A stretch of DNA of 64,000 bases from an uncultured SAR86 cluster bacterium (lineage in GTDB: Bacteria; Pseudomonadota; Gammaproteobacteria; Magnimaribacterales; D2472): assembly GCA_902541175.1 (NCBI GenBank), contig CACBPP010000001.1, forward strand, positions 260,923 to 324,922. The letters are read 5' to 3'. The notes beneath the pieces are model-generated. The model was not told the origin of the DNA and searched no databases. It saw only the letters and a program-made list of their open reading frames with translations. This document shows positions 1 through 64,000 of the stretch, piece by piece. The translations under genes were made by a program, and so were the position numbers. Each line of letters opens with the position of its first letter. Position 1 is the stretch's first letter.

Positions 1-206
1 CCATCAGCATTAAAAAATCTTATAAAAAAGTTTTGATTAGGCTTTGTTGGAAGATCAATTTTTATTAGCTGATCAAATCCAATTCCAGTATTTCTATCAG
101 ATATCTTTATTATTTTATTTTTGGTAATTTTTAATTCGTTCTCAATTGAATTAATAATTATGAAATCATTACCATTGCCATGCCATTTTTCAAAACTTAG
201 ATACAA
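1..206 (-). CDS. dapF: Diaminopimelate epimerase, N-terminal part, truncated by window edge
   Basis: Own translation of the minus strand from TTG at 206: MYLSFEKWHGNGNDFIIINSIENELKITKNKIIKISDRNTGIGFDQLIKIDLPTKPNQNFFIRFFNADG; matches DapF N-terminus (HGxGNDF, DRxxGIGFDQ, FNADG). Confidence 0.9.
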   Translation of the reverse strand, partial: MYLSFEKWHGNGNDFIIINSIENELKITKNKIIKISDRNTGIGFDQLIKIDLPTKPNQNFFIRFFNAD

Positions 207-232
207 GATTTACCTCTACAAAAACATGACTT

Positions 233-313
233 TTAAAAAATTAGAGGACCTTTTACACCGCATCCAGACAAAAGTAAGAATATAATTAAACTAAAAATTT
301 TTTTGAAATTCAT
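233..313 (-). CDS. lptM: LptM/YifL-like minimal lipoprotein (26 aa)
   Basis: Own translation MNFKKIFSLIIFLLLSGCGVKGPLIF*; lipobox LSGC followed by G-x-KGPL as in LptM; immediately upstream of dapF as in E. coli. Confidence 0.87.
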   Translation of the reverse strand: MNFKKIFSLIIFLLLSGCGVKGPLIF

Positions 314-357
314 AAATAGTATTATGAATTAAATTATTTAAATTGATATAGAAGCTT

Positions 358-1752
358 TTAGTATTTATATGTTTCCTCTTTGAAAGGACCTTCTTGTGGA
401 ACATTAATATAATCTGCTTGTTCTTTTGTAAGCTGAGTTACTGTTCCTCCGAAGCCTTCAACCATAAGGCTCGCAACTTCTTCATCAAGTTTCTTTGGTA
501 AAACTTCAACTGTTAGCATTTCAGCTTTTTTATCAGCATCGTTTACATTTGCAAAACCTTGTTTATATAGATGAATTTGTGCAAGAACTTGATTCGCAAA
601 TGATCCATCCATAATTCTACTAGGATGTCCTGTTGCATTTCCAAGATTTACTAACCTTCCTTCAGCTAGCAAAATTATATAGTTTTTGCTGGATAAATCA
701 GGAGTTCCATCTGGGGCTGTATCTCTGAAAACTCTATGAACCTGAGGCTTAATCTCATCCCAATAATAGTTTTCCCTCATATAAGCAGTATCAATCTCAT
801 TATCAAAATGACCAATGTTACATACTACTGCAGTATTTTTTAAAGTACTTATCATTGCGGAATCACATACATTTACATTACCGGTGGTAGTTACTATTAA
901 ATCCGTATCACCCATAACATCCATATTAATATCCTTAGGATCTCTGGTTACCACGCCATTTTTGTAGCATGAAACAACTGCAAATCCGTCCATGCATGCT
1001 TGCATCGCACAAATTGGATCTGATTCAACAACACTGACTATCATGCCTTCTTGAGCCAAACTTGCAGCCGAACCTTTACCAACATCTCCATAACCAATTA
1101 CTAATCCTTTCTTACCAGAAAGCAACATATCGGTTCCTCTTTTTAGAGCATCATTAAGACTATGTCTGCATCCATATTTATTATCATTTTTTGCTTTTGT
1201 AACTGAGTCATTTACATTAATAGCAGGAATTTTTAGTTCGCCTTTTTCTAGCATCTCTTTTAACCTATGTACCCCAGTAGTTGTTTCTTCAGACACACCA
1301 TGAATAGTCTCTAACATGTCAGGAAACTTAGCATGCACCATAGCTGTAAGATCACTTCCATCATCAAGAATCATATTTGCATCCCATGGCTTTCCATCTT
1401 TACAAATAGTTTGTTCAATGCACCACTCGTACTCCTCTTCAGTTTCACCTTTCCAAGCAAATACAGGAACTCCTTTTGCAGCCATTGCTGCCGCTGCATG
1501 ATCCTGTGTTGAGAATATGTTACAGGATGACCATCTTAATTCTGCTCCGAGATCGAGTAATGTTTCCATCAAAACAGCAGTTTGAATAGTCATGTGAATG
1601 CATCCCATTATTTTTGCACCAGCCAATGGCTGCTCATCTCGATATTTATCCCTTAAAGCCATTAAGGCTGGCATCTCATTTTCTGCAAGAGATATTTCTC
1701 TCCTTCCAAATTCAGCAAGTTTTATATCAGCAACTTTATAATCGTTTTCCAT
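358..1752 (-). CDS. ahcY: S-adenosylhomocysteine hydrolase
   Basis: 464 aa; [13 protein letters not shown] motif, C-terminal FKEETYKY. Confidence 0.97.
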
Positions 1753-1772
1753 ATTAATTTCCTTATATTTAT

Positions 1773-2927
1773 TTATTGTGAAATTTCTGATGCTTTATCA
1801 GTCTTTTCCCATGAAAGATCGATATCAGTCCTTCCAAAATGACCATAAGCCGCTGTTGGAAGGTAGATCGGTCTTTTGAGATCAAGCATATTTATAAGAC
1901 TTTTAGGCCTAAGATCAAACTTTTCTTCAACTATTTTTTCAATAGTCTCTTTTGATACTTTTTCGCTATCAAATGTATTTACATTAATTGATGTAGGCTT
2001 AGCTACTCCAATTGCATATGAAACTTGAATTTCACAATAATCTGCAAGACCGGCTGCAACAATATTTTTAGCTACATATCTTGCTGCATAGGCTGCTGAT
2101 CTATCAACTTTTGATGGATCTTTTCCTGAGAATGCACCACCGCCATGTCTTGCCATACCGCCATAGGTATCTACAATAATTTTTCTTCCAGTAAGACCGC
2201 AATCACCAACTGGACCACCAATTACAAATTTACCTGTTGGATTGATATATATCTTTGTAGAATCAAGTATCCATTCTTGAGGAACAATTGGCTTAATGAT
2301 ATTTTCCATCACTCCTTCTTTAATTTCATCTTGTGTAACATCTTCGTCATGTTGAGTTGAAAGTACAATTGCTGAAAGACCCTCAATCGTCTTTCCGTCA
2401 TCTGAGTAAATTGCACTAACCTGGCTTTTTGCATCAGGTCTTAGCCATGAAAGCCCATTGCTTTTCATAACTTCTGCTTGTTGTCGTACTAGTCTATGAG
2501 AAAGATCAATTGGAAGAGGCATGAGTGCTTCAGTTTCAGTACAGGCATAACCAAACATCAGCCCTTGGTCTCCAGCACCTTGTTCTAGGTTTTCGCCTTC
2601 TCCTTCGGTAACTCCTTGAGAAATGTCTGGAGATTGTTCAAAAACTAAGTTTGTAAATTCACATGTATCGCCATTAAAGCCATATTCATCATTATCGTAT
2701 CCGATGTCCTTAATGGTCTGCCTTACCACAGGCTCTAAATCAGGGCTTCCAGTTGAAGTTATTTCACCAGCAATAAATACCATGTTATTTTTAATCATAG
2801 TCTCGCATGCAACTCTACTATTTGGATCTTGTGCTAAATATGCGTCCAAAACAGCATCTGAAATTTGATCACAGACCTTATCTGGATGTCCTGCTGAAAC
2901 AGATTCTGAAGTAAATATATAACTCAT
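1773..2927 (-). CDS. metK: S-adenosylmethionine synthetase
   Basis: [37 protein letters not shown] motifs. Confidence 0.98.
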
Positions 2928-3098
2928 TTTTTTCTCCCTGAATTTAAACTGTGAAGAATTATTTTATAGAGTGCTTACTAAAAAAGAATTGAGATCACAA
3001 TATGACTATTTTATATCAAAAAACATAAAATATTTAAATTATGTCGTTGCTTTTTATTACAAAAATATTATTATCTTTTTATCTAACGGGGAAAAAAT

Positions 3099-5087
3099 TT
3101 GCAGCATACAGTTCCTACTAACGCATTAAGATTTCTATCCATCGATGCTGTTCAAAAAGCTAATTCTGGCCACCCTGGCATGCCTATGGGAATGGCAGAA
3201 ATAGCTACATCGTTATGGGGCAAACACTTAAATCATAACCCACTAAATCCTCATTGGTTTGATAGGGATAGGTTTGTACTTTCAAATGGGCATGGTTCTA
3301 TGCTTTTGTATAGCTTACTTCATCTAACTGGATATGATGTATCGATAGATGATCTTAAAGATTTTAGGAAGTTACATTCTAAAACGCCTGGACATCCCGA
3401 ATACGATATAGATATTGGAATTGAAACAACCACAGGTCCATTAGGCCAAGGTATTGCAAATGCTATTGGCATGGCGGTATCTGAAAAAATAATGGCAGCC
3501 GAATTTAATGAAGATGATATTAAACCAATTAATCATTATACATATGCTTTTTTAGGTGATGGTTGTCTTATGGAAGGAATCTCGCATGAGGCATGTTCAT
3601 TTGCTGGAACTCACAAATTAGGAAAACTAATTTGTTTTTACGACCAAAATGGGATTTCAATTGATGGAGAAATTGAAAATTGGTTTACAGATGACTCTAT
3701 AAAAAGGTTTGATAGTTATGGTTGGCAAACTATATGTGTTGATGGCCATAATATTGAAGAAATTGATAAAGCCATTGTCGATGCAAAAAATGAAACAAAC
3801 AAACCAACAATGATCTTTTGTAAGACAATAATTGGTTTTGGTTCTCCAAATAAGTCTGGAACTGCTGATGTTCATGGAGCAGCTTTGGGTGAGGAAGAAG
3901 TAATAAAAACCCGTGATGCTTTAAATTGGGATTATGATGCATTTAAAGTTCCTCAAGAGGCATATGATTTTTGGGATGCAACCAAAAAAGGCTCTGAATT
4001 AAATTTGGATTGGGATAATTTGATTAAAACTTATGACGAAAAATATCCCGATAAATCAGCAGAACTTAAAAGAAGAATTAAAGGCGACTTACCTATTGAT
4101 TTTGAGAAAAGTTTTAAAACCTTCTTGTCAGAATGTGATACAAATAATACACCAATGGCAACAAGAAAGTGCTCAAAAGCATGCCTTGATTTTTTTGTAA
4201 AAGAATTACCAGAATTAATTGGCGGATCTGCTGATTTAACTCCATCAAATAATACTTTTTCATCATCAAGTTCTACTTTCTCAAATGAAAATCCTTCAGG
4301 CAATCATATTAACTATGGAGTAAGAGAGTTTGGAATGTCTGCAATTATGAATGGCATGGTTCTTCATGGTGGCATAAAACCATATGGCGCAACTTTTTTG
4401 GTATTTACTGACTATGCTAGAAACGCAGTAAGATTATCAGCCTTAATGGGGATACCAAGTATTTTTGTATATACACATGATTCAGTAGCTCTAGGTGAGG
4501 ATGGTCCAACACATCAGCCTGTAGAACATATGGTAACTCTGAGATCTACTCCAAATTTAAATAGCTGGAGGCCGGCAGATCTTGTAGAAACTGCGGTAGC
4601 TTGGAACGAGGCAGTTAAATCAAAAAAAACACCAACTTGTTTAATCTTTAGCAGACAAGGAACTTCAGCAATATCAAGGACTGAAGGTCAATTATCATTA
4701 ATTAACAAGGGTGGTTATCTTATCGATGAAAGTGACAACTCTGATATTACTCTCATTGCATCAGGAAGCGAAGTTCAATTGATTATAGATGCAGCAAAAG
4801 AATTAAAAAATCACTCTATCTCTGCAAATGTTGTATCAATGCCGTCTTTAGATTTATTTTTACAGCAATCTGAGGAATTTCAGAGCTCAATAATTAATCC
4901 TGATAAACCAATACTCGTTGTTGAGTGTAGTCATCCTAATTCTTGGTACAGGATTTTAAATAGAAAAGATAAAGTAATTGGAATAGAAAGTTTTGGAGAA
5001 TCTGCTCCAGGCAGTGAATTACTTGAGCATTTTGGGTTTAATACTGAAAATGTTGTTAATTCAGCTAAATCATTACTAAATGATTAA
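3099..5087 (+). CDS. tkt: Transketolase
   Basis: ANSGHPGMPMGMAEI, GDGCLMEGISHEA; TTG start. Confidence 0.97.
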   Translation: MQHTVPTNALRFLSIDAVQKANSGHPGMPMGMAEIATSLWGKHLNHNPLNPHWFDRDRFVLSNGHGSMLLYSLLHLTGYDVSIDDLKDFRKLHSKTPGHPEYDIDIGIETTTGPLGQGIANAIGMAVSEKIMAAEFNEDDIKPINHYTYAFLGDGCLMEGISHEACSFAGTHKLGKLICFYDQNGISIDGEIENWFTDDSIKRFDSYGWQTICVDGHNIEEIDKAIVDAKNETNKPTMIFCKTIIGFGSPNKSGTADVHGAALGEEEVIKTRDALNWDYDAFKVPQEAYDFWDATKKGSELNLDWDNLIKTYDEKYPDKSAELKRRIKGDLPIDFEKSFKTFLSECDTNNTPMATRKCSKACLDFFVKELPELIGGSADLTPSNNTFSSSSSTFSNENPSGNHINYGVREFGMSAIMNGMVLHGGIKPYGATFLVFTDYARNAVRLSALMGIPSIFVYTHDSVALGEDGPTHQPVEHMVTLRSTPNLNSWRPADLVETAVAWNEAVKSKKTPTCLIFSRQGTSAISRTEGQLSLINKGGYLIDESDNSDITLIASGSEVQLIIDAAKELKNHSISANVVSMPSLDLFLQQSEEFQSSIINPDKPILVVECSHPNSWYRILNRKDKVIGIESFGESAPGSELLEHFGFNTENVVNSAKSLLND

Positions 5088-6234
5088 CCTATCATCATTA
5101 GATCTTAATAATAAAAACTTAGTCATTAGAGTGGATATGAACGTCCCAATTAAAGACGGGGATGTTCATGATTCAACAAGAATTAAGGCATGCTTGCCAA
5201 CTATTGAATACGCACTTGAAAATAATGCAAAAGTTCTTTTGATAAGTCACTTGGGTAGACCTATTGAAGGAAATTTTGAGGAAGAGTTTTCACTAAAACC
5301 TGTTGCAATTGAACTAAGTAAAATCATAAACATGGATGTTGAACTTATTGATACATTAGAATCTAATAAAATTTTTAAGTCATCATCAAATATTCAAGTT
5401 TTAGAAAATATAAGATTTTTTGAAGGAGAAAAAGAGAATTCTCAAGAGTTAGGTTATAAATTAGGATCTCTTGGAGATATATATGTTTTTGATGCTTTTG
5501 GGACTGCGCACCGAGAACAGGCATCGACTCATGCTGCAATAATGAATGCTCCAATAGCTTGCTCTGGGCTATTGCTAGAGAAAGAAGAAAATTTCTTATC
5601 GCAGGCGCTTAAAAAATATGAAAGACCTTATGTTGCTATCATAGGTGGCGCAAAAGTTTCTACAAAACTTGAGCTTATAAAGCATATTAATGAAGTCGCA
5701 GACCATATTATCGTAGGTGGAGGTATTGCAAATACTTTTATAAAGTCTTCAGGCCTTAATGTTGGAAACTCACTAACTGAAGAATCAATGTTAGAAATAG
5801 CAAAGAGCATCTTGGATAAAGGTAAAATCATACTACCCAATAGAGTATTAACATCTAAAACATTTGAAGGAGAGGATACAAAAGAAACATCAATAGGCAA
5901 TATTGGTAAAGATGAAATGATTTTAGATTTATACCTAGAGCAGGAGACAAAGACTTTGATTAATAATGCTAAGACTATTCTTTGGAATGGACCCATGGGA
6001 GTATTTGAAAATTCTTTATTTGAAAATGGCACAAAGGAACTTTCTAAAGAAATTGCTAAGTCTAATGCTTTTTCTCTTGCTGGAGGAGGCGAAACATTGT
6101 CGGCAATAAATAAATATATTAAATCAGATGATGTATCATATTGTTCAACAGGCGGGGGCGCCTTTTTAGAATTTATGGAGGGTAAAGTTTTACCTTCTAT
6201 TAAAGCTCTAAATTCAAAAAAAATAGGGAGTTAA
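5080..6234 (+). CDS. pgk: Phosphoglycerate kinase
   Basis: VIRVDMNVP, LISHLGRP, STGGGAFLEFMEGK; overlaps tkt by 8 nt. Confidence 0.97.
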   Translation: MINLSSLDLNNKNLVIRVDMNVPIKDGDVHDSTRIKACLPTIEYALENNAKVLLISHLGRPIEGNFEEEFSLKPVAIELSKIINMDVELIDTLESNKIFKSSSNIQVLENIRFFEGEKENSQELGYKLGSLGDIYVFDAFGTAHREQASTHAAIMNAPIACSGLLLEKEENFLSQALKKYERPYVAIIGGAKVSTKLELIKHINEVADHIIVGGGIANTFIKSSGLNVGNSLTEESMLEIAKSILDKGKIILPNRVLTSKTFEGEDTKETSIGNIGKDEMILDLYLEQETKTLINNAKTILWNGPMGVFENSLFENGTKELSKEIAKSNAFSLAGGGETLSAINKYIKSDDVSYCSTGGGAFLEFMEGKVLPSIKALNSKKIGS

Positions 6235-6237
6235 TTT

Positions 6238-7254
6238 ATGTCACTAAATAATATTGAAGATATAGCAGCCTATATTGTCGCAGATGGCAAAGGTATCTTA
6301 GCTGCTGATGAAAGCAATCCAACTTGTGGAAAAAGATTTGATTCTATTGGTGTCGAGTCCACCGAAGAGAATAGAAGAGATTACAGAGAAATGCTTTTTA
6401 GGTCTAAAGGAATGAAAGGCAATATTGGTGGAGTAATATTATTTGATGAGACTATAAGACAATCAGCTGCTGACGGAACATTACTTAGAGATTTAATAAC
6501 TAGTCAAGATGCCCTTCCTGGAATAAAGGTTGATAAGGGTCTTCAACCTATTGATGATTGTCCTGGAGAAACCGTGACAGTTGGATTGGATGGATTAGAT
6601 GAGAGATTAAAAGAATATTCATCTATGGGAGCTAAATTCACTAAATGGAGGGCTGTTATAAATATAGGTGAAGGAATTCCAACTGATAAATGTATTGACG
6701 CGAATATGCAGGCATTAGCGGATTATGCAAAATGTGCTCAAGATAATGGAATGGTTCCTATAGTTGAGCCAGAAGTATTAATGGATGGAGTTCACTCTAT
6801 TGATGATTGCTATGACGCATCTGCTCGTTCTTTAAAATCGCTGTTTGATCATCTTGATAAAAAGGGCGTAAATATAAAGGGCGCTATCCTAAAACCTAAT
6901 ATGGTTACTTCTGGAAAAGACTCAGAAATTCAAGCTAGCATTGGCGAGGTTGCTAAGAGAACTTTAGAATGTTTAACTGAGAATGTTCCGTCTGATCTTC
7001 CTGGCATAGCGTTTTTATCTGGAGGTCAGTCAGATATCTTGGCTACTGCTCATTTAGATGCGATGAACAAGATTGGTGGCTTTTCTTGGAAATTAAGTTT
7101 CTCTTATGGACGGGCTCTTCAAGCTGCAGCATTGCAAGCATGGGGTGGAAAGCCAGAAAATGTTTTCATTTCTCAAGATGAATTATCTCACAGGGCAGAA
7201 ATGAATAAACTCGCTTCTCTTGGCAAGTGGGAAGAAGAACTCGAAGACAGATAA
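6238..7254 (+). CDS. Class I fructose-bisphosphate aldolase, eukaryotic-like
   Basis: GKGILAADESNPTCGKRF, ILKPNMVTSG, FLSGGQS, SFSYGRALQ motifs of class I aldolase. Confidence 0.95.
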   Translation: MSLNNIEDIAAYIVADGKGILAADESNPTCGKRFDSIGVESTEENRRDYREMLFRSKGMKGNIGGVILFDETIRQSAADGTLLRDLITSQDALPGIKVDKGLQPIDDCPGETVTVGLDGLDERLKEYSSMGAKFTKWRAVINIGEGIPTDKCIDANMQALADYAKCAQDNGMVPIVEPEVLMDGVHSIDDCYDASARSLKSLFDHLDKKGVNIKGAILKPNMVTSGKDSEIQASIGEVAKRTLECLTENVPSDLPGIAFLSGGQSDILATAHLDAMNKIGGFSWKLSFSYGRALQAAALQAWGGKPENVFISQDELSHRAEMNKLASLGKWEEELEDR

Positions 7255-7257
7255 GAC

Positions 7258-7695
7258 TTGTTAGCAACTGTTCAAAGAGTCTCTAGCGCAGAAATAGTTA
7301 TTGACGGCGAAATTTTTACTTCTATTGGTGATGGATGCTTAATGTTTGTGTGCGTTGAGAAAGATGATATGTCTCAAAACATAAATAATATGGTGAACAA
7401 GCTTTTAAATTTTAGGATGTTAGATGGCCCAAAAGGAATAACCTCATCACCCTTAAATGATTCAGGAAAAGAAGTCTTAATAGTTAGTCAATTTACCTTG
7501 GCTGCAATTACAAATAAAGGCAATAAGCCAAGCTTTCATAAGGCAGCTGAACCAGATAATGCTAAATTAATGTATGATGAATTTGTACGTGAATTTAAAA
7601 AATCATTTCCTAATGTTAAAGAAGGTAAATTTGGAGCTTTTATGGAAATATCTTTGACAAACATAGGACCAGTAACTTTTAATTTTAAAACTTAA
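7258..7695 (+). CDS. dtd: D-aminoacyl-tRNA deacylase
   Basis: 145 aa; VQRVSSAEIVIDGE, SQFTLAA, GKFGAFMEISLTNIGPVTF; TTG start. Confidence 0.94.
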   Translation: MLATVQRVSSAEIVIDGEIFTSIGDGCLMFVCVEKDDMSQNINNMVNKLLNFRMLDGPKGITSSPLNDSGKEVLIVSQFTLAAITNKGNKPSFHKAAEPDNAKLMYDEFVREFKKSFPNVKEGKFGAFMEISLTNIGPVTFNFKT

Positions 7696-7700
7696 ATAAT

Positions 7701-8282
7701 ATGAAGAATATTTCAATTTTCTGCGGTGCTCATGAAGGCAAAAATCCTAAATATGCTCAATCAGCAAAGATTATTTCAGAAGCAATAGCAAAGAAAGGTA
7801 TCAATGTTGTTTTTGGAGGAGGAAATGTTGGCTTGATGAAGATAATTTCAGATACCGCTCTTGATAATGGTGTTGAGGTTCTTGGTATATCTTTAAAATC
7901 TCTTCATGCATTAGAGTTAGCAAATCCAAGACTTAATGAAATTATAGTTACAGATACACTTCTTGATCGTAAAGATGAATTTATGTCTAGATCAGATGCG
8001 TTTATAGTACTTCCTGGTGGAGTAGGATCGCTTGATGAGTTAGCCGAAATTATGGCAAGCAATCAATTAGGAATAATCAATAAACCCGTGGGCATTTTAA
8101 ATACTGAAGGTTACTACGATCATTTACTAAAATGGTTTGATAAGGCTGTTGAAGAAGGATTTATTTCTTCAGCAAACCTTAAAGAATTATTAGTTTCTGA
8201 TAATCCTGAGGAATTAGTGGATTTGGTTGTAAATCACGAGAGACCATCTGACGATAATTGGACTAAAAGACTAGGACTCTAA
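7701..8282 (+). CDS. LOG-family (TIGR00730) nucleoside 5'-monophosphate phosphoribohydrolase
   Basis: FGGGNVGLM and LPGGVGSLDELAE (PGGxGTxxE-like motif). Confidence 0.9.
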   Translation: MKNISIFCGAHEGKNPKYAQSAKIISEAIAKKGINVVFGGGNVGLMKIISDTALDNGVEVLGISLKSLHALELANPRLNEIIVTDTLLDRKDEFMSRSDAFIVLPGGVGSLDELAEIMASNQLGIINKPVGILNTEGYYDHLLKWFDKAVEEGFISSANLKELLVSDNPEELVDLVVNHERPSDDNWTKRLGL

Positions 8283-8285
8283 TAG

Positions 8286-8876
8286 ATGTCTTTTGAGGAG
8301 GCAAGAGTAATAACAATAGTCTATTTGGCAGTATTCTTACCTTTTTTAATTTATTTCAAAAACAAATCAAATTTACCTAAGTGGATTCCAACATTTTATT
8401 TAATTGCCATTGTGATTTGCTCGTTAGGATGGGAGCTTTGGTTTACCTTTGGATGGTTAGATGGGGATCCTGTTAATATAAGAAGATCTGAAAATCTTAA
8501 TACTTGGTTACCAAAGAATATTAATTGGTTAATGAATTCAATGGGCGATGCTGGAGCAGTGCTTTTGGGTGGCGTATGGTTAATGTGGATTTCTCATGGT
8601 AAAGATAAAAGCATATTTATGAAATGGAAATGGAGTGCTTTTGCAGTCTTATTATTATGGTGTATCGGTCAAAATATTTTAGTAGAAATGTTTCTATATC
8701 ATGATCAACTGGCAGAAGGAAAGGCTTTATCTTGGGCTCCCCTATCACCGCTTGGTCCATACATTAATCCAATTCTTTTTGAATTTAATGAAAGAACAAT
8801 AATGTTGCAGTCTCAAATGCCTTGGTTATTACTCCCATGGTTTTTCTACAGAACGCTTATAAATTTAAATAAGTAA
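8286..8876 (+). CDS. Uncharacterised integral membrane protein
   Basis: 196 aa intact ORF in tight same-strand cluster; several hydrophobic segments; no family recognised. Confidence 0.7.
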   Translation: MSFEEARVITIVYLAVFLPFLIYFKNKSNLPKWIPTFYLIAIVICSLGWELWFTFGWLDGDPVNIRRSENLNTWLPKNINWLMNSMGDAGAVLLGGVWLMWISHGKDKSIFMKWKWSAFAVLLLWCIGQNILVEMFLYHDQLAEGKALSWAPLSPLGPYINPILFEFNERTIMLQSQMPWLLLPWFFYRTLINLNK

Positions 8877-9578
8877 TTATTTATTTCTAGAAAATAATAT
8901 TCCAACTTCAAATAAAATCCACATAGGAATTGCTAAAAACAATTGTGAAAAAATATCAGGTGGAGTAAGTAACATGCCTACAACAAGAAATAGTATTATT
9001 AAATATGGTCTTGCCGCAATTAATGATGCCTTGGCAACAATTTTGTTATTAATTAAGAGAACTGTTGCAATAGGTATCTCAAATGCAATGCCAAATGCAA
9101 AAACAAGTTTAAATATAAAACTAAGATACTGATTTATATCTGTCATGACTTGAATTGAGTCTGGAGCCATTCCAACAAAAAACTTGAATATAATTGGACA
9201 TACTACAAAGAATGCAAAGCTTACTCCGCAAAAAAATAAAAGTATTGTTGAGATCATCAAAGGAGCAGTAAATCTCCTTTCGCTTTCATATAATCCTGGC
9301 GCAATAAACATCCATATTTGAAAAAAAAGCCAAGGCATAGAAAATAATAAAGCTACATAAAAAACTAGTTTTATTGGCGCCATAAATGGTGATGCAACCT
9401 CTGTAGCTATCATTGAGCTACTCTCAGGCAATGAAGCTAATAGAGGAGCTGCAATAAAGGAATAAATATCAGCGGCAAATGGAATTCCTAATATCGAAAG
9501 GGCAACAAAAAGAACAATTACTTTTAATAATCTTGATCTTAATTCAAGAAGATGATTTGAAATCGAATCCTTAGTCAT
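8877..9578 (-). CDS. tatC: Sec-independent translocase TatC
   Basis: HLLELRSRLLK, multi-TM, LLTPPDIFSQ; follows tatA/tatB. Confidence 0.97.
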   Translation of the reverse strand: MTKDSISNHLLELRSRLLKVIVLFVALSILGIPFAADIYSFIAAPLLASLPESSSMIATEVASPFMAPIKLVFYVALLFSMPWLFFQIWMFIAPGLYESERRFTAPLMISTILLFFCGVSFAFFVVCPIIFKFFVGMAPDSIQVMTDINQYLSFIFKLVFAFGIAFEIPIATVLLINNKIVAKASLIAARPYLIILFLVVGMLLTPPDIFSQLFLAIPMWILFEVGILFSRNK

Positions 9579-9816
9579 TATCAGGCTCTTTGTTTTTTTT
9601 AAACTCTTCCATTTTTAACTCGTTAAAAACATCTTTCTTAAGTTCATCTACACCAATGTCCGCCTCAATGTCTTTTTTAAAAAGATTAAATTTATTTTCA
9701 ATTTTTTTAAAGAATTTTAATGTGGCTTTAACCACAACTGGAAGCCTATTAGGACCAATGATTATTAAACCTAATATTAGAATAATTAGAATTTCTAGAA
9801 AGCCAATCTGAAACAA
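9571..9816 (-). CDS. tatB: Sec-independent translocase TatB
   Basis: MFQIGFLEILIILILGLIIIGPNRLP; synteny. Confidence 0.94.
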   Translation of the reverse strand: MFQIGFLEILIILILGLIIIGPNRLPVVVKATLKFFKKIENKFNLFKKDIEADIGVDELKKDVFNELKMEEFKKNKEPDND

Positions 9817-9818
9817 TT

Positions 9819-9986
9819 TTAGTCTTCTTTTTCTTTGGAGTCTTCGTCTTTAACTGCTTTCTTAAAACCTTTTATGCTGGAGCCTAAATCTGAACCAATT
9901 GATTTAAGTTTTCCACTACCAAATATAAGAAGCACAACAACTAAAATAATTAATAACTGCCATATACTTATTCCGCCAAAACCCAT
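9819..9986 (-). CDS. tatA: Sec-independent translocase TatA (55 aa, absent from the ORF track)
   Basis: Own translation [57 protein letters not shown]-x-KL and amphipathic helix of TatA; between ubiB and tatB. Confidence 0.96.
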
Positions 9987-9994
9987 AAATACTC

Positions 9995-11476
9995 CTAATT
10001 AACTATCAACATGATAGTTATAATTACAATTATACCAATACCGAATACCCTATTAATGTTTTTTTGTTTTGATAATTGAATTTCTAATTCATTTGCTTTT
10101 AAAGCATCTGCATTTTTATTACTAGAAAAACTTCTTATTTCATCGAGCGTTTCAAAAATTATAGCTGGAATCTCTGATGCTTTAAGCAAAATATCTTCTT
10201 TATTTTCAATAATGTAATCTTTCAACTTTAATGGGCTAAATTGCTCATTTAACCAATTATCTAAGTAAGGTTCCGCAATACCCCAGAAATCAAGTTCTGG
10301 ATATATTTGTCTTCCCATACCTTCGATATGAATTAATGTTTTTTGAAGCAAAACTAAGGAGGTTTGAAGAGATAAACCATATTGTCTGGTGCTTTGGAAA
10401 AGATATAGAAGTAACTTACCAAACTCTATCTCTGACAAAGGTTTCTCAAATATGGGTTCACAACAAGCTCTTAGGGTATTTTCAAGTTCAATATTATTTG
10501 TATCCGCTTTAACCCAACCAGAGCTAATGAATAAATTAGCAAGAGCTTTATAGTTTTGTTTAAGAACAGATTGCAGCATTCTAGCCAATATATATCGCTC
10601 CTCATTCGACAATGAGCCAGTTATCGCACAATCAACTGCAATATATCCAGGATTTTCAATATTCTTTTTTGAAACAAATATATTGCCTGGATGCATATCG
10701 GCATGAAAAAAGTTATCTCTAAAAACTTGATTAAGAAATATCATTACTCCATTTTCGGCAAGAATTTTTTTATTTATTCCATATTTTTCAATTTGTTCTA
10801 TGTCTGTGCATGGGATGCCATCAATTTTTTCTAAGACCATAACATTTGAAGTTGTAAGGTCCCAATAAACTTCCGGTATGTATAATTCATTTGAGTTTAA
10901 AAAATTTTTTCTAGTCAAATTTGTATTGGAGGCCTCAAGTTTTAAATCCAACTCTTTTAATATTGTAGATTCATAATCTCGCACGACCTCATTTGGCTTT
11001 AATCTGTAACTTTCACTGTAAATATAAGAAAATATTTTTGCTGCCGATTTAAGTAATCTTAGATTTCTTTTTACTTTCTTATGTATGTTTGGCCTAAGGA
11101 CTTTTACTACAACATGATCACCATTACTTAGTGTTGCTGAGTGAACTTGCGCTAGAGATGCTGCTGCTAAGGGTTTTTCATCAAATGATTCAAAAATATT
11201 TTCTATTGAATCTCCTAACTCAGATTCAACTATTTTCTTAAGTGTCTCAACATTAAATGGCTTACAACTATCAGTAAGACTTTCTAAATCTTTTGCAGTT
11301 TCAACATCAAGAATATCTGTTCTTGTAGATAAAAGTTGACCAAATTTTGTAAATATTGGTCCCAATGATTCTAAGTAGCTAGCTAGTTTTACTCCATTAG
11401 GTTCATAGAATATTCCTTTTTGAATACCAAAAAATAACATTCTAAATAACTCATATATTACGATAATAAAATTCAT
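9995..11476 (-). CDS. ubiB: Ubiquinone biosynthesis atypical kinase UbiB
   Basis: ABC1/ADCK fold: [40 protein letters not shown]. Confidence 0.95.
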
Positions 11477-11970
11477 ATACCTTTAATGGCTTCTAACCTA
11501 TCAAGTTTAATAGAAATTTCTCTTAGTCGCTTGCGAATATTTTCATATTCAATATCTGAGTCATTATCAGAGGACTTAAAAAGTTTCAAAACAGAGTATG
11601 CAAAAACAGCTGACGTGTTTCCAAAGTATTTATCAATTAAATAAATAATATCAATATTTGATTTAAGAATAATATTTACAAAAACAATAGCTAGTTCGGA
11701 GTTTCCAAAAATGAGATTTTTATTTAATTTCTTAGAAACTAGTGAATTTAATAATTCAATTAAAGATCCTCTAATTTCAAATTGAGGATTATTTTTTCCA
11801 AAAGATATTTCAGAATCTTTATCATCAATTTTAATGTAGATATTTTTATGCCCTTTTATATTTATACAAAATTTTAGTGGCGAAATTTCTTCAAGAGATT
11901 TTCTAAGATTAGGAGATGACTCCTCAAGATCTTCTAGAAGTCTAATAAATAATTTATTTATATCAATCAT
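11473..11970 (-). CDS. ubiJ: UbiJ-like SCP2-domain protein
   Basis: Between ubiE and ubiB; start trimmed from 12000 to MIDINKLF because the longer frame runs into ubiE. Confidence 0.75.
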   Translation of the reverse strand: MIDINKLFIRLLEDLEESSPNLRKSLEEISPLKFCINIKGHKNIYIKIDDKDSEISFGKNNPQFEIRGSLIELLNSLVSKKLNKNLIFGNSELAIVFVNIILKSNIDIIYLIDKYFGNTSAVFAYSVLKLFKSSDNDSDIEYENIRKRLREISIKLDRLEAIKGI

Positions 11971-12712
11971 TGTAAGCAATATGTATAGCCACAACTCCAT
12001 TTAAAATATTAAAGAATCTACATTCCTTAAAACCGCTTTGTAAGATCATCTTTTTAAGAGATTCCTGATCTGGATGCATTCTTATAGATTCAGCAAGGTA
12101 TTTATAGCTTTCAGAATCATTTGCAAGAATAGATCCAAGCTTAGGAAGTATGTTAAAAGAATACCAGTCATATAACCTTGAAAACATTGGATTAATTGGC
12201 TTTGAGAATTCTAAAACCAGAAGCCTAGCATTTTTTGACAAACATCTCTTCATTTCAGAAAGACCTTTTTGTTTATCTGTGAAGTTTCTTAGACCAAAAC
12301 CAACCGTTATTAGGTCAAATGAAGAATCTTTGAAGGGCAAGCTTTCACCACTTAGCTGACAAAAAGAACAATTTGAGTTGAAGCTTTCATCAATTGCTCT
12401 ATTTCTTCCCTCATCAAGCATTTCATAATTTATGTCACTCATAAAAATTTTTGTATTTGGATATTCTTTTGATATTAACTTAGCAATATCTCCTGTCCCA
12501 CTTGCTATATCTAAAATGACATCTTTTTCACCAACAGCGGCTAGCTCAACTAAGATTTTTTTCCATAGTCTGTGCATGCCAAAAGACATTGCATCATTCA
12601 TAATGTCGTAGTTTTTTGCTACTGAGGTAAAAACCTCTCCAACGTATTTACTCTTGTCAGCTTCGTTAACTTCCTGATAGCCAAAATGTGTCTTTTTGTT
12701 TTTGTTACCCAT
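11963..12712 (-). CDS. ubiE: Ubiquinone/menaquinone C-methyltransferase
   Basis: DILDIASGTGDIAK-type SAM motif, YNDAMSFGMHRLWK, GFGLRNFTDK. Confidence 0.96.
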   Translation of the reverse strand: MGNKNKKTHFGYQEVNEADKSKYVGEVFTSVAKNYDIMNDAMSFGMHRLWKKILVELAAVGEKDVILDIASGTGDIAKLISKEYPNTKIFMSDINYEMLDEGRNRAIDESFNSNCSFCQLSGESLPFKDSSFDLITVGFGLRNFTDKQKGLSEMKRCLSKNARLLVLEFSKPINPMFSRLYDWYSFNILPKLGSILANDSESYKYLAESIRMHPDQESLKKMILQSGFKECRFFNILNGVVAIHIAYND

Positions 12713-13565
12713 TATCTCTAAATTTTATGAAGTTATTGTATCTACTTTGATTAATTTGACCATTCGCCAGACCTTCAATGACAAAGCAGCCTTTGTTATT
12801 AATATGATTACAATTTGTAAATTTGCAACCTTTAGATGCTTCAAGAATTTCCTCAAAACCACTAATAATATGATCTTTACTATAATTTTTTATTTCAATA
12901 TCTCTCATTCCAGGTGAATCTATTATTTTTGTATTATTTTGCAATTCATATAATGATGATATTGAAGTTGTATGAACTCCTTGCTCATTAGACAAAGAAT
13001 TTGTTTTAAGTTTTTTTCCAATAAGCTTAGATGATAGTGTTGATTTGCCTGCACCAGAATTACCAACAAAAAGAACAGATTTTTGTTTTAAAAAATCTAT
13101 GAGCTCTTTAAGATTATCACCATGCTTTGCAGAGCAATCAATAGTACTTATGCCTAAGCTTTTATAGATATCAAGCTTAATTTTATATTCATTATCAGAT
13201 TCAATATCGATTTTATTATTAATAATGAAAGGCTCTATATTTGATAGTTTTGATTTTAATATCCATTTATCTATAAATTCTGAAGAAGTTTTTGGTTTTG
13301 GCGTAACTATTATTCCTACATGACTTATGTTTGCTGCAAAAAGCTTTGTCCTGCTACCATCTGATTTAGAAAGTTTAGTTTTTCTTTCTTGGATGCTAAG
13401 AATTTTTCCGTTTAGCTTCTTGCTATCTTGAATAATTTCTAGCTCAACAAAGTCACCAACAACAACGTTTTTTATTGCTAAGCATGAGAATTCACCAAAT
13501 TTTGTCTTAACCAAACAGCTATTTGAATAAAATTCTACAATCTGTCCAGTTTGAACTTTTTTCAT
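12705..13565 (-). CDS. rsgA: Small ribosomal subunit biogenesis GTPase RsgA
   Basis: FVGNSGAGKSTLSSKLIG, DSPGMRDIEI, C-terminal Cys/His cluster. Start trimmed to MKKVQTG because the 13625 start overlaps divergent orn. Confidence 0.93.
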   Translation of the reverse strand: MKKVQTGQIVEFYSNSCLVKTKFGEFSCLAIKNVVVGDFVELEIIQDSKKLNGKILSIQERKTKLSKSDGSRTKLFAANISHVGIIVTPKPKTSSEFIDKWILKSKLSNIEPFIINNKIDIESDNEYKIKLDIYKSLGISTIDCSAKHGDNLKELIDFLKQKSVLFVGNSGAGKSTLSSKLIGKKLKTNSLSNEQGVHTTSISSLYELQNNTKIIDSPGMRDIEIKNYSKDHIISGFEEILEASKGCKFTNCNHINNKGCFVIEGLANGQINQSRYNNFIKFRDNG

Positions 13566-13606
13566 AATAGGAACAAAATACACTAAAGAGGCGATTATAA
13601 AAAGAT

Positions 13607-14155
13607 ATGAAAACTTTACAATCAAGAGATAATTTAGTCTGGATTGATCTAGAAATGACTGGTTTAGATCCAGATAAAGAAAAAATTATCGAAATAGCTA
13701 CTCTAATAACTGATTCCAGTCTAAATATTATTGCAGAGGGCCCTAATTTAATCATTTCGCAACCTAAAGAAATTCTTAATTCTATGGATGAATGGAATCA
13801 AAATCAGCACGGATCGTCTGGTTTAACAGATGAGGTCTTAAAAAGTAACGTAACAGAACAAATTGCAGAAATTGAAACCTTAGAGTTTATTTCAAAATAT
13901 GTAGGAGAAAATATGTCACCTATGTGTGGAAATACTGTTTCTCATGATAGACGCTTTTTATCAAAGTACATGCCAAGATTAGAGGCGTACTTTAATTATA
14001 GACATATTGATGTCTCGTCTTTCAAGGAAGTTGCTGTACGCTGGATGAATGAAGCCCAAATTTATGAAAAAAAAGGATCTCATAGAGCTCTTGGAGATAT
14101 TAAAGAGTCTGTAGAAGAACTTAGATTTTATAAAAAACTATTTATGCCAGAATAA
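13607..14155 (+). CDS. orn: Oligoribonuclease
   Basis: NLVWIDLEMTGLDPDKEKIIEIATLITD; HRALGDIKESVEELRFY. Confidence 0.97.
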   Translation: MKTLQSRDNLVWIDLEMTGLDPDKEKIIEIATLITDSSLNIIAEGPNLIISQPKEILNSMDEWNQNQHGSSGLTDEVLKSNVTEQIAEIETLEFISKYVGENMSPMCGNTVSHDRRFLSKYMPRLEAYFNYRHIDVSSFKEVAVRWMNEAQIYEKKGSHRALGDIKESVEELRFYKKLFMPE

Positions 14156-14156
14156 T

Positions 14157-14483
14157 TTATTCTTTTTTGTTAGAGGGTTGGATGTTTAAAGGAAAAGGAC
14201 TTACTTGACCTTTATTCTCTTTTATTTTTGCCTCGCCAGTTTCGTTAACTTCATCAATTCTCACAATAGAATTGATAGGTATATAACTTCTCTCAACCAG
14301 TGAAAATTCATTTTTTAATTTTTCTGAACTTGGATCAACTACTAGCTGTTTATCTTTATTGAAGATATACTCTTCCACCTCGATAAAACCGTACATATCA
14401 CTTTGGTAAATTTGTTTAGCAAAAACTTCATAAATTTCACCAAGCTGTATGAAAATTATCTTGTAAACATTTTTTGTTTTCAT
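14157..14483 (-). CDS. DUF1820-like protein
   Basis: YKIIFIQLGEIYEVFAKQIYQSDMYGFIEVEEYIF resembles DUF1820 family. Confidence 0.75.
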   Translation of the reverse strand: MKTKNVYKIIFIQLGEIYEVFAKQIYQSDMYGFIEVEEYIFNKDKQLVVDPSSEKLKNEFSLVERSYIPINSIVRIDEVNETGEAKIKENKGQVSPFPLNIQPSNKKE

Positions 14484-14542
14484 AATACTTAATTATATGG
14501 GAATAATGTTTGATAATTAAAGCTATAGAAAGTTAATTAAAT

Positions 14543-15868
14543 ATGACAAAAAAATTATTTATAAAAACACATGGTTGTCAGATGAATGAATATGATTCTG
14601 CAAAAATGTTTGATCTTTTAGAAGAAAAAGAAAACTTTGAATTAGCAGAAAATGAAGAGGAAGCAGATCTTTTAATCCTTAACACCTGTTCGATAAGGGA
14701 AAAAGCACAAGAAAAGGTATTTCATCAAATTGGAAGATGGCGAAAAATAAAAGATAAAAATCCTGATTTGAAAATTGCTATAGGAGGATGTGTTGCATCA
14801 CAAGAAGGTGAAAATATAATCAAAAGAGCTCCTGCAGTAGATATCGTATTTGGACCTCAGACACTCCACAAATTACCAGAGCTATATGAAAATAAAAATA
14901 AAACAAACATTAATCAAGTTGATATTTCATTTCCAAAATTAGAAAAATTTAATCATATTCCTGTGCATGGAACTGGCGAACCCTCAGCGTTTGTTTCAAT
15001 CATTGAGGGCTGCAATAAATATTGTTCTTTTTGTGTTGTTCCAAAAACAAGAGGTCATGAGGTATCAAGAACAATTGAAGATATTTTGAATGAGATATCT
15101 GCACTTGCAGAAAATGGAACTAGAGAGATTCATTTATTGGGCCAAAATGTAAATAATTTCAAAGGCACCTATAAAGGTGAAAAATCTTCTTTAGCTAAAT
15201 TGATTGAGTTAACAGCAAAAATAGAAAATATTGAAAGGATAAGGTATACAACAAGCCATCCACATGAATTTAAAGATGATCTTGTTGAAGTTTACGATAA
15301 GGTACCAGAGCTTGTAAGTCATGTTCATCTTCCTGTACAAAGTGGTTCAGATAGAATATTAAAATTAATGAGAAGACGTTATAACGTAGAAAAATACCTT
15401 AATCTTATTGAAAAAATTCGTAATGTTCGACCTGACATGAGTTTTTCTTCAGATTTTATTGTTGGCTTTCCCGGTGAGACAAATGATGATTTCATGGGGA
15501 CCATGAATGTAATTAATGAAGTAAGGTTTGATGAGTCATTTAGTTTTATATATAGTCCCAGACCAAATACAACTGCATCAGACATGGAAGATGATGTGAC
15601 TCAAGAAGAAAAAAAAGAAAGATTAAATATTCTTCAAGAGAGACTAAACCAACTTTCATTTGGATTTAGCAGAAAGAAGGTTGGCACATTGCAAAACTGC
15701 TTAGTCTATGGGCAGTCAAAAAGAGATCCAGGACAATTACAAGGAAGAACTATATGTAATCGAGTTGTTAATTTTCCATCAAATGATATTGATTTAGTTG
15801 GACAAATCATTAATATTCAAATTAATGAAGCACTGCCAAATTGTTTAAGAGGTAATTTACAAAATTAA
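14543..15868 (+). CDS. miaB: tRNA-2-methylthio-N6-dimethylallyladenosine synthase
   Basis: Radical [30 protein letters not shown] region. Confidence 0.97.
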
Positions 15869-16824
15869 TGTCAACTGATTCATCTTTAACTAGTCTAGAA
15901 TTACAACCCTCAGATGCAAATGTTATGGTTAGGTTCGTTGGCGAACTTAATGAAAATCTTAAATTTGTAGAAAAGACATTTAATGTAAAGATTTTTCAAA
16001 ATGGCAATAATCTTAAAATTAAAGGAAACAAAAAAGATGTTGATCTTTCCGTAGATGCTTTAAGAAAGTTATACGAAGCAGCAGGCCAAGGAATTGAGAT
16101 TAATAGCGAAACACTAAATTTGTGCATACAAGAGTCAGATAAAAACATGACTAATGTTATTAAAATCAAAACACCTAAAAAAAGTGTCATGCCAAGAGGA
16201 AAAAATCAGAAAACTTATATTGAAAATATTTCAAATAATGAGATTAACTTTGGAATTGGTCCCGCTGGAACTGGAAAAACATACCTGGCTGTTGCACTAG
16301 CAGTTGATCATCTTTTAAATGAAAAAGTAGATAGAATTATTTTAATAAGGCCTGCAGTAGAAGCTGGTGAAAAACTTGGGTTTTTACCAGGAGATTTATC
16401 TCAAAAAGTTGATCCATATCTTCGCCCTCTTTACGATGCTTTATATGAGATGCTCGGAGTTGAAAAAACTGAAAAACTACTTGAAAGAGGTATAGTTGAA
16501 ATAGCTCCTTTAGCATATATGAGAGGAAGGACACTAAATAACTCATTTATAATTGTCGATGAAAGCCAAAATACGACAAAAGAACAAATGAAGATGGTTT
16601 TAACTAGAATGGGCTTTGGTTCTTATCTTGTAATTAATGGAGATTTAACTCAAATAGATCTTCCAAAAAATATTAAATCAGGCTTGTCAGATGCTATAGA
16701 AGTTCTTAAAGATACTGATGGCATAGGCTTTACTAACTTTTCGTCATCAGATGTTGTGAGGCATCCTCTAGTTAAAAAAATTATTGATGCTTATAAATAT
16801 TTTGAGGACAAGTTAGGTTTATAG
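15868..16824 (+). CDS. ybeZ: PhoH-like protein YbeZ
   Basis: GPAGTGKTYLAVALAV, IVDESQNTTKEQMKMVLTRMG; miaB-ybeZ-ybeY-corC-lnt synteny. Confidence 0.95.
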   Translation: MSTDSSLTSLELQPSDANVMVRFVGELNENLKFVEKTFNVKIFQNGNNLKIKGNKKDVDLSVDALRKLYEAAGQGIEINSETLNLCIQESDKNMTNVIKIKTPKKSVMPRGKNQKTYIENISNNEINFGIGPAGTGKTYLAVALAVDHLLNEKVDRIILIRPAVEAGEKLGFLPGDLSQKVDPYLRPLYDALYEMLGVEKTEKLLERGIVEIAPLAYMRGRTLNNSFIIVDESQNTTKEQMKMVLTRMGFGSYLVINGDLTQIDLPKNIKSGLSDAIEVLKDTDGIGFTNFSSSDVVRHPLVKKIIDAYKYFEDKLGL

Positions 16825-17271
16825 GTGAGTCTCAATATTTTAACATCAGGTGATTTTTCAATTTCAACTCAACTTGAGAATAAACTTAATATGGCCTTTT
16901 CATTAATTTGTGAGGAAGAAAAGCTCTCCAACTGTTCTGTGAATTTAAAAATTTTAAACAATAATGAAATACAAGAACTAAACAACAAGTACAGAAAGAA
17001 AAACTCACCCACAAATGTACTATCTTTTACAAATGAAGATATCTCAAAGCCAATCACAGGAGATTTGGGTGATATTGCAATAAGTTATCAATATTTAGAA
17101 GATGAATCTCGTCAACAAAATAAAAAATTTGATGATCATTTAATTCACATGTTAATTCATGGCGTATATCATATATTAGGGTTTGACCATGAAAATAATG
17201 AAATGGCAGCTCAAATGGAAAATAAAGAGATAAAATTGCTGAAAAAAATAAATATCGACAATCCATATTAA
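16825..17271 (+). CDS. ybeY: Endoribonuclease YbeY
   Basis: HMLIHGVYHILGFDHEND-type zinc motif; GTG start; synteny. Confidence 0.95.
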   Translation: MSLNILTSGDFSISTQLENKLNMAFSLICEEEKLSNCSVNLKILNNNEIQELNNKYRKKNSPTNVLSFTNEDISKPITGDLGDIAISYQYLEDESRQQNKKFDDHLIHMLIHGVYHILGFDHENNEMAAQMENKEIKLLKKINIDNPY

Positions 17272-18128
17272 TGAACGAAAAAATAAATCAAGAAGATAAT
17301 AAGCCTCCGTCGGGGATTATTAATAAATTAAAAAAATATTTTAGAAATCCATTTTTCATAAAAACTCAAAGCGTATCAGAAGTAACTGAGTTTCTAAAAG
17401 ACGCCGTTGACCAAAAAATTATTGATAAAGAGGCGGAATCAATTGCCAGTAAAGCAATTCGTTTAGGAGATATCACTGTAAAAGAGATAATGATTCCAAA
17501 AGTTGATATGGTAACAATACAAGTTAAAGACGATACTAACGAAATTATCAAAAGGATAATTGAATCAGGCCACTCTAGATATCCAGTCTTGGGTGAGGAA
17601 AGAAATGAGGTAGCTGGTATCTTATTAGCTAAGGATATCTTACCAAAACTATTTAAAGGTACTGCCGATTTTGATATTAATGAGATGCTTAGAGATCCAA
17701 ATGTTGTTCCTGAAACCAAAAAGGCTGATTCACTTCTAGAAGAATTTAAACAAGATAGATCTCATTTAGCAGTAGTTATAGATGAATATGGAGAAATATG
17801 TGGACTTATTACAATTGAAGATATTCTTGAAGAATTAGTTGGAGAGATTGAAGATGAACATGACATCGAAGAGCAAGAAATAATAGAAGTTTCAACTAAT
17901 AAATATAATGTAGATGCAAAAATTGAAATAGAAGAGTTTGTTAGTTTCTTTGAACTTGAACTAGATCCACTTACTATTGATGCCGAAACTTTGGGAGGCT
18001 TATTTATTTCTGAATTTGGAGTGTTACCAAAGATTGGCGATAAAATTAAATTAGAGAATATCTCAATAAAAGTTTCAGACACAAATAATAGAAGAATAAA
18101 GAAGTTTATTGTTTCAATAAATAAATGA
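17271..18128 (+). CDS. corC: CorC/YbeX family CBS-domain protein
   Basis: IMIPKVDMV, two CBS domains, CorC_HlyC C-terminus. Confidence 0.93.
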   Translation: MNEKINQEDNKPPSGIINKLKKYFRNPFFIKTQSVSEVTEFLKDAVDQKIIDKEAESIASKAIRLGDITVKEIMIPKVDMVTIQVKDDTNEIIKRIIESGHSRYPVLGEERNEVAGILLAKDILPKLFKGTADFDINEMLRDPNVVPETKKADSLLEEFKQDRSHLAVVIDEYGEICGLITIEDILEELVGEIEDEHDIEEQEIIEVSTNKYNVDAKIEIEEFVSFFELELDPLTIDAETLGGLFISEFGVLPKIGDKIKLENISIKVSDTNNRRIKKFIVSINK

Positions 18129-19585
18129 AGATTTTAAATTTTATTATTCCAGCATTATTTGGATTAATAGGTATTTTTGCATTCGCACCCTTCTCAATTA
18201 AATTCTTAATTTTCATATCTTATGGTTATTTGATTCGCTTATTAATATCAAATAATAATGGTGTCTTTTGGAAGGTTTTTTGCTGGGGTTTAGGGCATTG
18301 GGGATTAGGAATGTCTTGGATAATAGTGAGTGTTTACTATTATGGAGAAACAACAATAGCAATGTCTTCAATTATATATATTCTATTAGTTGTAATATTA
18401 ACATTGATATTTACTTCCCCACTATTGTTACTAAAATCAGCCTTAAGTTTTACTAAAATAAACAACAACTTTTATAGTGTTCTTTTTATTTCTTCTATAT
18501 TTGCTATTAGCGAGTTTAGTAGATATTTTTTTCTAAACGGGGTTCCATGGCTAATACCAGGTAATATATTTTTGGATACAATATCACAGAATATTTATCC
18601 TATCTTTGGCGTAACAGCTGCCTCCTTTTTCATTTATTTTATATGCGCATTATTCATCGTTTACTCAAATAATAAGATATCCTATGTTTCAGCTGCAATA
18701 CTTATAATTTCCTTATTACCATTTTCACCTGCAGATGAAATCAAAGATGGTATCAAGGTGTCAATTGTTCAACCAGCATCAGATCCTTTTTTAAAATATG
18801 AAGATAATTATTATTTAAAGATCGAGGACAACCTAAATAAACTTATAGATACAGTTTCTAAAGATTCTGAGTTAGTTGTATTACCTGAAGCTGAGCTGCC
18901 GTACTCTCAAAATAGTATTAGATTTATAGATTTTCTAAAAAATACAGAAATTTCAGAAAAAATTATTTTAGGCGTATGGAAATATGAAGATGCAAAATTA
19001 TATAACGCAATTTATAGTCCTAGATATAATGAAGCATATAAAAAAATACATCTAGTACCATTTGGTGAGTATATTCCTTTTATTGAAGGTCTTAGAGGAA
19101 TAATAAATTTTTTTGATTTACCAATGTCCAATGTTTCTCATGGGAGCCAGTTACAAGAAAATATAAGGATTCTTGATAATATTCCCATTTCTAGTCCAAT
19201 TTGCTTTGATATTGCCTTTCCAAATACAGTAAGAAAGATGAATAAAAGTTCTTTATTAATGATTAATGTCTCAAATGACACATGGTTTGGAAATTCTATT
19301 GGACCATATCATCATTTAAGTATTGCTAGAGTGAGATCTATTGAGAACAATAGATATACAATAAGAGCAACAAATGACGGTATATCAGCAATTATTTCTA
19401 ATAAAGGAACAATTGTTACTTTATTAGATAAAGGAAAGTCAGACATTCTTGAGGGTAACGTAGAATTAATTAAAAATAGTACTTTTTATTCAAGAAATGG
19501 ACATTTATTTTTTATAATTTTATCGTTTATAATAGTTTTAATTCCTTTTTTAAAGATTATATGGAAAAAAGCACTAAGATCTTAA
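18125..19585 (+). CDS. lnt: Apolipoprotein N-acyltransferase
   Basis: N-terminal TMs plus nitrilase domain (LPEAELPY, KIHLVPFGEYIPF, SNDTWFG). Confidence 0.95.
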   Translation: MKILNFIIPALFGLIGIFAFAPFSIKFLIFISYGYLIRLLISNNNGVFWKVFCWGLGHWGLGMSWIIVSVYYYGETTIAMSSIIYILLVVILTLIFTSPLLLLKSALSFTKINNNFYSVLFISSIFAISEFSRYFFLNGVPWLIPGNIFLDTISQNIYPIFGVTAASFFIYFICALFIVYSNNKISYVSAAILIISLLPFSPADEIKDGIKVSIVQPASDPFLKYEDNYYLKIEDNLNKLIDTVSKDSELVVLPEAELPYSQNSIRFIDFLKNTEISEKIILGVWKYEDAKLYNAIYSPRYNEAYKKIHLVPFGEYIPFIEGLRGIINFFDLPMSNVSHGSQLQENIRILDNIPISSPICFDIAFPNTVRKMNKSSLLMINVSNDTWFGNSIGPYHHLSIARVRSIENNRYTIRATNDGISAIISNKGTIVTLLDKGKSDILEGNVELIKNSTFYSRNGHLFFIILSFIIVLIPFLKIIWKKALRS

Positions 19586-20112
19586 TTTGTTCGGTTGTTA
19601 TGACATTTTTCTTTACTGAATCTTATAGTAAAAATAATGAAATTATTGTTGATATTTCTGAGCAAAGGCTCTATTTGTATAATAATGATAATTTAGTCCA
19701 AAGTTTTCCAGTTTCAACATCAAAATATGGGGAAGGGCAAATTGAAAATTCCTTTAAAACTCCACTGGGATTGCATGAAATTAAAGAAAAAATTGGAGAT
19801 AAAGCGCCAATTAATACAATATTTACTGCAAGAGAAAACACAAACAAAAGAGCAGAAATTCAAATCAATCCTAATGATACAGAGGATGACTTTGTAACAT
19901 CCAGAATATTATGGCTAGATGGGCTTGAAAACGGTATAAATAGGGGGGTTGGAGTAGATTCCTATAGCAGATATATCTATATACATGGTACCCACGAAGA
20001 GGGCTTAATTGGTCAAAAAGCCTCACACGGATGTATAAGAATGTTCAACAATGATGTGATAGAGCTATTCGATATGGTATCAGAAGGGACAAAAGTCCAA
20101 ATTAGAGCCTAA
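19561..20112 (+). CDS. L,D-transpeptidase (YkuD family)
   Basis: Signal peptide, IYIHGTHEEGLIGQKASHGCIRM catalytic motif; overlaps lnt 3' end. Confidence 0.93.
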   Translation: MEKSTKILICSVVMTFFFTESYSKNNEIIVDISEQRLYLYNNDNLVQSFPVSTSKYGEGQIENSFKTPLGLHEIKEKIGDKAPINTIFTARENTNKRAEIQINPNDTEDDFVTSRILWLDGLENGINRGVGVDSYSRYIYIHGTHEEGLIGQKASHGCIRMFNNDVIELFDMVSEGTKVQIRA

Positions 20113-20139
20113 ATCATCTAGTTTTCTAATTTATTAAAT

Positions 20140-22293
20140 CTAAAAATTATTTGCAACTGACGACATCTCAAAACCTAATTTTTCCTTTCTATCGCCTTTT
20201 TGAGGTGCCTCTCCAAGTTTTCCACCATCTTTTGCCAGTTTCACAAGCATTTCACTTGGTTTGTAGACATCATTACCTGTAATTTCTCTATATTTTTCAA
20301 GCTTTTCTATAACTTTATCAAGTCCCATTGCATTTGCATGATGCATCGGACCGCCTCTCCATATTGGGAATCCATATCCATTTATATAAACTACATCAAT
20401 ATCAGCCGCTCTTTGTGCGACACCTTCAGATAAAATATCTGCCCCTTCATTAATCAGAGCTAATATACACCTCTCTACAATTTCTTCATCAGAAATGTCT
20501 CTTCTGGTAAATCCATTTTCTGATGAAATCTTTTCATATACTGCTTCATTTTCAGGAGCTGGATTTGGTGCTCTAGAACCTTCTGAGTAATTATAATAAC
20601 CAGCACCACTTTTTTGACCATATCTATCTTGTTCACATAATTCATCGCCGATTTTTGCATGAAGAGGGGATTCTTTACCACTTAATTTTCTTGCTCTCCA
20701 ACCAAGGTCTAATCCAACGAGATCCATCATTCTAAATGGACCCATATTTAGACCAAAGGATTCTAATGCTTGATCAATTTGATGTGGCAATGCACCTTCA
20801 AGTAATAACATGTTTGCTTGAGCTGTATAGCCAAATAACATTCTATTACCAATAAAACCAGGAGCATTTAATGAGACAACAGCTGCCTTTTTAAGTCTCT
20901 TGCCTATGGCCATAATAGTTGCTAATGTTTCGTCGGATGTTTGTTCTCCTCGTACAACCTCTAATAGTCTCATTATATTAGCAGGACTAAAAAAGTGAGT
21001 ACCCACTACCAGTTCAGGCCTACTAGTTACTGATGCAATAGAATCTATATCTAAACCTGATGTATTACTGGCTAGAATAGCGCCCTCCTTAACATGAGTA
21101 TCTAATGACTTAAAAATTTCATGTTTTAATTCAAGATTTTCATATACTGCTTCAATGACAATATCGCAGTCAGAGACATCTTTATAATCTAAACTAGACG
21201 ATACTAGTCCAAATACAGCATCTTTTTGTTCAGGAGATAGACGCCCTTTATTAACCATAAAGTCATAATTTTTTTCTATTACTGAAACTCCTCTTTTAAG
21301 GTTTTCCTCATCCTGATCGATAATATGAACGGGAATGCCTGCATTAGCAAAACACATTGCTATTCCACCCCCCATAGTTCCAGAACCAATAATGCCTGCT
21401 TTCTTGATATCCATAACTTTAGTTTCTTTAGGAACGTCAGAAATCTTTGAAGCTGCTCTTTCACCAAAGAAAATATGGATCATTGCTTCTCTTTGAGGAT
21501 GCATCAAACATTCAAGAAAATATTCACCCTCTTTTTTCAGTCCTTCGTCAAAATCATCAATATTAATAGCTGCTTCTACACATTTTATGATTTGCCCAGG
21601 AGCAAATTGACCCTTTCTTCCCTTAGATGCCATGGCCTGAGCCTCAAGAAGAACTTTATCATCGCCACGAGCCTCTATCATTTTTGAGTTTAAATCTCTT
21701 ACTTTTGGATGTTCTTCATTACTGTCAGCTTTATTTTTTATGAATTCTATAGATTCATTAACTACATCTTCAGATATACCATCAACTATTCCCATATCTA
21801 AAGCCTTTTTAGCAGGAACATGTGCTCCAGTAAGCATCATCTTTAGTGCTTCAGATGGTCCTGCAAGCCTCGGAAGCCTTTGAGTACCGCCTCCACCTGG
21901 CAATAAGCCTAAATTAACCTCTGGAAGGCCAACAAACGCATTTTTATCTGCAATCCTGTAGTTACAGCATAATGCTGTTTCTAGTCCGCCTCCTAAAGCT
22001 ATACCATTTATGGCAGCTACAACGGGTTTACTGCAATGCTCCAGTTTTTGAAATACCTCATTTAAGCTTACGCCTTCTACATTTCCACCAAATTCTGATA
22101 TATCAGCTCCAGCAATAAAGGCCCTACCATTTCCTGTTAAAACAACTCCTACAACTGAATCATCTTCTTCTGCTTTTGTTAATGATTCGTATAAACCAGT
22201 CCTGACTCCATCGCTTAGAGGATTTACTGGCGGGTTATCAACTGTGAGTAGGGCAACATTGTCCTTTACTTCATATAAAACTGTACCTTTCAA
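20140..22293 (-). CDS. Bifunctional enoyl-CoA hydratase / 3-hydroxyacyl-CoA dehydrogenase
   Basis: N-terminal crotonase (AGADISEFGG, LGLLPGGGGTQRLPR) and C-terminal HADH (GSGTMGGGIAMCFANAGI). Confidence 0.95.
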   Translation of the reverse strand: MKGTVLYEVKDNVALLTVDNPPVNPLSDGVRTGLYESLTKAEEDDSVVGVVLTGNGRAFIAGADISEFGGNVEGVSLNEVFQKLEHCSKPVVAAINGIALGGGLETALCCNYRIADKNAFVGLPEVNLGLLPGGGGTQRLPRLAGPSEALKMMLTGAHVPAKKALDMGIVDGISEDVVNESIEFIKNKADSNEEHPKVRDLNSKMIEARGDDKVLLEAQAMASKGRKGQFAPGQIIKCVEAAINIDDFDEGLKKEGEYFLECLMHPQREAMIHIFFGERAASKISDVPKETKVMDIKKAGIIGSGTMGGGIAMCFANAGIPVHIIDQDEENLKRGVSVIEKNYDFMVNKGRLSPEQKDAVFGLVSSSLDYKDVSDCDIVIEAVYENLELKHEIFKSLDTHVKEGAILASNTSGLDIDSIASVTSRPELVVGTHFFSPANIMRLLEVVRGEQTSDETLATIMAIGKRLKKAAVVSLNAPGFIGNRMLFGYTAQANMLLLEGALPHQIDQALESFGLNMGPFRMMDLVGLDLGWRARKLSGKESPLHAKIGDELCEQDRYGQKSGAGYYNYSEGSRAPNPAPENEAVYEKISSENGFTRRDISDEEIVERCILALINEGADILSEGVAQRAADIDVVYINGYGFPIWRGGPMHHANAMGLDKVIEKLEKYREITGNDVYKPSEMLVKLAKDGGKLGEAPQKGDRKEKLGFEMSSVANNF

Positions 22294-22362
22294 GATATTT
22301 CTCCAAAAATAGTTAAAAAAGCATTATACATAAAAAAAACATGATTTATTTTATAAATACTA

Positions 22363-22390
22363 TTGATAATTGATTATAAATACATATAAT
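22363..22390 (+). promoter_or_regulatory. Strong sigma70-like promoter
   Basis: TTGATA (22363-22368), 16-bp spacer, TATAAT (22385-22390); predicted TSS about 22397. Confidence 0.7.
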
Positions 22391-22396
22391 AATGTA

Positions 22397-22465
22397 TGTC
22401 AGCACTCCTCTCCCCTATTATATTTTGCTGACACTCTGGAATCATGGAGGGCTCAGTCCCTCCAT
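22397..22465 (+). ncRNA. Putative structured 5' leader or sRNA with two perfect hairpins
   Basis: TGTCAGCA(22397-22404)/TGCTGACA(22426-22433) with pyrimidine-rich loop CTCCTCTCCCC..., then ATGGAGGG(22444-22451)/CCCTCCAT(22458-22465). Confidence 0.55.
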
Positions 22466-22487
22466 CTCTTTAAAAGGTTGTAAATTT

Positions 22488-22574
22488 ATGAATAAAATTA
22501 GGGATAACATAGAAATTATTTTTTTAGTAACTATTTTCATTTCCTCTCTTTCTGCAATAACTCCTATTACTTAG
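22488..22574 (+). CDS. Putative 28-aa hydrophobic small protein or leader peptide
   Basis: MNKIRDNIEIIFLVTIFISSLSAITPIT*, downstream of the hairpins; weak AAGG upstream; same frame as track ORF 22392-22574. Confidence 0.3.
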   Translation: MNKIRDNIEIIFLVTIFISSLSAITPIT

Positions 22575-22588
22575 GTTAGAATACACAC

Positions 22589-23113
22589 ATGAAAAAGATC
22601 GCACCTCTTTTTATTTTATTATTTTCTTTCTATTCTGAAGCATGTTCAGATTTGCTTGATACCGAAATGAGAGTTTTGGATTCAAGTGAAAGTGTCAATT
22701 TATGTGAATATACAGATCAAGTTGTTTTAGTTGTAAATGTTGCGAGTAGATGCGGATACACCTATCAATATTCTTCTCTTCAAAAACTTTATGAAGATTA
22801 CAAAAACGAAGGATTTGTTGTTCTCGGAGTTCCATCGAGAGACTTCATGCAAGAGTATTCAGATGAAGCAGATGTTGCTGAGTTTTGCTCCACTGAATAT
22901 GGGGTAGATTTCCCAATGTTTGCAACTTCAAAAGTAAGAGGTAGCAAAGCTAATCCTTTATACAAAAAATTGATAGCCCAGAGTGGTGTCTCACCTTCAT
23001 GGAATTTCAATAAGTATTTAATTTCTAGAGACGGTAAAGTCGTATCCACATTTGGATCAAGGGTAAAACCTGATTCGCCAGAATTACTATCTCAAATAGA
23101 AAAACTTTTATAG
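22589..23113 (+). CDS. Exported glutathione peroxidase-like protein
   Basis: Signal peptide; VNVASRCGYTYQYSSLQKLYEDYK, WNFNKYLISRDG. Confidence 0.93.
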   Translation: MKKIAPLFILLFSFYSEACSDLLDTEMRVLDSSESVNLCEYTDQVVLVVNVASRCGYTYQYSSLQKLYEDYKNEGFVVLGVPSRDFMQEYSDEADVAEFCSTEYGVDFPMFATSKVRGSKANPLYKKLIAQSGVSPSWNFNKYLISRDGKVVSTFGSRVKPDSPELLSQIEKLL

Positions 23114-23116
23114 TCT

Positions 23117-23755
23117 CTAGTCAGATACCAACACAACCTCAGGTTTATTAAACGCAAAGATTCCGTTATCAACAACACCCGGAATATTATTTAATAAAAC
23201 CTCTAAGGCTTCAGGTTCACTGATATCTATTTCTTCTACGTCAATAATATGATTTCCTTGATCAGTAATAAAATTTTCTCTATAAATTGGTTTACCACCC
23301 AAAGCTACAATTTTTCTTGCAACAGAACTTCTTGCTTCTGGAATTACTTCGACTGGAAGAGGGAAGGCCCCAAGTTTATCAACCATCTTTGTTTTATCAA
23401 CAATGCATATAAATTCTTGTGCTGCTGCTGCTACTATCTTTTCTCTTGTATGCGCTCCACCGCCACCTTTGATTAGAAAGTTATTTGGTGACACCTCGTC
23501 TGCTCCATCAATGTAAAAATCTATTTGATTAACATCATTTAAACTAAAGACCTCAATATTCTTTTCTCTTAGAAGTTGTGAAGATGCTTCCGAACTTGAT
23601 ACTGCTCCTCGAAAAAGATTTTTATATGCATCTAATTCATTAATAAAGTAATTCACTGTTGAACCAGTTCCAATGCCCAGAACAGTCTCTATCGATAGTT
23701 TTTTTTCAATATAATCAATTGCTTTTTTTGCAACACTTATCTTTGCAGCGCTCAT
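23117..23755 (-). CDS. rpiA: Ribose-5-phosphate isomerase A
   Basis: VLGIGTGSTVNYFI, DGADEV, KGGGGAHTREKIVA; start trimmed to MSAAKISVAKK. Confidence 0.96.
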   Translation of the reverse strand: MSAAKISVAKKAIDYIEKKLSIETVLGIGTGSTVNYFINELDAYKNLFRGAVSSSEASSQLLREKNIEVFSLNDVNQIDFYIDGADEVSPNNFLIKGGGGAHTREKIVAAAAQEFICIVDKTKMVDKLGAFPLPVEVIPEARSSVARKIVALGGKPIYRENFITDQGNHIIDVEEIDISEPEALEVLLNNIPGVVDNGIFAFNKPEVVLVSD

Positions 23756-23851
23756 ACAGTTATAATACAAGAAAATTTTAATACGTGATTTAAATTGAGA
23801 CTTAAAATAAAAAAAACAGGTAATTATAGGAACTCTAAAAAGTATCTTAAA

Positions 23852-25345
23852 ATGATTAATGAAGCATCTGTATATGATGTTTCAATAAATTCACCTACCA
23901 CCTATGCCCCAAATCTTTCTATGAAAGAGGGGAATGAAATTTATTTAAAACGAGAAGATCTTCAGCCAATTTTTTCTTTTAAGAATAGAGGAGCCTTTAA
24001 TAAAATTGTTAATTTATCTGAAGATAAAAAATCTCGTGGAATAATAGCAGCATCAGCAGGAAATCATGCCCAAGGTGTAGCCTTAGCTTGCAGGAAGTTA
24101 AAAATAAAATGTACTATCGTGATGCCGGTAACCGCACCAGAAAACAAATTAAATGCAGTAAAAAGGCTTGGAGCAAAAATAATTTTGCATGGCGAAAATT
24201 TAGGAGATGCTCTCGCTCATGCAGATAAGATTAATAAAAAACATAAATATACTTTTGTACATCCTTTTGATGATCCATTTACCATAGCAGGGCAAGGAAC
24301 AGTAGGACGGGAAATACTTGAGGATGAAATTGACTACGATGCTGTCTTCGTACCAGTTGGCGGAGGAGGCCTTTTGGCTGGTATATCAGCTTGGATAAGA
24401 CAAAATAAAAAGAAAATTAAGATAATTGGTGTTGAAGTAAATGATTCGGCTTGTCTTACAGAAGCATTAATTCAAAATAAAAGAGTTTATCTAAAAAAAG
24501 TTGGATTATTTGCAGACGGAGTTGCTGTTTCCCAAGTAGGAAAAAACAACCTTGATGTTATTAAAGAATGCGTTGATGAAGTAATGACTGTTAATATCGA
24601 TGAAGTCTGCGCTGCTGTAAAAGATATTTTTGAAGATACTAGAGTATTGTCTGAGCCATCAGGAGCTGTTGCTTTAGCAGGCCTTAAGAGTTACTCAAAA
24701 AGAATGAAGAATAAGAATTTACTTGCAGTGAGCTCAGGTGCAAATGTTAATTTTCAGAAACTTGGATTTATTGTTGAAAGATCTGAAATTGGAGAAAACC
24801 GCGAAAAAATTCTCAGCATTAAAATTCCAGAGGAACCTGGAAGTTTTTTAAAGCTTGCAAAGGCTATTGGCAAATTACCAGTCACCGAATTTAATTATAG
24901 AAAGTCAGATAATAAAGATGCATATGTATTAGTAGGAATAAGAACTCAATCTGAAAATAGCTTTGAGAAGTTGAAGGCAAAACTAAAAAAACTTAAATAT
25001 AAATTTAGTGATTACACCTCTAATGAAATTTCAAATGATCATTTAAGACATATGGTTGGCGGCAGAGGAGGCCAATCAAATATATCTGAAAAAAATGAAA
25101 GAATTTTTAATGGAGAATTTCCAGAAAAGCCAGGAGCATTATTAGAGTTCTTAGAAAGTTTTGGAAATCAGTGGAATATTTCACTATTCCACTACAGAAA
25201 TATTGGATCTGCGTATGGAAATATCCTAATAGGAATTGAAGATACACACAAAAATAAGTCTGCACTTTTAAAACATTTACATAAATGTGGAACAGCCTTT
25301 AAAGAAGAGAGCAACAATAAGGCTTATTTAGATTTCTTGAAGTAA
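23852..25345 (+). CDS. ilvA: Threonine ammonia-lyase, biosynthetic, with C-terminal ACT-like domains
   Basis: KREDLQPIFSFKNRGA, SAGNHAQGVA, PVGGGGLLAG; track start 23795 is ATT, so first ATG (MINEASVYD) preferred. Confidence 0.95.
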   Translation: MINEASVYDVSINSPTTYAPNLSMKEGNEIYLKREDLQPIFSFKNRGAFNKIVNLSEDKKSRGIIAASAGNHAQGVALACRKLKIKCTIVMPVTAPENKLNAVKRLGAKIILHGENLGDALAHADKINKKHKYTFVHPFDDPFTIAGQGTVGREILEDEIDYDAVFVPVGGGGLLAGISAWIRQNKKKIKIIGVEVNDSACLTEALIQNKRVYLKKVGLFADGVAVSQVGKNNLDVIKECVDEVMTVNIDEVCAAVKDIFEDTRVLSEPSGAVALAGLKSYSKRMKNKNLLAVSSGANVNFQKLGFIVERSEIGENREKILSIKIPEEPGSFLKLAKAIGKLPVTEFNYRKSDNKDAYVLVGIRTQSENSFEKLKAKLKKLKYKFSDYTSNEISNDHLRHMVGGRGGQSNISEKNERIFNGEFPEKPGALLEFLESFGNQWNISLFHYRNIGSAYGNILIGIEDTHKNKSALLKHLHKCGTAFKEESNNKAYLDFLK

Positions 25346-25347
25346 GT

Positions 25348-27630
25348 TTAATATTTAAACCTAAATTTAATAGAAAATATTTCATTGTCTGGATCTTTCC
25401 AAGGATCTTTAAAGATTTTAGAAGTCTCTCTAGTTATATTATCTTCAAAGACACTTCCTCCTTTTGTATATACCAGATATATGTAGGATAGAGGAGCAAT
25501 CTCATACTTATATCTTACTTGGAATGATGTAATTCCTTCAGAAAATGGACTTACTTCTTTATTATTATTTTTAAGGTAACCATTCTGATCAACAATTAAA
25601 CTTCTTGGATTTTTTGCTTGTAACGCTACAAATTGACTCTTTAGTCTTATCTCATGCTTTGAACCCCTATACCAATTCATATTAATAGAAATAATTTTTT
25701 GAGATAAATCATAAACAGCAAGATCATTGTTTTCTATCCAATTTAACCACTCTTTCTCGTTTCTTATTCTCGTTGAAAATCCTACTTTAAAATCATCCAC
25801 TGGATAAAAAGATCCACCTATCTTTGCATACCTTCTTTTATATCCATTGGAATCAAATGACTCATATTTATCGGCATCCTCATATCCGATCCTCCAATCA
25901 TACTCCCAGATTCCAAAACTCGGTGATTCATAATCTAAGTTAAAGCTGAAACTTCCAGTATTTTTTACATAAGGAAAATCAATATTCTTTCTTGTAATAG
26001 TTGTATCTTTTCCAGAAGTTTTTAAATCCCATGTAAACTGAAATTTTGAGGCATTTAGGAAAGTAAATTCATTTTTTTGCCCAATAGTAAATGGATTTGA
26101 ATTTCCTGAAGTGTCTGAGTCGTAATTAAAATCTATTCCTAGTTCCAGCTCCTTAATTTCTTTGCGCTTTTTAAAGTCGATTAATGTGATATTAGATCCT
26201 AGACCTATGTGAAACCAATCATTTTTTCTAAGATAACCAAAATCGTTTAACATTAGACTATCATCAAAATAGAGGAGACTACCTGATCTACTTGATAACT
26301 GTGTTGGCTTATAATTAAATTGTGATCTAAAGCCAAATCCAGACTCACCCTCTCTTTCAGATGTAATTAAATCGTTATAAGTAGTTAGCTTGTTAGATTT
26401 TACATTCGCAAAATCTATTACATTAACTGTAGCACTTTCATTTAGAAAATTATTTTCAACATGTGTTAAAAAGTAACCAATTGTTCTGTTATCAATTTTC
26501 TTTTTTGATCTTATAGCGTAAAAATCTTTTCCTTTTGTATATCTTTCATCCGACTCTTTAGCAATAAAAACTCCAAAATCTGTATTATTATTTTTTTGAG
26601 TATATCTAAGAGCGTAGTCAATATCGGTGTAATTTTTTCTTGAATCAATGCAGTCATCTTCATTTAATGATGATGAACACAAATAGCTACTTCTTGCACC
26701 AATTCTTCTAGTATTAATAATTCTATATCTATCGTAATGATTTAAATCAAACAAAGATTGATTTTCATTAAAAAAAGCGCGTTTTTCAGAATAGAAAGTT
26801 TCTTGTGCAGAAAAATTAACAATAACTTCGTCACTCTCTGCCTGACCAAAGTCTGGATTGATTGTAAGATTAATTTGTTTCCCTGTGCCAGTATTTAAAA
26901 ATATTTCTGCTCCAATCTTATCTTCATTAAAGCTTGTGACTGAGTTATGAGTTTTTGCAAGAAATGGAAAAAAATTGATCTTTCTTTTAGAAAAATTATT
27001 CACCTCTATTGTTCTTAGATTTGAAAGAAAATTTGTTCTAAACCCACTTGTCTTTGTATCATTTAGCCATAACTTTTCTTTTGCTAGATACCTATAAGTT
27101 GTAACATTAATTTTTCTTTTATTATTTGTCTCAGGCTTCATAAGAACAACATTCCAAGGTATTAAAAATTCTGAGACCCAGAAACCATCATGTTTTTTTG
27201 TTTGTGCTTCCCAATCCCCATCCCAGTCAAATTCGGGAAAACCACCCAAAGGTCTAATGCCATCTCTTTGAATATTTGCTAGGGTAACAATGAACATATA
27301 AGCTTTTGCACCATCACTGTCAAAATCAATACCAACACCGTTTTGTTCAGCATTCGCATTCCATTCATCTCGTAAAGATTTATTTGAAATCATTGAAGAA
27401 TTTTTTTGATAATTAATAAAGCCGACATATATTCCTTCTTCATTTGAAAATATCTTTGCAGTTGTTTTTACTTTTGCTGGATTAAGAGTAAAAGGGACAA
27501 CCTCATAATACTCATCTATTACGAATGCACTTTCCCACTCTGGTTCATCTAAATTCCCGTCAAGAATAATTGTCTTACCAGATATAAGTGGAATCCAGAA
27601 AATTAGAATATATTTAGCGATTGTTCTCAT
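25348..27630 (-). CDS. Outer-membrane protein with N-terminal carbohydrate-binding-like (CBM9/DOMON) domain and beta-barrel (DUF5916-like)
   Basis: ILDGNLDEPEWESAFVIDEYYEVVPF..., ends in aromatic FRFKY; signal peptide. Confidence 0.8.
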   Translation of the reverse strand: MRTIAKYILIFWIPLISGKTIILDGNLDEPEWESAFVIDEYYEVVPFTLNPAKVKTTAKIFSNEEGIYVGFINYQKNSSMISNKSLRDEWNANAEQNGVGIDFDSDGAKAYMFIVTLANIQRDGIRPLGGFPEFDWDGDWEAQTKKHDGFWVSEFLIPWNVVLMKPETNNKRKINVTTYRYLAKEKLWLNDTKTSGFRTNFLSNLRTIEVNNFSKRKINFFPFLAKTHNSVTSFNEDKIGAEIFLNTGTGKQINLTINPDFGQAESDEVIVNFSAQETFYSEKRAFFNENQSLFDLNHYDRYRIINTRRIGARSSYLCSSSLNEDDCIDSRKNYTDIDYALRYTQKNNNTDFGVFIAKESDERYTKGKDFYAIRSKKKIDNRTIGYFLTHVENNFLNESATVNVIDFANVKSNKLTTYNDLITSEREGESGFGFRSQFNYKPTQLSSRSGSLLYFDDSLMLNDFGYLRKNDWFHIGLGSNITLIDFKKRKEIKELELGIDFNYDSDTSGNSNPFTIGQKNEFTFLNASKFQFTWDLKTSGKDTTITRKNIDFPYVKNTGSFSFNLDYESPSFGIWEYDWRIGYEDADKYESFDSNGYKRRYAKIGGSFYPVDDFKVGFSTRIRNEKEWLNWIENNDLAVYDLSQKIISINMNWYRGSKHEIRLKSQFVALQAKNPRSLIVDQNGYLKNNNKEVSPFSEGITSFQVRYKYEIAPLSYIYLVYTKGGSVFEDNITRETSKIFKDPWKDPDNEIFSIKFRFKY

Positions 27631-27652
27631 GTTTCGGCGATCATTTTATAGC

Positions 27653-28243
27653 TCAGTCATATGAAAGTACACGCGATTCTGTAATAACTAGGTCATATTT
27701 AATATCATGACTCTCGCCAAAACGTTCTTCTAAGACTTGATAATCATATCCCAGTCCAACAAAAAGAGGTCTGCATTTTTGAGACTTTAATTTTTCAAGT
27801 GTTTTATCAAAAAAACCACCTCCATATCCTAGCCTATGTCCATTCTTATCTATTCCAACAAAAGGTATGAACATAGTGTTAAGAACTTTAGGATTAATAT
27901 AGTCTTCATTCATTAGTTCATCTATGCCATATTTATTTTTTTTTAAGGTCTCACCCTCTTTGAATAAATTGAACTTCAATTCATTTTCAGAAACTATTCG
28001 AGGCATGTATATATTATTGGAGTATTTTAATAACTCATCGATTATTAGATTTGTAGGTATTTCGTTTTTATATTGAAAATAGAGAAGGGTATTTTTAGAA
28101 GATTTGATATCTATTTCTTTTAATGCATTTTTTTGAATCTGAGAATTTAACTCTTCGATATCATCCTGACAAAAAAGTTGCCCCTGCTTAAGTAGTGATT
28201 TTCTAATTTTATTTTTCACCATAATAATTGCAGAGGCTAGCAA
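27653..28243 (-). CDS. fau: 5-formyltetrahydrofolate cyclo-ligase
   Basis: GYGGGFFDKTLEKLK, FVGLGYDYQ; downstream of 6S RNA as in E. coli ssrS-ygfA. Confidence 0.93.
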   Translation of the reverse strand: MLASAIIMVKNKIRKSLLKQGQLFCQDDIEELNSQIQKNALKEIDIKSSKNTLLYFQYKNEIPTNLIIDELLKYSNNIYMPRIVSENELKFNLFKEGETLKKNKYGIDELMNEDYINPKVLNTMFIPFVGIDKNGHRLGYGGGFFDKTLEKLKSQKCRPLFVGLGYDYQVLEERFGESHDIKYDLVITESRVLSYD

Positions 28244-28420
28244 ACCAGATCACCGCTATGTGCTATACCTGAACCGAAAGTTCAGGTGGTGAACATCTTG
28301 TCAAATCAGGCTTCCCTTAATGGTAATGCTCAACAATGACAGTGGAAAATCACCTATTTAATAGTATCGGTTCAAATTTATTAACACATTGGCTAATGAA
28401 CCAGAATGTTATAGAAGTAT
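28240..28420 (-). ncRNA. ssrS: 6S RNA (approximate ends)
   Basis: Minus strand contains GTTGAGCATTACC...GGGAAGCCTGATTTGACAAGATGTTCACCACCTGAACTTTCGGTTCAGGTATAGCAC, resembling the 3' half of E. coli 6S; zapA-ssrS-fau synteny. Confidence 0.9.
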
Positions 28421-28446
28421 AATTTAGATAGGATTTAAGTTAAAGA

Positions 28447-28713
28447 TTATTTTTGAAGTACTTTCTCTATTTTTTTAATAAGTTTAGAGTAATCAACACT
28501 TTCTTTTTTAGTAGATTTAGAATCATCATTTAGGAGCTTATTAGAAAGAGTTAATCCTGCAATTATCAGAGCATTATTTTTATCATTTATATTATCTAAC
28601 TCCTCATTTAATAAGGCGGCTGCTTTTATTAAATTATCTTTTTCTTTAGGTGGACATGCGATGGTTAAATCTCTTCCAAATATTCTGAGAGCTACGGTTT
28701 CAACTTTACTCAT
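28447..28713 (-). CDS. zapA: Cell division protein ZapA
   Basis: VALRIFGRDLTIACPPKEKDNLIKAAALLNEEL; next to 6S RNA. Confidence 0.92.
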   Translation of the reverse strand: MSKVETVALRIFGRDLTIACPPKEKDNLIKAAALLNEELDNINDKNNALIIAGLTLSNKLLNDDSKSTKKESVDYSKLIKKIEKVLQK

Positions 28714-28900
28714 TAGTGGCCTTCTTTAAATCTCTTTCCAAACGAGATATTTCTTTTCTGTGAAGAACTTTATCTTTTTTCCATTCCCTTTCTCTTTTTA
28801 CATATGAATCAATAATTCCTTTTTGCTCTTCGAACCTTTTAATTAAAAGATCAATCCTCTTTTCTAAATCTTTTGAACTTAACTCATTGTTTTTAGGCAT
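28706..28900 (-). CDS. Small coiled-coil protein, TIGR02449/ZapB-like
   Basis: 64 aa charged coiled coil overlapping zapA start; typical position for TIGR02449 family. Confidence 0.65.
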   Translation of the reverse strand: MPKNNELSSKDLEKRIDLLIKRFEEQKGIIDSYVKREREWKKDKVLHRKEISRLERDLKKATNE

Positions 28901-28962
28901 TTTTATAGTTTAATTCTACTTTAATGAATTGGAAAGTTACTTTAAATAAGTAAAATACACAC

Positions 28963-30258
28963 ATGGATAATGCAATTTACAAAAGCAGAAGAATCAATCT
29001 ATCAGAAAAACTACCTAAGAATTCGGTTTTATTGATTCCCGGTGCTAATACTCAGTATAGAAATGCTGATTCAGCATATGCGTTCAGACAGGATAGTAAT
29101 TTTTATTATTTATCTGGATTTTGTGAGCCCGATTCTTTGATGGCCATAATTAATAACGATGATGGAATAAATTCTATAATTTTTGTACCTCCTAAAGATA
29201 AATTAAAAGAAATTTGGGATGGCCATAGGGCAGGTCCAATAGGAGCTGTAAAAGAATTTTTATTTGATAAGGCATACGATAATTCTGAAATAGATAATAT
29301 GATGCCTGAAATTCTTTTTGGATGTGATCAAGTTTTATATCCTATTGGAAAAAAAGATGGCTTTGATCAAAAAGTAATAGATTGGACTACTGAGGCAAGC
29401 TCTAAAGATAGACACAGTAAATCTATTAATATTTTGGATGCGTCGTCCACGATAGGGAATGCTCGATTAATAAAAGATGATCACGAAATTAGTCTTATTA
29501 AGAAAGCCTGTGATATTTCCGCAGAAGCTCATATTGAGGCAATGAAAAATGTAAAAAATGCAGAGTCTGAACAAAGCATTGAAAGCTTGTATGTTTACGA
29601 ATTTTCAAAAAGAGGTGGAAGATTCCCAGCCTATACTCCAATTGTTGCTGGTGGTGAAAATGCCTGTGTTCTTCATTATATTGAGAACAATAAGAAACTT
29701 AATAAAAATGAACTTCTTTTGGTTGATGCTGGTTGTGAATATGAAATGTATGCTTCTGATATTACAAGAACTTACCCAATTAGCGGAAAATTTTCAAAGG
29801 AACAACTTGAGATTTACAAAATAGTTCTTGATGCAATGAATTCTGCAATTGATAAGGTGAAAGACGGCAACAATATTATGGAGCCCCAACAAATTTCTGA
29901 AAAAATAATTACAAACGGTTTAGTAGAGCTTGGTTTATTGCATGGTGATCCTGAAGAACTGCATAAAAAAGGAGCTTTTAAGGACTTCTATATGCATAAA
30001 ATAGGTCACTGGCTAGGCCTTGATGTCCATGATGCTGGAGATTATATGGAAGGAGATGACTTTATGAAGTTTAAACCAGGCATGATAACTACTATCGAAC
30101 CTGGCATTTATATTAGTCGTTCAATGGATGTAGATGACAAATGGAAAGGTATTGGAATAAGAATAGAAGATGATATTTTGGTAACAAAAGATGGAAATGA
30201 AAACCTAACCAAGAAAGTTCCATCTGATCCTGCTGAGATTGAATCATTAATGTCTTAA
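28963..30258 (+). CDS. pepP: Xaa-Pro aminopeptidase P
   Basis: DAGCEYEMYASDITRTYPISGKFS, HKIGHWLGLDVHDAGDY, TIEPGIYI. Confidence 0.95.
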   Translation: MDNAIYKSRRINLSEKLPKNSVLLIPGANTQYRNADSAYAFRQDSNFYYLSGFCEPDSLMAIINNDDGINSIIFVPPKDKLKEIWDGHRAGPIGAVKEFLFDKAYDNSEIDNMMPEILFGCDQVLYPIGKKDGFDQKVIDWTTEASSKDRHSKSINILDASSTIGNARLIKDDHEISLIKKACDISAEAHIEAMKNVKNAESEQSIESLYVYEFSKRGGRFPAYTPIVAGGENACVLHYIENNKKLNKNELLLVDAGCEYEMYASDITRTYPISGKFSKEQLEIYKIVLDAMNSAIDKVKDGNNIMEPQQISEKIITNGLVELGLLHGDPEELHKKGAFKDFYMHKIGHWLGLDVHDAGDYMEGDDFMKFKPGMITTIEPGIYISRSMDVDDKWKGIGIRIEDDILVTKDGNENLTKKVPSDPAEIESLMS

Positions 30259-30262
30259 TACT

Positions 30263-31420
30263 GTGAATCCGGTAGTTACAATATCTGGTGGTGGAATAAT
30301 CGGAAACTATATTTCATCTAGACTCAGTAAAAATAACATAGAATCGTTAATAATTGAGAGGTCAAAAAGTCAAAATGTTATTAACGAAAACATAAGAACA
30401 TTAACTCTTAATTCATTTTCGAAAAAACTTTTAGATGATTTAGGCATAAAAGTTCCTTTCGCTCCAATAAAAGAAATAAGTGTATTTGATGGTGATGGAT
30501 CTGGAAGTATTCATTTCTCTTCAAAAGAAATAAATGAAGAAAATCTATCTTATGTAGTTTTTTTTAATGACCTTCAAGAAAAGCTGCAAGACCACAGAGA
30601 CCACCAAGTTTTTTTTGAAAATCAAATCGAGGAGATCTTTCAAGATAATGAAAACAATTGTTCAGAATTAAAACTATCAAATCAAGAAAAAATTAAAACA
30701 AAGTTTATTGCAGGCTGTGATGGAAGAAATTCAAATGTAGCCAAGATAGCAAAATTAAATGAGAAAAAATCTAGCTATAATCAAACAGCGATCACATTTA
30801 CAGCAAGTTGTGAAATTAAAGATGAATATTTAGCTCATCAAATATTCTCAGATAAAGGAATTTTTGCAATTATGCCTTTGCCTGAAAATGATGATAAATC
30901 CACACATACTATTGTTTGGTCTGTGGATAATGAAAATCTTCGTGATATTGAAATTAAAGATTATGTTAAAAACAACATTTCTTATTTTGAACAAAAGCTC
31001 TCAACAAAAATTGATATTAATTCATCAATATTAACCTTTAAGCTTTTTAGTCATCATTTTGAAAACTATATTTCAGGGCATGTTGTTCTTGTTGGTGATG
31101 CAGCTCATTCCATACACCCATTAGCAGGGCAAGGTATAAATTTAGGATTTGCAGATGCAGACGCTCTATGTGAAGAAATAATAAGTTCATATGAAAAATC
31201 TATGCATATTGATCAAGCTTTAACGCTTAAAAGATATGAAATTAGAAGAAAAAATATGAATCTACTTATGCTGAAATCTATGGATTTTTTTGTAAATCTT
31301 TTTGGTTCAAAAAATTTATATATAAAGCTACTTAGAAATTTTGGACTGTCTGGAGTAAATAAAGCACAGTTTTTAAAAAAGTTTTTTATTAATCATGCTG
31401 CTGGAAAGAATAAGCTATAA
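30263..31420 (+). CDS. FAD-dependent UbiH/UbiF/VisC-family hydroxylase
   Basis: ISGGGIIGNYISSRL, GHVVLVGDAAHSIHPLAGQGINLGF; GTG start. Confidence 0.9.
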   Translation: MNPVVTISGGGIIGNYISSRLSKNNIESLIIERSKSQNVINENIRTLTLNSFSKKLLDDLGIKVPFAPIKEISVFDGDGSGSIHFSSKEINEENLSYVVFFNDLQEKLQDHRDHQVFFENQIEEIFQDNENNCSELKLSNQEKIKTKFIAGCDGRNSNVAKIAKLNEKKSSYNQTAITFTASCEIKDEYLAHQIFSDKGIFAIMPLPENDDKSTHTIVWSVDNENLRDIEIKDYVKNNISYFEQKLSTKIDINSSILTFKLFSHHFENYISGHVVLVGDAAHSIHPLAGQGINLGFADADALCEEIISSYEKSMHIDQALTLKRYEIRRKNMNLLMLKSMDFFVNLFGSKNLYIKLLRNFGLSGVNKAQFLKKFFINHAAGKNKL

Positions 31421-31454
31421 TTTATTTAGCACACCTTAAAGTAACTCAAATCAA

Positions 31455-32465
31455 ATGAGGCATAAAATGAAGAAAATTTCGATATTACTTTCTGTGCTTT
31501 TACTAATTTCATGCGCAAATGAAAATGAAATAGAAGAACTTACAATTTACACATCTAGACAACCACAACTATTAGAACCAATCATTGAGGACTTCTATGA
31601 TGATACAGGCATCAAAGTGAATTTATTATCAGGAAATGCTCAAGAGCTTATGGAAAGAATTGATATTGAAGGCAATGATTCAATGGCAGATATTTTTATG
31701 ACAGTTGATGCAGGAGTCTTATGGCAAGCAGCCGAAAGAGATATTTTCTTCAAAGTTGACTCAGAAATATTAGAGAGAAATGTACCTTCATATCTTAAAG
31801 ATCCTGAAAATAAATGGTTTGGCCTTTCAAAAAGAGCAAGAACAATTGTATTCTCAAGTGATCAATTTGCATCAGATGATTTTTCTACATATGAAGATTT
31901 AGCTGACCCTAAGTGGAAGGGAAAACTATGTTTAAGAACGTCAAAAAAAGTCTACAACAGATCTCTTATAGCAAGCATGATTGATGAATATGGTTTCGAT
32001 CAAGCAAAAGAAGTTGTATCTGGTTGGATTTCAAACTTAGCAACTGAAGTTTTTTCAAACGATACAAATGCTTTGAAAGCTGTATCAAGTGGACAATGTG
32101 GGATGACTATTGTGAATACATATTATTTAGCAAGACTGTTGGATGATCCGCAATACGATAATTTGAATCTATTTTGGGCAAATCAGAATGACAGAGGAGT
32201 GCATGTAAATATATCTGGAGCCGGGATTGTTAAAACTTCAAAAAACAAGGAAAACGCTATTTCTCTTTTAGAGTATCTTTCATCTGATAGAGCCCAAAAT
32301 TTTTATGCTTCAGCAAATAAAGAATACCCAGTATTGATTGGAGCTAAAGTGCATGAGTCTATTCAGGAATGGGGAGATTTCAATGAAGATAATATTAATG
32401 TCAGTAAATTAGGTTCTTTGCAGAAACAAGCTGTTTTATTAGCTCAAGAAGTTGGATATAAATGA
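31455..32465 (+). CDS. Iron(III) ABC transporter substrate-binding lipoprotein (FbpA/FutA-like)
   Basis: LLLISCAN lipobox; LTIYTSRQPQLLEPIIEDFYDDTGIKVNLLSG; SGAGIVKTSKNKENAISLLEYLSS. Confidence 0.88.
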   Translation: MRHKMKKISILLSVLLLISCANENEIEELTIYTSRQPQLLEPIIEDFYDDTGIKVNLLSGNAQELMERIDIEGNDSMADIFMTVDAGVLWQAAERDIFFKVDSEILERNVPSYLKDPENKWFGLSKRARTIVFSSDQFASDDFSTYEDLADPKWKGKLCLRTSKKVYNRSLIASMIDEYGFDQAKEVVSGWISNLATEVFSNDTNALKAVSSGQCGMTIVNTYYLARLLDDPQYDNLNLFWANQNDRGVHVNISGAGIVKTSKNKENAISLLEYLSSDRAQNFYASANKEYPVLIGAKVHESIQEWGDFNEDNINVSKLGSLQKQAVLLAQEVGYK

Positions 32466-32472
32466 TATCTAA

Positions 32473-32709
32473 TTAGACTTTTTCGCCGCGGGCTCTTATT
32501 TCTTTAAGAACTTGGCTTATACCTTTTTTATCGATAATTCGCATACCTTTGGCAGATACTTTTAGATTTACAAATCTATTTTCAGATTCAACCCAAAATT
32601 TATGCGAATGTAGATTAGGAAAGAACTTTCTTTTAGTTCTATTATTAGCGTGAGAAACGTTATTTCCTGTCTGAGGAATCTTTCCTGTTACTTGGCATTT
32701 TTTACTCAT
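32473..32709 (-). CDS. rpmB: 50S ribosomal protein L28
   Basis: [42 protein letters not shown]. Confidence 0.97.
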
Positions 32710-32765
32710 AGAAACGCGATTTTATAGAACAGAAGCCGACATATCAATACTATAATGAATTAAAT

Positions 32766-33260
32766 ATGAAAGAAATATATGTACTTAGACACGCTAAATC
32801 TTCATGGGACAATTCAAATCTTAGCGATTTTGAAAGACCTCTTGCAGATAGAGGCATTAGTGATGCAAAGAAGATGTCTAAATTTTTAAAAGATATGGAT
32901 TTAAAGATAGATAAGGTTTTATGTTCAAATGCTTTAAGAGCAAAAGAAACATTTGACTTAACTGCTGATGGTTTTAATTTTGAAATTGATAAAGCAACCT
33001 ATACAGACAGACTATATTTTGGTGATACAACTAATATTATTGAGGGCTTGAAAGAGCTAGATGAAAGCTTAAAAAATATTTTAATAGTTGGACATAATCC
33101 TACGCTTCATTATTTAGTAGAATTATTAACTAATAAACCAATTGAGAGATTTACAACATGTAATTTAGCAATAATTTCTCATGATGGTGAATGGATTTCA
33201 TTAAGCTCACAACAATGTAGACTAAGATCATTAATTAAACCAAAGGAACTTAGAAATTGA
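32766..33260 (+). CDS. SixA-like histidine phosphatase
   Basis: [12 protein letters not shown] (RHG-type), [12 protein letters not shown]. Confidence 0.9.
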
Positions 33261-33712
33261 AAAAGGTTAAAGTCAAAATATTGAATAAACTTATTGGCAA
33301 TGAAATACCTATACCCAAATACGAGACTAAAGGTTCTGCAGGCTTAGATCTTAGAGCATGCATAAAAGATAAATTAATACTGAAACCAGGAAAAACTCAA
33401 ATGATTCCAATGGGATTTGCAATGCATCTTGAGGATGAGAAATTAGCAGCTCTGGTTGTTCCAAGATCAGGCCTTGGTTCAAAACACGGGATAGTGCTTG
33501 GTAATTTAGTTGGATTGATAGACTCTGATTATCAAGGTGAATTAATGGTTCCTGCATGGAATAGATCAAAGAACGAATTTGTAATTAATTCTGGCGATCG
33601 AATTGCTCAAATGATAATAGTGCCAATAGTTCAAGCAAATTTTGAAATAGTTGAAGATTTCGAAAAATCAGAAAGGGGTACTAAAGGTTTTGGCAGTTCA
33701 GGTATAGACTAA
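33257..33712 (+). CDS. dut: dUTP diphosphatase
   Basis: [45 protein letters not shown]. Confidence 0.97.
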
Positions 33713-33714
33713 AT

Positions 33715-33960
33715 TTATTTCTTCTTACCAAATCTTTCTTCGAACTTTTGAACTCTTCCACCGGTATCAATAATCTTTTGTTTACCAGTATAAAAAGGAT
33801 GTGAGGCGGAAGAAACCTCAACGGTGTAGTATGGATACTCCTTTCCTTCCCATTCCTTTGTTTTATCTGTTTTCAGAGTAGAGCGAAGTAAAAAATATTC
33901 ATCCACACTGATATCATGGAATAGAACTTCGCGGTATTCAGGATGTATATCTTTTTTCAT
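33715..33960 (-). CDS. rpmE2: 50S ribosomal protein L31 type B
   Basis: [28 protein letters not shown]...[31 protein letters not shown]; no Zn cysteines. Confidence 0.95.
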
Positions 33961-34018
33961 AATAAAATATATTTAGGATGAGAACTATATCAAAAATTAA
34001 ATCCATTACAATTAAAAA

Positions 34019-35998
34019 ATGAATATTTTTTACTATGATATTGCTGTTGGATTGCCATTAAGACAATGTTTTACCTATAAATCAAAAGAAGTAATCAAAA
34101 AAGGTAAAAGGGTAATAGTTCCGTTTGGAAGCAAGTCAATTGTTGGAATAGTTGTAAAGAAAATAGCTAAACCCAAGTCATTAAAAGGCTTAAAAGAAAT
34201 AATCTCAATAGCCGATGAATATTCTTGTTTTAACGGATCAATATTTGAAGCAATTACATGGGCCTCAGATTACTATCATCATCCAATTGGTGAGGTATTT
34301 TTCTCTTTCATGCCAACGCTCTTAAGAAAACAAAACGATAAAATTATTATCGACCTTGATGATAATACTGAATATAAGTTAAATGAAAAAGACAAGAAAT
34401 TAAAATTAACAAAAGAGCAAAACATTAATCTATCTAAACTTAATAAAGTTGAAGAATTTAGTCCTTCATTAATATATGGGGTTACAGGGTCTGGTAAAAC
34501 AGAAATATATCTTCAACTGGCTGAAAAATTTATTCTTCAAAATAAATCGATTTTGATTCTAGTACCAGAAATTAATTTGATACCACAATTAGAAAAAATA
34601 TTTAAGGATCGTTTTAATGGTGATATTGGCGTATATCATTCCAGACAAACTCCAAACCAAAGGTTAAAGATTTGGCTGCGATCTAAATTTGGCGGAATAA
34701 GAATTGTTATTGGAACAAGATCATCAGTTTTGATGCCGTTAAAAAATTTAGGAGCAATCATTATTGATGAGGAGCATGATCAGTCATATAAGCAAGCTGA
34801 AGGTTTTAAGTTTTCAGGAAGAGATTTGGCTATAAAAAGAGCTCAGATAGAAAATATACCGGTTTTTTTAGGTTCTGCTACACCATCCCTGCAAACCCTT
34901 AAGCTTGTAAAAGAGAAAAAGTTCAAAAAGTTTGATTTATTGAGAAGAGTAGATGGCAAAAAGCCACCAAAATTAATTCCTTTGGATATTAGTGACTCTC
35001 CTCTACTTGGAGGAATTGCTATTCAAACTATGAGTATCATTGAAGCAGCAATCAATAAAGGAGAGCAAGTATTAATTTTTCTAAATAGAAGAGGTTTTGC
35101 TCCATTATATGAATGTGATAATTGTGGCTGGGTTGCAAAATGTTCATCATGCGAATCAAATTTAGTCTTTCATAAGTCAAAAAACAGACTAATTTGTCAT
35201 CAATGTGAATCCGTTTATGGGGTAAATAAAACATGTCCAGATTGCCATTCAAATGAAATAAACACTCTTGGAACCGGCACAGAAAGAGTTGAAGAGGTGC
35301 TTAGAAGCACATTTAAAAAAGTACCAATCATTAGAATGGATTATGATTCGACAAGACTTAAGGGATCAATTGAAGCAATTTATGAAAAGGCTAACACAAG
35401 CAAAGAAGCAATATTGGTGGGAACACAAATGCTATCTAAAGGGCATGACTTTCCTAAAGTAACGCTATGCGTAATTCTTAATGCTGATGGAGGTTTACTA
35501 AGCCCAGAAATAAATGCAATTGAAAAAATCTCACAACAATTAATTCAGGTTTCTGGTAGAGCAGGTAGAAATAATAATCTTGCAAAAGTAATCATTCAAA
35601 CTAGATATCCTAATGATGAAAATCTTAAACAAATTAAAACTGGAGACTATAGGCTGGTTTCTGAGCAATGCCTTAAAACAAACAAGGCTTTGAATATGCC
35701 TCCATACTCAACAGTTGCAATATTAAGAGCGACTTCACCCAGTCCAGAAAGCTGCTACAAATTTTTAGATAAAGCAAACAATCTCTTAAATGATAAGAAA
35801 AATATTAATGTTACTGGACCACTTCCATCGATACCCTTAAAGATTAAAGGGAATACAAGAAATCATCTGATTATCAAGTCTGATACAAGAACTTATTTAA
35901 ACAGAGTGCTTAATTATCTTACTTATGAAATTCAAACTTGGACTGAAACAAAGAAAGTTAAATGGTCTTATGATATTGATCCATATGACATGTCTTAG
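34019..35998 (+). CDS. priA: Primosomal protein N' (PriA helicase)
   Basis: YGVTGSGKTEIYLQL, DEEHDQSYKQ, eight-Cys Zn region, QVSGRAGR. Confidence 0.96.
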   Translation: MNIFYYDIAVGLPLRQCFTYKSKEVIKKGKRVIVPFGSKSIVGIVVKKIAKPKSLKGLKEIISIADEYSCFNGSIFEAITWASDYYHHPIGEVFFSFMPTLLRKQNDKIIIDLDDNTEYKLNEKDKKLKLTKEQNINLSKLNKVEEFSPSLIYGVTGSGKTEIYLQLAEKFILQNKSILILVPEINLIPQLEKIFKDRFNGDIGVYHSRQTPNQRLKIWLRSKFGGIRIVIGTRSSVLMPLKNLGAIIIDEEHDQSYKQAEGFKFSGRDLAIKRAQIENIPVFLGSATPSLQTLKLVKEKKFKKFDLLRRVDGKKPPKLIPLDISDSPLLGGIAIQTMSIIEAAINKGEQVLIFLNRRGFAPLYECDNCGWVAKCSSCESNLVFHKSKNRLICHQCESVYGVNKTCPDCHSNEINTLGTGTERVEEVLRSTFKKVPIIRMDYDSTRLKGSIEAIYEKANTSKEAILVGTQMLSKGHDFPKVTLCVILNADGGLLSPEINAIEKISQQLIQVSGRAGRNNNLAKVIIQTRYPNDENLKQIKTGDYRLVSEQCLKTNKALNMPPYSTVAILRATSPSPESCYKFLDKANNLLNDKKNINVTGPLPSIPLKIKGNTRNHLIIKSDTRTYLNRVLNYLTYEIQTWTETKKVKWSYDIDPYDMS

Positions 35999-36002
35999 GT
36001 GT

Positions 36003-37256
36003 CTATATTTCTATTCTAATAATTTGGCCAGGAAATATAGATTTATTTTCTAAATTATTAGTTTTGTTTATAGAATCAACTGTCACTCCAAATCTAATAG
36101 CAATCTCTGATAAAACATCACCTTTTTGAATTGTATAAAACAAAAAATCAGTTTCTGAAGTTATTAAAGTTCCTTCTATAGGGTTTTCAATAAAAAAGTT
36201 ATTTACTCCTAAAAAAATTGATCTTGCTATCATTCTTCTGCCTGGCTTACCTTTAAGCCTCTCTGCATCATCTGGATTTGTAAGAAATCCTGATTCGACT
36301 AACACAGATGGAATATCAACTGATTTTAAAACCCTGAAATCTGCAAATTCAACGTCCTTTTTATGTATCTTAGTAAATGGATCTCTCTTAAGCTGCTCAA
36401 GAATTTTTGCTCCAAGAAGTTTGCTTTCTTTAACTTTATTCAAGTAAATCTCTGGATAAATTTCTCTTGCTAAGTCTTCATTAAAATCGAAGGGTTTTAA
36501 ATTCTTTATGTCGGCTTGAATTTGTTGCCTCTTTTTTTCAGATAAATTTTTTGCAACTGAGCTTGAGGCTTCTTCAGACCAGATAAAAACTGAGGCGCCT
36601 TTAACAGATTCAAGTCTAAATCCATCCGCGTGAATTGAAACAAATATGTCTGCTCCATATCTTCTCGCTCTTTGATATCTATCATTAAGACTAACGGTTT
36701 CATCACCTTTTCTAATCATTACAGGTTTATATCCTTTAGTATCTCTTAAGGATCTTTCTAATTCTTTTGATATAAGCAAGGTTACATCTTTCTCAAGAAT
36801 GTTATTAGTTCCAACAGCACCAGGATATTTACCACCATGTCCAGCATCAATAGCTACAACAATATCTCTTATGTTATTTTTTAACTCCTTATCTTTTTTA
36901 ATATTAACTTTTAATAATATTCCTTCATCTGTTTTCTCTTGAGTTGGCTTACTCCAATTAACATATTCATATAAATCAATAACTATTCTTGTTAAGTCCT
37001 CTTTTGAAGAAGCCCTTACTAGCTTAATAGGGTAGTTATACTTTTCCTCAACACCCGACTTTAAATCACTTTGGTATACGTCTATTACAATTCTTGAGGG
37101 ATCTACAAGAGAATAAGATTTTATAAAAGACACCTTGTCTAAAAGAAAGGATATTTCAAAGGATTGATCATCGGAATCTTTTATTTCATTAAATGAAATT
37201 TCATTTGAGTTTACAAGTGAAGAAAGAAGAAATAAAAAAGATAAAATTTTATTCAT
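36003..37256 (-). CDS. N-acetylmuramoyl-L-alanine amidase with AMIN and LysM domains
   Basis: VAIDAGHGGKYPGAVG, SIHADGF, VESGFLTNPDDA; LysM YTIQKGDVLSEIAIRFGV; signal peptide. Confidence 0.94.
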   Translation of the reverse strand: MNKILSFLFLLSSLVNSNEISFNEIKDSDDQSFEISFLLDKVSFIKSYSLVDPSRIVIDVYQSDLKSGVEEKYNYPIKLVRASSKEDLTRIVIDLYEYVNWSKPTQEKTDEGILLKVNIKKDKELKNNIRDIVVAIDAGHGGKYPGAVGTNNILEKDVTLLISKELERSLRDTKGYKPVMIRKGDETVSLNDRYQRARRYGADIFVSIHADGFRLESVKGASVFIWSEEASSSVAKNLSEKKRQQIQADIKNLKPFDFNEDLAREIYPEIYLNKVKESKLLGAKILEQLKRDPFTKIHKKDVEFADFRVLKSVDIPSVLVESGFLTNPDDAERLKGKPGRRMIARSIFLGVNNFFIENPIEGTLITSETDFLFYTIQKGDVLSEIAIRFGVTVDSINKTNNLENKSIFPGQIIRIEI

Positions 37257-37710
37257 AATGCTTAATTAAACTTGAAAATAATTTGTCATTATCATTAATC
37301 GATACTTTTCTACCATCATCGAAATGCTCAAAAGATATTTTTAAGTCAAAATTTCTTTTTACAGCAAGCTTCTGTGGCCATTCAATAATTATAATTTTTT
37401 TTAAGTGAGTTTTTCTATCTAAATCGAAAATATGAATGTCTTCTGGTTCGTCAGTTCTATACAAGTCAATATGTAAGAAAATCACATCTCCAAGGTCATA
37501 TTCTTCACATAAGGTATAAGTTGGGCTTTTTACCAAGCCGTTCCATCCTGAATTAGATATTATCGATCTGGTTAAAAATGTCTTTCCAACACCAAGATCA
37601 CCCTCAAGATGGATCTCAATTGAAGATTTTTTAATTTCTTTAAGTTTCTCTGATATTAGTGCACCAAGCTTATTGGTTGATTCGTCATTTTCTAGGTAAA
37701 TTTTATTCAT
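37249..37710 (-). CDS. tsaE: tRNA threonylcarbamoyladenosine biosynthesis ATPase TsaE
   Basis: LEGDLGVGKTFLTRSII, KSPTYTLCEEY. Confidence 0.95.
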   Translation of the reverse strand: MNKIYLENDESTNKLGALISEKLKEIKKSSIEIHLEGDLGVGKTFLTRSIISNSGWNGLVKSPTYTLCEEYDLGDVIFLHIDLYRTDEPEDIHIFDLDRKTHLKKIIIIEWPQKLAVKRNFDLKISFEHFDDGRKVSINDNDKLFSSLIKHYE

Positions 37711-38531
37711 TTATTAAGTAAATCTCTTATGGTTGGTATCAATGATGATGCATTTAAGCCAATTTCACCTGTTTTATTTCTAAATTCTTCTCCCGCTCTA
37801 GCATGAACAGCAACAGAAATTTTGCAAGCATCAATAATATTAACTTTTTGGGCTATAAGGGCTGATAGTACTCCAGCAAGAACGTCACCTGTGCCTCCGG
37901 AAGATAACTCTGGCCCACCTTCAGTACATATAAATAATTCCTCATCACCATGAGAACAAATAATCGTCTCTTTACCTTTAAGAATTACAGAAGCTGAAAA
38001 TTTATTTGATATTGATTTTGCGGCATTAATTCTATCCTCTTGAACTTCATTATTTGAAATACCTAAAAGCTTTGCAGCTTCGCCTGGATGAGGAGTAAGA
38101 ACTTTATCTTTACTTGTCTCTAAATTGTTCTTCACAATAAAATGAAGTGCACCTGCATCCAATATTACTACTCCAAAATTATTTGTTGAAATAACTTCAT
38201 AAAAAACATTTTTAGACCATTCGTCATTTTTTAATCCTGGACCGCATAGCAAAACATCAATGTTCTCAGGTATAAAAAAACTTTTATCAATGCCATATGC
38301 CATTACTTCTGGATTTCTTTTTAGGCTTGCCTCTACATTTATTGGATGTGTGCTGAGGTGAACTAGTCCAGCACCAGAAAATAAACTTGCTTCAGATGAT
38401 AATATTGCGGCACCTCCCATCCCCTCGGAACCTCCAACAACCATGACTTTTCCAAAATCACCTTTATGAGAGTTACTAGATCTTTCTGGAATACTTTTCT
38501 CAAGTGAATCAAAGTTGAATTCTTTTATCAT
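37707..38531 (-). CDS. nnrD: ADP-dependent (S)-NAD(P)H-hydrate dehydratase
   Basis: KGDFGKVMVVGGSEGMGGAAILSSEA, LTPHPGEAAKLLG, SSGGTGDVLAGVL; no NnrE epimerase domain. Confidence 0.93.
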   Translation of the reverse strand: MIKEFNFDSLEKSIPERSSNSHKGDFGKVMVVGGSEGMGGAAILSSEASLFSGAGLVHLSTHPINVEASLKRNPEVMAYGIDKSFFIPENIDVLLCGPGLKNDEWSKNVFYEVISTNNFGVVILDAGALHFIVKNNLETSKDKVLTPHPGEAAKLLGISNNEVQEDRINAAKSISNKFSASVILKGKETIICSHGDEELFICTEGGPELSSGGTGDVLAGVLSALIAQKVNIIDACKISVAVHARAGEEFRNKTGEIGLNASSLIPTIRDLLNK

Positions 38532-39902
38532 TTATTTAATTTCTATTATCCCCAATCTGTCAGAATGGAATGATCCTAAAAAAACTTCATCCTTTATTGG
38601 AACAGCAACGGTAGGAAGACCAAAAACAGTTTTGGAAAATGCGTATTCATTTTTTATTTCTAAATTATTTTTATCTAATTTATAAATAGAAAATGGTAGG
38701 GAACAACTTTTTTTAAACTCACAATCTCCAAAATCATTAGGTTGAAAATCTAATGAGGTAATCCAAATGTCATTACCATCTATATAAGGATTATCTGGCG
38801 CTTCAATAAACTTTTCATCTAATTTTTTATTAAGTGAGAGATCAAATTTTGTTATCGAATCACCTTGGTTATAGTTTATATAAATAATATTAGAGTCTTC
38901 ATCCAAAGCAATGCCATTAGGACCGCTTCCATCGGAGCCATCTATTTTTTTGAATCTATTTTCTATCCATTCGACAAGAAATCCTGTATTAGATTTTATT
39001 ATTGAAACGAAAAGCCATTCGTTAAGAGTTATTTCTCTATCGTACATATGAGACGCATAGAAGCCTCCATTTTTTCTTAAACTAATGTCATTAAAATAAA
39101 ACTCATATGGCACATCTATACATCCTCTCCAAACCATATCCCATGAATTTTCCTTTTTTACCATCTCAAACATTTCTACACTTTCGTCGGGATAATGATT
39201 AATGACCCCAAGTTGATAACGTCCATCATTTCTTTTTATTAAGTCAATTCCATGAGGACCATACTTTTTATTAATTGTTCTCGTACATTTAGGATCACCC
39301 CAAACATTTTCTTCAATTGTTATATTTGGAATGACTTTAGTTTTTGTTTCTAAATCTAATAAAGCAAAGTAGCCTGATTTTTGTTCCTCATATGGACCAA
39401 TTCCTCCAAATTCTGACATTAACAAAAATTTTTTGTCAGGCGTTATCACTATGTCCTCAGGATTCTTAAAGCCACAAATAAGCTTAACTTTATTATCTGA
39501 ACTACAATTACTTATATCTTTTTGTGGTCCAACATAGTCAGAGGAAACGACAAAGAATGCTAATGAAAAAAACATTACTGAAATAATGCTCATAAATTTA
39601 AAATAATGAAGGAAGACAAAAGGGATAGCTTTTTTTATTTGATTAAAAAAGAACATCGCTGCTATACCTCTTATGATCAATATTATTCCTAAAGAAAAAG
39701 TAACAATCCTCCATACTCTTTCAAACCAATATTCATCTGTCAAAGCTACATAAACACATACCAAACCTATTAATAATGTTATGCCTGCAATAACATTGAT
39801 GTTATTGCTTGAAAGAATCCTATTTTTTAAAAATTCAGCAAATGGTCTAATCCAAACCAAAATACCTAAAAAAACAAAGAAGAAGAAATAGAAGTAGTTC
39901 AT
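38532..39902 (-). CDS. Membrane protein with C-terminal SMP-30/arylesterase-like beta-propeller
   Basis: N-terminal hydrophobic segments, then GPHGIDLIKR...NDISLRKNGGFYASHMYDRE...GPNGIALDEDSNIIYINY...GLPTVAVPIKDEVFLGSFHSDRLGII. Confidence 0.72.
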   Translation of the reverse strand: MNYFYFFFFVFLGILVWIRPFAEFLKNRILSSNNINVIAGITLLIGLVCVYVALTDEYWFERVWRIVTFSLGIILIIRGIAAMFFFNQIKKAIPFVFLHYFKFMSIISVMFFSLAFFVVSSDYVGPQKDISNCSSDNKVKLICGFKNPEDIVITPDKKFLLMSEFGGIGPYEEQKSGYFALLDLETKTKVIPNITIEENVWGDPKCTRTINKKYGPHGIDLIKRNDGRYQLGVINHYPDESVEMFEMVKKENSWDMVWRGCIDVPYEFYFNDISLRKNGGFYASHMYDREITLNEWLFVSIIKSNTGFLVEWIENRFKKIDGSDGSGPNGIALDEDSNIIYINYNQGDSITKFDLSLNKKLDEKFIEAPDNPYIDGNDIWITSLDFQPNDFGDCEFKKSCSLPFSIYKLDKNNLEIKNEYAFSKTVFGLPTVAVPIKDEVFLGSFHSDRLGIIEIK

Positions 39903-39904
39903 AT

Positions 39905-40795
39905 TTAAAATAAACGATTTTTAATTATATCAACTATCTCTAAGGGTTTATCGAGAGGGACATGATGAGCTGCTCCAGGAATTTCTTCAAATTCCATGAT
40001 ATCTGAATACATATTTTTTATGTTGCCAAGGATATTACCTAACATGAGTAAACTATTTGCACCATGAATAAATAGAGCAGGGCATCCAAATGAAAATTGA
40101 TATCCAAACAATCTTTCCAAGCTATTAAACATAGAATCATCAAACTTCCATCGCCATCCTTCATCAGTTTTTCGAACAGAATGTTCTGCTATATATCTTA
40201 CAAACCAATCATTAAGACATTCCTGTTCAGGTAAAAGCCTAAACCTTTTTAAAATAGTAGCTTTATCTGGATAATATTTGATCATTCTGAGAGGACCGCC
40301 CTCATGTTGCGAAGGATCCCAGTCGGGTGGCCTTATAAAGGTATCGATCATTATTAAGCTAGAAACAAGTTCTTTTTTTTCAGAGGCGACATATGCTGCA
40401 ACTTGACCGCCTAGAGAATGTCCAACAATGAAGACGTTATCAATGGGCTTAGCTGATTTTTCTTTTTCAATAATTGAAATAATACATTGACCAAAATCTT
40501 TGATGCTGTATTTATCTCTAAAACCCGAATCGCCCATGCCTGGAAGATCAACCGCGATCACATTAGTATTTTCTGTAAAGTGTGGAGCTATTGGATACCA
40601 CCATTTTTTATGTGCTCCAGTTCCATGGATAAATATAAGCAGGTTTTTACTTTCTGAATCACAATCCCATTTTGAATAAGAGAGATTTCCTTTTGGATTT
40701 TCAATTTCGCATTCTTTTGGCTCCACTTTAATGGCTTCAAAAAACCATTCAGGAGCATTTGCTATATCTTTAATTAGATTGTCAGTGATTCTCAT
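39905..40795 (-). CDS. Alpha/beta hydrolase
   Basis: IFIHGTGAHKKWW, VIAVDLPGMGDSG, VGHSLGGQVAAYVA; start trimmed to MRITDNLIK. Confidence 0.9.
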   Translation of the reverse strand: MRITDNLIKDIANAPEWFFEAIKVEPKECEIENPKGNLSYSKWDCDSESKNLLIFIHGTGAHKKWWYPIAPHFTENTNVIAVDLPGMGDSGFRDKYSIKDFGQCIISIIEKEKSAKPIDNVFIVGHSLGGQVAAYVASEKKELVSSLIMIDTFIRPPDWDPSQHEGGPLRMIKYYPDKATILKRFRLLPEQECLNDWFVRYIAEHSVRKTDEGWRWKFDDSMFNSLERLFGYQFSFGCPALFIHGANSLLMLGNILGNIKNMYSDIMEFEEIPGAAHHVPLDKPLEIVDIIKNRLF

Positions 40796-40827
40796 AAGCA
40801 GTATTCTAAGCCATATCAATTAAATAT

Positions 40828-41619
40828 ATGAATAAAAATTTAACTCCTGCTGCAACTGTTCTTGTTTTAAGGGATTCGAAAGAGGGAATTGAGGTCTTAA
40901 TGGTAAAAAGATCTAAAAAGTCACCTTTTGGAAACTTATATGTTTTTCCTGGTGGAAAGATTGATGAAGATGACCTTCAAAAAGAATGGAAATCATACTG
41001 TGATGGATATAACGATTCTGTAGCTTCTGAAATTCTTGGTCTAAACGAGAGCGGTTTGAGTTATTGGATTGCTTGTATAAGAGAGAGTTTTGAAGAGGTC
41101 GGAATATTATTAGCAAAAAGAAAGTCTGGAGAAAAATTAGACTTAAAAGGTAAGGATAAAAATAAGTTTGACAAATATAGAAAGGATCTAATCAATCATG
41201 AGATATCTTTTTTAGAAATTTGTAAGAGAGAAGAGCTAATTCTAACTGTTAAAAATATTGCACCATTATCTCATTGGATTACGCCTGATTTTGAAATAAA
41301 ACGTTTTGACACAAGATTTTTTATTGCATATTTGCCTGATAATCAAGTTGTTCAGCACGATGGTATGGAATTAACTCATAGCTTATGGATAAATCCAAAT
41401 AACGCACTAAAAAAAGCAATGGAAGGTGACATGCAGATGATTTTGCCAACTACAGAAAATCTAAAATTATGCTCAAATTTTACTTCTGCAAGAGAAATGC
41501 TTGAAAATCAAAAAAATTTAACGAAAAATGATATCAAGCCTATACTACCCAAGTTTTTCAAAGAAAATGGAACATGGAATGTTTTGTATCCAGGCGATGA
41601 GGGTTATGAGGATCATTAA
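40828..41619 (+). CDS. NUDIX hydrolase, NUDT19-like with insertion in Nudix box
   Basis: FPGGKIDEDD ... WIACIRESFEEVGILL; halves of the Nudix box separated. Confidence 0.85.
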   Translation: MNKNLTPAATVLVLRDSKEGIEVLMVKRSKKSPFGNLYVFPGGKIDEDDLQKEWKSYCDGYNDSVASEILGLNESGLSYWIACIRESFEEVGILLAKRKSGEKLDLKGKDKNKFDKYRKDLINHEISFLEICKREELILTVKNIAPLSHWITPDFEIKRFDTRFFIAYLPDNQVVQHDGMELTHSLWINPNNALKKAMEGDMQMILPTTENLKLCSNFTSAREMLENQKNLTKNDIKPILPKFFKENGTWNVLYPGDEGYEDH

Positions 41620-42422
41620 TGCATAAGCTAATAAAGAAAATTACTGCAAACAATGGCGGAGTATTTACTGGTAATGGAACAAATACATATTTAATTGGAA
41701 GTGATGATATTACCTTAATTGATCCTGGCCCAAATGATGCTGAACATATAGAGAAAATTTTGTCACTAGGCGGAGATAAGATTAAAAGAATTTTGGTTAC
41801 ACATACTCATAAGGATCACTCACCGGCAGCATTGCCAATTTCAAAAAAATTAAATATTCCTATGTTTGGGCGATTAGTTGATAGAGATTCTGAATGGGAA
41901 GACGAAACATTTGTTCCTGACACCGTCTTAAATCATGGTGATACTATTTCAACAAACGAATATTCCCTTGAGACTATTCATACTCCTGGTCATGCATCCA
42001 ATCATTTATGTTTTTATATGAAGGATATTAAATGTCTATTAACAGGCGACCATATTATGGATGGATCAACTGTTGTAATAGCTCCTCCCGATGGAAACAT
42101 GACTGAATATATCGACTCTTTAAAATTGCTCGAAAATTATGACATTGATTACTTTGCTCCTGGGCATGGTAATTATATGGAGGAACCTTCAAAAACAATT
42201 CAGTCAATCATTCGACATAGGCTTTCAAGAGAGTCTAAGGTTATTAGATGCATTGAAAATAAAAATAATTCAAATATCGATGAACTGTTGCTATCAGTAT
42301 ATGATGATGTGCCTGAAATGCTTCATCCCATTGCTAAGATGAGCTTGTTAGCACATTTAATTAAACTTGAAGAAGAGGGAAGATTAAATAAGAATAAGGG
42401 TAATTATTCTTTATCATTTTGA
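41619..42422 (+). CDS. Metallo-beta-lactamase-fold hydrolase (LACTB2-like)
   Basis: LVTHTHKDHSPAA, GHASNHLCFY, LLTGDHIMDGS, PGHG. Confidence 0.9.
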   Translation: MHKLIKKITANNGGVFTGNGTNTYLIGSDDITLIDPGPNDAEHIEKILSLGGDKIKRILVTHTHKDHSPAALPISKKLNIPMFGRLVDRDSEWEDETFVPDTVLNHGDTISTNEYSLETIHTPGHASNHLCFYMKDIKCLLTGDHIMDGSTVVIAPPDGNMTEYIDSLKLLENYDIDYFAPGHGNYMEEPSKTIQSIIRHRLSRESKVIRCIENKNNSNIDELLLSVYDDVPEMLHPIAKMSLLAHLIKLEEEGRLNKNKGNYSLSF

Positions 42423-42730
42423 TCTTTTAGATCAATCTCAAGATTGAATTCTTTCTTTTCTTTCCTTTCACTATTAATTTTTTTTGATTCTACTTTAGCC
42501 ATTTCACTGTCTATACAATCATTAGAATCGTAAACTTCTGTTTGCGGTATTTTATGATCTTTGTTTATTGGTATTGGCGGCTGAGGAACAGGTATTTGCA
42601 TGCATGTTATCAATCCTCTTGAATTAACTTTGCTCAATAATGAAGGATCTGCATCAGGCAACAATGATTTGTCATAATTCTGATTAATATTGCAGCCAAA
42701 TAGAATTAAAACCGGAATCAATCTCTTCAT
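42404..42730 (-). CDS. Small predicted lipoprotein of unknown function
   Basis: [14 protein letters not shown] lipobox, then charged low-complexity tail; adjacent to acs. Confidence 0.6.
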
Positions 42731-44649
42731 AGTTTTTTGCTATTTTCAAGCAAAGATGCAACAACTGCAGGCTCTGCAAGAGTGGTTGTGTCTCCAAGAT
42801 TATCGAAATCACCTTCAGCAATTTTTCTTAATATTCTTCTCATAATTTTTCCAGATCTTGTTTTAGGAAGACCAGGAGCATTTTGAATAAGGTCAGGTTT
42901 TGCAATAGGACCTATCTCTTTTGAAACAAATTTTGTTAGTTCCTGTTCAAGAGCATCATTAAAATCTTCACCTTTCATTAAGGTAACAAATGCATAAATA
43001 CCTTGTCCTTTAATCGGATGTTGAAATCCTACCACCGCTGCCTCCGCAACAGAATCATGGAGTACTAAAGCACTTTCAATCTCTGCTGTTCCAAGCCTGT
43101 GGCCAGATACATTTAGAACATCATCAACTCTACCTGTTATCCAAAAATACCCATCTTCATCTCGTCTTGCTCCGTCACCAGTAAAATAAATATCTTCATA
43201 TGTTTTAAAGTAAGTTGATATCATTCTTTCATGATCACCATAGACGCTTCTAATTTGACTAGGCCAGGAGGATTCAATAACTAAATTACCTGAGGCTGCA
43301 CCTTCTAATGCTTGGCCTTCTTCATCATAAATTGCTGGCTTTACTCCAAAAAATGGCAATGTTGCTGATCCAGGTTTTACCGGAGTAACACCTGATATTG
43401 GCGATATTAAAACTGAACCTGTTTCTGTTTGCCACCAAGTATCAATAACATCACACGAGCCATTCCCTACAACTTTATAGTACCAATCCCAAGCTTCGGG
43501 ATTAATTGGTTCTCCCACTGTTCCAAGAACTCTAAGAGAGTCTCTTTTAGTTTTAAGAACGGGTTCATCACCTTGAGACATTAAGGCTCTTATAGCTGTT
43601 GGAGCTGTGTAAAAAACATTTACATTATATTTATCACATACCTCCCAACATCTCGATGAGCTTGGATAAGTTGGGACGCCTTCAAACATTATTGTTGTTG
43701 TTCCGTTTGATAAAGGACCGTACAAGATATAAGTGTGTCCAGTAATCCAACCAACATCGGCTGTACACCAATAAACATCAGACTCATTTATACCAAACAA
43801 ATATTTGAAACTCATATGTGCGCCAAGAAGATAACCTGCTGTTGTGTGAAGAACGCCTTTAGGTTTTCCTGTAGACCCAGACGTATAGAGAATAAATAGA
43901 GGGTCTTCTGAATTCATTGGTTCAGGTTCGCATGTCAAACCAACATCTTTTGAAAGATCTTCATACCATAAGTCTCTATCGGCAACCCAATTTACTTGAT
44001 CACCTGTTCTTTTGATAACAATTGTATTCTTTACATTTGGACATTTTTCTAGAGCCTCATCGACATTCGCCTTTAAAGGAACTTTTTTTCCTCCTCGAAC
44101 ACCTTCGTCAGCTGTGATTACTATCTCGCAGTCAGCATCTAAAATTCTATCTTTTAGAGATTCTGGTGAAAAACCACCAAAAACGACTGAATGAATAGCT
44201 CCGATTCTTGTGCAAGCTAACATTGCAAATGCAGCCTCAGGAATCATAGGCATATAAATACAAACCCTTGAACCTTTAGTAATTTCAAGATTCTTTAATA
44301 CATTTGAAAATTTACAAACTTCTTCATGTAACTCTTTAAAAGAATATGATTTAGATTCTCCAGGCTCATCTCCTTCCCAAATTAAAGCAGTTTTTTCAGA
44401 TCTGTTCTCTAGATGCCTATCTAGACAATTTTCGCTAACGTTTATCTTTCCATTTTTAAACCATTCTGTATTTGCAAACTTGCTGTTATGAACTTCATCA
44501 AAATCTTTTATCCATGAAAGATTTTCAGCAGCCATTTTTTTAAAAAAATCTTTTGGATTATTTATTGATTCATCATATAGCTTTCTATATTCATCAAGAT
44601 CTTTGATATAAGGATTAGACGCAATTGCTTGAATTGAATTCGTTGACAT
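42727..44649 (-). CDS. acs: Acetyl-CoA synthetase
   Basis: [45 protein letters not shown]-like motif, [18 protein letters not shown]. Confidence 0.97.
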
Positions 44650-44653
44650 TAAA

Positions 44654-45319
44654 CTAAATTATTGAAGGCTGTGGATTCACAAAATTCTTTCCTTTAGGAT
44701 TAGACATAATCATTGTTATGAGTGTCTCATAATCTTTTTCATTAGATTCAAGGTTGATATCAGCTGCATTAATAATCAGCAAAGGAGCATCTTTATAGTC
44801 AAGAAAAAAACGAGAGTATGCATCATTTAATCTTTCAAGATAATCCAAAGTTAAATACTGCTCATTTATATTACCTCTTTTAGTAATTCTTTCTTTTAAG
44901 ATTTCAATTGGTGCCTGTAAATATATAACTAAGTCCGGAGTAGGGGCATCAAGTGTTATATGCTCGTAAACCTTGTCATAAAGATTCATTTCTTCGTTTG
45001 ATAGTGTTACCTCTGCAAATAACCTATCTTTTTCTATTAAAAAATCTGCTACACGTACATTTTCAAACAAACTCCTTTGTTTAAGATCTTGTATTTGTTG
45101 CATTCTTTGAAAAAGAAAAAAAAGTTGTGTGGCTAATGCTGATTGACTAGGGTTTCTGTAGAAGTTTTTAAGAAATGGATTTTCTGCAGGTTGTTCTAAA
45201 AATGCATCGTAATTAAATGTTTCAGCAATTTTATTTGCGAGAGTGGTTTTGCCAACACCAATTGGTCCTTCAATAGCAATATATTTTGGTAAAGGTATTT
45301 CGTTTAAAGCCGGCTTCAT
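44654..45319 (-). CDS. Deoxynucleoside kinase (dGK/dAK-like)
   Basis: [50 protein letters not shown]. Confidence 0.9.
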
Positions 45320-45346
45320 TAAAATAATTATATTTTAATATATAGA

Positions 45347-46579
45347 TTATCTTAACTCTTGTGAGAAACCAAATGTTTTAAATGATTCTTGTTGGCTTTT
45401 TTCTTTAAGAGAACCTATTAGAGATTTTTTTAGATTCTCGTCATTTTTTTGAAAATTTGTCCACCATTTGCCAAGACTCTTAGTTTCACCCGAAGATTTC
45501 TCTCTAATTAACATGAAATCATATGCAGCTCTAAATCTTGGATGTTTAAGTGTTTTATATGGCTGTTTACCAATTCTGCTATGAAGTTTTAATTGTAAAA
45601 CCCAAATATCCTTAATATAAGAATGAAATTTTCTTGGAATTGCTGTAATTCTTTGCTGGCTCCTTAAAATTGGATCCATCGATCTAAAAAATTTTCTAAG
45701 ATTAATTTCCCCCTTTATTGAACATTTTTCTATGAGTTGCGGCCAAAGAAGTGCTGCTAATAAAAATCCAGGAGTTACAGATTGATTATTTATCAATCTT
45801 TTATCAGTATTTCGCAAAGCTTCTGTTATTAACTTGCTTGTAAATTCATTTTGATCAGGTTCAGTTGTTATTAAAAATTTACTTAACCCAAATGAATTGA
45901 GTTTGTTGAAGTTTTTTTCAGCCATCCCATTAAGAAACATTTTGCAAAATTCATCAAATATTCTTGCATTAGATATGCTTGATAAAAGATGACCTTTTTT
46001 ATAGATAGCATCCTTAATCTTTGTATCAATTTTAAATTTAAGTTTATTGCTAAATCTTATAGCTCTCAAACTTCTCACAGGATCTTCAGAAAATCTTTCT
46101 TTAGGATCTCCTATTGAGACAATACTTTTTTTGTGAATATCACTCATGCCATCTTTATGGCCGATGATTTTCTTTGTTTTTGGACAATAGTAAAGAGCAT
46201 TTACGGTAAAGTCTCTTCGATATGTGTCTTGATCAAGATTGCCCCAAATGTTATCTCTTATAATTTTTCCAGACTGGTCTTTAACTAATTCACCATCATT
46301 ACTGTTAATTTCACCAGATCTAAAGGTAGCTACTTCAATTAGCTCCGATCTGTTGAAGACATGAACTAATTTGAATCTTCTTCCAATTATTCTTGAGGCT
46401 TTAAATATTTTTCTAACTTGTTCAGGAGTGGCATCTGTTGCTATATCAAAATCTTTTGGATCAAGACCGCACAAAAGATCTCTTACACAACCGCCAACTA
46501 GATAAGCTTGGAATTTATTTTTTTGAAGATCCTCAATAATTGAGATTGCAAATTTACTTATTTTTTTATTATTTATCAA
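45347..46579 (-). CDS. pcnB: Poly(A) polymerase
   Basis: AYLVGGCVRDLLCGLDPKDFDIATDATPEQVRKIF, RRDFTVNALYY; precedes no folK, follows dksA. Confidence 0.93.
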   Translation of the reverse strand: MINNKKISKFAISIIEDLQKNKFQAYLVGGCVRDLLCGLDPKDFDIATDATPEQVRKIFKASRIIGRRFKLVHVFNRSELIEVATFRSGEINSNDGELVKDQSGKIIRDNIWGNLDQDTYRRDFTVNALYYCPKTKKIIGHKDGMSDIHKKSIVSIGDPKERFSEDPVRSLRAIRFSNKLKFKIDTKIKDAIYKKGHLLSSISNARIFDEFCKMFLNGMAEKNFNKLNSFGLSKFLITTEPDQNEFTSKLITEALRNTDKRLINNQSVTPGFLLAALLWPQLIEKCSIKGEINLRKFFRSMDPILRSQQRITAIPRKFHSYIKDIWVLQLKLHSRIGKQPYKTLKHPRFRAAYDFMLIREKSSGETKSLGKWWTNFQKNDENLKKSLIGSLKEKSQQESFKTFGFSQELR

Positions 46580-46606
46580 AGTAGATTTTTGATAATAGCT
46601 TGAAAA

Positions 46607-47176
46607 TTATCCGCTAAGCTGTTTCTCTTTAATTTCATCTAAAGTCTTGCAATGGATACAGTGTGTAGCAGTTGGCCTGGCTTCTAATCTTTTAATGCCA
46701 ATCTCATCGCCACAAGATTCACACCATCCGTAATCGTCTTGTTTAATTTTTTCTATAGATATAGCAATCTTATTAGTTAATTTTCTTTCTCTATCTCTTG
46801 TTCTAAGTTCAAATGCAAATTCTTCTTCTTGAGATGCTCTATCCACTGGATCGGCATAGGTTTCACCTTTAGTCTTAAGATGATCAAAAGTTTTTTGCAT
46901 TTCTTCTTTGAGATGCTCTTTCCAAAGAAGTAAAACAGCAATGAAGTGTCTTTTCATTGCAGCGCTCATGTATTTTTCATTTTTCTTTGCTTTATAAGGC
47001 GCAATTTTAGATTTATTGTTGGCAACAGTTCCTGTAATTTTAGTCTTTGCTACTTTTGACTGGGTTGTTTTTTTTATTCTTGAAACTTTTTTTGGTGCTG
47101 ATTTTTTTGCACTAGGCTTAGCAGCTACTTTCTTTGCAGGCTTCTTTTTAGATTTAGTTACTTTTTTTACTGGCAT
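46607..47176 (-). CDS. dksA: DksA-family RNA polymerase-binding protein with Lys/Ala-rich N-terminal extension
   Basis: C-terminal CESCGDEIGIKRLEARPTATHCIHCKTLDE; N-terminus MPVKKVTKSKKKPAKKVAAKPSAKKSAPKK.... Confidence 0.93.
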   Translation of the reverse strand: MPVKKVTKSKKKPAKKVAAKPSAKKSAPKKVSRIKKTTQSKVAKTKITGTVANNKSKIAPYKAKKNEKYMSAAMKRHFIAVLLLWKEHLKEEMQKTFDHLKTKGETYADPVDRASQEEEFAFELRTRDRERKLTNKIAISIEKIKQDDYGWCESCGDEIGIKRLEARPTATHCIHCKTLDEIKEKQLSG

Positions 47177-47230
47177 ACATTTATGAAAAAATTTTAGGGT
47201 GGAGAAAATATCAGATACGAGCTAAATATG

Positions 47231-48232
47231 CTAGCTTTTTTTCAATTTATTTAAAACTTCTTTGTATCCTTCAGGGGTGAGCCTGGGCCCAAATGTCTCA
47301 ACTATCTTTGATGAAGCAAAGTTAGAGAACTCTGCACATTCAGATAAATCAAGGCCATTTAAATAAGCATGCATAAAAGAACCAGCATACATATCACCTG
47401 CACCATTTGTATCTACAGGTGTAATTGGCATAGCAGGAGAGAATATTTCTTGACCATTATTTATGACAACACTTCCTTCTGCTCCTTTTGTAATAGCAAT
47501 CATATATGACTGTTCTTTAAAAAATTTTATAGCATCATCTAAATTTTCTGTGCCAGCAAACGCAGTTGCTTCATCATCATTACAAAATATCATATCAATC
47601 CCATAAGATTCTATTTCAGCAAATTTATCTCTAAATCCTAAAACGATACCCGCATCCGATAAGGATAGTGCTTTTTTAGTGTTTTCATTTTTTACATGAT
47701 TTAGAACAGAAGTGACAGCACTAAAATTTTCATCGCTAGTTACCATATAACCTTCTATGTAAAAAATTTTTGAATTATTTATCGCATCATAATTAATATC
47801 TTTTGAACCAAGGTAAGCACTGATACCCAACATGCTACTCATAGTTCTTTTTGCATCAGGAGTAACAAATATTAAACATTTTCCAGTAGGCATCTCAGAA
47901 TCTTCTTTGCTGTAACCAATATGCTGAACTCCAGCTTTTTGAAGACTTTCAAGATATTTTTTTCCGTCCTCATCATTTGCAACTCTACAAACATGATGAC
48001 ATTTAGAACCATAATATGATGCTGCTACCAATGAATTTGTTGCTGAGCCACCACAATCTGATACTGACTCGACTCCCATGGACTCAAGCTTATCAATTAT
48101 TGGACTATGTTCTTCAGCAGAAGCTAAAGTCATAGAATCAGCCTCAAGACCTATTTCATCTAAAAAATCATGATCGACCATATATTGAGTATCTACAAGA
48201 GCATTTCCAAGAGCACTAATATCATATTTCAT
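47231..48232 (-). CDS. PfkB-family sugar/adenosine kinase
   Basis: GNALVDTQY, GGSATNSLVAASYYGSKCHHVCRV, DTNGAGDMYAGSFMHA. Confidence 0.9.
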   Translation of the reverse strand: MKYDISALGNALVDTQYMVDHDFLDEIGLEADSMTLASAEEHSPIIDKLESMGVESVSDCGGSATNSLVAASYYGSKCHHVCRVANDEDGKKYLESLQKAGVQHIGYSKEDSEMPTGKCLIFVTPDAKRTMSSMLGISAYLGSKDINYDAINNSKIFYIEGYMVTSDENFSAVTSVLNHVKNENTKKALSLSDAGIVLGFRDKFAEIESYGIDMIFCNDDEATAFAGTENLDDAIKFFKEQSYMIAITKGAEGSVVINNGQEIFSPAMPITPVDTNGAGDMYAGSFMHAYLNGLDLSECAEFSNFASSKIVETFGPRLTPEGYKEVLNKLKKS

Positions 48233-48233
48233 T

Positions 48234-49523
48234 CTATATTCCTTCTTTTAAAATCTTTTCTACAATTTTTATTGTATTACTTATTTCAGTTTTAGTATGT
48301 TTTGTTGAAATAAAACCAGCTTCAAACTTTGATGGAGCAAAGTAAATTCCATTATCTATACATTTATTTAGAAACTTCTTAAATTGTTTGTCATTAGTAT
48401 TTTCTACATCCACAAGATTGCTTGGTAATTCTTCTGAAAAAAAGAACCCAAACATACCGCCAATCTGATTTGTAGAGAATGGGATATCATATCTATCAAA
48501 AATTTCTTTCATACCCTCTAAGAGATTTTTAGCTTTACTTTCAAGATCTTTATATGGATTCTTATCTATTAAAAGTTTAATTAAAGTTGATCCTGCTGCC
48601 ATTGCTAAGGGATTTCCGGAAAGAGTACCTGCCTGATAAACCGGTCCATTAGGTGCAAGACAATCCATAACTTTCTTTTTTCCACCAAAAGCTCCCACTG
48701 GAAGTCCTCCTCCAATTACTTTTCCTAGCGTAGTTAAGTCAGGTTTAATTCCATATAATTCTTGAGCTCCACCTAGAGACACTCTAAAACCTGTCATAAC
48801 TTCATCAAAAATCAACAAAGAATTATTTTCAGAGGTTTTTTTTCTTAATAACTTTAAAAATGATTTATCGCCAGGAACAAATCCCATATTTCCAGCAATT
48901 GGTTCAACAATCACTGCAGCAAGATCATTTTTTACTTTATTAAAGATTTTTAAGAAACTATCTTTATTATTAAATTCACAGCTTAAAGTTTTCTTTGCTA
49001 ATTCATTTGGAATACCAGGAGAATCAGGCAAGCCAAATGTACTGACACCTGATCCAGCTTTAATTAAAAGCGAATCTACATGACCATGGTAACAACCATC
49101 AAATTTAATAATTTTAGTTTTATTAGTATATCCCCTAGCAAGTCTAACAGCACTCATAGTTGCTTCAGTACCTGAATTAACCATTCGAATCTTTTGGATA
49201 GAAGGGAAGCATTTCTTAATTAACTTTGCTGTATCAGATTCAATGCTCGTTGGAGCCCCATAACTGGTTCCAAGCTCTAACTGTCTAGAAATGGCTTTAA
49301 TAATCTTTGGATTAGAATGTCCTAAAATCATAGGGCCCCATGAGCCAATATAGTCAATATATTTATTATTATCTGCGTCTATTAGATATGGACCTTTAGC
49401 TTTTTTAAAAAAAATAGGATTTCCATTAATATTTTTAAAGGCTCGTACAGGTGAATTTACGCCACCAGGCATATGAAGCTTAGCTTCTTTATAAAGCTCA
49501 ATGGATTTATTTATTTTATTCAT
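48234..49523 (-). CDS. hemL: Glutamate-1-semialdehyde 2,1-aminomutase
   Basis: HMPGGVNSPVRAFKNI, DYIGSWGPMILGH, TLGKVIGGGLPVGAFGG. Confidence 0.97.
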   Translation of the reverse strand: MNKINKSIELYKEAKLHMPGGVNSPVRAFKNINGNPIFFKKAKGPYLIDADNNKYIDYIGSWGPMILGHSNPKIIKAISRQLELGTSYGAPTSIESDTAKLIKKCFPSIQKIRMVNSGTEATMSAVRLARGYTNKTKIIKFDGCYHGHVDSLLIKAGSGVSTFGLPDSPGIPNELAKKTLSCEFNNKDSFLKIFNKVKNDLAAVIVEPIAGNMGFVPGDKSFLKLLRKKTSENNSLLIFDEVMTGFRVSLGGAQELYGIKPDLTTLGKVIGGGLPVGAFGGKKKVMDCLAPNGPVYQAGTLSGNPLAMAAGSTLIKLLIDKNPYKDLESKAKNLLEGMKEIFDRYDIPFSTNQIGGMFGFFFSEELPSNLVDVENTNDKQFKKFLNKCIDNGIYFAPSKFEAGFISTKHTKTEISNTIKIVEKILKEGI

Positions 49524-50032
49524 AAATTTAAATCTTTTGTAAACTCTTCAACCTTTTTCCAATCGGTGAATTCAAAGGTTTTAGATGTATCTGTTGGACC
49601 ATTGGTGATCCACATAATAAATTTTATTGCATATTTATCAAAAAATTTATAACTAGGGTAATCTATTTTTCCTGCAAATACCCCAATTTTTTTTGGAACC
49701 CAATCTATCTTATCTAAAAATTTAATTACATACGGATTTGTCTCAGGAGAGTTTTTTTCTTTCTTTCTCGCAACAACATTTACTGAAAAAAATGCATTTT
49801 CTTTAAGCTCTAATTTCTCAATATTTTTATTAATAAATTGAAAAACATCTTTTCTATAATTGCCATACCTAATACTTGCGCCAATTACTACTTTTTCGTA
49901 GGCATCTATACTACCTACTTTATTTATCGGAAGAATATCAATAAAAGAATTATTTGATAATTCTGAAATTTTTTCACAAATCTCTTTAGTTTGACCATCA
50001 ACGGTCGAATAGGTAATTAGGGATTTTTTCAT
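49520..50032 (-). CDS. hemG: Flavodoxin-like protoporphyrinogen oxidase HemG
   Basis: MKKSLITYSTVDGQTKEICEKIS; VIGASIRYGNYRKDVFQFI; ITNGPTDTS. Confidence 0.9.
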   Translation of the reverse strand: MKKSLITYSTVDGQTKEICEKISELSNNSFIDILPINKVGSIDAYEKVVIGASIRYGNYRKDVFQFINKNIEKLELKENAFFSVNVVARKKEKNSPETNPYVIKFLDKIDWVPKKIGVFAGKIDYPSYKFFDKYAIKFIMWITNGPTDTSKTFEFTDWKKVEEFTKDLNL

Positions 50033-50117
50033 TAATTAAATTATATTGAATACCTTGAAAAAAAAGCATTTAAGCATAATTATATTTTATACTGTTATTC
50101 AATTTTAATTAATTGTT

Positions 50118-50462
50118 ATGGAAAAAACTGAAAATAAATCTTTATCTCTTACTGATAGTGCTTTAGCCAGAATAAATAATGTAATGAGCACTAATGAAGA
50201 TCTGGGAACAAGATTCAGGGTATATGTTACAGGTGGGGGCTGCTCAGGATTTCAATACGGTTTTAAATTTGATTCAGATGTAGCTTTTGATGATGATGTA
50301 ATTGAATTTGATAATTTTTCAGTTTTACTAGATTCAATGTCATATCCATATCTGTTTGGTTCAACACTAGACTTTGTAGAAGACTTATCTGGCTCTAAGT
50401 TTGTAATTAATAATCCAAACGCAAAAACGACATGTGGATGCGGCGAGTCATTCACTATTTAG
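50118..50462 (+). CDS. erpA: Iron-sulfur cluster insertion protein ErpA
   Basis: FRVYVTGGGCSGFQYGFKFD, KTTCGCGESFTI. Confidence 0.96.
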   Translation: MEKTENKSLSLTDSALARINNVMSTNEDLGTRFRVYVTGGGCSGFQYGFKFDSDVAFDDDVIEFDNFSVLLDSMSYPYLFGSTLDFVEDLSGSKFVINNPNAKTTCGCGESFTI

Positions 50463-51495
50463 CCAAAAACATCTCACCTTTATTTAGACAAGCAAGATAA
50501 GCAAAACCAGCAGCTTCAACAAACTTTGATGGTATTTTGTCTTCGGTGGTTTTTAAAGTTCCAGAAATTTTACTTTTAATCAAATTCATCAAAAATAAAT
50601 TCTTTGTTCCTCCACCATGAATAATTACTTCATCAGGTTCTTTACAAAATTCATAAAATTCCACGATTTTTTCTGCTGTAAATTCAGTCAAAGTTTTAAG
50701 AACTGAGTTTGATTGTATTTCATAAAAGGAATCGTTTATTAATTCGTAATAAATTTGCTTATCATCAGCTCTTGGGTATTGCATGTCATTGCAAGAGCTT
50801 CTCAACTCATTTAACAATTCCTGATTGATTTCCCCTCTTGAGGCCTCATCGCCTTTATCATCAAAGGGTTTATTAAATCTTTCAGCCATAACGAAATCAA
50901 TCAAACAATTTCCTGGCCCAACATCAGAAGCTAATACAATTTCACCGTCATTTAAAAATGTACCATTTGCAATTCCACCAATATTGAAAATGATTTTACT
51001 TTTGTTATCTTCAGAAAAGAGATAATTGTGAAATGCTGGTATTAAAGGAGCACCAATACCTCCATGCTTTATATCAAAGTTCCTAAAATCTGAACAAACA
51101 TTAATTTTAGTTTCTTTTGCTATAAACAAAGGATCACCGATTTGATAGCTCCTTTCATTGGTATGAAAAACTGTTTGTCCTGAAAATCCTATTAAAGAGA
51201 TTTTAGTAACATCTATATTTGATTTATCAATTAAATCTTTTATAAGTTTTACAGTTTGTTTATTAAGAGTTTGTTCTATTTCAGCAAGCACATTTGATTC
51301 GCTTGATGTTTTGTATCCTGCCTTTATGCATGCTTCATAGTTTTTTTTATAATCGCCATCAAGTGAAATTGATGCTGACTCGACAAATTTAAAACCTTCA
51401 TCAAAAGAGACAATGCATCCATCAAGTGCGTCAGCACTTGTTCCTGTCATGATACCAATAAAATAATTATTCATACTTTGGAAGATTATACTCAT
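50455..51495 (-). CDS. anmK: Anhydro-N-acetylmuramic acid kinase
   Basis: YFIGIMTGTSADALDGCIVSF, IFNIGGIANGTFL, HGGGTKNLFLMNLI; the true start may be MNNYFIG. Confidence 0.95.
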   Translation of the reverse strand: MSIIFQSMNNYFIGIMTGTSADALDGCIVSFDEGFKFVESASISLDGDYKKNYEACIKAGYKTSSESNVLAEIEQTLNKQTVKLIKDLIDKSNIDVTKISLIGFSGQTVFHTNERSYQIGDPLFIAKETKINVCSDFRNFDIKHGGIGAPLIPAFHNYLFSEDNKSKIIFNIGGIANGTFLNDGEIVLASDVGPGNCLIDFVMAERFNKPFDDKGDEASRGEINQELLNELRSSCNDMQYPRADDKQIYYELINDSFYEIQSNSVLKTLTEFTAEKIVEFYEFCKEPDEVIIHGGGTKNLFLMNLIKSKISGTLKTTEDKIPSKFVEAAGFAYLACLNKGEMFLAK

Positions 51496-52711
51496 TTAGT
51501 TTGTTTAAATTTAATGCTAGTAAATCTTCAAATTCATTTCTTTGTGAATTATTTACTGGCTTTGCAGAGGGTAGTTTTACTTTAACTGGATCTGATCTTA
51601 TTTCTCCTTGCCAAAACTCAAAGTGAAGGTGAGGTCCAGTAGCTTGACCAGAATCACCGACAAAGGCAATTATTTCTCCTTGTTTTACTTTACTTCCAAC
51701 TTTTAATTTTGTGTTAAATCTTTCAAGATGAGCATAAAGAGTTTTAATATTTCCACCATGTTTTATCTCAACAGTTCTTCCATATCCGCTTTGTCTTCCT
51801 ATGAAAGAGATTACACCATCTCCAGATGCTTTTACCGGAGTATTTCTTTTAGCAGCATAGTCGACACCGTTATGAGCTTTTATTTTATGCAGAATTGGAT
51901 GCATCCTATTAGGATTAAAATGAGAGCTGATATAAGCAAAATCTAGAGGAGCTCTGAGAAAAGCTTTCTTAACGTTTTCTCCATTTTCGTTAAAATACTG
52001 CTTACCCTGAACATCGTCAAAAAACCTTTGAGCAATGTACTTTTTTTCTCTGTTTGTAAACTCTGCAAAAACAATATCTCCACTTGAAATTTTTTCACCT
52101 TCAGAAAATTCAGTTTCATAGATCACTGAAAATTTGTCACCCTTTCTCACATCAAAGATAAAGTCTATGTCCCATCCAAAGATATACGCAAAATCCATAA
52201 TTATGCTATCAGGAATACCCACATCTTTTGCGCTTTTATAGAATGAGTCTCTTATCTCACCAAATCCAAAAGATGTAATAGTTTGTGCTTCTTTTTTAAT
52301 ATTTACAATCGATATCTCATCTTCAGTTTTAATAAGTATTGAGTTAACGTCATCCTTAATTATTTCTATACTCAGCAAATCATTACCCATGTAATTAAAT
52401 TCCATAATGTCGCCTGGAATAATGCTTGATAAAAGATTATTTTTGTCAAAATCAAAAATTTTGTAGGCTGTATTTAATGGGACTTGTTTGTCTTCAAATA
52501 TTACAGAAAGGCTATCTCCTTTTCTTACTGTATGAATTTGCTTACTCTTGATAGGTGTTAAACTCTCACTTAGATCTCTTGAAATTGTAATTTCTTCAAT
52601 AGCTAATGGTTCATTATTAAGGGAATCAACATAAATAAGGATTATTGAGACAACAGATATTAAAAATGTTATCAATACAAGCCTGATTGGAGTTTTTTTA
52701 AATCCAATCAT
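51467..52711 (-). CDS. M23-family peptidoglycan endopeptidase
   Basis: HPILHKIKAHNGVDYAAKRNTPVKASGDGVI, YAHLERF, ATGPHLHFEFW; LysM-like HTVRKGDSLSVIF. Confidence 0.95.
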   Translation of the reverse strand: MIGFKKTPIRLVLITFLISVVSIILIYVDSLNNEPLAIEEITISRDLSESLTPIKSKQIHTVRKGDSLSVIFEDKQVPLNTAYKIFDFDKNNLLSSIIPGDIMEFNYMGNDLLSIEIIKDDVNSILIKTEDEISIVNIKKEAQTITSFGFGEIRDSFYKSAKDVGIPDSIIMDFAYIFGWDIDFIFDVRKGDKFSVIYETEFSEGEKISSGDIVFAEFTNREKKYIAQRFFDDVQGKQYFNENGENVKKAFLRAPLDFAYISSHFNPNRMHPILHKIKAHNGVDYAAKRNTPVKASGDGVISFIGRQSGYGRTVEIKHGGNIKTLYAHLERFNTKLKVGSKVKQGEIIAFVGDSGQATGPHLHFEFWQGEIRSDPVKVKLPSAKPVNNSQRNEFEDLLALNLNKLNEYNLPKYE

Positions 52712-55700
52712 AGGTCTTCTTGAAGATTTAGTAATTCAGTATTCCCACCAAAAGCAACAGAATTTTTTGATACCACTTTTTCGTTAAGGAATTGTAAAAG
52801 ATAGTTTGGACCACCTGCTTTAAAACCACTCCCAGATAATCCAACTCCCCCAAAAGGTTGAGAGCCTACAACTGCGCCTACCATATCCCTATTTATGTAT
52901 ATATTGCCAACGTTAGACATTGAGCCAAAATAATCTGCTCTTGATTCTATCCTGGTATGAATCCCCATCGTTAGTCCATAACCACTATCATTTATTTCAG
53001 CTATTAATTGATCAATCTCATTAGATTTATATTTAAGAATATGAAGAATTGGCCCAAATTGTTCATCTTCTATATCAGAAATGCTATTAATATTAACTAT
53101 AGTTGGATTGATATGTGTTTTTGATTCTTTGCCTTTAAACTGAAATACCTCCATTCCTTTTTGTTTACATTTTGATATGTAATTATTTAAATTTTCTAGA
53201 GCTTTATTATTAATTATCGGCCCTATATCTATATCAAAATTATTTGGATCACCAACAGTTTGAGTTGAAATGTTACCTTTAATCATAGTAACTAGATCAT
53301 CATAAATTTCTTCCTGTATACAAAGCACTCTTAATGCTGAGCACCTTTGTCCAGCGCTATCAAATGCAGACCTTATAACATCATCAGTTACTTGTTCTAA
53401 TAAAGCACTTGAATCAACAATCATTGCATTAATTCCACCTGTTTCAGCGATTAATGGAACTATTTGTTTTTGACTTTTAATAAGATTAGCTTGAATACTT
53501 TTTGCAGTTTTCAATGAGCCTGTAAAAGCTACTCCATGCAGTGGACAAATTTTTGTCAATGTTTCACCATAACTTCCATCACCAAGTATTAATTCCAAAG
53601 CATCTTTTGGTATACCAAGCTCATGAAATTTTTTTACAACTAGATATCCAAGTATTGAGGTATGTTCAGACGGTTTTACAATGACTTTGTTTCCGCATGC
53701 AAGAGCAGCAGAGATTTGACCTATGAGTATTGCAACAGGAAAGTTCCATGGACTTATACACAAGAATCTTCCTTTTGATGTGTATGTAATTAAATTTTCT
53801 TCGCCAGTTGGCCCTTCAAGATCGCTAGCATCAGATATTTTAAGAATTTGATTTGAGTAATACCTCAAAAAGTCTACAGCTTCTCTAATTTCATCGATTG
53901 CATTCTGAATAGTTTTGCCAGCTTCATTAATAAGAAAATATATCAACTCATAGGGTTCTTTTTCTATATTGTCAGCAATTTTATTTATAATCTCTGATCT
54001 TTCATTTGGGCTTGTATTTGACCAAGTTGTTTTTAAACTTTTGGTAAGCGACTGTTTTATGTTTTTAGGATTATCAAAAACCACTGTTCCAATTTCTTTT
54101 TTTGATGAAATTGAGAATATTTTTTCAACATTTTTATTGTCTTCTTCTCTTCCTTCGTAAATTGATTTGGCATCAATTAATTTATCATCAAAATCGGTGA
54201 GTCTATTCTTTAGATTTTCTAAGTTCTCACTCTCTGATATGTCCATACCAGATGAATTTTGTCTATTAATAAATATTTGATTTGGTAATGGAATTTCTTT
54301 TTTTTCACTTTTAACTCTGATATATGGATTTTCAGCTAACCACTCAGAATTAGTATCAGGATCTAGCAGCCTGTTTATGAATGAGCTATTTGCTCCATTC
54401 TCAAGCAATCTTCTTACTAAATAGGGTAATAAATCTTTATAGCTTCCAATCGGAGCATAAACGGAGGGATTATTTTTAATTCCCAGAACTTTAGACGCAC
54501 TTTTATACAAAAGCTCACCCATTCCATATAATCTTTGAAATTCATAATTAAAATCTTTTCCAATATGATGAATTGAAGAGATAGTATGTGCATTATGCGT
54601 GGCAAATTTCGGAAATATTTTTTTGTTTTTGAATATTTCTTTTGCACAAGCAAGATATGCAATGTCAGTAAGTGATTTTTTTGAGAAGACTGGATATCCT
54701 TCGTAGCCTGAAACCTGAGCATGTTTAATTTCATAATCCCAGTATGCTCCTTTTACTAATCTAAGATGCATACCATCTCTTTTATGTAAAATTCCATTTA
54801 ACCAATGAATGACATCAAATGATCTTTTTCCATACGCCTGAAGTGCAATTCCAAACCCTGGCCAGTCTCTGATATTTTTTTCATAAGCAAGTTTTTCAAT
54901 AATATGTAGACTTAAAGAAAGCCTATCTTGTTCTTCCGCATCAATCGTTATTTCAACATCTTTTGATTGAGCATAATTAACTAGTTCTTTTAATTTTGGT
55001 AATAATTCAGATTCTATTTGATTAATTTTTCTCATTTCATATCTTGGATGAAGTGCTGAGATTTTTACTGATACTCCATTAGACAAATTTCTTGCAGTAT
55101 TAATTTTTCCAACTTCATCTATAGCGCTTTTATATGATTCAAAATAATCATCTGCTTGTTGCGGAGTTCTTGCTGCTTCACCAAGCATATCAAAAGAAAA
55201 TACTTCTTTTTCTAAGCCAGACATTTTATTAATGTCTTTAAAATTTCTTCCAATTACAAATTCATGGCTAAGAATTTGCATGGCGGCAAGTACAGCATTT
55301 CTTATTGGCATCTCACCAGATTTTGATACAAGTTCTGATAAAAAGTTATTTGGATTTTCTGACCACTTTGAGGGAGTTTTTACAATTTTTCCAGCAAGCA
55401 GCAATCCCCATGTGGATGCGTTTACAAAGATGCTATCAGCTTGATTTAAATGATCTATCCATTTTCCTTCAGATAATTTTTCAGAAATAATAAGATCTCT
55501 TGTTTTTTTGTCAGGAATTCTTAATACAGATTCAGCAAGACACATTAAAGCAACACCTTCTTTGTTATCCAGGCCATACTCATTTAAAAATGCATCAAGC
55601 TTAGTTCTATCTAGCTTGTTTTTTCTACATAACTCAATTATTTTTTGAGCATTTTTAGATATCTCTTTATCTTCTAAGAACTTAGTTTCATCCGACAAAC

Positions 55701-55749
55701 TTAATAAAAGCTTTTCTTCACAAATAAATTTATTTTTTGCCTCAAGCAT
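52708..55749 (-). CDS. putA: Bifunctional proline dehydrogenase / P5C dehydrogenase, short form
   Basis: PRODH (VSVKISALHPRYE, LRLVKGAYWDYEIK) and ALDH (CISPWNFPVAILIGQI, AETGGINAMIVD, SAGQRCSALRVLC). Confidence 0.95.
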   Translation of the reverse strand: MLEAKNKFICEEKLLLSLSDETKFLEDKEISKNAQKIIELCRKNKLDRTKLDAFLNEYGLDNKEGVALMCLAESVLRIPDKKTRDLIISEKLSEGKWIDHLNQADSIFVNASTWGLLLAGKIVKTPSKWSENPNNFLSELVSKSGEMPIRNAVLAAMQILSHEFVIGRNFKDINKMSGLEKEVFSFDMLGEAARTPQQADDYFESYKSAIDEVGKINTARNLSNGVSVKISALHPRYEMRKINQIESELLPKLKELVNYAQSKDVEITIDAEEQDRLSLSLHIIEKLAYEKNIRDWPGFGIALQAYGKRSFDVIHWLNGILHKRDGMHLRLVKGAYWDYEIKHAQVSGYEGYPVFSKKSLTDIAYLACAKEIFKNKKIFPKFATHNAHTISSIHHIGKDFNYEFQRLYGMGELLYKSASKVLGIKNNPSVYAPIGSYKDLLPYLVRRLLENGANSSFINRLLDPDTNSEWLAENPYIRVKSEKKEIPLPNQIFINRQNSSGMDISESENLENLKNRLTDFDDKLIDAKSIYEGREEDNKNVEKIFSISSKKEIGTVVFDNPKNIKQSLTKSLKTTWSNTSPNERSEIINKIADNIEKEPYELIYFLINEAGKTIQNAIDEIREAVDFLRYYSNQILKISDASDLEGPTGEENLITYTSKGRFLCISPWNFPVAILIGQISAALACGNKVIVKPSEHTSILGYLVVKKFHELGIPKDALELILGDGSYGETLTKICPLHGVAFTGSLKTAKSIQANLIKSQKQIVPLIAETGGINAMIVDSSALLEQVTDDVIRSAFDSAGQRCSALRVLCIQEEIYDDLVTMIKGNISTQTVGDPNNFDIDIGPIINNKALENLNNYISKCKQKGMEVFQFKGKESKTHINPTIVNINSISDIEDEQFGPILHILKYKSNEIDQLIAEINDSGYGLTMGIHTRIESRADYFGSMSNVGNIYINRDMVGAVVGSQPFGGVGLSGSGFKAGGPNYLLQFLNEKVVSKNSVAFGGNTELLNLQEDL

Positions 55750-55827
55750 AGCAACTATTTTAATGTTTAAGCACTAAGTAGCAACTTTGTGATTCTAATA
55801 ATCTTCCAAAAATACTATGATAGTAAT

Positions 55828-57015
55828 ATGAAGCAAGAACTAAAGCTTATTAAAAGGGGCTCTGATGAAATTCTTACGGAGGAAGACCTACAAAAGAAGC
55901 TTGAATCAGGAAGGCAACTTATTGTAAAAGCTGGATTTGACCCAACAGCTCCAGACCTTCATTTTGGTCACACAGTTTTGCTTAATAAGTTAAGACATTT
56001 CCAAGACTTGGGTCACAAAGTAATATTTTTAATAGGAGACTTCACGGGGAGAATTGGGGATCCATCAGGTACAAATAAGACAAGACCAATTCTTAATTCA
56101 GAAGATCTTGTTAAAAACGCTAAGACATATGAAAAGCAAGTTTTTAAAATATTAAAAAAGGAACTTACCGAGGTTAGATTCAATTCAGAGTGGTGTGATG
56201 ACTTAGGTGCAAATGGATTAATAAAACTCGCTTCAAAATATAATGTTGCTAGAATGCTAGAAAGAGATGACTTTAATAAGCGTTTTACATCGAATAAAAG
56301 TATTGCTATTCATGAGTTTCTATATCCTCTAGTTCAAGGATATGATTCTGTAGCTTTAAAAGCAGATGTAGAATGTGGAGGAACTGACCAAAAGTTTAAT
56401 CTTTTGGTTGGAAGAGAATTACAAAGAGACTATGACCAGGAACCTCAAGTTGTAATTACTGTTCCAATATTAGAGGGTCTAGATGGAGTAAACAAAATGT
56501 CTAAATCTCTAGATAACTATATTGCAATTGATGAGGAGCCGAACGAGATGTTTGGGAAAATTATGTCCATTTCTGACGAATTAATGTGGCGATGGTTTGA
56601 TTTGCTTAGTTTTATTCCCGAGGATGATATCTCTAGTTTAAAAAATGAAATGAAAAACGGTAAAAATCCAAGAGATATTAAATTCATATTAGCTGAAGAA
56701 CTTGTAGACAGATTTCATAAACAAGGAGATGGTGAAAAATGTAGGGAAATATTTTTAAATAGATTTCAAAAAGGCAATATACCTGATGAAATTGAATCTA
56801 AAACAATAGATATTGATGAAGATTCTATTTTATTGGTTAATCTATTGAAAGAATCAGGAATGATCGCTAGCGTTTCAGAGGGAAATAGATTAATTCAACA
56901 AGGAGGAATAAAGATTAATTCAGAAAAAGTTTCGGATTCAAAATTTGAAATAGATAAAGGCACAGAAAATATTTACCAAGTTGGAAAAAGAAAGTTTCTA
57001 AAAATCAAGATATGA
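55828..57015 (+). CDS. tyrS: Tyrosyl-tRNA synthetase
   Basis: [31 protein letters not shown]4 domain; start trimmed to MKQELKLIK. Confidence 0.97.
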
Positions 57016-57467
57016 ATAAAATATTTTTTGTATCATGCCTTCTAATAATTTTGACAGGTTGTGTTCAAGATAGTCCAAATATTAAACAAATAGAAAATTT
57101 ACAATTCTTCATAGACAATAAATCTGATAATAGAGTTACTGAAATTGAATCAGGACTTCAATATCTTGTATTAGAGGAGGGAAATCCTGAAGGAATATCA
57201 CCAAACTCAGATCAAATTATTTCTGCCCACTTTCATGGGACACTCACTAATGGTAAGGTTTTTTGGAGTTCTTTGGATTCTGAACCATTAACAATCGAAT
57301 TATCTAAATTGATCATAGGGTGTCAAAAAATAATTTCATTAATGAAGGTAGGAGACAAATGGAGAGCATTTATAGATCCTACTATGGCCTATGGAGAGGA
57401 GGGAAGACCAGGTATACCTTCAAATTCTATTCTTATATTTGATATAGAGCTAATTGCAGTTAATTAA
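57012..57467 (+). CDS. FKBP-type peptidyl-prolyl isomerase-like lipoprotein
   Basis: LTGCVQD lipobox; [31 protein letters not shown]...[16 protein letters not shown]. Confidence 0.88.
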
Positions 57468-58369
57468 ATTTTAATTAGAGGATTGTAGGTAATTCTGTCA
57501 GGTATTTCTTCCGCACCAGGAACCCCTCTGGCTATTAAAAATGGTTTCAATTCTTCAATTGCTCTTGGCTCATCATAATGGCCAATATTTGGATGAAGAT
57601 GGTGAACAAAATGTAATTGCATTGAGTGGTTAATATATCTTGGCATCCAATGTTGCCAAAATCTTGTGTTTTTATATCTACCAATTTCAGTACCAATATG
57701 TGGATAATATGAAAAGAAAAGAGTTGTGTATAAGACACCTATCTTTGCAGGCAACCACCACAAAAGTAATGTTTGAAGTGGGAAAAGAAAAACTAGTGAC
57801 ATTAAAGTTAATCTGTAAGCTAAAGAAACTTTTACTCCTTTTTCAAAAGCTTTTTGGAAAGCAGCATCACTAGAATATACCTCTTTGTATTTTTGGTAGT
57901 CTGGAGATGTACCATCAAGTGAAAGTAAGATAACTTCTTTTACAGATTTTGCATTCGAAGTTAAAAAATCAGGATCTTTATCATCATGATTTGTATATGC
58001 ATGATGCTTCATGTGCGTCACTCTCAATATTTCATATGGAAACATTACGGTTATCAGAGTAATGTGCCCAACTAATGCGTCAATCCATCTTTTCTTAGGA
58101 TCACCTCTTGAGTAGTTTCCATGCTGTGCTTCATGAGACGGTAGGTAAGCCATACAAGCACAAAAGCAAGCTACTATAAATCCTAGCCATAGAGGAATAA
58201 TTTCAAACATAACCAATGGCCATAAACTTAACCATACACAGGCTTGACCAATGCCAATTAGAATCATTTCCCATTGAAATCTTTGAGCATATTTTTTAGC
58301 AACAGCTTTTTCTTTTTCAAATGAAAACTCTTCAGATACAGCATCTTTGATATCTACACCCATAACCAT
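57464..58369 (-). CDS. Membrane fatty-acid desaturase / carotene-hydroxylase superfamily
   Basis: His boxes HEAQH, HMKHH, HFVHHLHP; hydrophobic segments. Confidence 0.88.
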   Translation of the reverse strand: MVMGVDIKDAVSEEFSFEKEKAVAKKYAQRFQWEMILIGIGQACVWLSLWPLVMFEIIPLWLGFIVACFCACMAYLPSHEAQHGNYSRGDPKKRWIDALVGHITLITVMFPYEILRVTHMKHHAYTNHDDKDPDFLTSNAKSVKEVILLSLDGTSPDYQKYKEVYSSDAAFQKAFEKGVKVSLAYRLTLMSLVFLFPLQTLLLWWLPAKIGVLYTTLFFSYYPHIGTEIGRYKNTRFWQHWMPRYINHSMQLHFVHHLHPNIGHYDEPRAIEELKPFLIARGVPGAEEIPDRITYNPLIKI

Positions 58370-58551
58370 TTTCCTCTAATGTGTGCCACTAGCCCAATAA
58401 CAAAACCTGTTAGAAAACTAATTAATGAAAGATATGGAACTTGATTTAAGACAACAAGTTCTTGAGAAACTGCATTTAATACACTTCCAATAAAAATTAA
58501 ACCAAACCATATCTTGTTATGATCAAGAATGATTTCTAGAAATTTTTCCAT
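58354..58551 (-). CDS. Small membrane protein overlapping the desaturase gene
   Basis: 65 aa, two hydrophobic stretches, 16-nt overlap with the downstream desaturase. Confidence 0.55.
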   Translation of the reverse strand: MEKFLEIILDHNKIWFGLIFIGSVLNAVSQELVVLNQVPYLSLISFLTGFVIGLVAHIRGKWLWV

Positions 58552-58581
58552 GACTTATTTTATCAGAACTTTTTCAAATAA

Positions 58582-58660
58582 TGGTGGGCCTGGGAAGACT
58601 CGAACTTCCGACCTCTCGATTATCAGTCGAACGCTCTAACCAAAACTGAGCTACAGGCCC
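58582..58660 (-). tRNA. tRNA-Ile (GAT anticodon), CCA encoded
   Basis: Minus strand GGGCCTGTAGCTCAGTTTTGGTTAGAGCGTTCGACTGATAATCGAGAGGTCGGAAGTTCGAGTCTTCCCAGGCCCACCA; cloverleaf and anticodon loop CTGATAA. Confidence 0.95.
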
Positions 58661-58708
58661 TATAACGAATGAGCATTCTACCTTTGAATTTAGATTTGGA
58701 CAATTAAT

Positions 58709-59383
58709 CTAGTTAGTTTTAATAGATTTATATAGAGTGAAATATATATAACCTAGTGGAATGGTCATCGCATATTCAATTGAAGAATTTATAACTGCTT
58801 GAGCATAACCTGCGGGCACAATATTACTAACAATTAAAACTGAAAATAATATTAAAAGAACAAAAATTAAGGTAAACATAAATAACCTTGATCCATGTTC
58901 ATCAGTTTTTTCCCATGAAGCACCTATCGATTCAAAAACTTTGCTATCTTCAAACATAATATGAGCTGCATATAAAGAAAATCTTGCAGTTAAGTAAATG
59001 CCTGGAAGAATTAACAAAAGGAAGCCAAAAGCTGATGCTATAGCGACCAATATATATGCACCGGCGATCGGAAAAAACTTTGTAAGACCAGCTTGTAATG
59101 CATTAATTGGATTTATATCTTGTTTTGAGTCAATTGCCATGTAGCTTACCCAAAGCCCTCCAATAAGTGAAATTTGTAAGACTAAACCAGTGATGGTAAC
59201 TAGCCCGATTATTAACCCATTTGATTCAAAAAACCCTACGAAATCTTCTGGTTGAGTCATTTCTCCTAGAGGCATAATTAAAAAAGCTGACAAACTTTCT
59301 ATTACTATTAGGGGCAAACCTAAAGCTAAAAAATATTTCCAATTTGAAAATGCAAATTCCCAAGAACTTTTAAATTGATTCAT
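58709..59383 (-). CDS. Predicted integral membrane protein
   Basis: Multiple hydrophobic helices; start trimmed to MNQFKSSWEFAF to clear the divergent neighbour. Confidence 0.7.
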   Translation of the reverse strand: MNQFKSSWEFAFSNWKYFLALGLPLIVIESLSAFLIMPLGEMTQPEDFVGFFESNGLIIGLVTITGLVLQISLIGGLWVSYMAIDSKQDINPINALQAGLTKFFPIAGAYILVAIASAFGFLLLILPGIYLTARFSLYAAHIMFEDSKVFESIGASWEKTDEHGSRLFMFTLIFVLLILFSVLIVSNIVPAGYAQAVINSSIEYAMTIPLGYIYFTLYKSIKTN

Positions 59384-59402
59384 ATGGCAATTGTAAAGTA
59401 AT

Positions 59403-61511
59403 ATGCAATTTATGTATAAATTATGTCTAAATATATTTTTAATATTAATTATCACATCTTGTTCAAATCAGAATTCATCTGGTTATCCTGAAACTAAAAA
59501 AGAAAAATTTACTGAAACTATCCATGGATACGAAATATCAGATTCCTACAGATGGCTTGAAGATTTTACAAGCGATGATTCTCTTGATTGGGTTAAGAGA
59601 CAAAATAAATTTACTAAAACATTTATCAGTAAAAATAATTACAAAAAGGACATAGCAAACTATCTTGAGCAAATTTGGGAGAATGAATCTATTTCCATCC
59701 CTTACAAGCAGGAAGGCAAGACTTTTTACTATTTCAATGACGGATCTTTCCAACAGAGTAAATTGATGATCAAGGACTGTGACAAGTGTGATGAACGTGT
59801 CTTAATTGATCCAAATACTTTTTCAGATGATGGGACCATATCTCTAGGCGGCACAAGTGTTAATAATTCAGCTGATATGATTGCTTTTTCAATTTCTGAT
59901 GGAGGATCAGACTGGAGAGTTTGGAAAGTGTTAGATATTGAAACCGGTGAAGTACTTGAAGACGAAATTAAATGGGCTAAATTTTCAGGTGCATCCTGGG
60001 AGAATGATGATTCAGGTTTTTTCTATCAAAAATATGATGAGCCACAGGGAGAGCTCTTAAAGGAAGTAAATGAGTCTCCAAAATTAATGTTTCATAAAAT
60101 TGGTACAGATCAATCTGAAGACTATGTTGTATATGAGAATCCAGACCAACCAAGATGGGGTTGGGGCATAAACGTAATAGAAGATACTAATATTAAGATT
60201 TTATCTATATCTGAAGGAACAGATGAGAGAAATAGGCTATATATACAGCTAAATACTGGTGAAAAATTCATTCCTTTAATTGATGATTTGATAGGAGCAT
60301 ATAGTTTTATAGACAGCAAAGATGGCATTTTATGGTTTTACACTACAGAAGGTGCTCCAAATGGGAAAATCGTAAATTTAGAAATAAAAAATGGCTCCTT
60401 TGTATGGAATGATGTTATACAAGAATCAGGAAATTCTATTCGGTCTGTAAATGTTATAAATAATTCATTTGTCATAAATTATTTAGTCGATACTTTTTCC
60501 AGTATAAAAATTTTTGATTTGTCAGGAAATTTTGTTCAAGATCTTGAGTTACCAAAAAATGGAACCATTGGAGGATTTGGTGGAGAGATCGATGACACTG
60601 AAACTTATTTTTCAGTTTCAAATTACGTTACTCCAAGAGAGATATATGAAATTAATTTGGATTCATTAGAAGTAAAGCTTTTTTGGAAAGAAGAAATTGA
60701 TGGATATGATTCAGAGGATTATGTTTCAGAATTAAAATTTTATCCTTCAAAAGACGGAACAAAAATTCCTATTCATATTAGTTACAAAAAAGGGCTAGAA
60801 ATAAATCAAGATACTCCTTTGATGTTATATGGATATGGTGGATTTAATATTTCACTTTTACCAGGTTTTAGAAAAACTCATGCTGCTTGGAAAAATTTAG
60901 GTGGAGTATATGCTGTAGCAAATTTAAGAGGTGGTGGAGAGTATGGCAGTGAATGGCATGAAGCTGGAATGTTATTAAACAAACAAAATGTTTTTGATGA
61001 TTTTGCATTTGCTGCAAAATTTCTTCATGAAAATAATATTGGATCTGAAAAAACTACTGCAATTATTGGTGGTTCAAATGGAGGACTTCTTGTTGCAGCT
61101 ACCATGTTACAAAACCCTGATTTATTCAAAGTTGCTATTCCCCAAGTTGGAGTTCTTGATATGCTGAGGTTCAGTAAATTTACAATTGGTTGGGCATGGG
61201 AGAGTGATTACGGATCCGTAGATAAAAAAGATGAGTTCGAAAATCTTTTAGCTTATAGTCCACTTCATAACATTGAGAAAGATAAATGTTATCCAACTAC
61301 ATTGGTAACTACAGCAAGTCGTGATGATCGAGTTGTTCCATCTCATTCATATAAATTTGCAGCCAAACTTCAAGAATACCAGGGTTGCGAAAATCCAATA
61401 TTAATTCGGATTGAAGATAGAGCGGGGCATGGAGCCGGCACTCCAAAAGATAAAATCATAAATCAGATTTCAGAGATTTATGGTTACGCTTTAAAAGAAA
61501 TATCTAGTTAA
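59403..61511 (+). CDS. Prolyl oligopeptidase family (S9A) lipoprotein
   Basis: YRWLEDFTSDDSLDWVKRQN, LMLYGYGGFNISL, IIGGSNGGLLVAATM, HGAGTPKDK; lipobox ITSCSN. Confidence 0.94.
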   Translation: MQFMYKLCLNIFLILIITSCSNQNSSGYPETKKEKFTETIHGYEISDSYRWLEDFTSDDSLDWVKRQNKFTKTFISKNNYKKDIANYLEQIWENESISIPYKQEGKTFYYFNDGSFQQSKLMIKDCDKCDERVLIDPNTFSDDGTISLGGTSVNNSADMIAFSISDGGSDWRVWKVLDIETGEVLEDEIKWAKFSGASWENDDSGFFYQKYDEPQGELLKEVNESPKLMFHKIGTDQSEDYVVYENPDQPRWGWGINVIEDTNIKILSISEGTDERNRLYIQLNTGEKFIPLIDDLIGAYSFIDSKDGILWFYTTEGAPNGKIVNLEIKNGSFVWNDVIQESGNSIRSVNVINNSFVINYLVDTFSSIKIFDLSGNFVQDLELPKNGTIGGFGGEIDDTETYFSVSNYVTPREIYEINLDSLEVKLFWKEEIDGYDSEDYVSELKFYPSKDGTKIPIHISYKKGLEINQDTPLMLYGYGGFNISLLPGFRKTHAAWKNLGGVYAVANLRGGGEYGSEWHEAGMLLNKQNVFDDFAFAAKFLHENNIGSEKTTAIIGGSNGGLLVAATMLQNPDLFKVAIPQVGVLDMLRFSKFTIGWAWESDYGSVDKKDEFENLLAYSPLHNIEKDKCYPTTLVTTASRDDRVVPSHSYKFAAKLQEYQGCENPILIRIEDRAGHGAGTPKDKIINQISEIYGYALKEISS

Positions 61512-61543
61512 TACGAAATATTTTAATTACATTTAGATCATGT

Positions 61544-61572
61544 TGGATTTAATTGAAAATCTGACATATTAT
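61544..61572 (+). promoter_or_regulatory. Putative sigma70 promoter for the TPP-controlled operon
   Basis: TTGGAT (61544-61549), 17-bp spacer, TATTAT (61567-61572); predicted TSS about 61579-61580. Confidence 0.6.
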
Positions 61573-61579
61573 GTAATTA

Positions 61580-61662
61580 ATGCAAAGGGGTGGCAATTTT
61601 GCCTGAGATCTTTTGAAACTCTTTGAACCTGATCAACACAATAGTTGCGGAGGAATTGCATA
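61580..61662 (+). promoter_or_regulatory. TPP riboswitch (THI element)
   Basis: ATGCAA...GGGGTGGCAATTTTGCCTGAGATC...CTTTGAACCTGATCAACACAATAGTTGCGGAGGAATTGCAT; conserved CTGAGA and TTTGAACCTGATC, P3 GGCA/TGCC, P1 ATGCAA/TTGCAT. Confidence 0.95.
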
Positions 61663-63761
61663 TGTATATCAGAAAAAAAATTCTATTTATATTTATCTTG
61701 TTGTTATCATTTTCAGTCTTCACTCAAGATATCGAGGAAATAATTGTAAAAGGTGAATATCGAGAAAAATCTATTATTGAAGAGGATTCAAGTATCTTAA
61801 TTATTCAGTCAGAAAAAATTAAGTCACAAGCTATAAAACATTTTCAGCAACTTTCATATCTTGTACCAAATTTAAATTATGCAGCTTCAGACTCAAGAGC
61901 AAGATATTTTCAAATACGAGGTATAGGAGAAAGATCCGGTTATCAGGGAACACCAAATTCTTCTGTTGGTTTTCTTATCGATGACATCGACTATTCTGGT
62001 CAGGGAGGCATTGCAACTTTATTTGATGTTGATCAAGTTGAAGTATTTCGTGGACCTCAAGGATCCAGGACAGGTGCAAATGCTCTAGCAGGATTAATTT
62101 ATATAAAGACCAAAGATCCAACAGATAAATTTGAAGGGACTTCAGAGCTAACTTTTGGAGATTATGGAACTCAAAATATTGGTGTTGCGTTTGGAGGACC
62201 ATTAAAGAATGAAAAAATGAAATATCGTTTGGTAATGAGAACTGACTATGCTGACGGATTTAGAAAAAATACTTACTTAAATAAATCAGATACATCAAAA
62301 AAAGATGAGCTTACTTTGCGTTACAAACTGGATTGGGAAATTGATGAAACTACAAATATTAATTTTCTTGTTTCAAAAGTTGATATGGATGACCCAGCTG
62401 ATATTTGGACAATTGATGGAAGTTTAAATACTTTATCAGATCGTCCAGGAATGGATTCACAAATAACGGACTCAATTGGAATAAAAATAACAAAGAATTT
62501 TAATAATTTTGATCTTCAAAGTTTAACAAGCTCAACAAAAACCGACGTTGTTTTCAGTTATGATGCAGATTGGGGTAATTCTGACTCACATTTTCCATAT
62601 ACTTATGATTATTTTTCTGAAACATTAAGAAAGAGAGACACTTTTAGTCAAGAAATACGTTTTTTGTCAAAAAATAAGGATTTTTCTCAAAGTAATCCAT
62701 TTGAGTGGGTCTTTGGTTTTGACTTTAGTGAATTAGATGAATCAAATCTTACTAAAGATGATGGGGTTTATGAAGATCCGTCTGATCCATTTGGACCATA
62801 TGTTAGTGAATCTTCAATTTCAAGAAATTATAAATCTGAAAATTTATCATTGTTTGGAAATATTGATTATTTTTTAACGAATAAAACTAAACTTGCTTTT
62901 GGTTTGAGATTGGAAAATTGGGATTCAAAATACAAAGATTCTAATAATGAATCTTTTAGTCCTTCAGATAATATGAGTGGAGGAAAAATTTCACTAGTCA
63001 AAAAAACCAACAATGATTCAAATATTTACTTTTCAATAGCAAGAGGATATAAACAAGGTGGATTTAATCTTGGTCTTGATGCTACAGATAATTTAGTAAG
63101 ACAATCTCTTATTTATGATCCGGAATATCTAACTAATTATGAATTTGGCATAAGCTCAAACTTAAAGGATAGGGATTTAAATTATTCATTTGTAATTTTT
63201 TTCTCTGAAAGAAAAGATCAACAAGTTTTGATTTCGAGACAAGTTGACCCGACCGATCCTAATACTTTTTCATATTTAACTCAAAATGCTGCTGAGGGTG
63301 AGAATTACGGAATTGAAATCACTTCAAATTATTTATTAAGAGATGACTTATATTTATTTGCTAATTTAGGATTTCTTAAAACAAAAATTAAGAGTTGGGA
63401 ATCAAGATTTGATTTAGAAGGTAGGTCACAAGCTCATGCACCTGAGCACTCATATTCGATTGGAGGAAATCTAAATCTTAAAAATAATCTTTATTTAAAA
63501 TTAGACATTAACGGAAAAAGTAGTTTTTATTATTCAGATTCACATAACAATCAATCTAAAAGCTATCAATTGACTAACATAATATTTGGATACTCGAATT
63601 CTGATTTTTCTGCTGATCTCTGGATAAGAAATATATTTAATAAATATTACTCAACGAGAGGATTTTACTTTGGTAACGAAGCACCAAACTTTATTGATAC
63701 TTTATACAGAAGACAAGGAGACCCTAGAAATATTGGCATATCTCTGAGATATAATTTTTAG
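61662..63761 (+). CDS. TonB-dependent receptor, likely thiamin/precursor uptake
   Basis: Signal peptide; plug LVPNLNYAASDSRARYFQIRGIGER, VEVFRGPQGSRTGANALAG; terminal YNF. Start placed after the riboswitch rather than inside it (track start 61623). Confidence 0.93.
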   Translation: MYIRKKILFIFILLLSFSVFTQDIEEIIVKGEYREKSIIEEDSSILIIQSEKIKSQAIKHFQQLSYLVPNLNYAASDSRARYFQIRGIGERSGYQGTPNSSVGFLIDDIDYSGQGGIATLFDVDQVEVFRGPQGSRTGANALAGLIYIKTKDPTDKFEGTSELTFGDYGTQNIGVAFGGPLKNEKMKYRLVMRTDYADGFRKNTYLNKSDTSKKDELTLRYKLDWEIDETTNINFLVSKVDMDDPADIWTIDGSLNTLSDRPGMDSQITDSIGIKITKNFNNFDLQSLTSSTKTDVVFSYDADWGNSDSHFPYTYDYFSETLRKRDTFSQEIRFLSKNKDFSQSNPFEWVFGFDFSELDESNLTKDDGVYEDPSDPFGPYVSESSISRNYKSENLSLFGNIDYFLTNKTKLAFGLRLENWDSKYKDSNNESFSPSDNMSGGKISLVKKTNNDSNIYFSIARGYKQGGFNLGLDATDNLVRQSLIYDPEYLTNYEFGISSNLKDRDLNYSFVIFFSERKDQQVLISRQVDPTDPNTFSYLTQNAAEGENYGIEITSNYLLRDDLYLFANLGFLKTKIKSWESRFDLEGRSQAHAPEHSYSIGGNLNLKNNLYLKLDINGKSSFYYSDSHNNQSKSYQLTNIIFGYSNSDFSADLWIRNIFNKYYSTRGFYFGNEAPNFIDTLYRRQGDPRNIGISLRYNF

Positions 63762-63766
63762 CCTTT

Positions 63767-64000
63767 ATGTTAAATTTAAGCCTTGAAATCTTTGCTGTAA
63801 TTACCGCAATATTATATTTAGTCTTAGCTGCAAAAGAAGACGTAAAGTGTTGGTATGCGGCAATAATTAGCTCATCTTTATACTTTTATATTATGCTAAA
63901 TGCTGGACTATTAATGGAGGCGATTCTTCAAGTCTTTTATGTAGGAATGGCTATTTATGGTTGGAAACAATGGAATAAGTTATCAAATGAACAATACGAA
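63767..64000 (+). CDS. pnuT: PnuC/PnuT-family transporter, truncated by window edge
   Basis: Own translation MLNLSLEIFAVITAILYLVLAAKEDVKCWYAAIISSSLYFYIMLNAGLLMEAILQVFYVGMAIYGWKQWNK...; PnuC-family N-terminus; under TPP riboswitch. Confidence 0.85.
   Translation, partial: MLNLSLEIFAVITAILYLVLAAKEDVKCWYAAIISSSLYFYIMLNAGLLMEAILQVFYVGMAIYGWKQWNKLSNEQYE

Follow-up and report, generated by a model that had tools for sequence, protein, structure and literature searches.

A putative small RNA with a conserved C-rich loop precedes a microprotein gene and gpx in SAR86 bacteria

The genome of an uncultured SAR86 cluster bacterium carries, at positions 22363–22574 of the window analysed here (the whole 64-kb stretch of DNA), a promoter-like sequence followed by two hairpins, the first of which presents a C-rich, anti-Shine-Dalgarno-like loop. 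Is this arrangement an RNA in its own right and, if so, does it act on the glutathione peroxidase gene (gpx) behind it or on messages encoded elsewhere? On the sequence, the first stem, its 21-nt loop and the second stem lie exactly where the original prediction had put them (Table 1).

Table 1. Features of the sRNA–microprotein–gpx locus (window coordinates)
Feature	Position	Strand	Basis or remark
Promoter block TATTGATAATTGATTATAAATACATATAATAAT	22361..22393	+	Conserved in aligned SAR86 loci and most stand-alone copies
−35 hexamer TTGATA	22363-22368	+	N16 spacer to the −10 hexamer
−10 hexamer TATAAT	22385-22390	+	Sequence check
Candidate sRNA/leader RNA, ~75 nt	22397..22471	+	101.1 bits (score of the window copy with covariance model R1); 96/108 genomes; covariation; 5' and 3' ends predicted
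Hairpin 1, 8 bp, presents the C-rich loop	22397..22433	+	Fold; pair changes
Stem 1, TGTCAGCA / TGCTGACA	22397-22404 / 22426-22433	+	Sequence
C-rich loop CUCCUCUCCCCUAUUAUAUUU, 21 nt, starts CTCCTCTCCCC	22405..22425	+	Alignment and f2 loci; proposed pairing seed
Linker CUCUGGAAUC	22434..22443	+	Kept in gpx-locus copies of the window's family, missing from stand-alone copies
Hairpin 2, 8 bp (GGAGGG/CCCUCC), with U-rich tail CUCUUU	22444..22471	+	Read as an intrinsic terminator
Stem 2, ATGGAGGG / CCCTCCAT	22444-22451 / 22458-22465	+	Sequence
Shine-Dalgarno AAAAGG of the small ORF	22472..22477	+	AAGG(TT) before ATG in many relatives
28-aa single-helix membrane microprotein MNKIRDNIEIIFLVTIFISSLSAITPIT, unannotated	22488..22574	+	Purifying selection; nearly all aligned loci
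gpx, glutathione peroxidase family, signal-like N-terminus	22589..23113	+	PF00255, E 7.7e-28

The promoter block and the two-hairpin RNA

The promoter had been ranked among the best matches of the window, with a start near 22397 on the first base of stem 1. Its coordinates hold, and TTGATA/TATAAT, with 11 of 12 matching positions, ties for the top score of the region; promoter-like matches as a class occur there at background frequency (22 versus 23.8 in shuffled sequences). An AT-rich imperfect palindrome (22361–22382) spans the −35 region. A candidate promoter on the minus strand (CTGACA-N18-TATAAT, 22402–22373) is probably a coincidence, because its −35 hexamer falls within the stem, where covarying changes destroy it. 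The 33-bp block (22361–22393) also recurs outside the sRNA copies, before a pseudoazurin-like gene in two genomes (2 and 4 mismatches) and upstream of sdhA in the same two genomes (7 mismatches), all remaining sites having at least 7. Palindromic block sites of this kind (G000:C2:138123, G000:C3:126086) were noted in two distant SAR86 genomes at the pseudoazurin-like gene and, more weakly, at sdhA. This sharing of the block with electron-transport genes hints at a possible common regulon.

At the genus scale, the DNA of positions 22360–22600 matches 29 other genomes with 76–99% identity; in more distant SAR86 loci the stretch ~22344–22475 can still be aligned and the flanks no longer can. As counted with R1, the element (promoter, both hairpins and C-rich loop) is kept in 96 of the 108 genomes of the window's family (f1), one of them (G012) matching only at E = 0.09, and in 10 of 10 genera. 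Among good-quality genomes of the family it is present in 18 of 19. Clear homologues of the sRNA exist in a second family (f2) of the same order, and a class-wide sample of 274 genomes gave two weak matches beyond the window's own genome, one of which is a true homologue from this sister family. Weak model matches in families f3 and f173 were rejected: all inspected f173 matches and most f3 ones resemble ordinary terminators. Three f3 loci (L321, L322 and L328) match the model weakly and carry a conserved palindrome with a similar loop (TCTCTCCCC); they were left uncounted because they seem to overlap the start of a gene on the opposite strand. The sRNA is present in f1 and f2, and neither f3 nor f173 has a convincing copy; should f1 and f2 correspond, as we infer, to the Suzuki and CHAB-I-7 families, this distribution agrees with the published view of those two as sisters (PMC11582366).

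Searches of Rfam 15 at gathering and relaxed thresholds returned no meaningful match to the element, and none at the gathering threshold. The element was likewise not matched in phage records or, as an exact pattern, in viral contigs, and no publication on a SAR86 sRNA was found in the literature searched. Across the whole window, Rfam matches are limited to a 6S RNA (28238–28410, minus strand), a TPP riboswitch (61576–61672, plus strand) and a tRNA (58585–58660, minus strand).

As a single sequence, the element folds moderately better than chance (z = −2.39). Compensatory changes, which the original prediction proposed to seek in relatives, are present. Both sides have changed in 11 of 16 pairs among 54 gpx-locus sequences; with second copies and f2 loci included, the count is 13 of 16 with 95.6% of cells paired, a figure that leans in favour of the structure since the alignment was fitted to it. 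No shuffle out of 500 reached these values on any measure, and pairing in slid controls was 38–57%. In 40 diverse sequences all eight pairs of hairpin 1 have changed on both sides, and the raw sequences themselves show different stem types, for example GTCAGCA/TGCTGAC, ACCAACA/TGTTGGT and ATCGGC/GCCGAT. The stems vary; the loop core CUCUCCCC(C)UAU, by contrast, is near-invariant in the alignment and the f2 loci; a constant loop on a variable stem is the pattern expected of a loop that pairs or binds.

Conservation (76–99% identity within the genus, 96 of 108 genomes) and covariation thus mark the element as more than chance, and they support an anti-SD-like C-rich loop on a real structured RNA at the predicted start (~22397). 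The further proposal of two mutually exclusive folds, with the GGAG of stem 2 pairing alternatively with the CTCC of loop 1, was not borne out: the compensatory changes in stem 2 are independent of loop 1, and the stem would serve as a terminator. The GGAG hardly varies within the window's family, and it may pair transiently with loop 1.

Stand-alone copies, the terminator and the microprotein gene

In genera g2, g8 and g9 the element occurs a second time elsewhere in the genome, as a stand-alone copy. Every one of these copies retains the C-rich loop, and in each hairpin 2 runs into a U-rich tail (e.g. TGGAGGACTTAGTCCTCCATTTTTTT); most have nearly the same promoter block, and none has an ORF behind it. 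In those examined, what comes next is a convergent exonuclease I-like gene, reached at its 3' end. A tRNA gene near three stand-alone copies (L117, L122 and L124) is a hint at how the copy may have been placed. In genome G099 the RNA is found a third time (L115 1213–1287, minus strand), divergent from an alternative-oxidase-like gene. The gpx-locus copy of L058 has a decayed loop (UUCUUACCCCUAU), and what is apparently the same genome (G103, equal score) retains an intact second copy. In the f2 gpx locus, AGTCAGTCTCTCCTCTCCCCCATGACTGAC is followed by a terminator of a different stem (GGGGC-TTCG-GCCCC-T-rich) and then by the microprotein gene and gpx; the f2 loop (CTCCTCTCCCCC) is the same as that of the window's family.

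The terminator is of textbook form in several stand-alone copies and in f2, and has a weak tail in the window's genus. The ORF-less copies with a U tract, together with the different terminator stem in f2, argue that hairpin 2 is an intrinsic terminator and that the RNA is an sRNA. The element is therefore best read as an sRNA of ~60–75 nt, in keeping with the stand-alone sRNA of ~75 nt suggested at the outset. Since the CUCUUU tract is poor, the terminator is likely to be leaky in the window's genus and to allow some read-through.

A leader controlling gpx had been offered as the alternative to a stand-alone sRNA. The RNA does sit in the gpx leader; the gene that follows it, though, encodes a previously unseen 28-aa microprotein. 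The 295-bp region that had stood out as intergenic is in reality the sRNA plus a small gene, because it contains a conserved 28-codon ORF (22488–22574), which ends at the last base of the element range. In the window, gpx starts 14 nt past the ORF in the same direction. Nearly every locus examined has a homologous ORF of 24–33 aa in this position. Its dN/dS is ~0.07–0.24, an approximate range from three length classes, in two of which synonymous sites are near saturation. The ORF is thus conserved and under purifying selection directly 3' of the sRNA, and a read-through transcript past the terminator would include it.

The microprotein reads as a single hydrophobic membrane helix; neither Pfam nor NCBIfam gave a match to 22488–22574. 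Its f2 relatives are recognisable (e.g. MEKIADNIELIILFTIFAVLLLGISSV, translated by eye). In part of f2 (L319, L320) an extra short ORF, MKEYMNNLFSFCKEYPVWAAVFFSFGYLIGEIYVV, lies between the RNA and the usual microprotein. At loci L093, L095 and L097–L099, gpx directly follows an L,D-transpeptidase-like gene, with neither the RNA nor the small ORF.

Proposed mode of action and candidate targets

Searches for RNA chaperones detected no Hfq in the 108 family genomes and neither ProQ (0 of 41 genomes) nor CsrA (0 of 41), with E. coli controls positive in each case. The Hfq dependence implied by the original comparison with Hfq-type sRNAs is therefore unsupported, and membership in the Hfq-dependent enterobacterial class was rejected on the same ground; the predicted sRNA would function independently of Hfq. 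A CsrA-binding reading of the GGA motifs was also rejected, since the search gave no CsrA and the GGA of the linker is variable. By analogy, a C-rich loop held on a stable stem is a plausible device for pairing in a genome without these chaperones.

On the sequence evidence we consider it fairly probable that the element is a trans-acting, Hfq-independent sRNA with a one-hairpin pairing head and a terminator, which is also the 5' leader of a microprotein–gpx operon. A sigma-70-type promoter would start the RNA at ~22397, hairpin 1 would expose the single-stranded loop CUCCUCUCCCC(C)UAUU, and hairpin 2 would stop most transcripts, the remainder continuing through the gene of the 28-aa membrane protein and into gpx. 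The CCCC of the free RNA would pair with GGGG-type Shine-Dalgarno (SD) sites and block translation initiation. By analogy, the sRNA probably acts by masking ribosome-binding sites on other mRNAs, with those of TonB-dependent receptors, the outer-membrane nutrient receptors, as leading candidates.

This choice of targets comes from a scan for GGGG-N3-11-ATG in the near-complete sequence of the window's genome and in one distant genus, with receptors identified by phmmer. The motif precedes 6 of 12 TonB-dependent receptors versus 25 of 1117 other genes in the first genome (p = 2.1e-7) and 7 of 11 versus 28 of 1157 in the second (p = 3.5e-9), p-values that are optimistic because the class was picked after receptors had been noticed among the matches. 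In receptor SD regions GGGG is the top enriched 4-mer, and the top 5-mers, AGGGG and GGGGA, are the complements of CCCCU and UCCCC in the loop (UCCCCU). An independent receptor set from seven other family genomes has GGGG sites in 18 of 29 cases, compared with 13 of 29 for receptors of two SAR86 families without a convincing sRNA (p = 0.29), the start codon being chosen in both groups alike by a score that favours GGGG. The receptor signal is thus order-wide and may have another cause, and because GGGG also marks receptors in these families, the link is a lead and the target class suggestive. Shuffled C-rich loops distinguish receptors from the remaining genes equally well in 17–22% of cases, since any C-rich loop profits, and genome-wide duplex energies between loop and start regions were not clearly above coding-internal controls. 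TonB-dependent receptor mRNAs are accordingly suggestive, if leading, candidates.

Within the same trans-acting explanation, it is a tentative possibility that the sRNA acts on a few other mRNAs with GGGG or GGAG sites and not on TonB receptors as a class. Genes for a GcvT-like aminomethyltransferase, FtsZ, SspA, Skp and a symporter keep a G-rich SD in both genomes, and the receptors of families with no convincing sRNA have GGGG as well; against this, receptors, the one class tested, are strongly enriched, and the names of the other candidate genes were judged by eye. The SD site of the GcvT-like aminomethyltransferase-family gene (identity by eye; G000:C1:66462-67766 and G087:C1:1077968-1079272), conserved as CGGGGAGGG / AATAGGGGAGG, is among the best conserved loop-complementary ones.

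It is unlikely that the RNA is a cis-acting leader only, that is, a terminator-attenuator or a protein or ligand sensor for microprotein–gpx, with the C-rich loop as the sensor and the stand-alone copies as by-products. Such a leader would suit the order RNA–microprotein–gpx, which is kept in two families, the invariable leader position of the gpx-locus RNA, the weak U tract in the window's genus and the linker CUCUGGAAU, conserved solely in gpx-locus copies. The second copies, however, have the same loop and terminator with no gene behind them, the loop is constant there, and no riboswitch or leader in Rfam matches.

A protein-binding role, in which an RNA-binding protein (e.g. a ribosomal or cold-shock protein), and not an mRNA, would be the partner that the C-rich loop binds or titrates, is less probable still. 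A near-invariant loop on a covarying stem would be expected of a protein site no less than of a pairing seed, and binders other than the undetected Hfq, ProQ and CsrA are possible; yet there is no candidate protein, and it would have to be a coincidence that UCCCCU complements the leading SD motif of TonB receptors. Chance hairpins behind an ordinary promoter, as the single-sequence z-score and the background-level promoter scan might suggest, can be dismissed with near certainty, being refuted by covariation and by conservation in two families.

Known C-rich-loop RNAs and the meaning of the element

The trans-acting sRNA preferred here has described counterparts. The Xanthomonas RNA sX13 uses CCCC loops to repress mRNAs that bear GGGG close to the start codon, and it does so without Hfq (PMC3771888). 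Compared by description, it resembles the predicted SAR86 RNA in being gammaproteobacterial and having CCCC in a loop on a stable stem; the SAR86 RNA would share its independence of Hfq and its targets marked by GGGG. In SAR86 the CCCC lies in an apical loop, CUCUCCCC(C)UAU, on a covarying stem, and GGGG at translation starts is enriched at TonB receptors, also in families without a convincing sRNA. However, sX13 is 115 nt long, has three C-rich loops, lies downstream of polA and occurs in a genome with Hfq (PMC3771888), whereas the SAR86 RNA has one C-rich loop plus a terminator and stands before a microprotein gene. The sX13 family proper, which requires three C-rich stem-loops, was therefore rejected.

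The alphaproteobacterial CcsR/cuckoo RNAs, which with the DUF1127 protein CcaF1 form CIN1, share C-rich anti-SD loops on variable stems, and they come from one transcript with a small protein gene (PMC10253847; PMC3927594), as read-through would allow here. In SmelA075/SmelA099 the CCUCCUCCC motif occurs in three or four tandem hairpins (PMC3927594), and CcsR comprises four RNAs co-transcribed with the gene of a DUF1127 RNA-binding protein (PMC10253847). In SAR86, by contrast, a single C-rich hairpin precedes the gene of an unrelated hydrophobic protein of 28 aa. Membership in CIN1 was rejected: there is a single loop with CTCCTCTCCCC and no repeated CCUCCUCCC, and the adjacent downstream protein has no Pfam (DUF1127) match. 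The cuckoo/Hfq reading likewise falls, since Hfq was not found and motif and architecture differ.

Two Caulobacter RNAs are instructive in part. GsrN pairs through a 5' C-rich loop with G-rich mRNA sites, but it is alphaproteobacterial, is linked to the general stress sigma factor, activates katG and shares no common locus (PMC5869019). ChvR is Hfq-independent and represses a TonB-dependent receptor, one pairing site lying just upstream of the start codon; it differs in having a single dedicated target, two pairing sites and three stem-loops, and in its lineage (PMC6237742). The predicted SAR86 sRNA is a new RNA family, without an Rfam match, whose putative mechanism is of a known kind and whose setting is unusual: a microprotein–gpx leader, a single C-rich loop and a host without detectable sRNA chaperones.

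A bolder and rather doubtful extension is that, in an abundant and streamlined marine lineage where Hfq, ProQ and CsrA were not detected, one minimal sRNA family controls the whole TonB-receptor set by masking GGGG SD sites; a membrane microprotein would be co-produced with the sRNA, co-evolve with it and have a linked role in the envelope. TonB-dependent transporters dominate the transporter pool of SAR86, which is among the most abundant bacteria of the surface ocean (PMC11582366). A conserved sRNA in ~1.2 Mb genomes without known sRNA chaperones would demonstrate that riboregulation persists despite genome streamlining, and it would offer a compact natural model of chaperone-free pairing via C-rich loops. 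To this the locus adds a microprotein, unannotated so far and conserved across two families.
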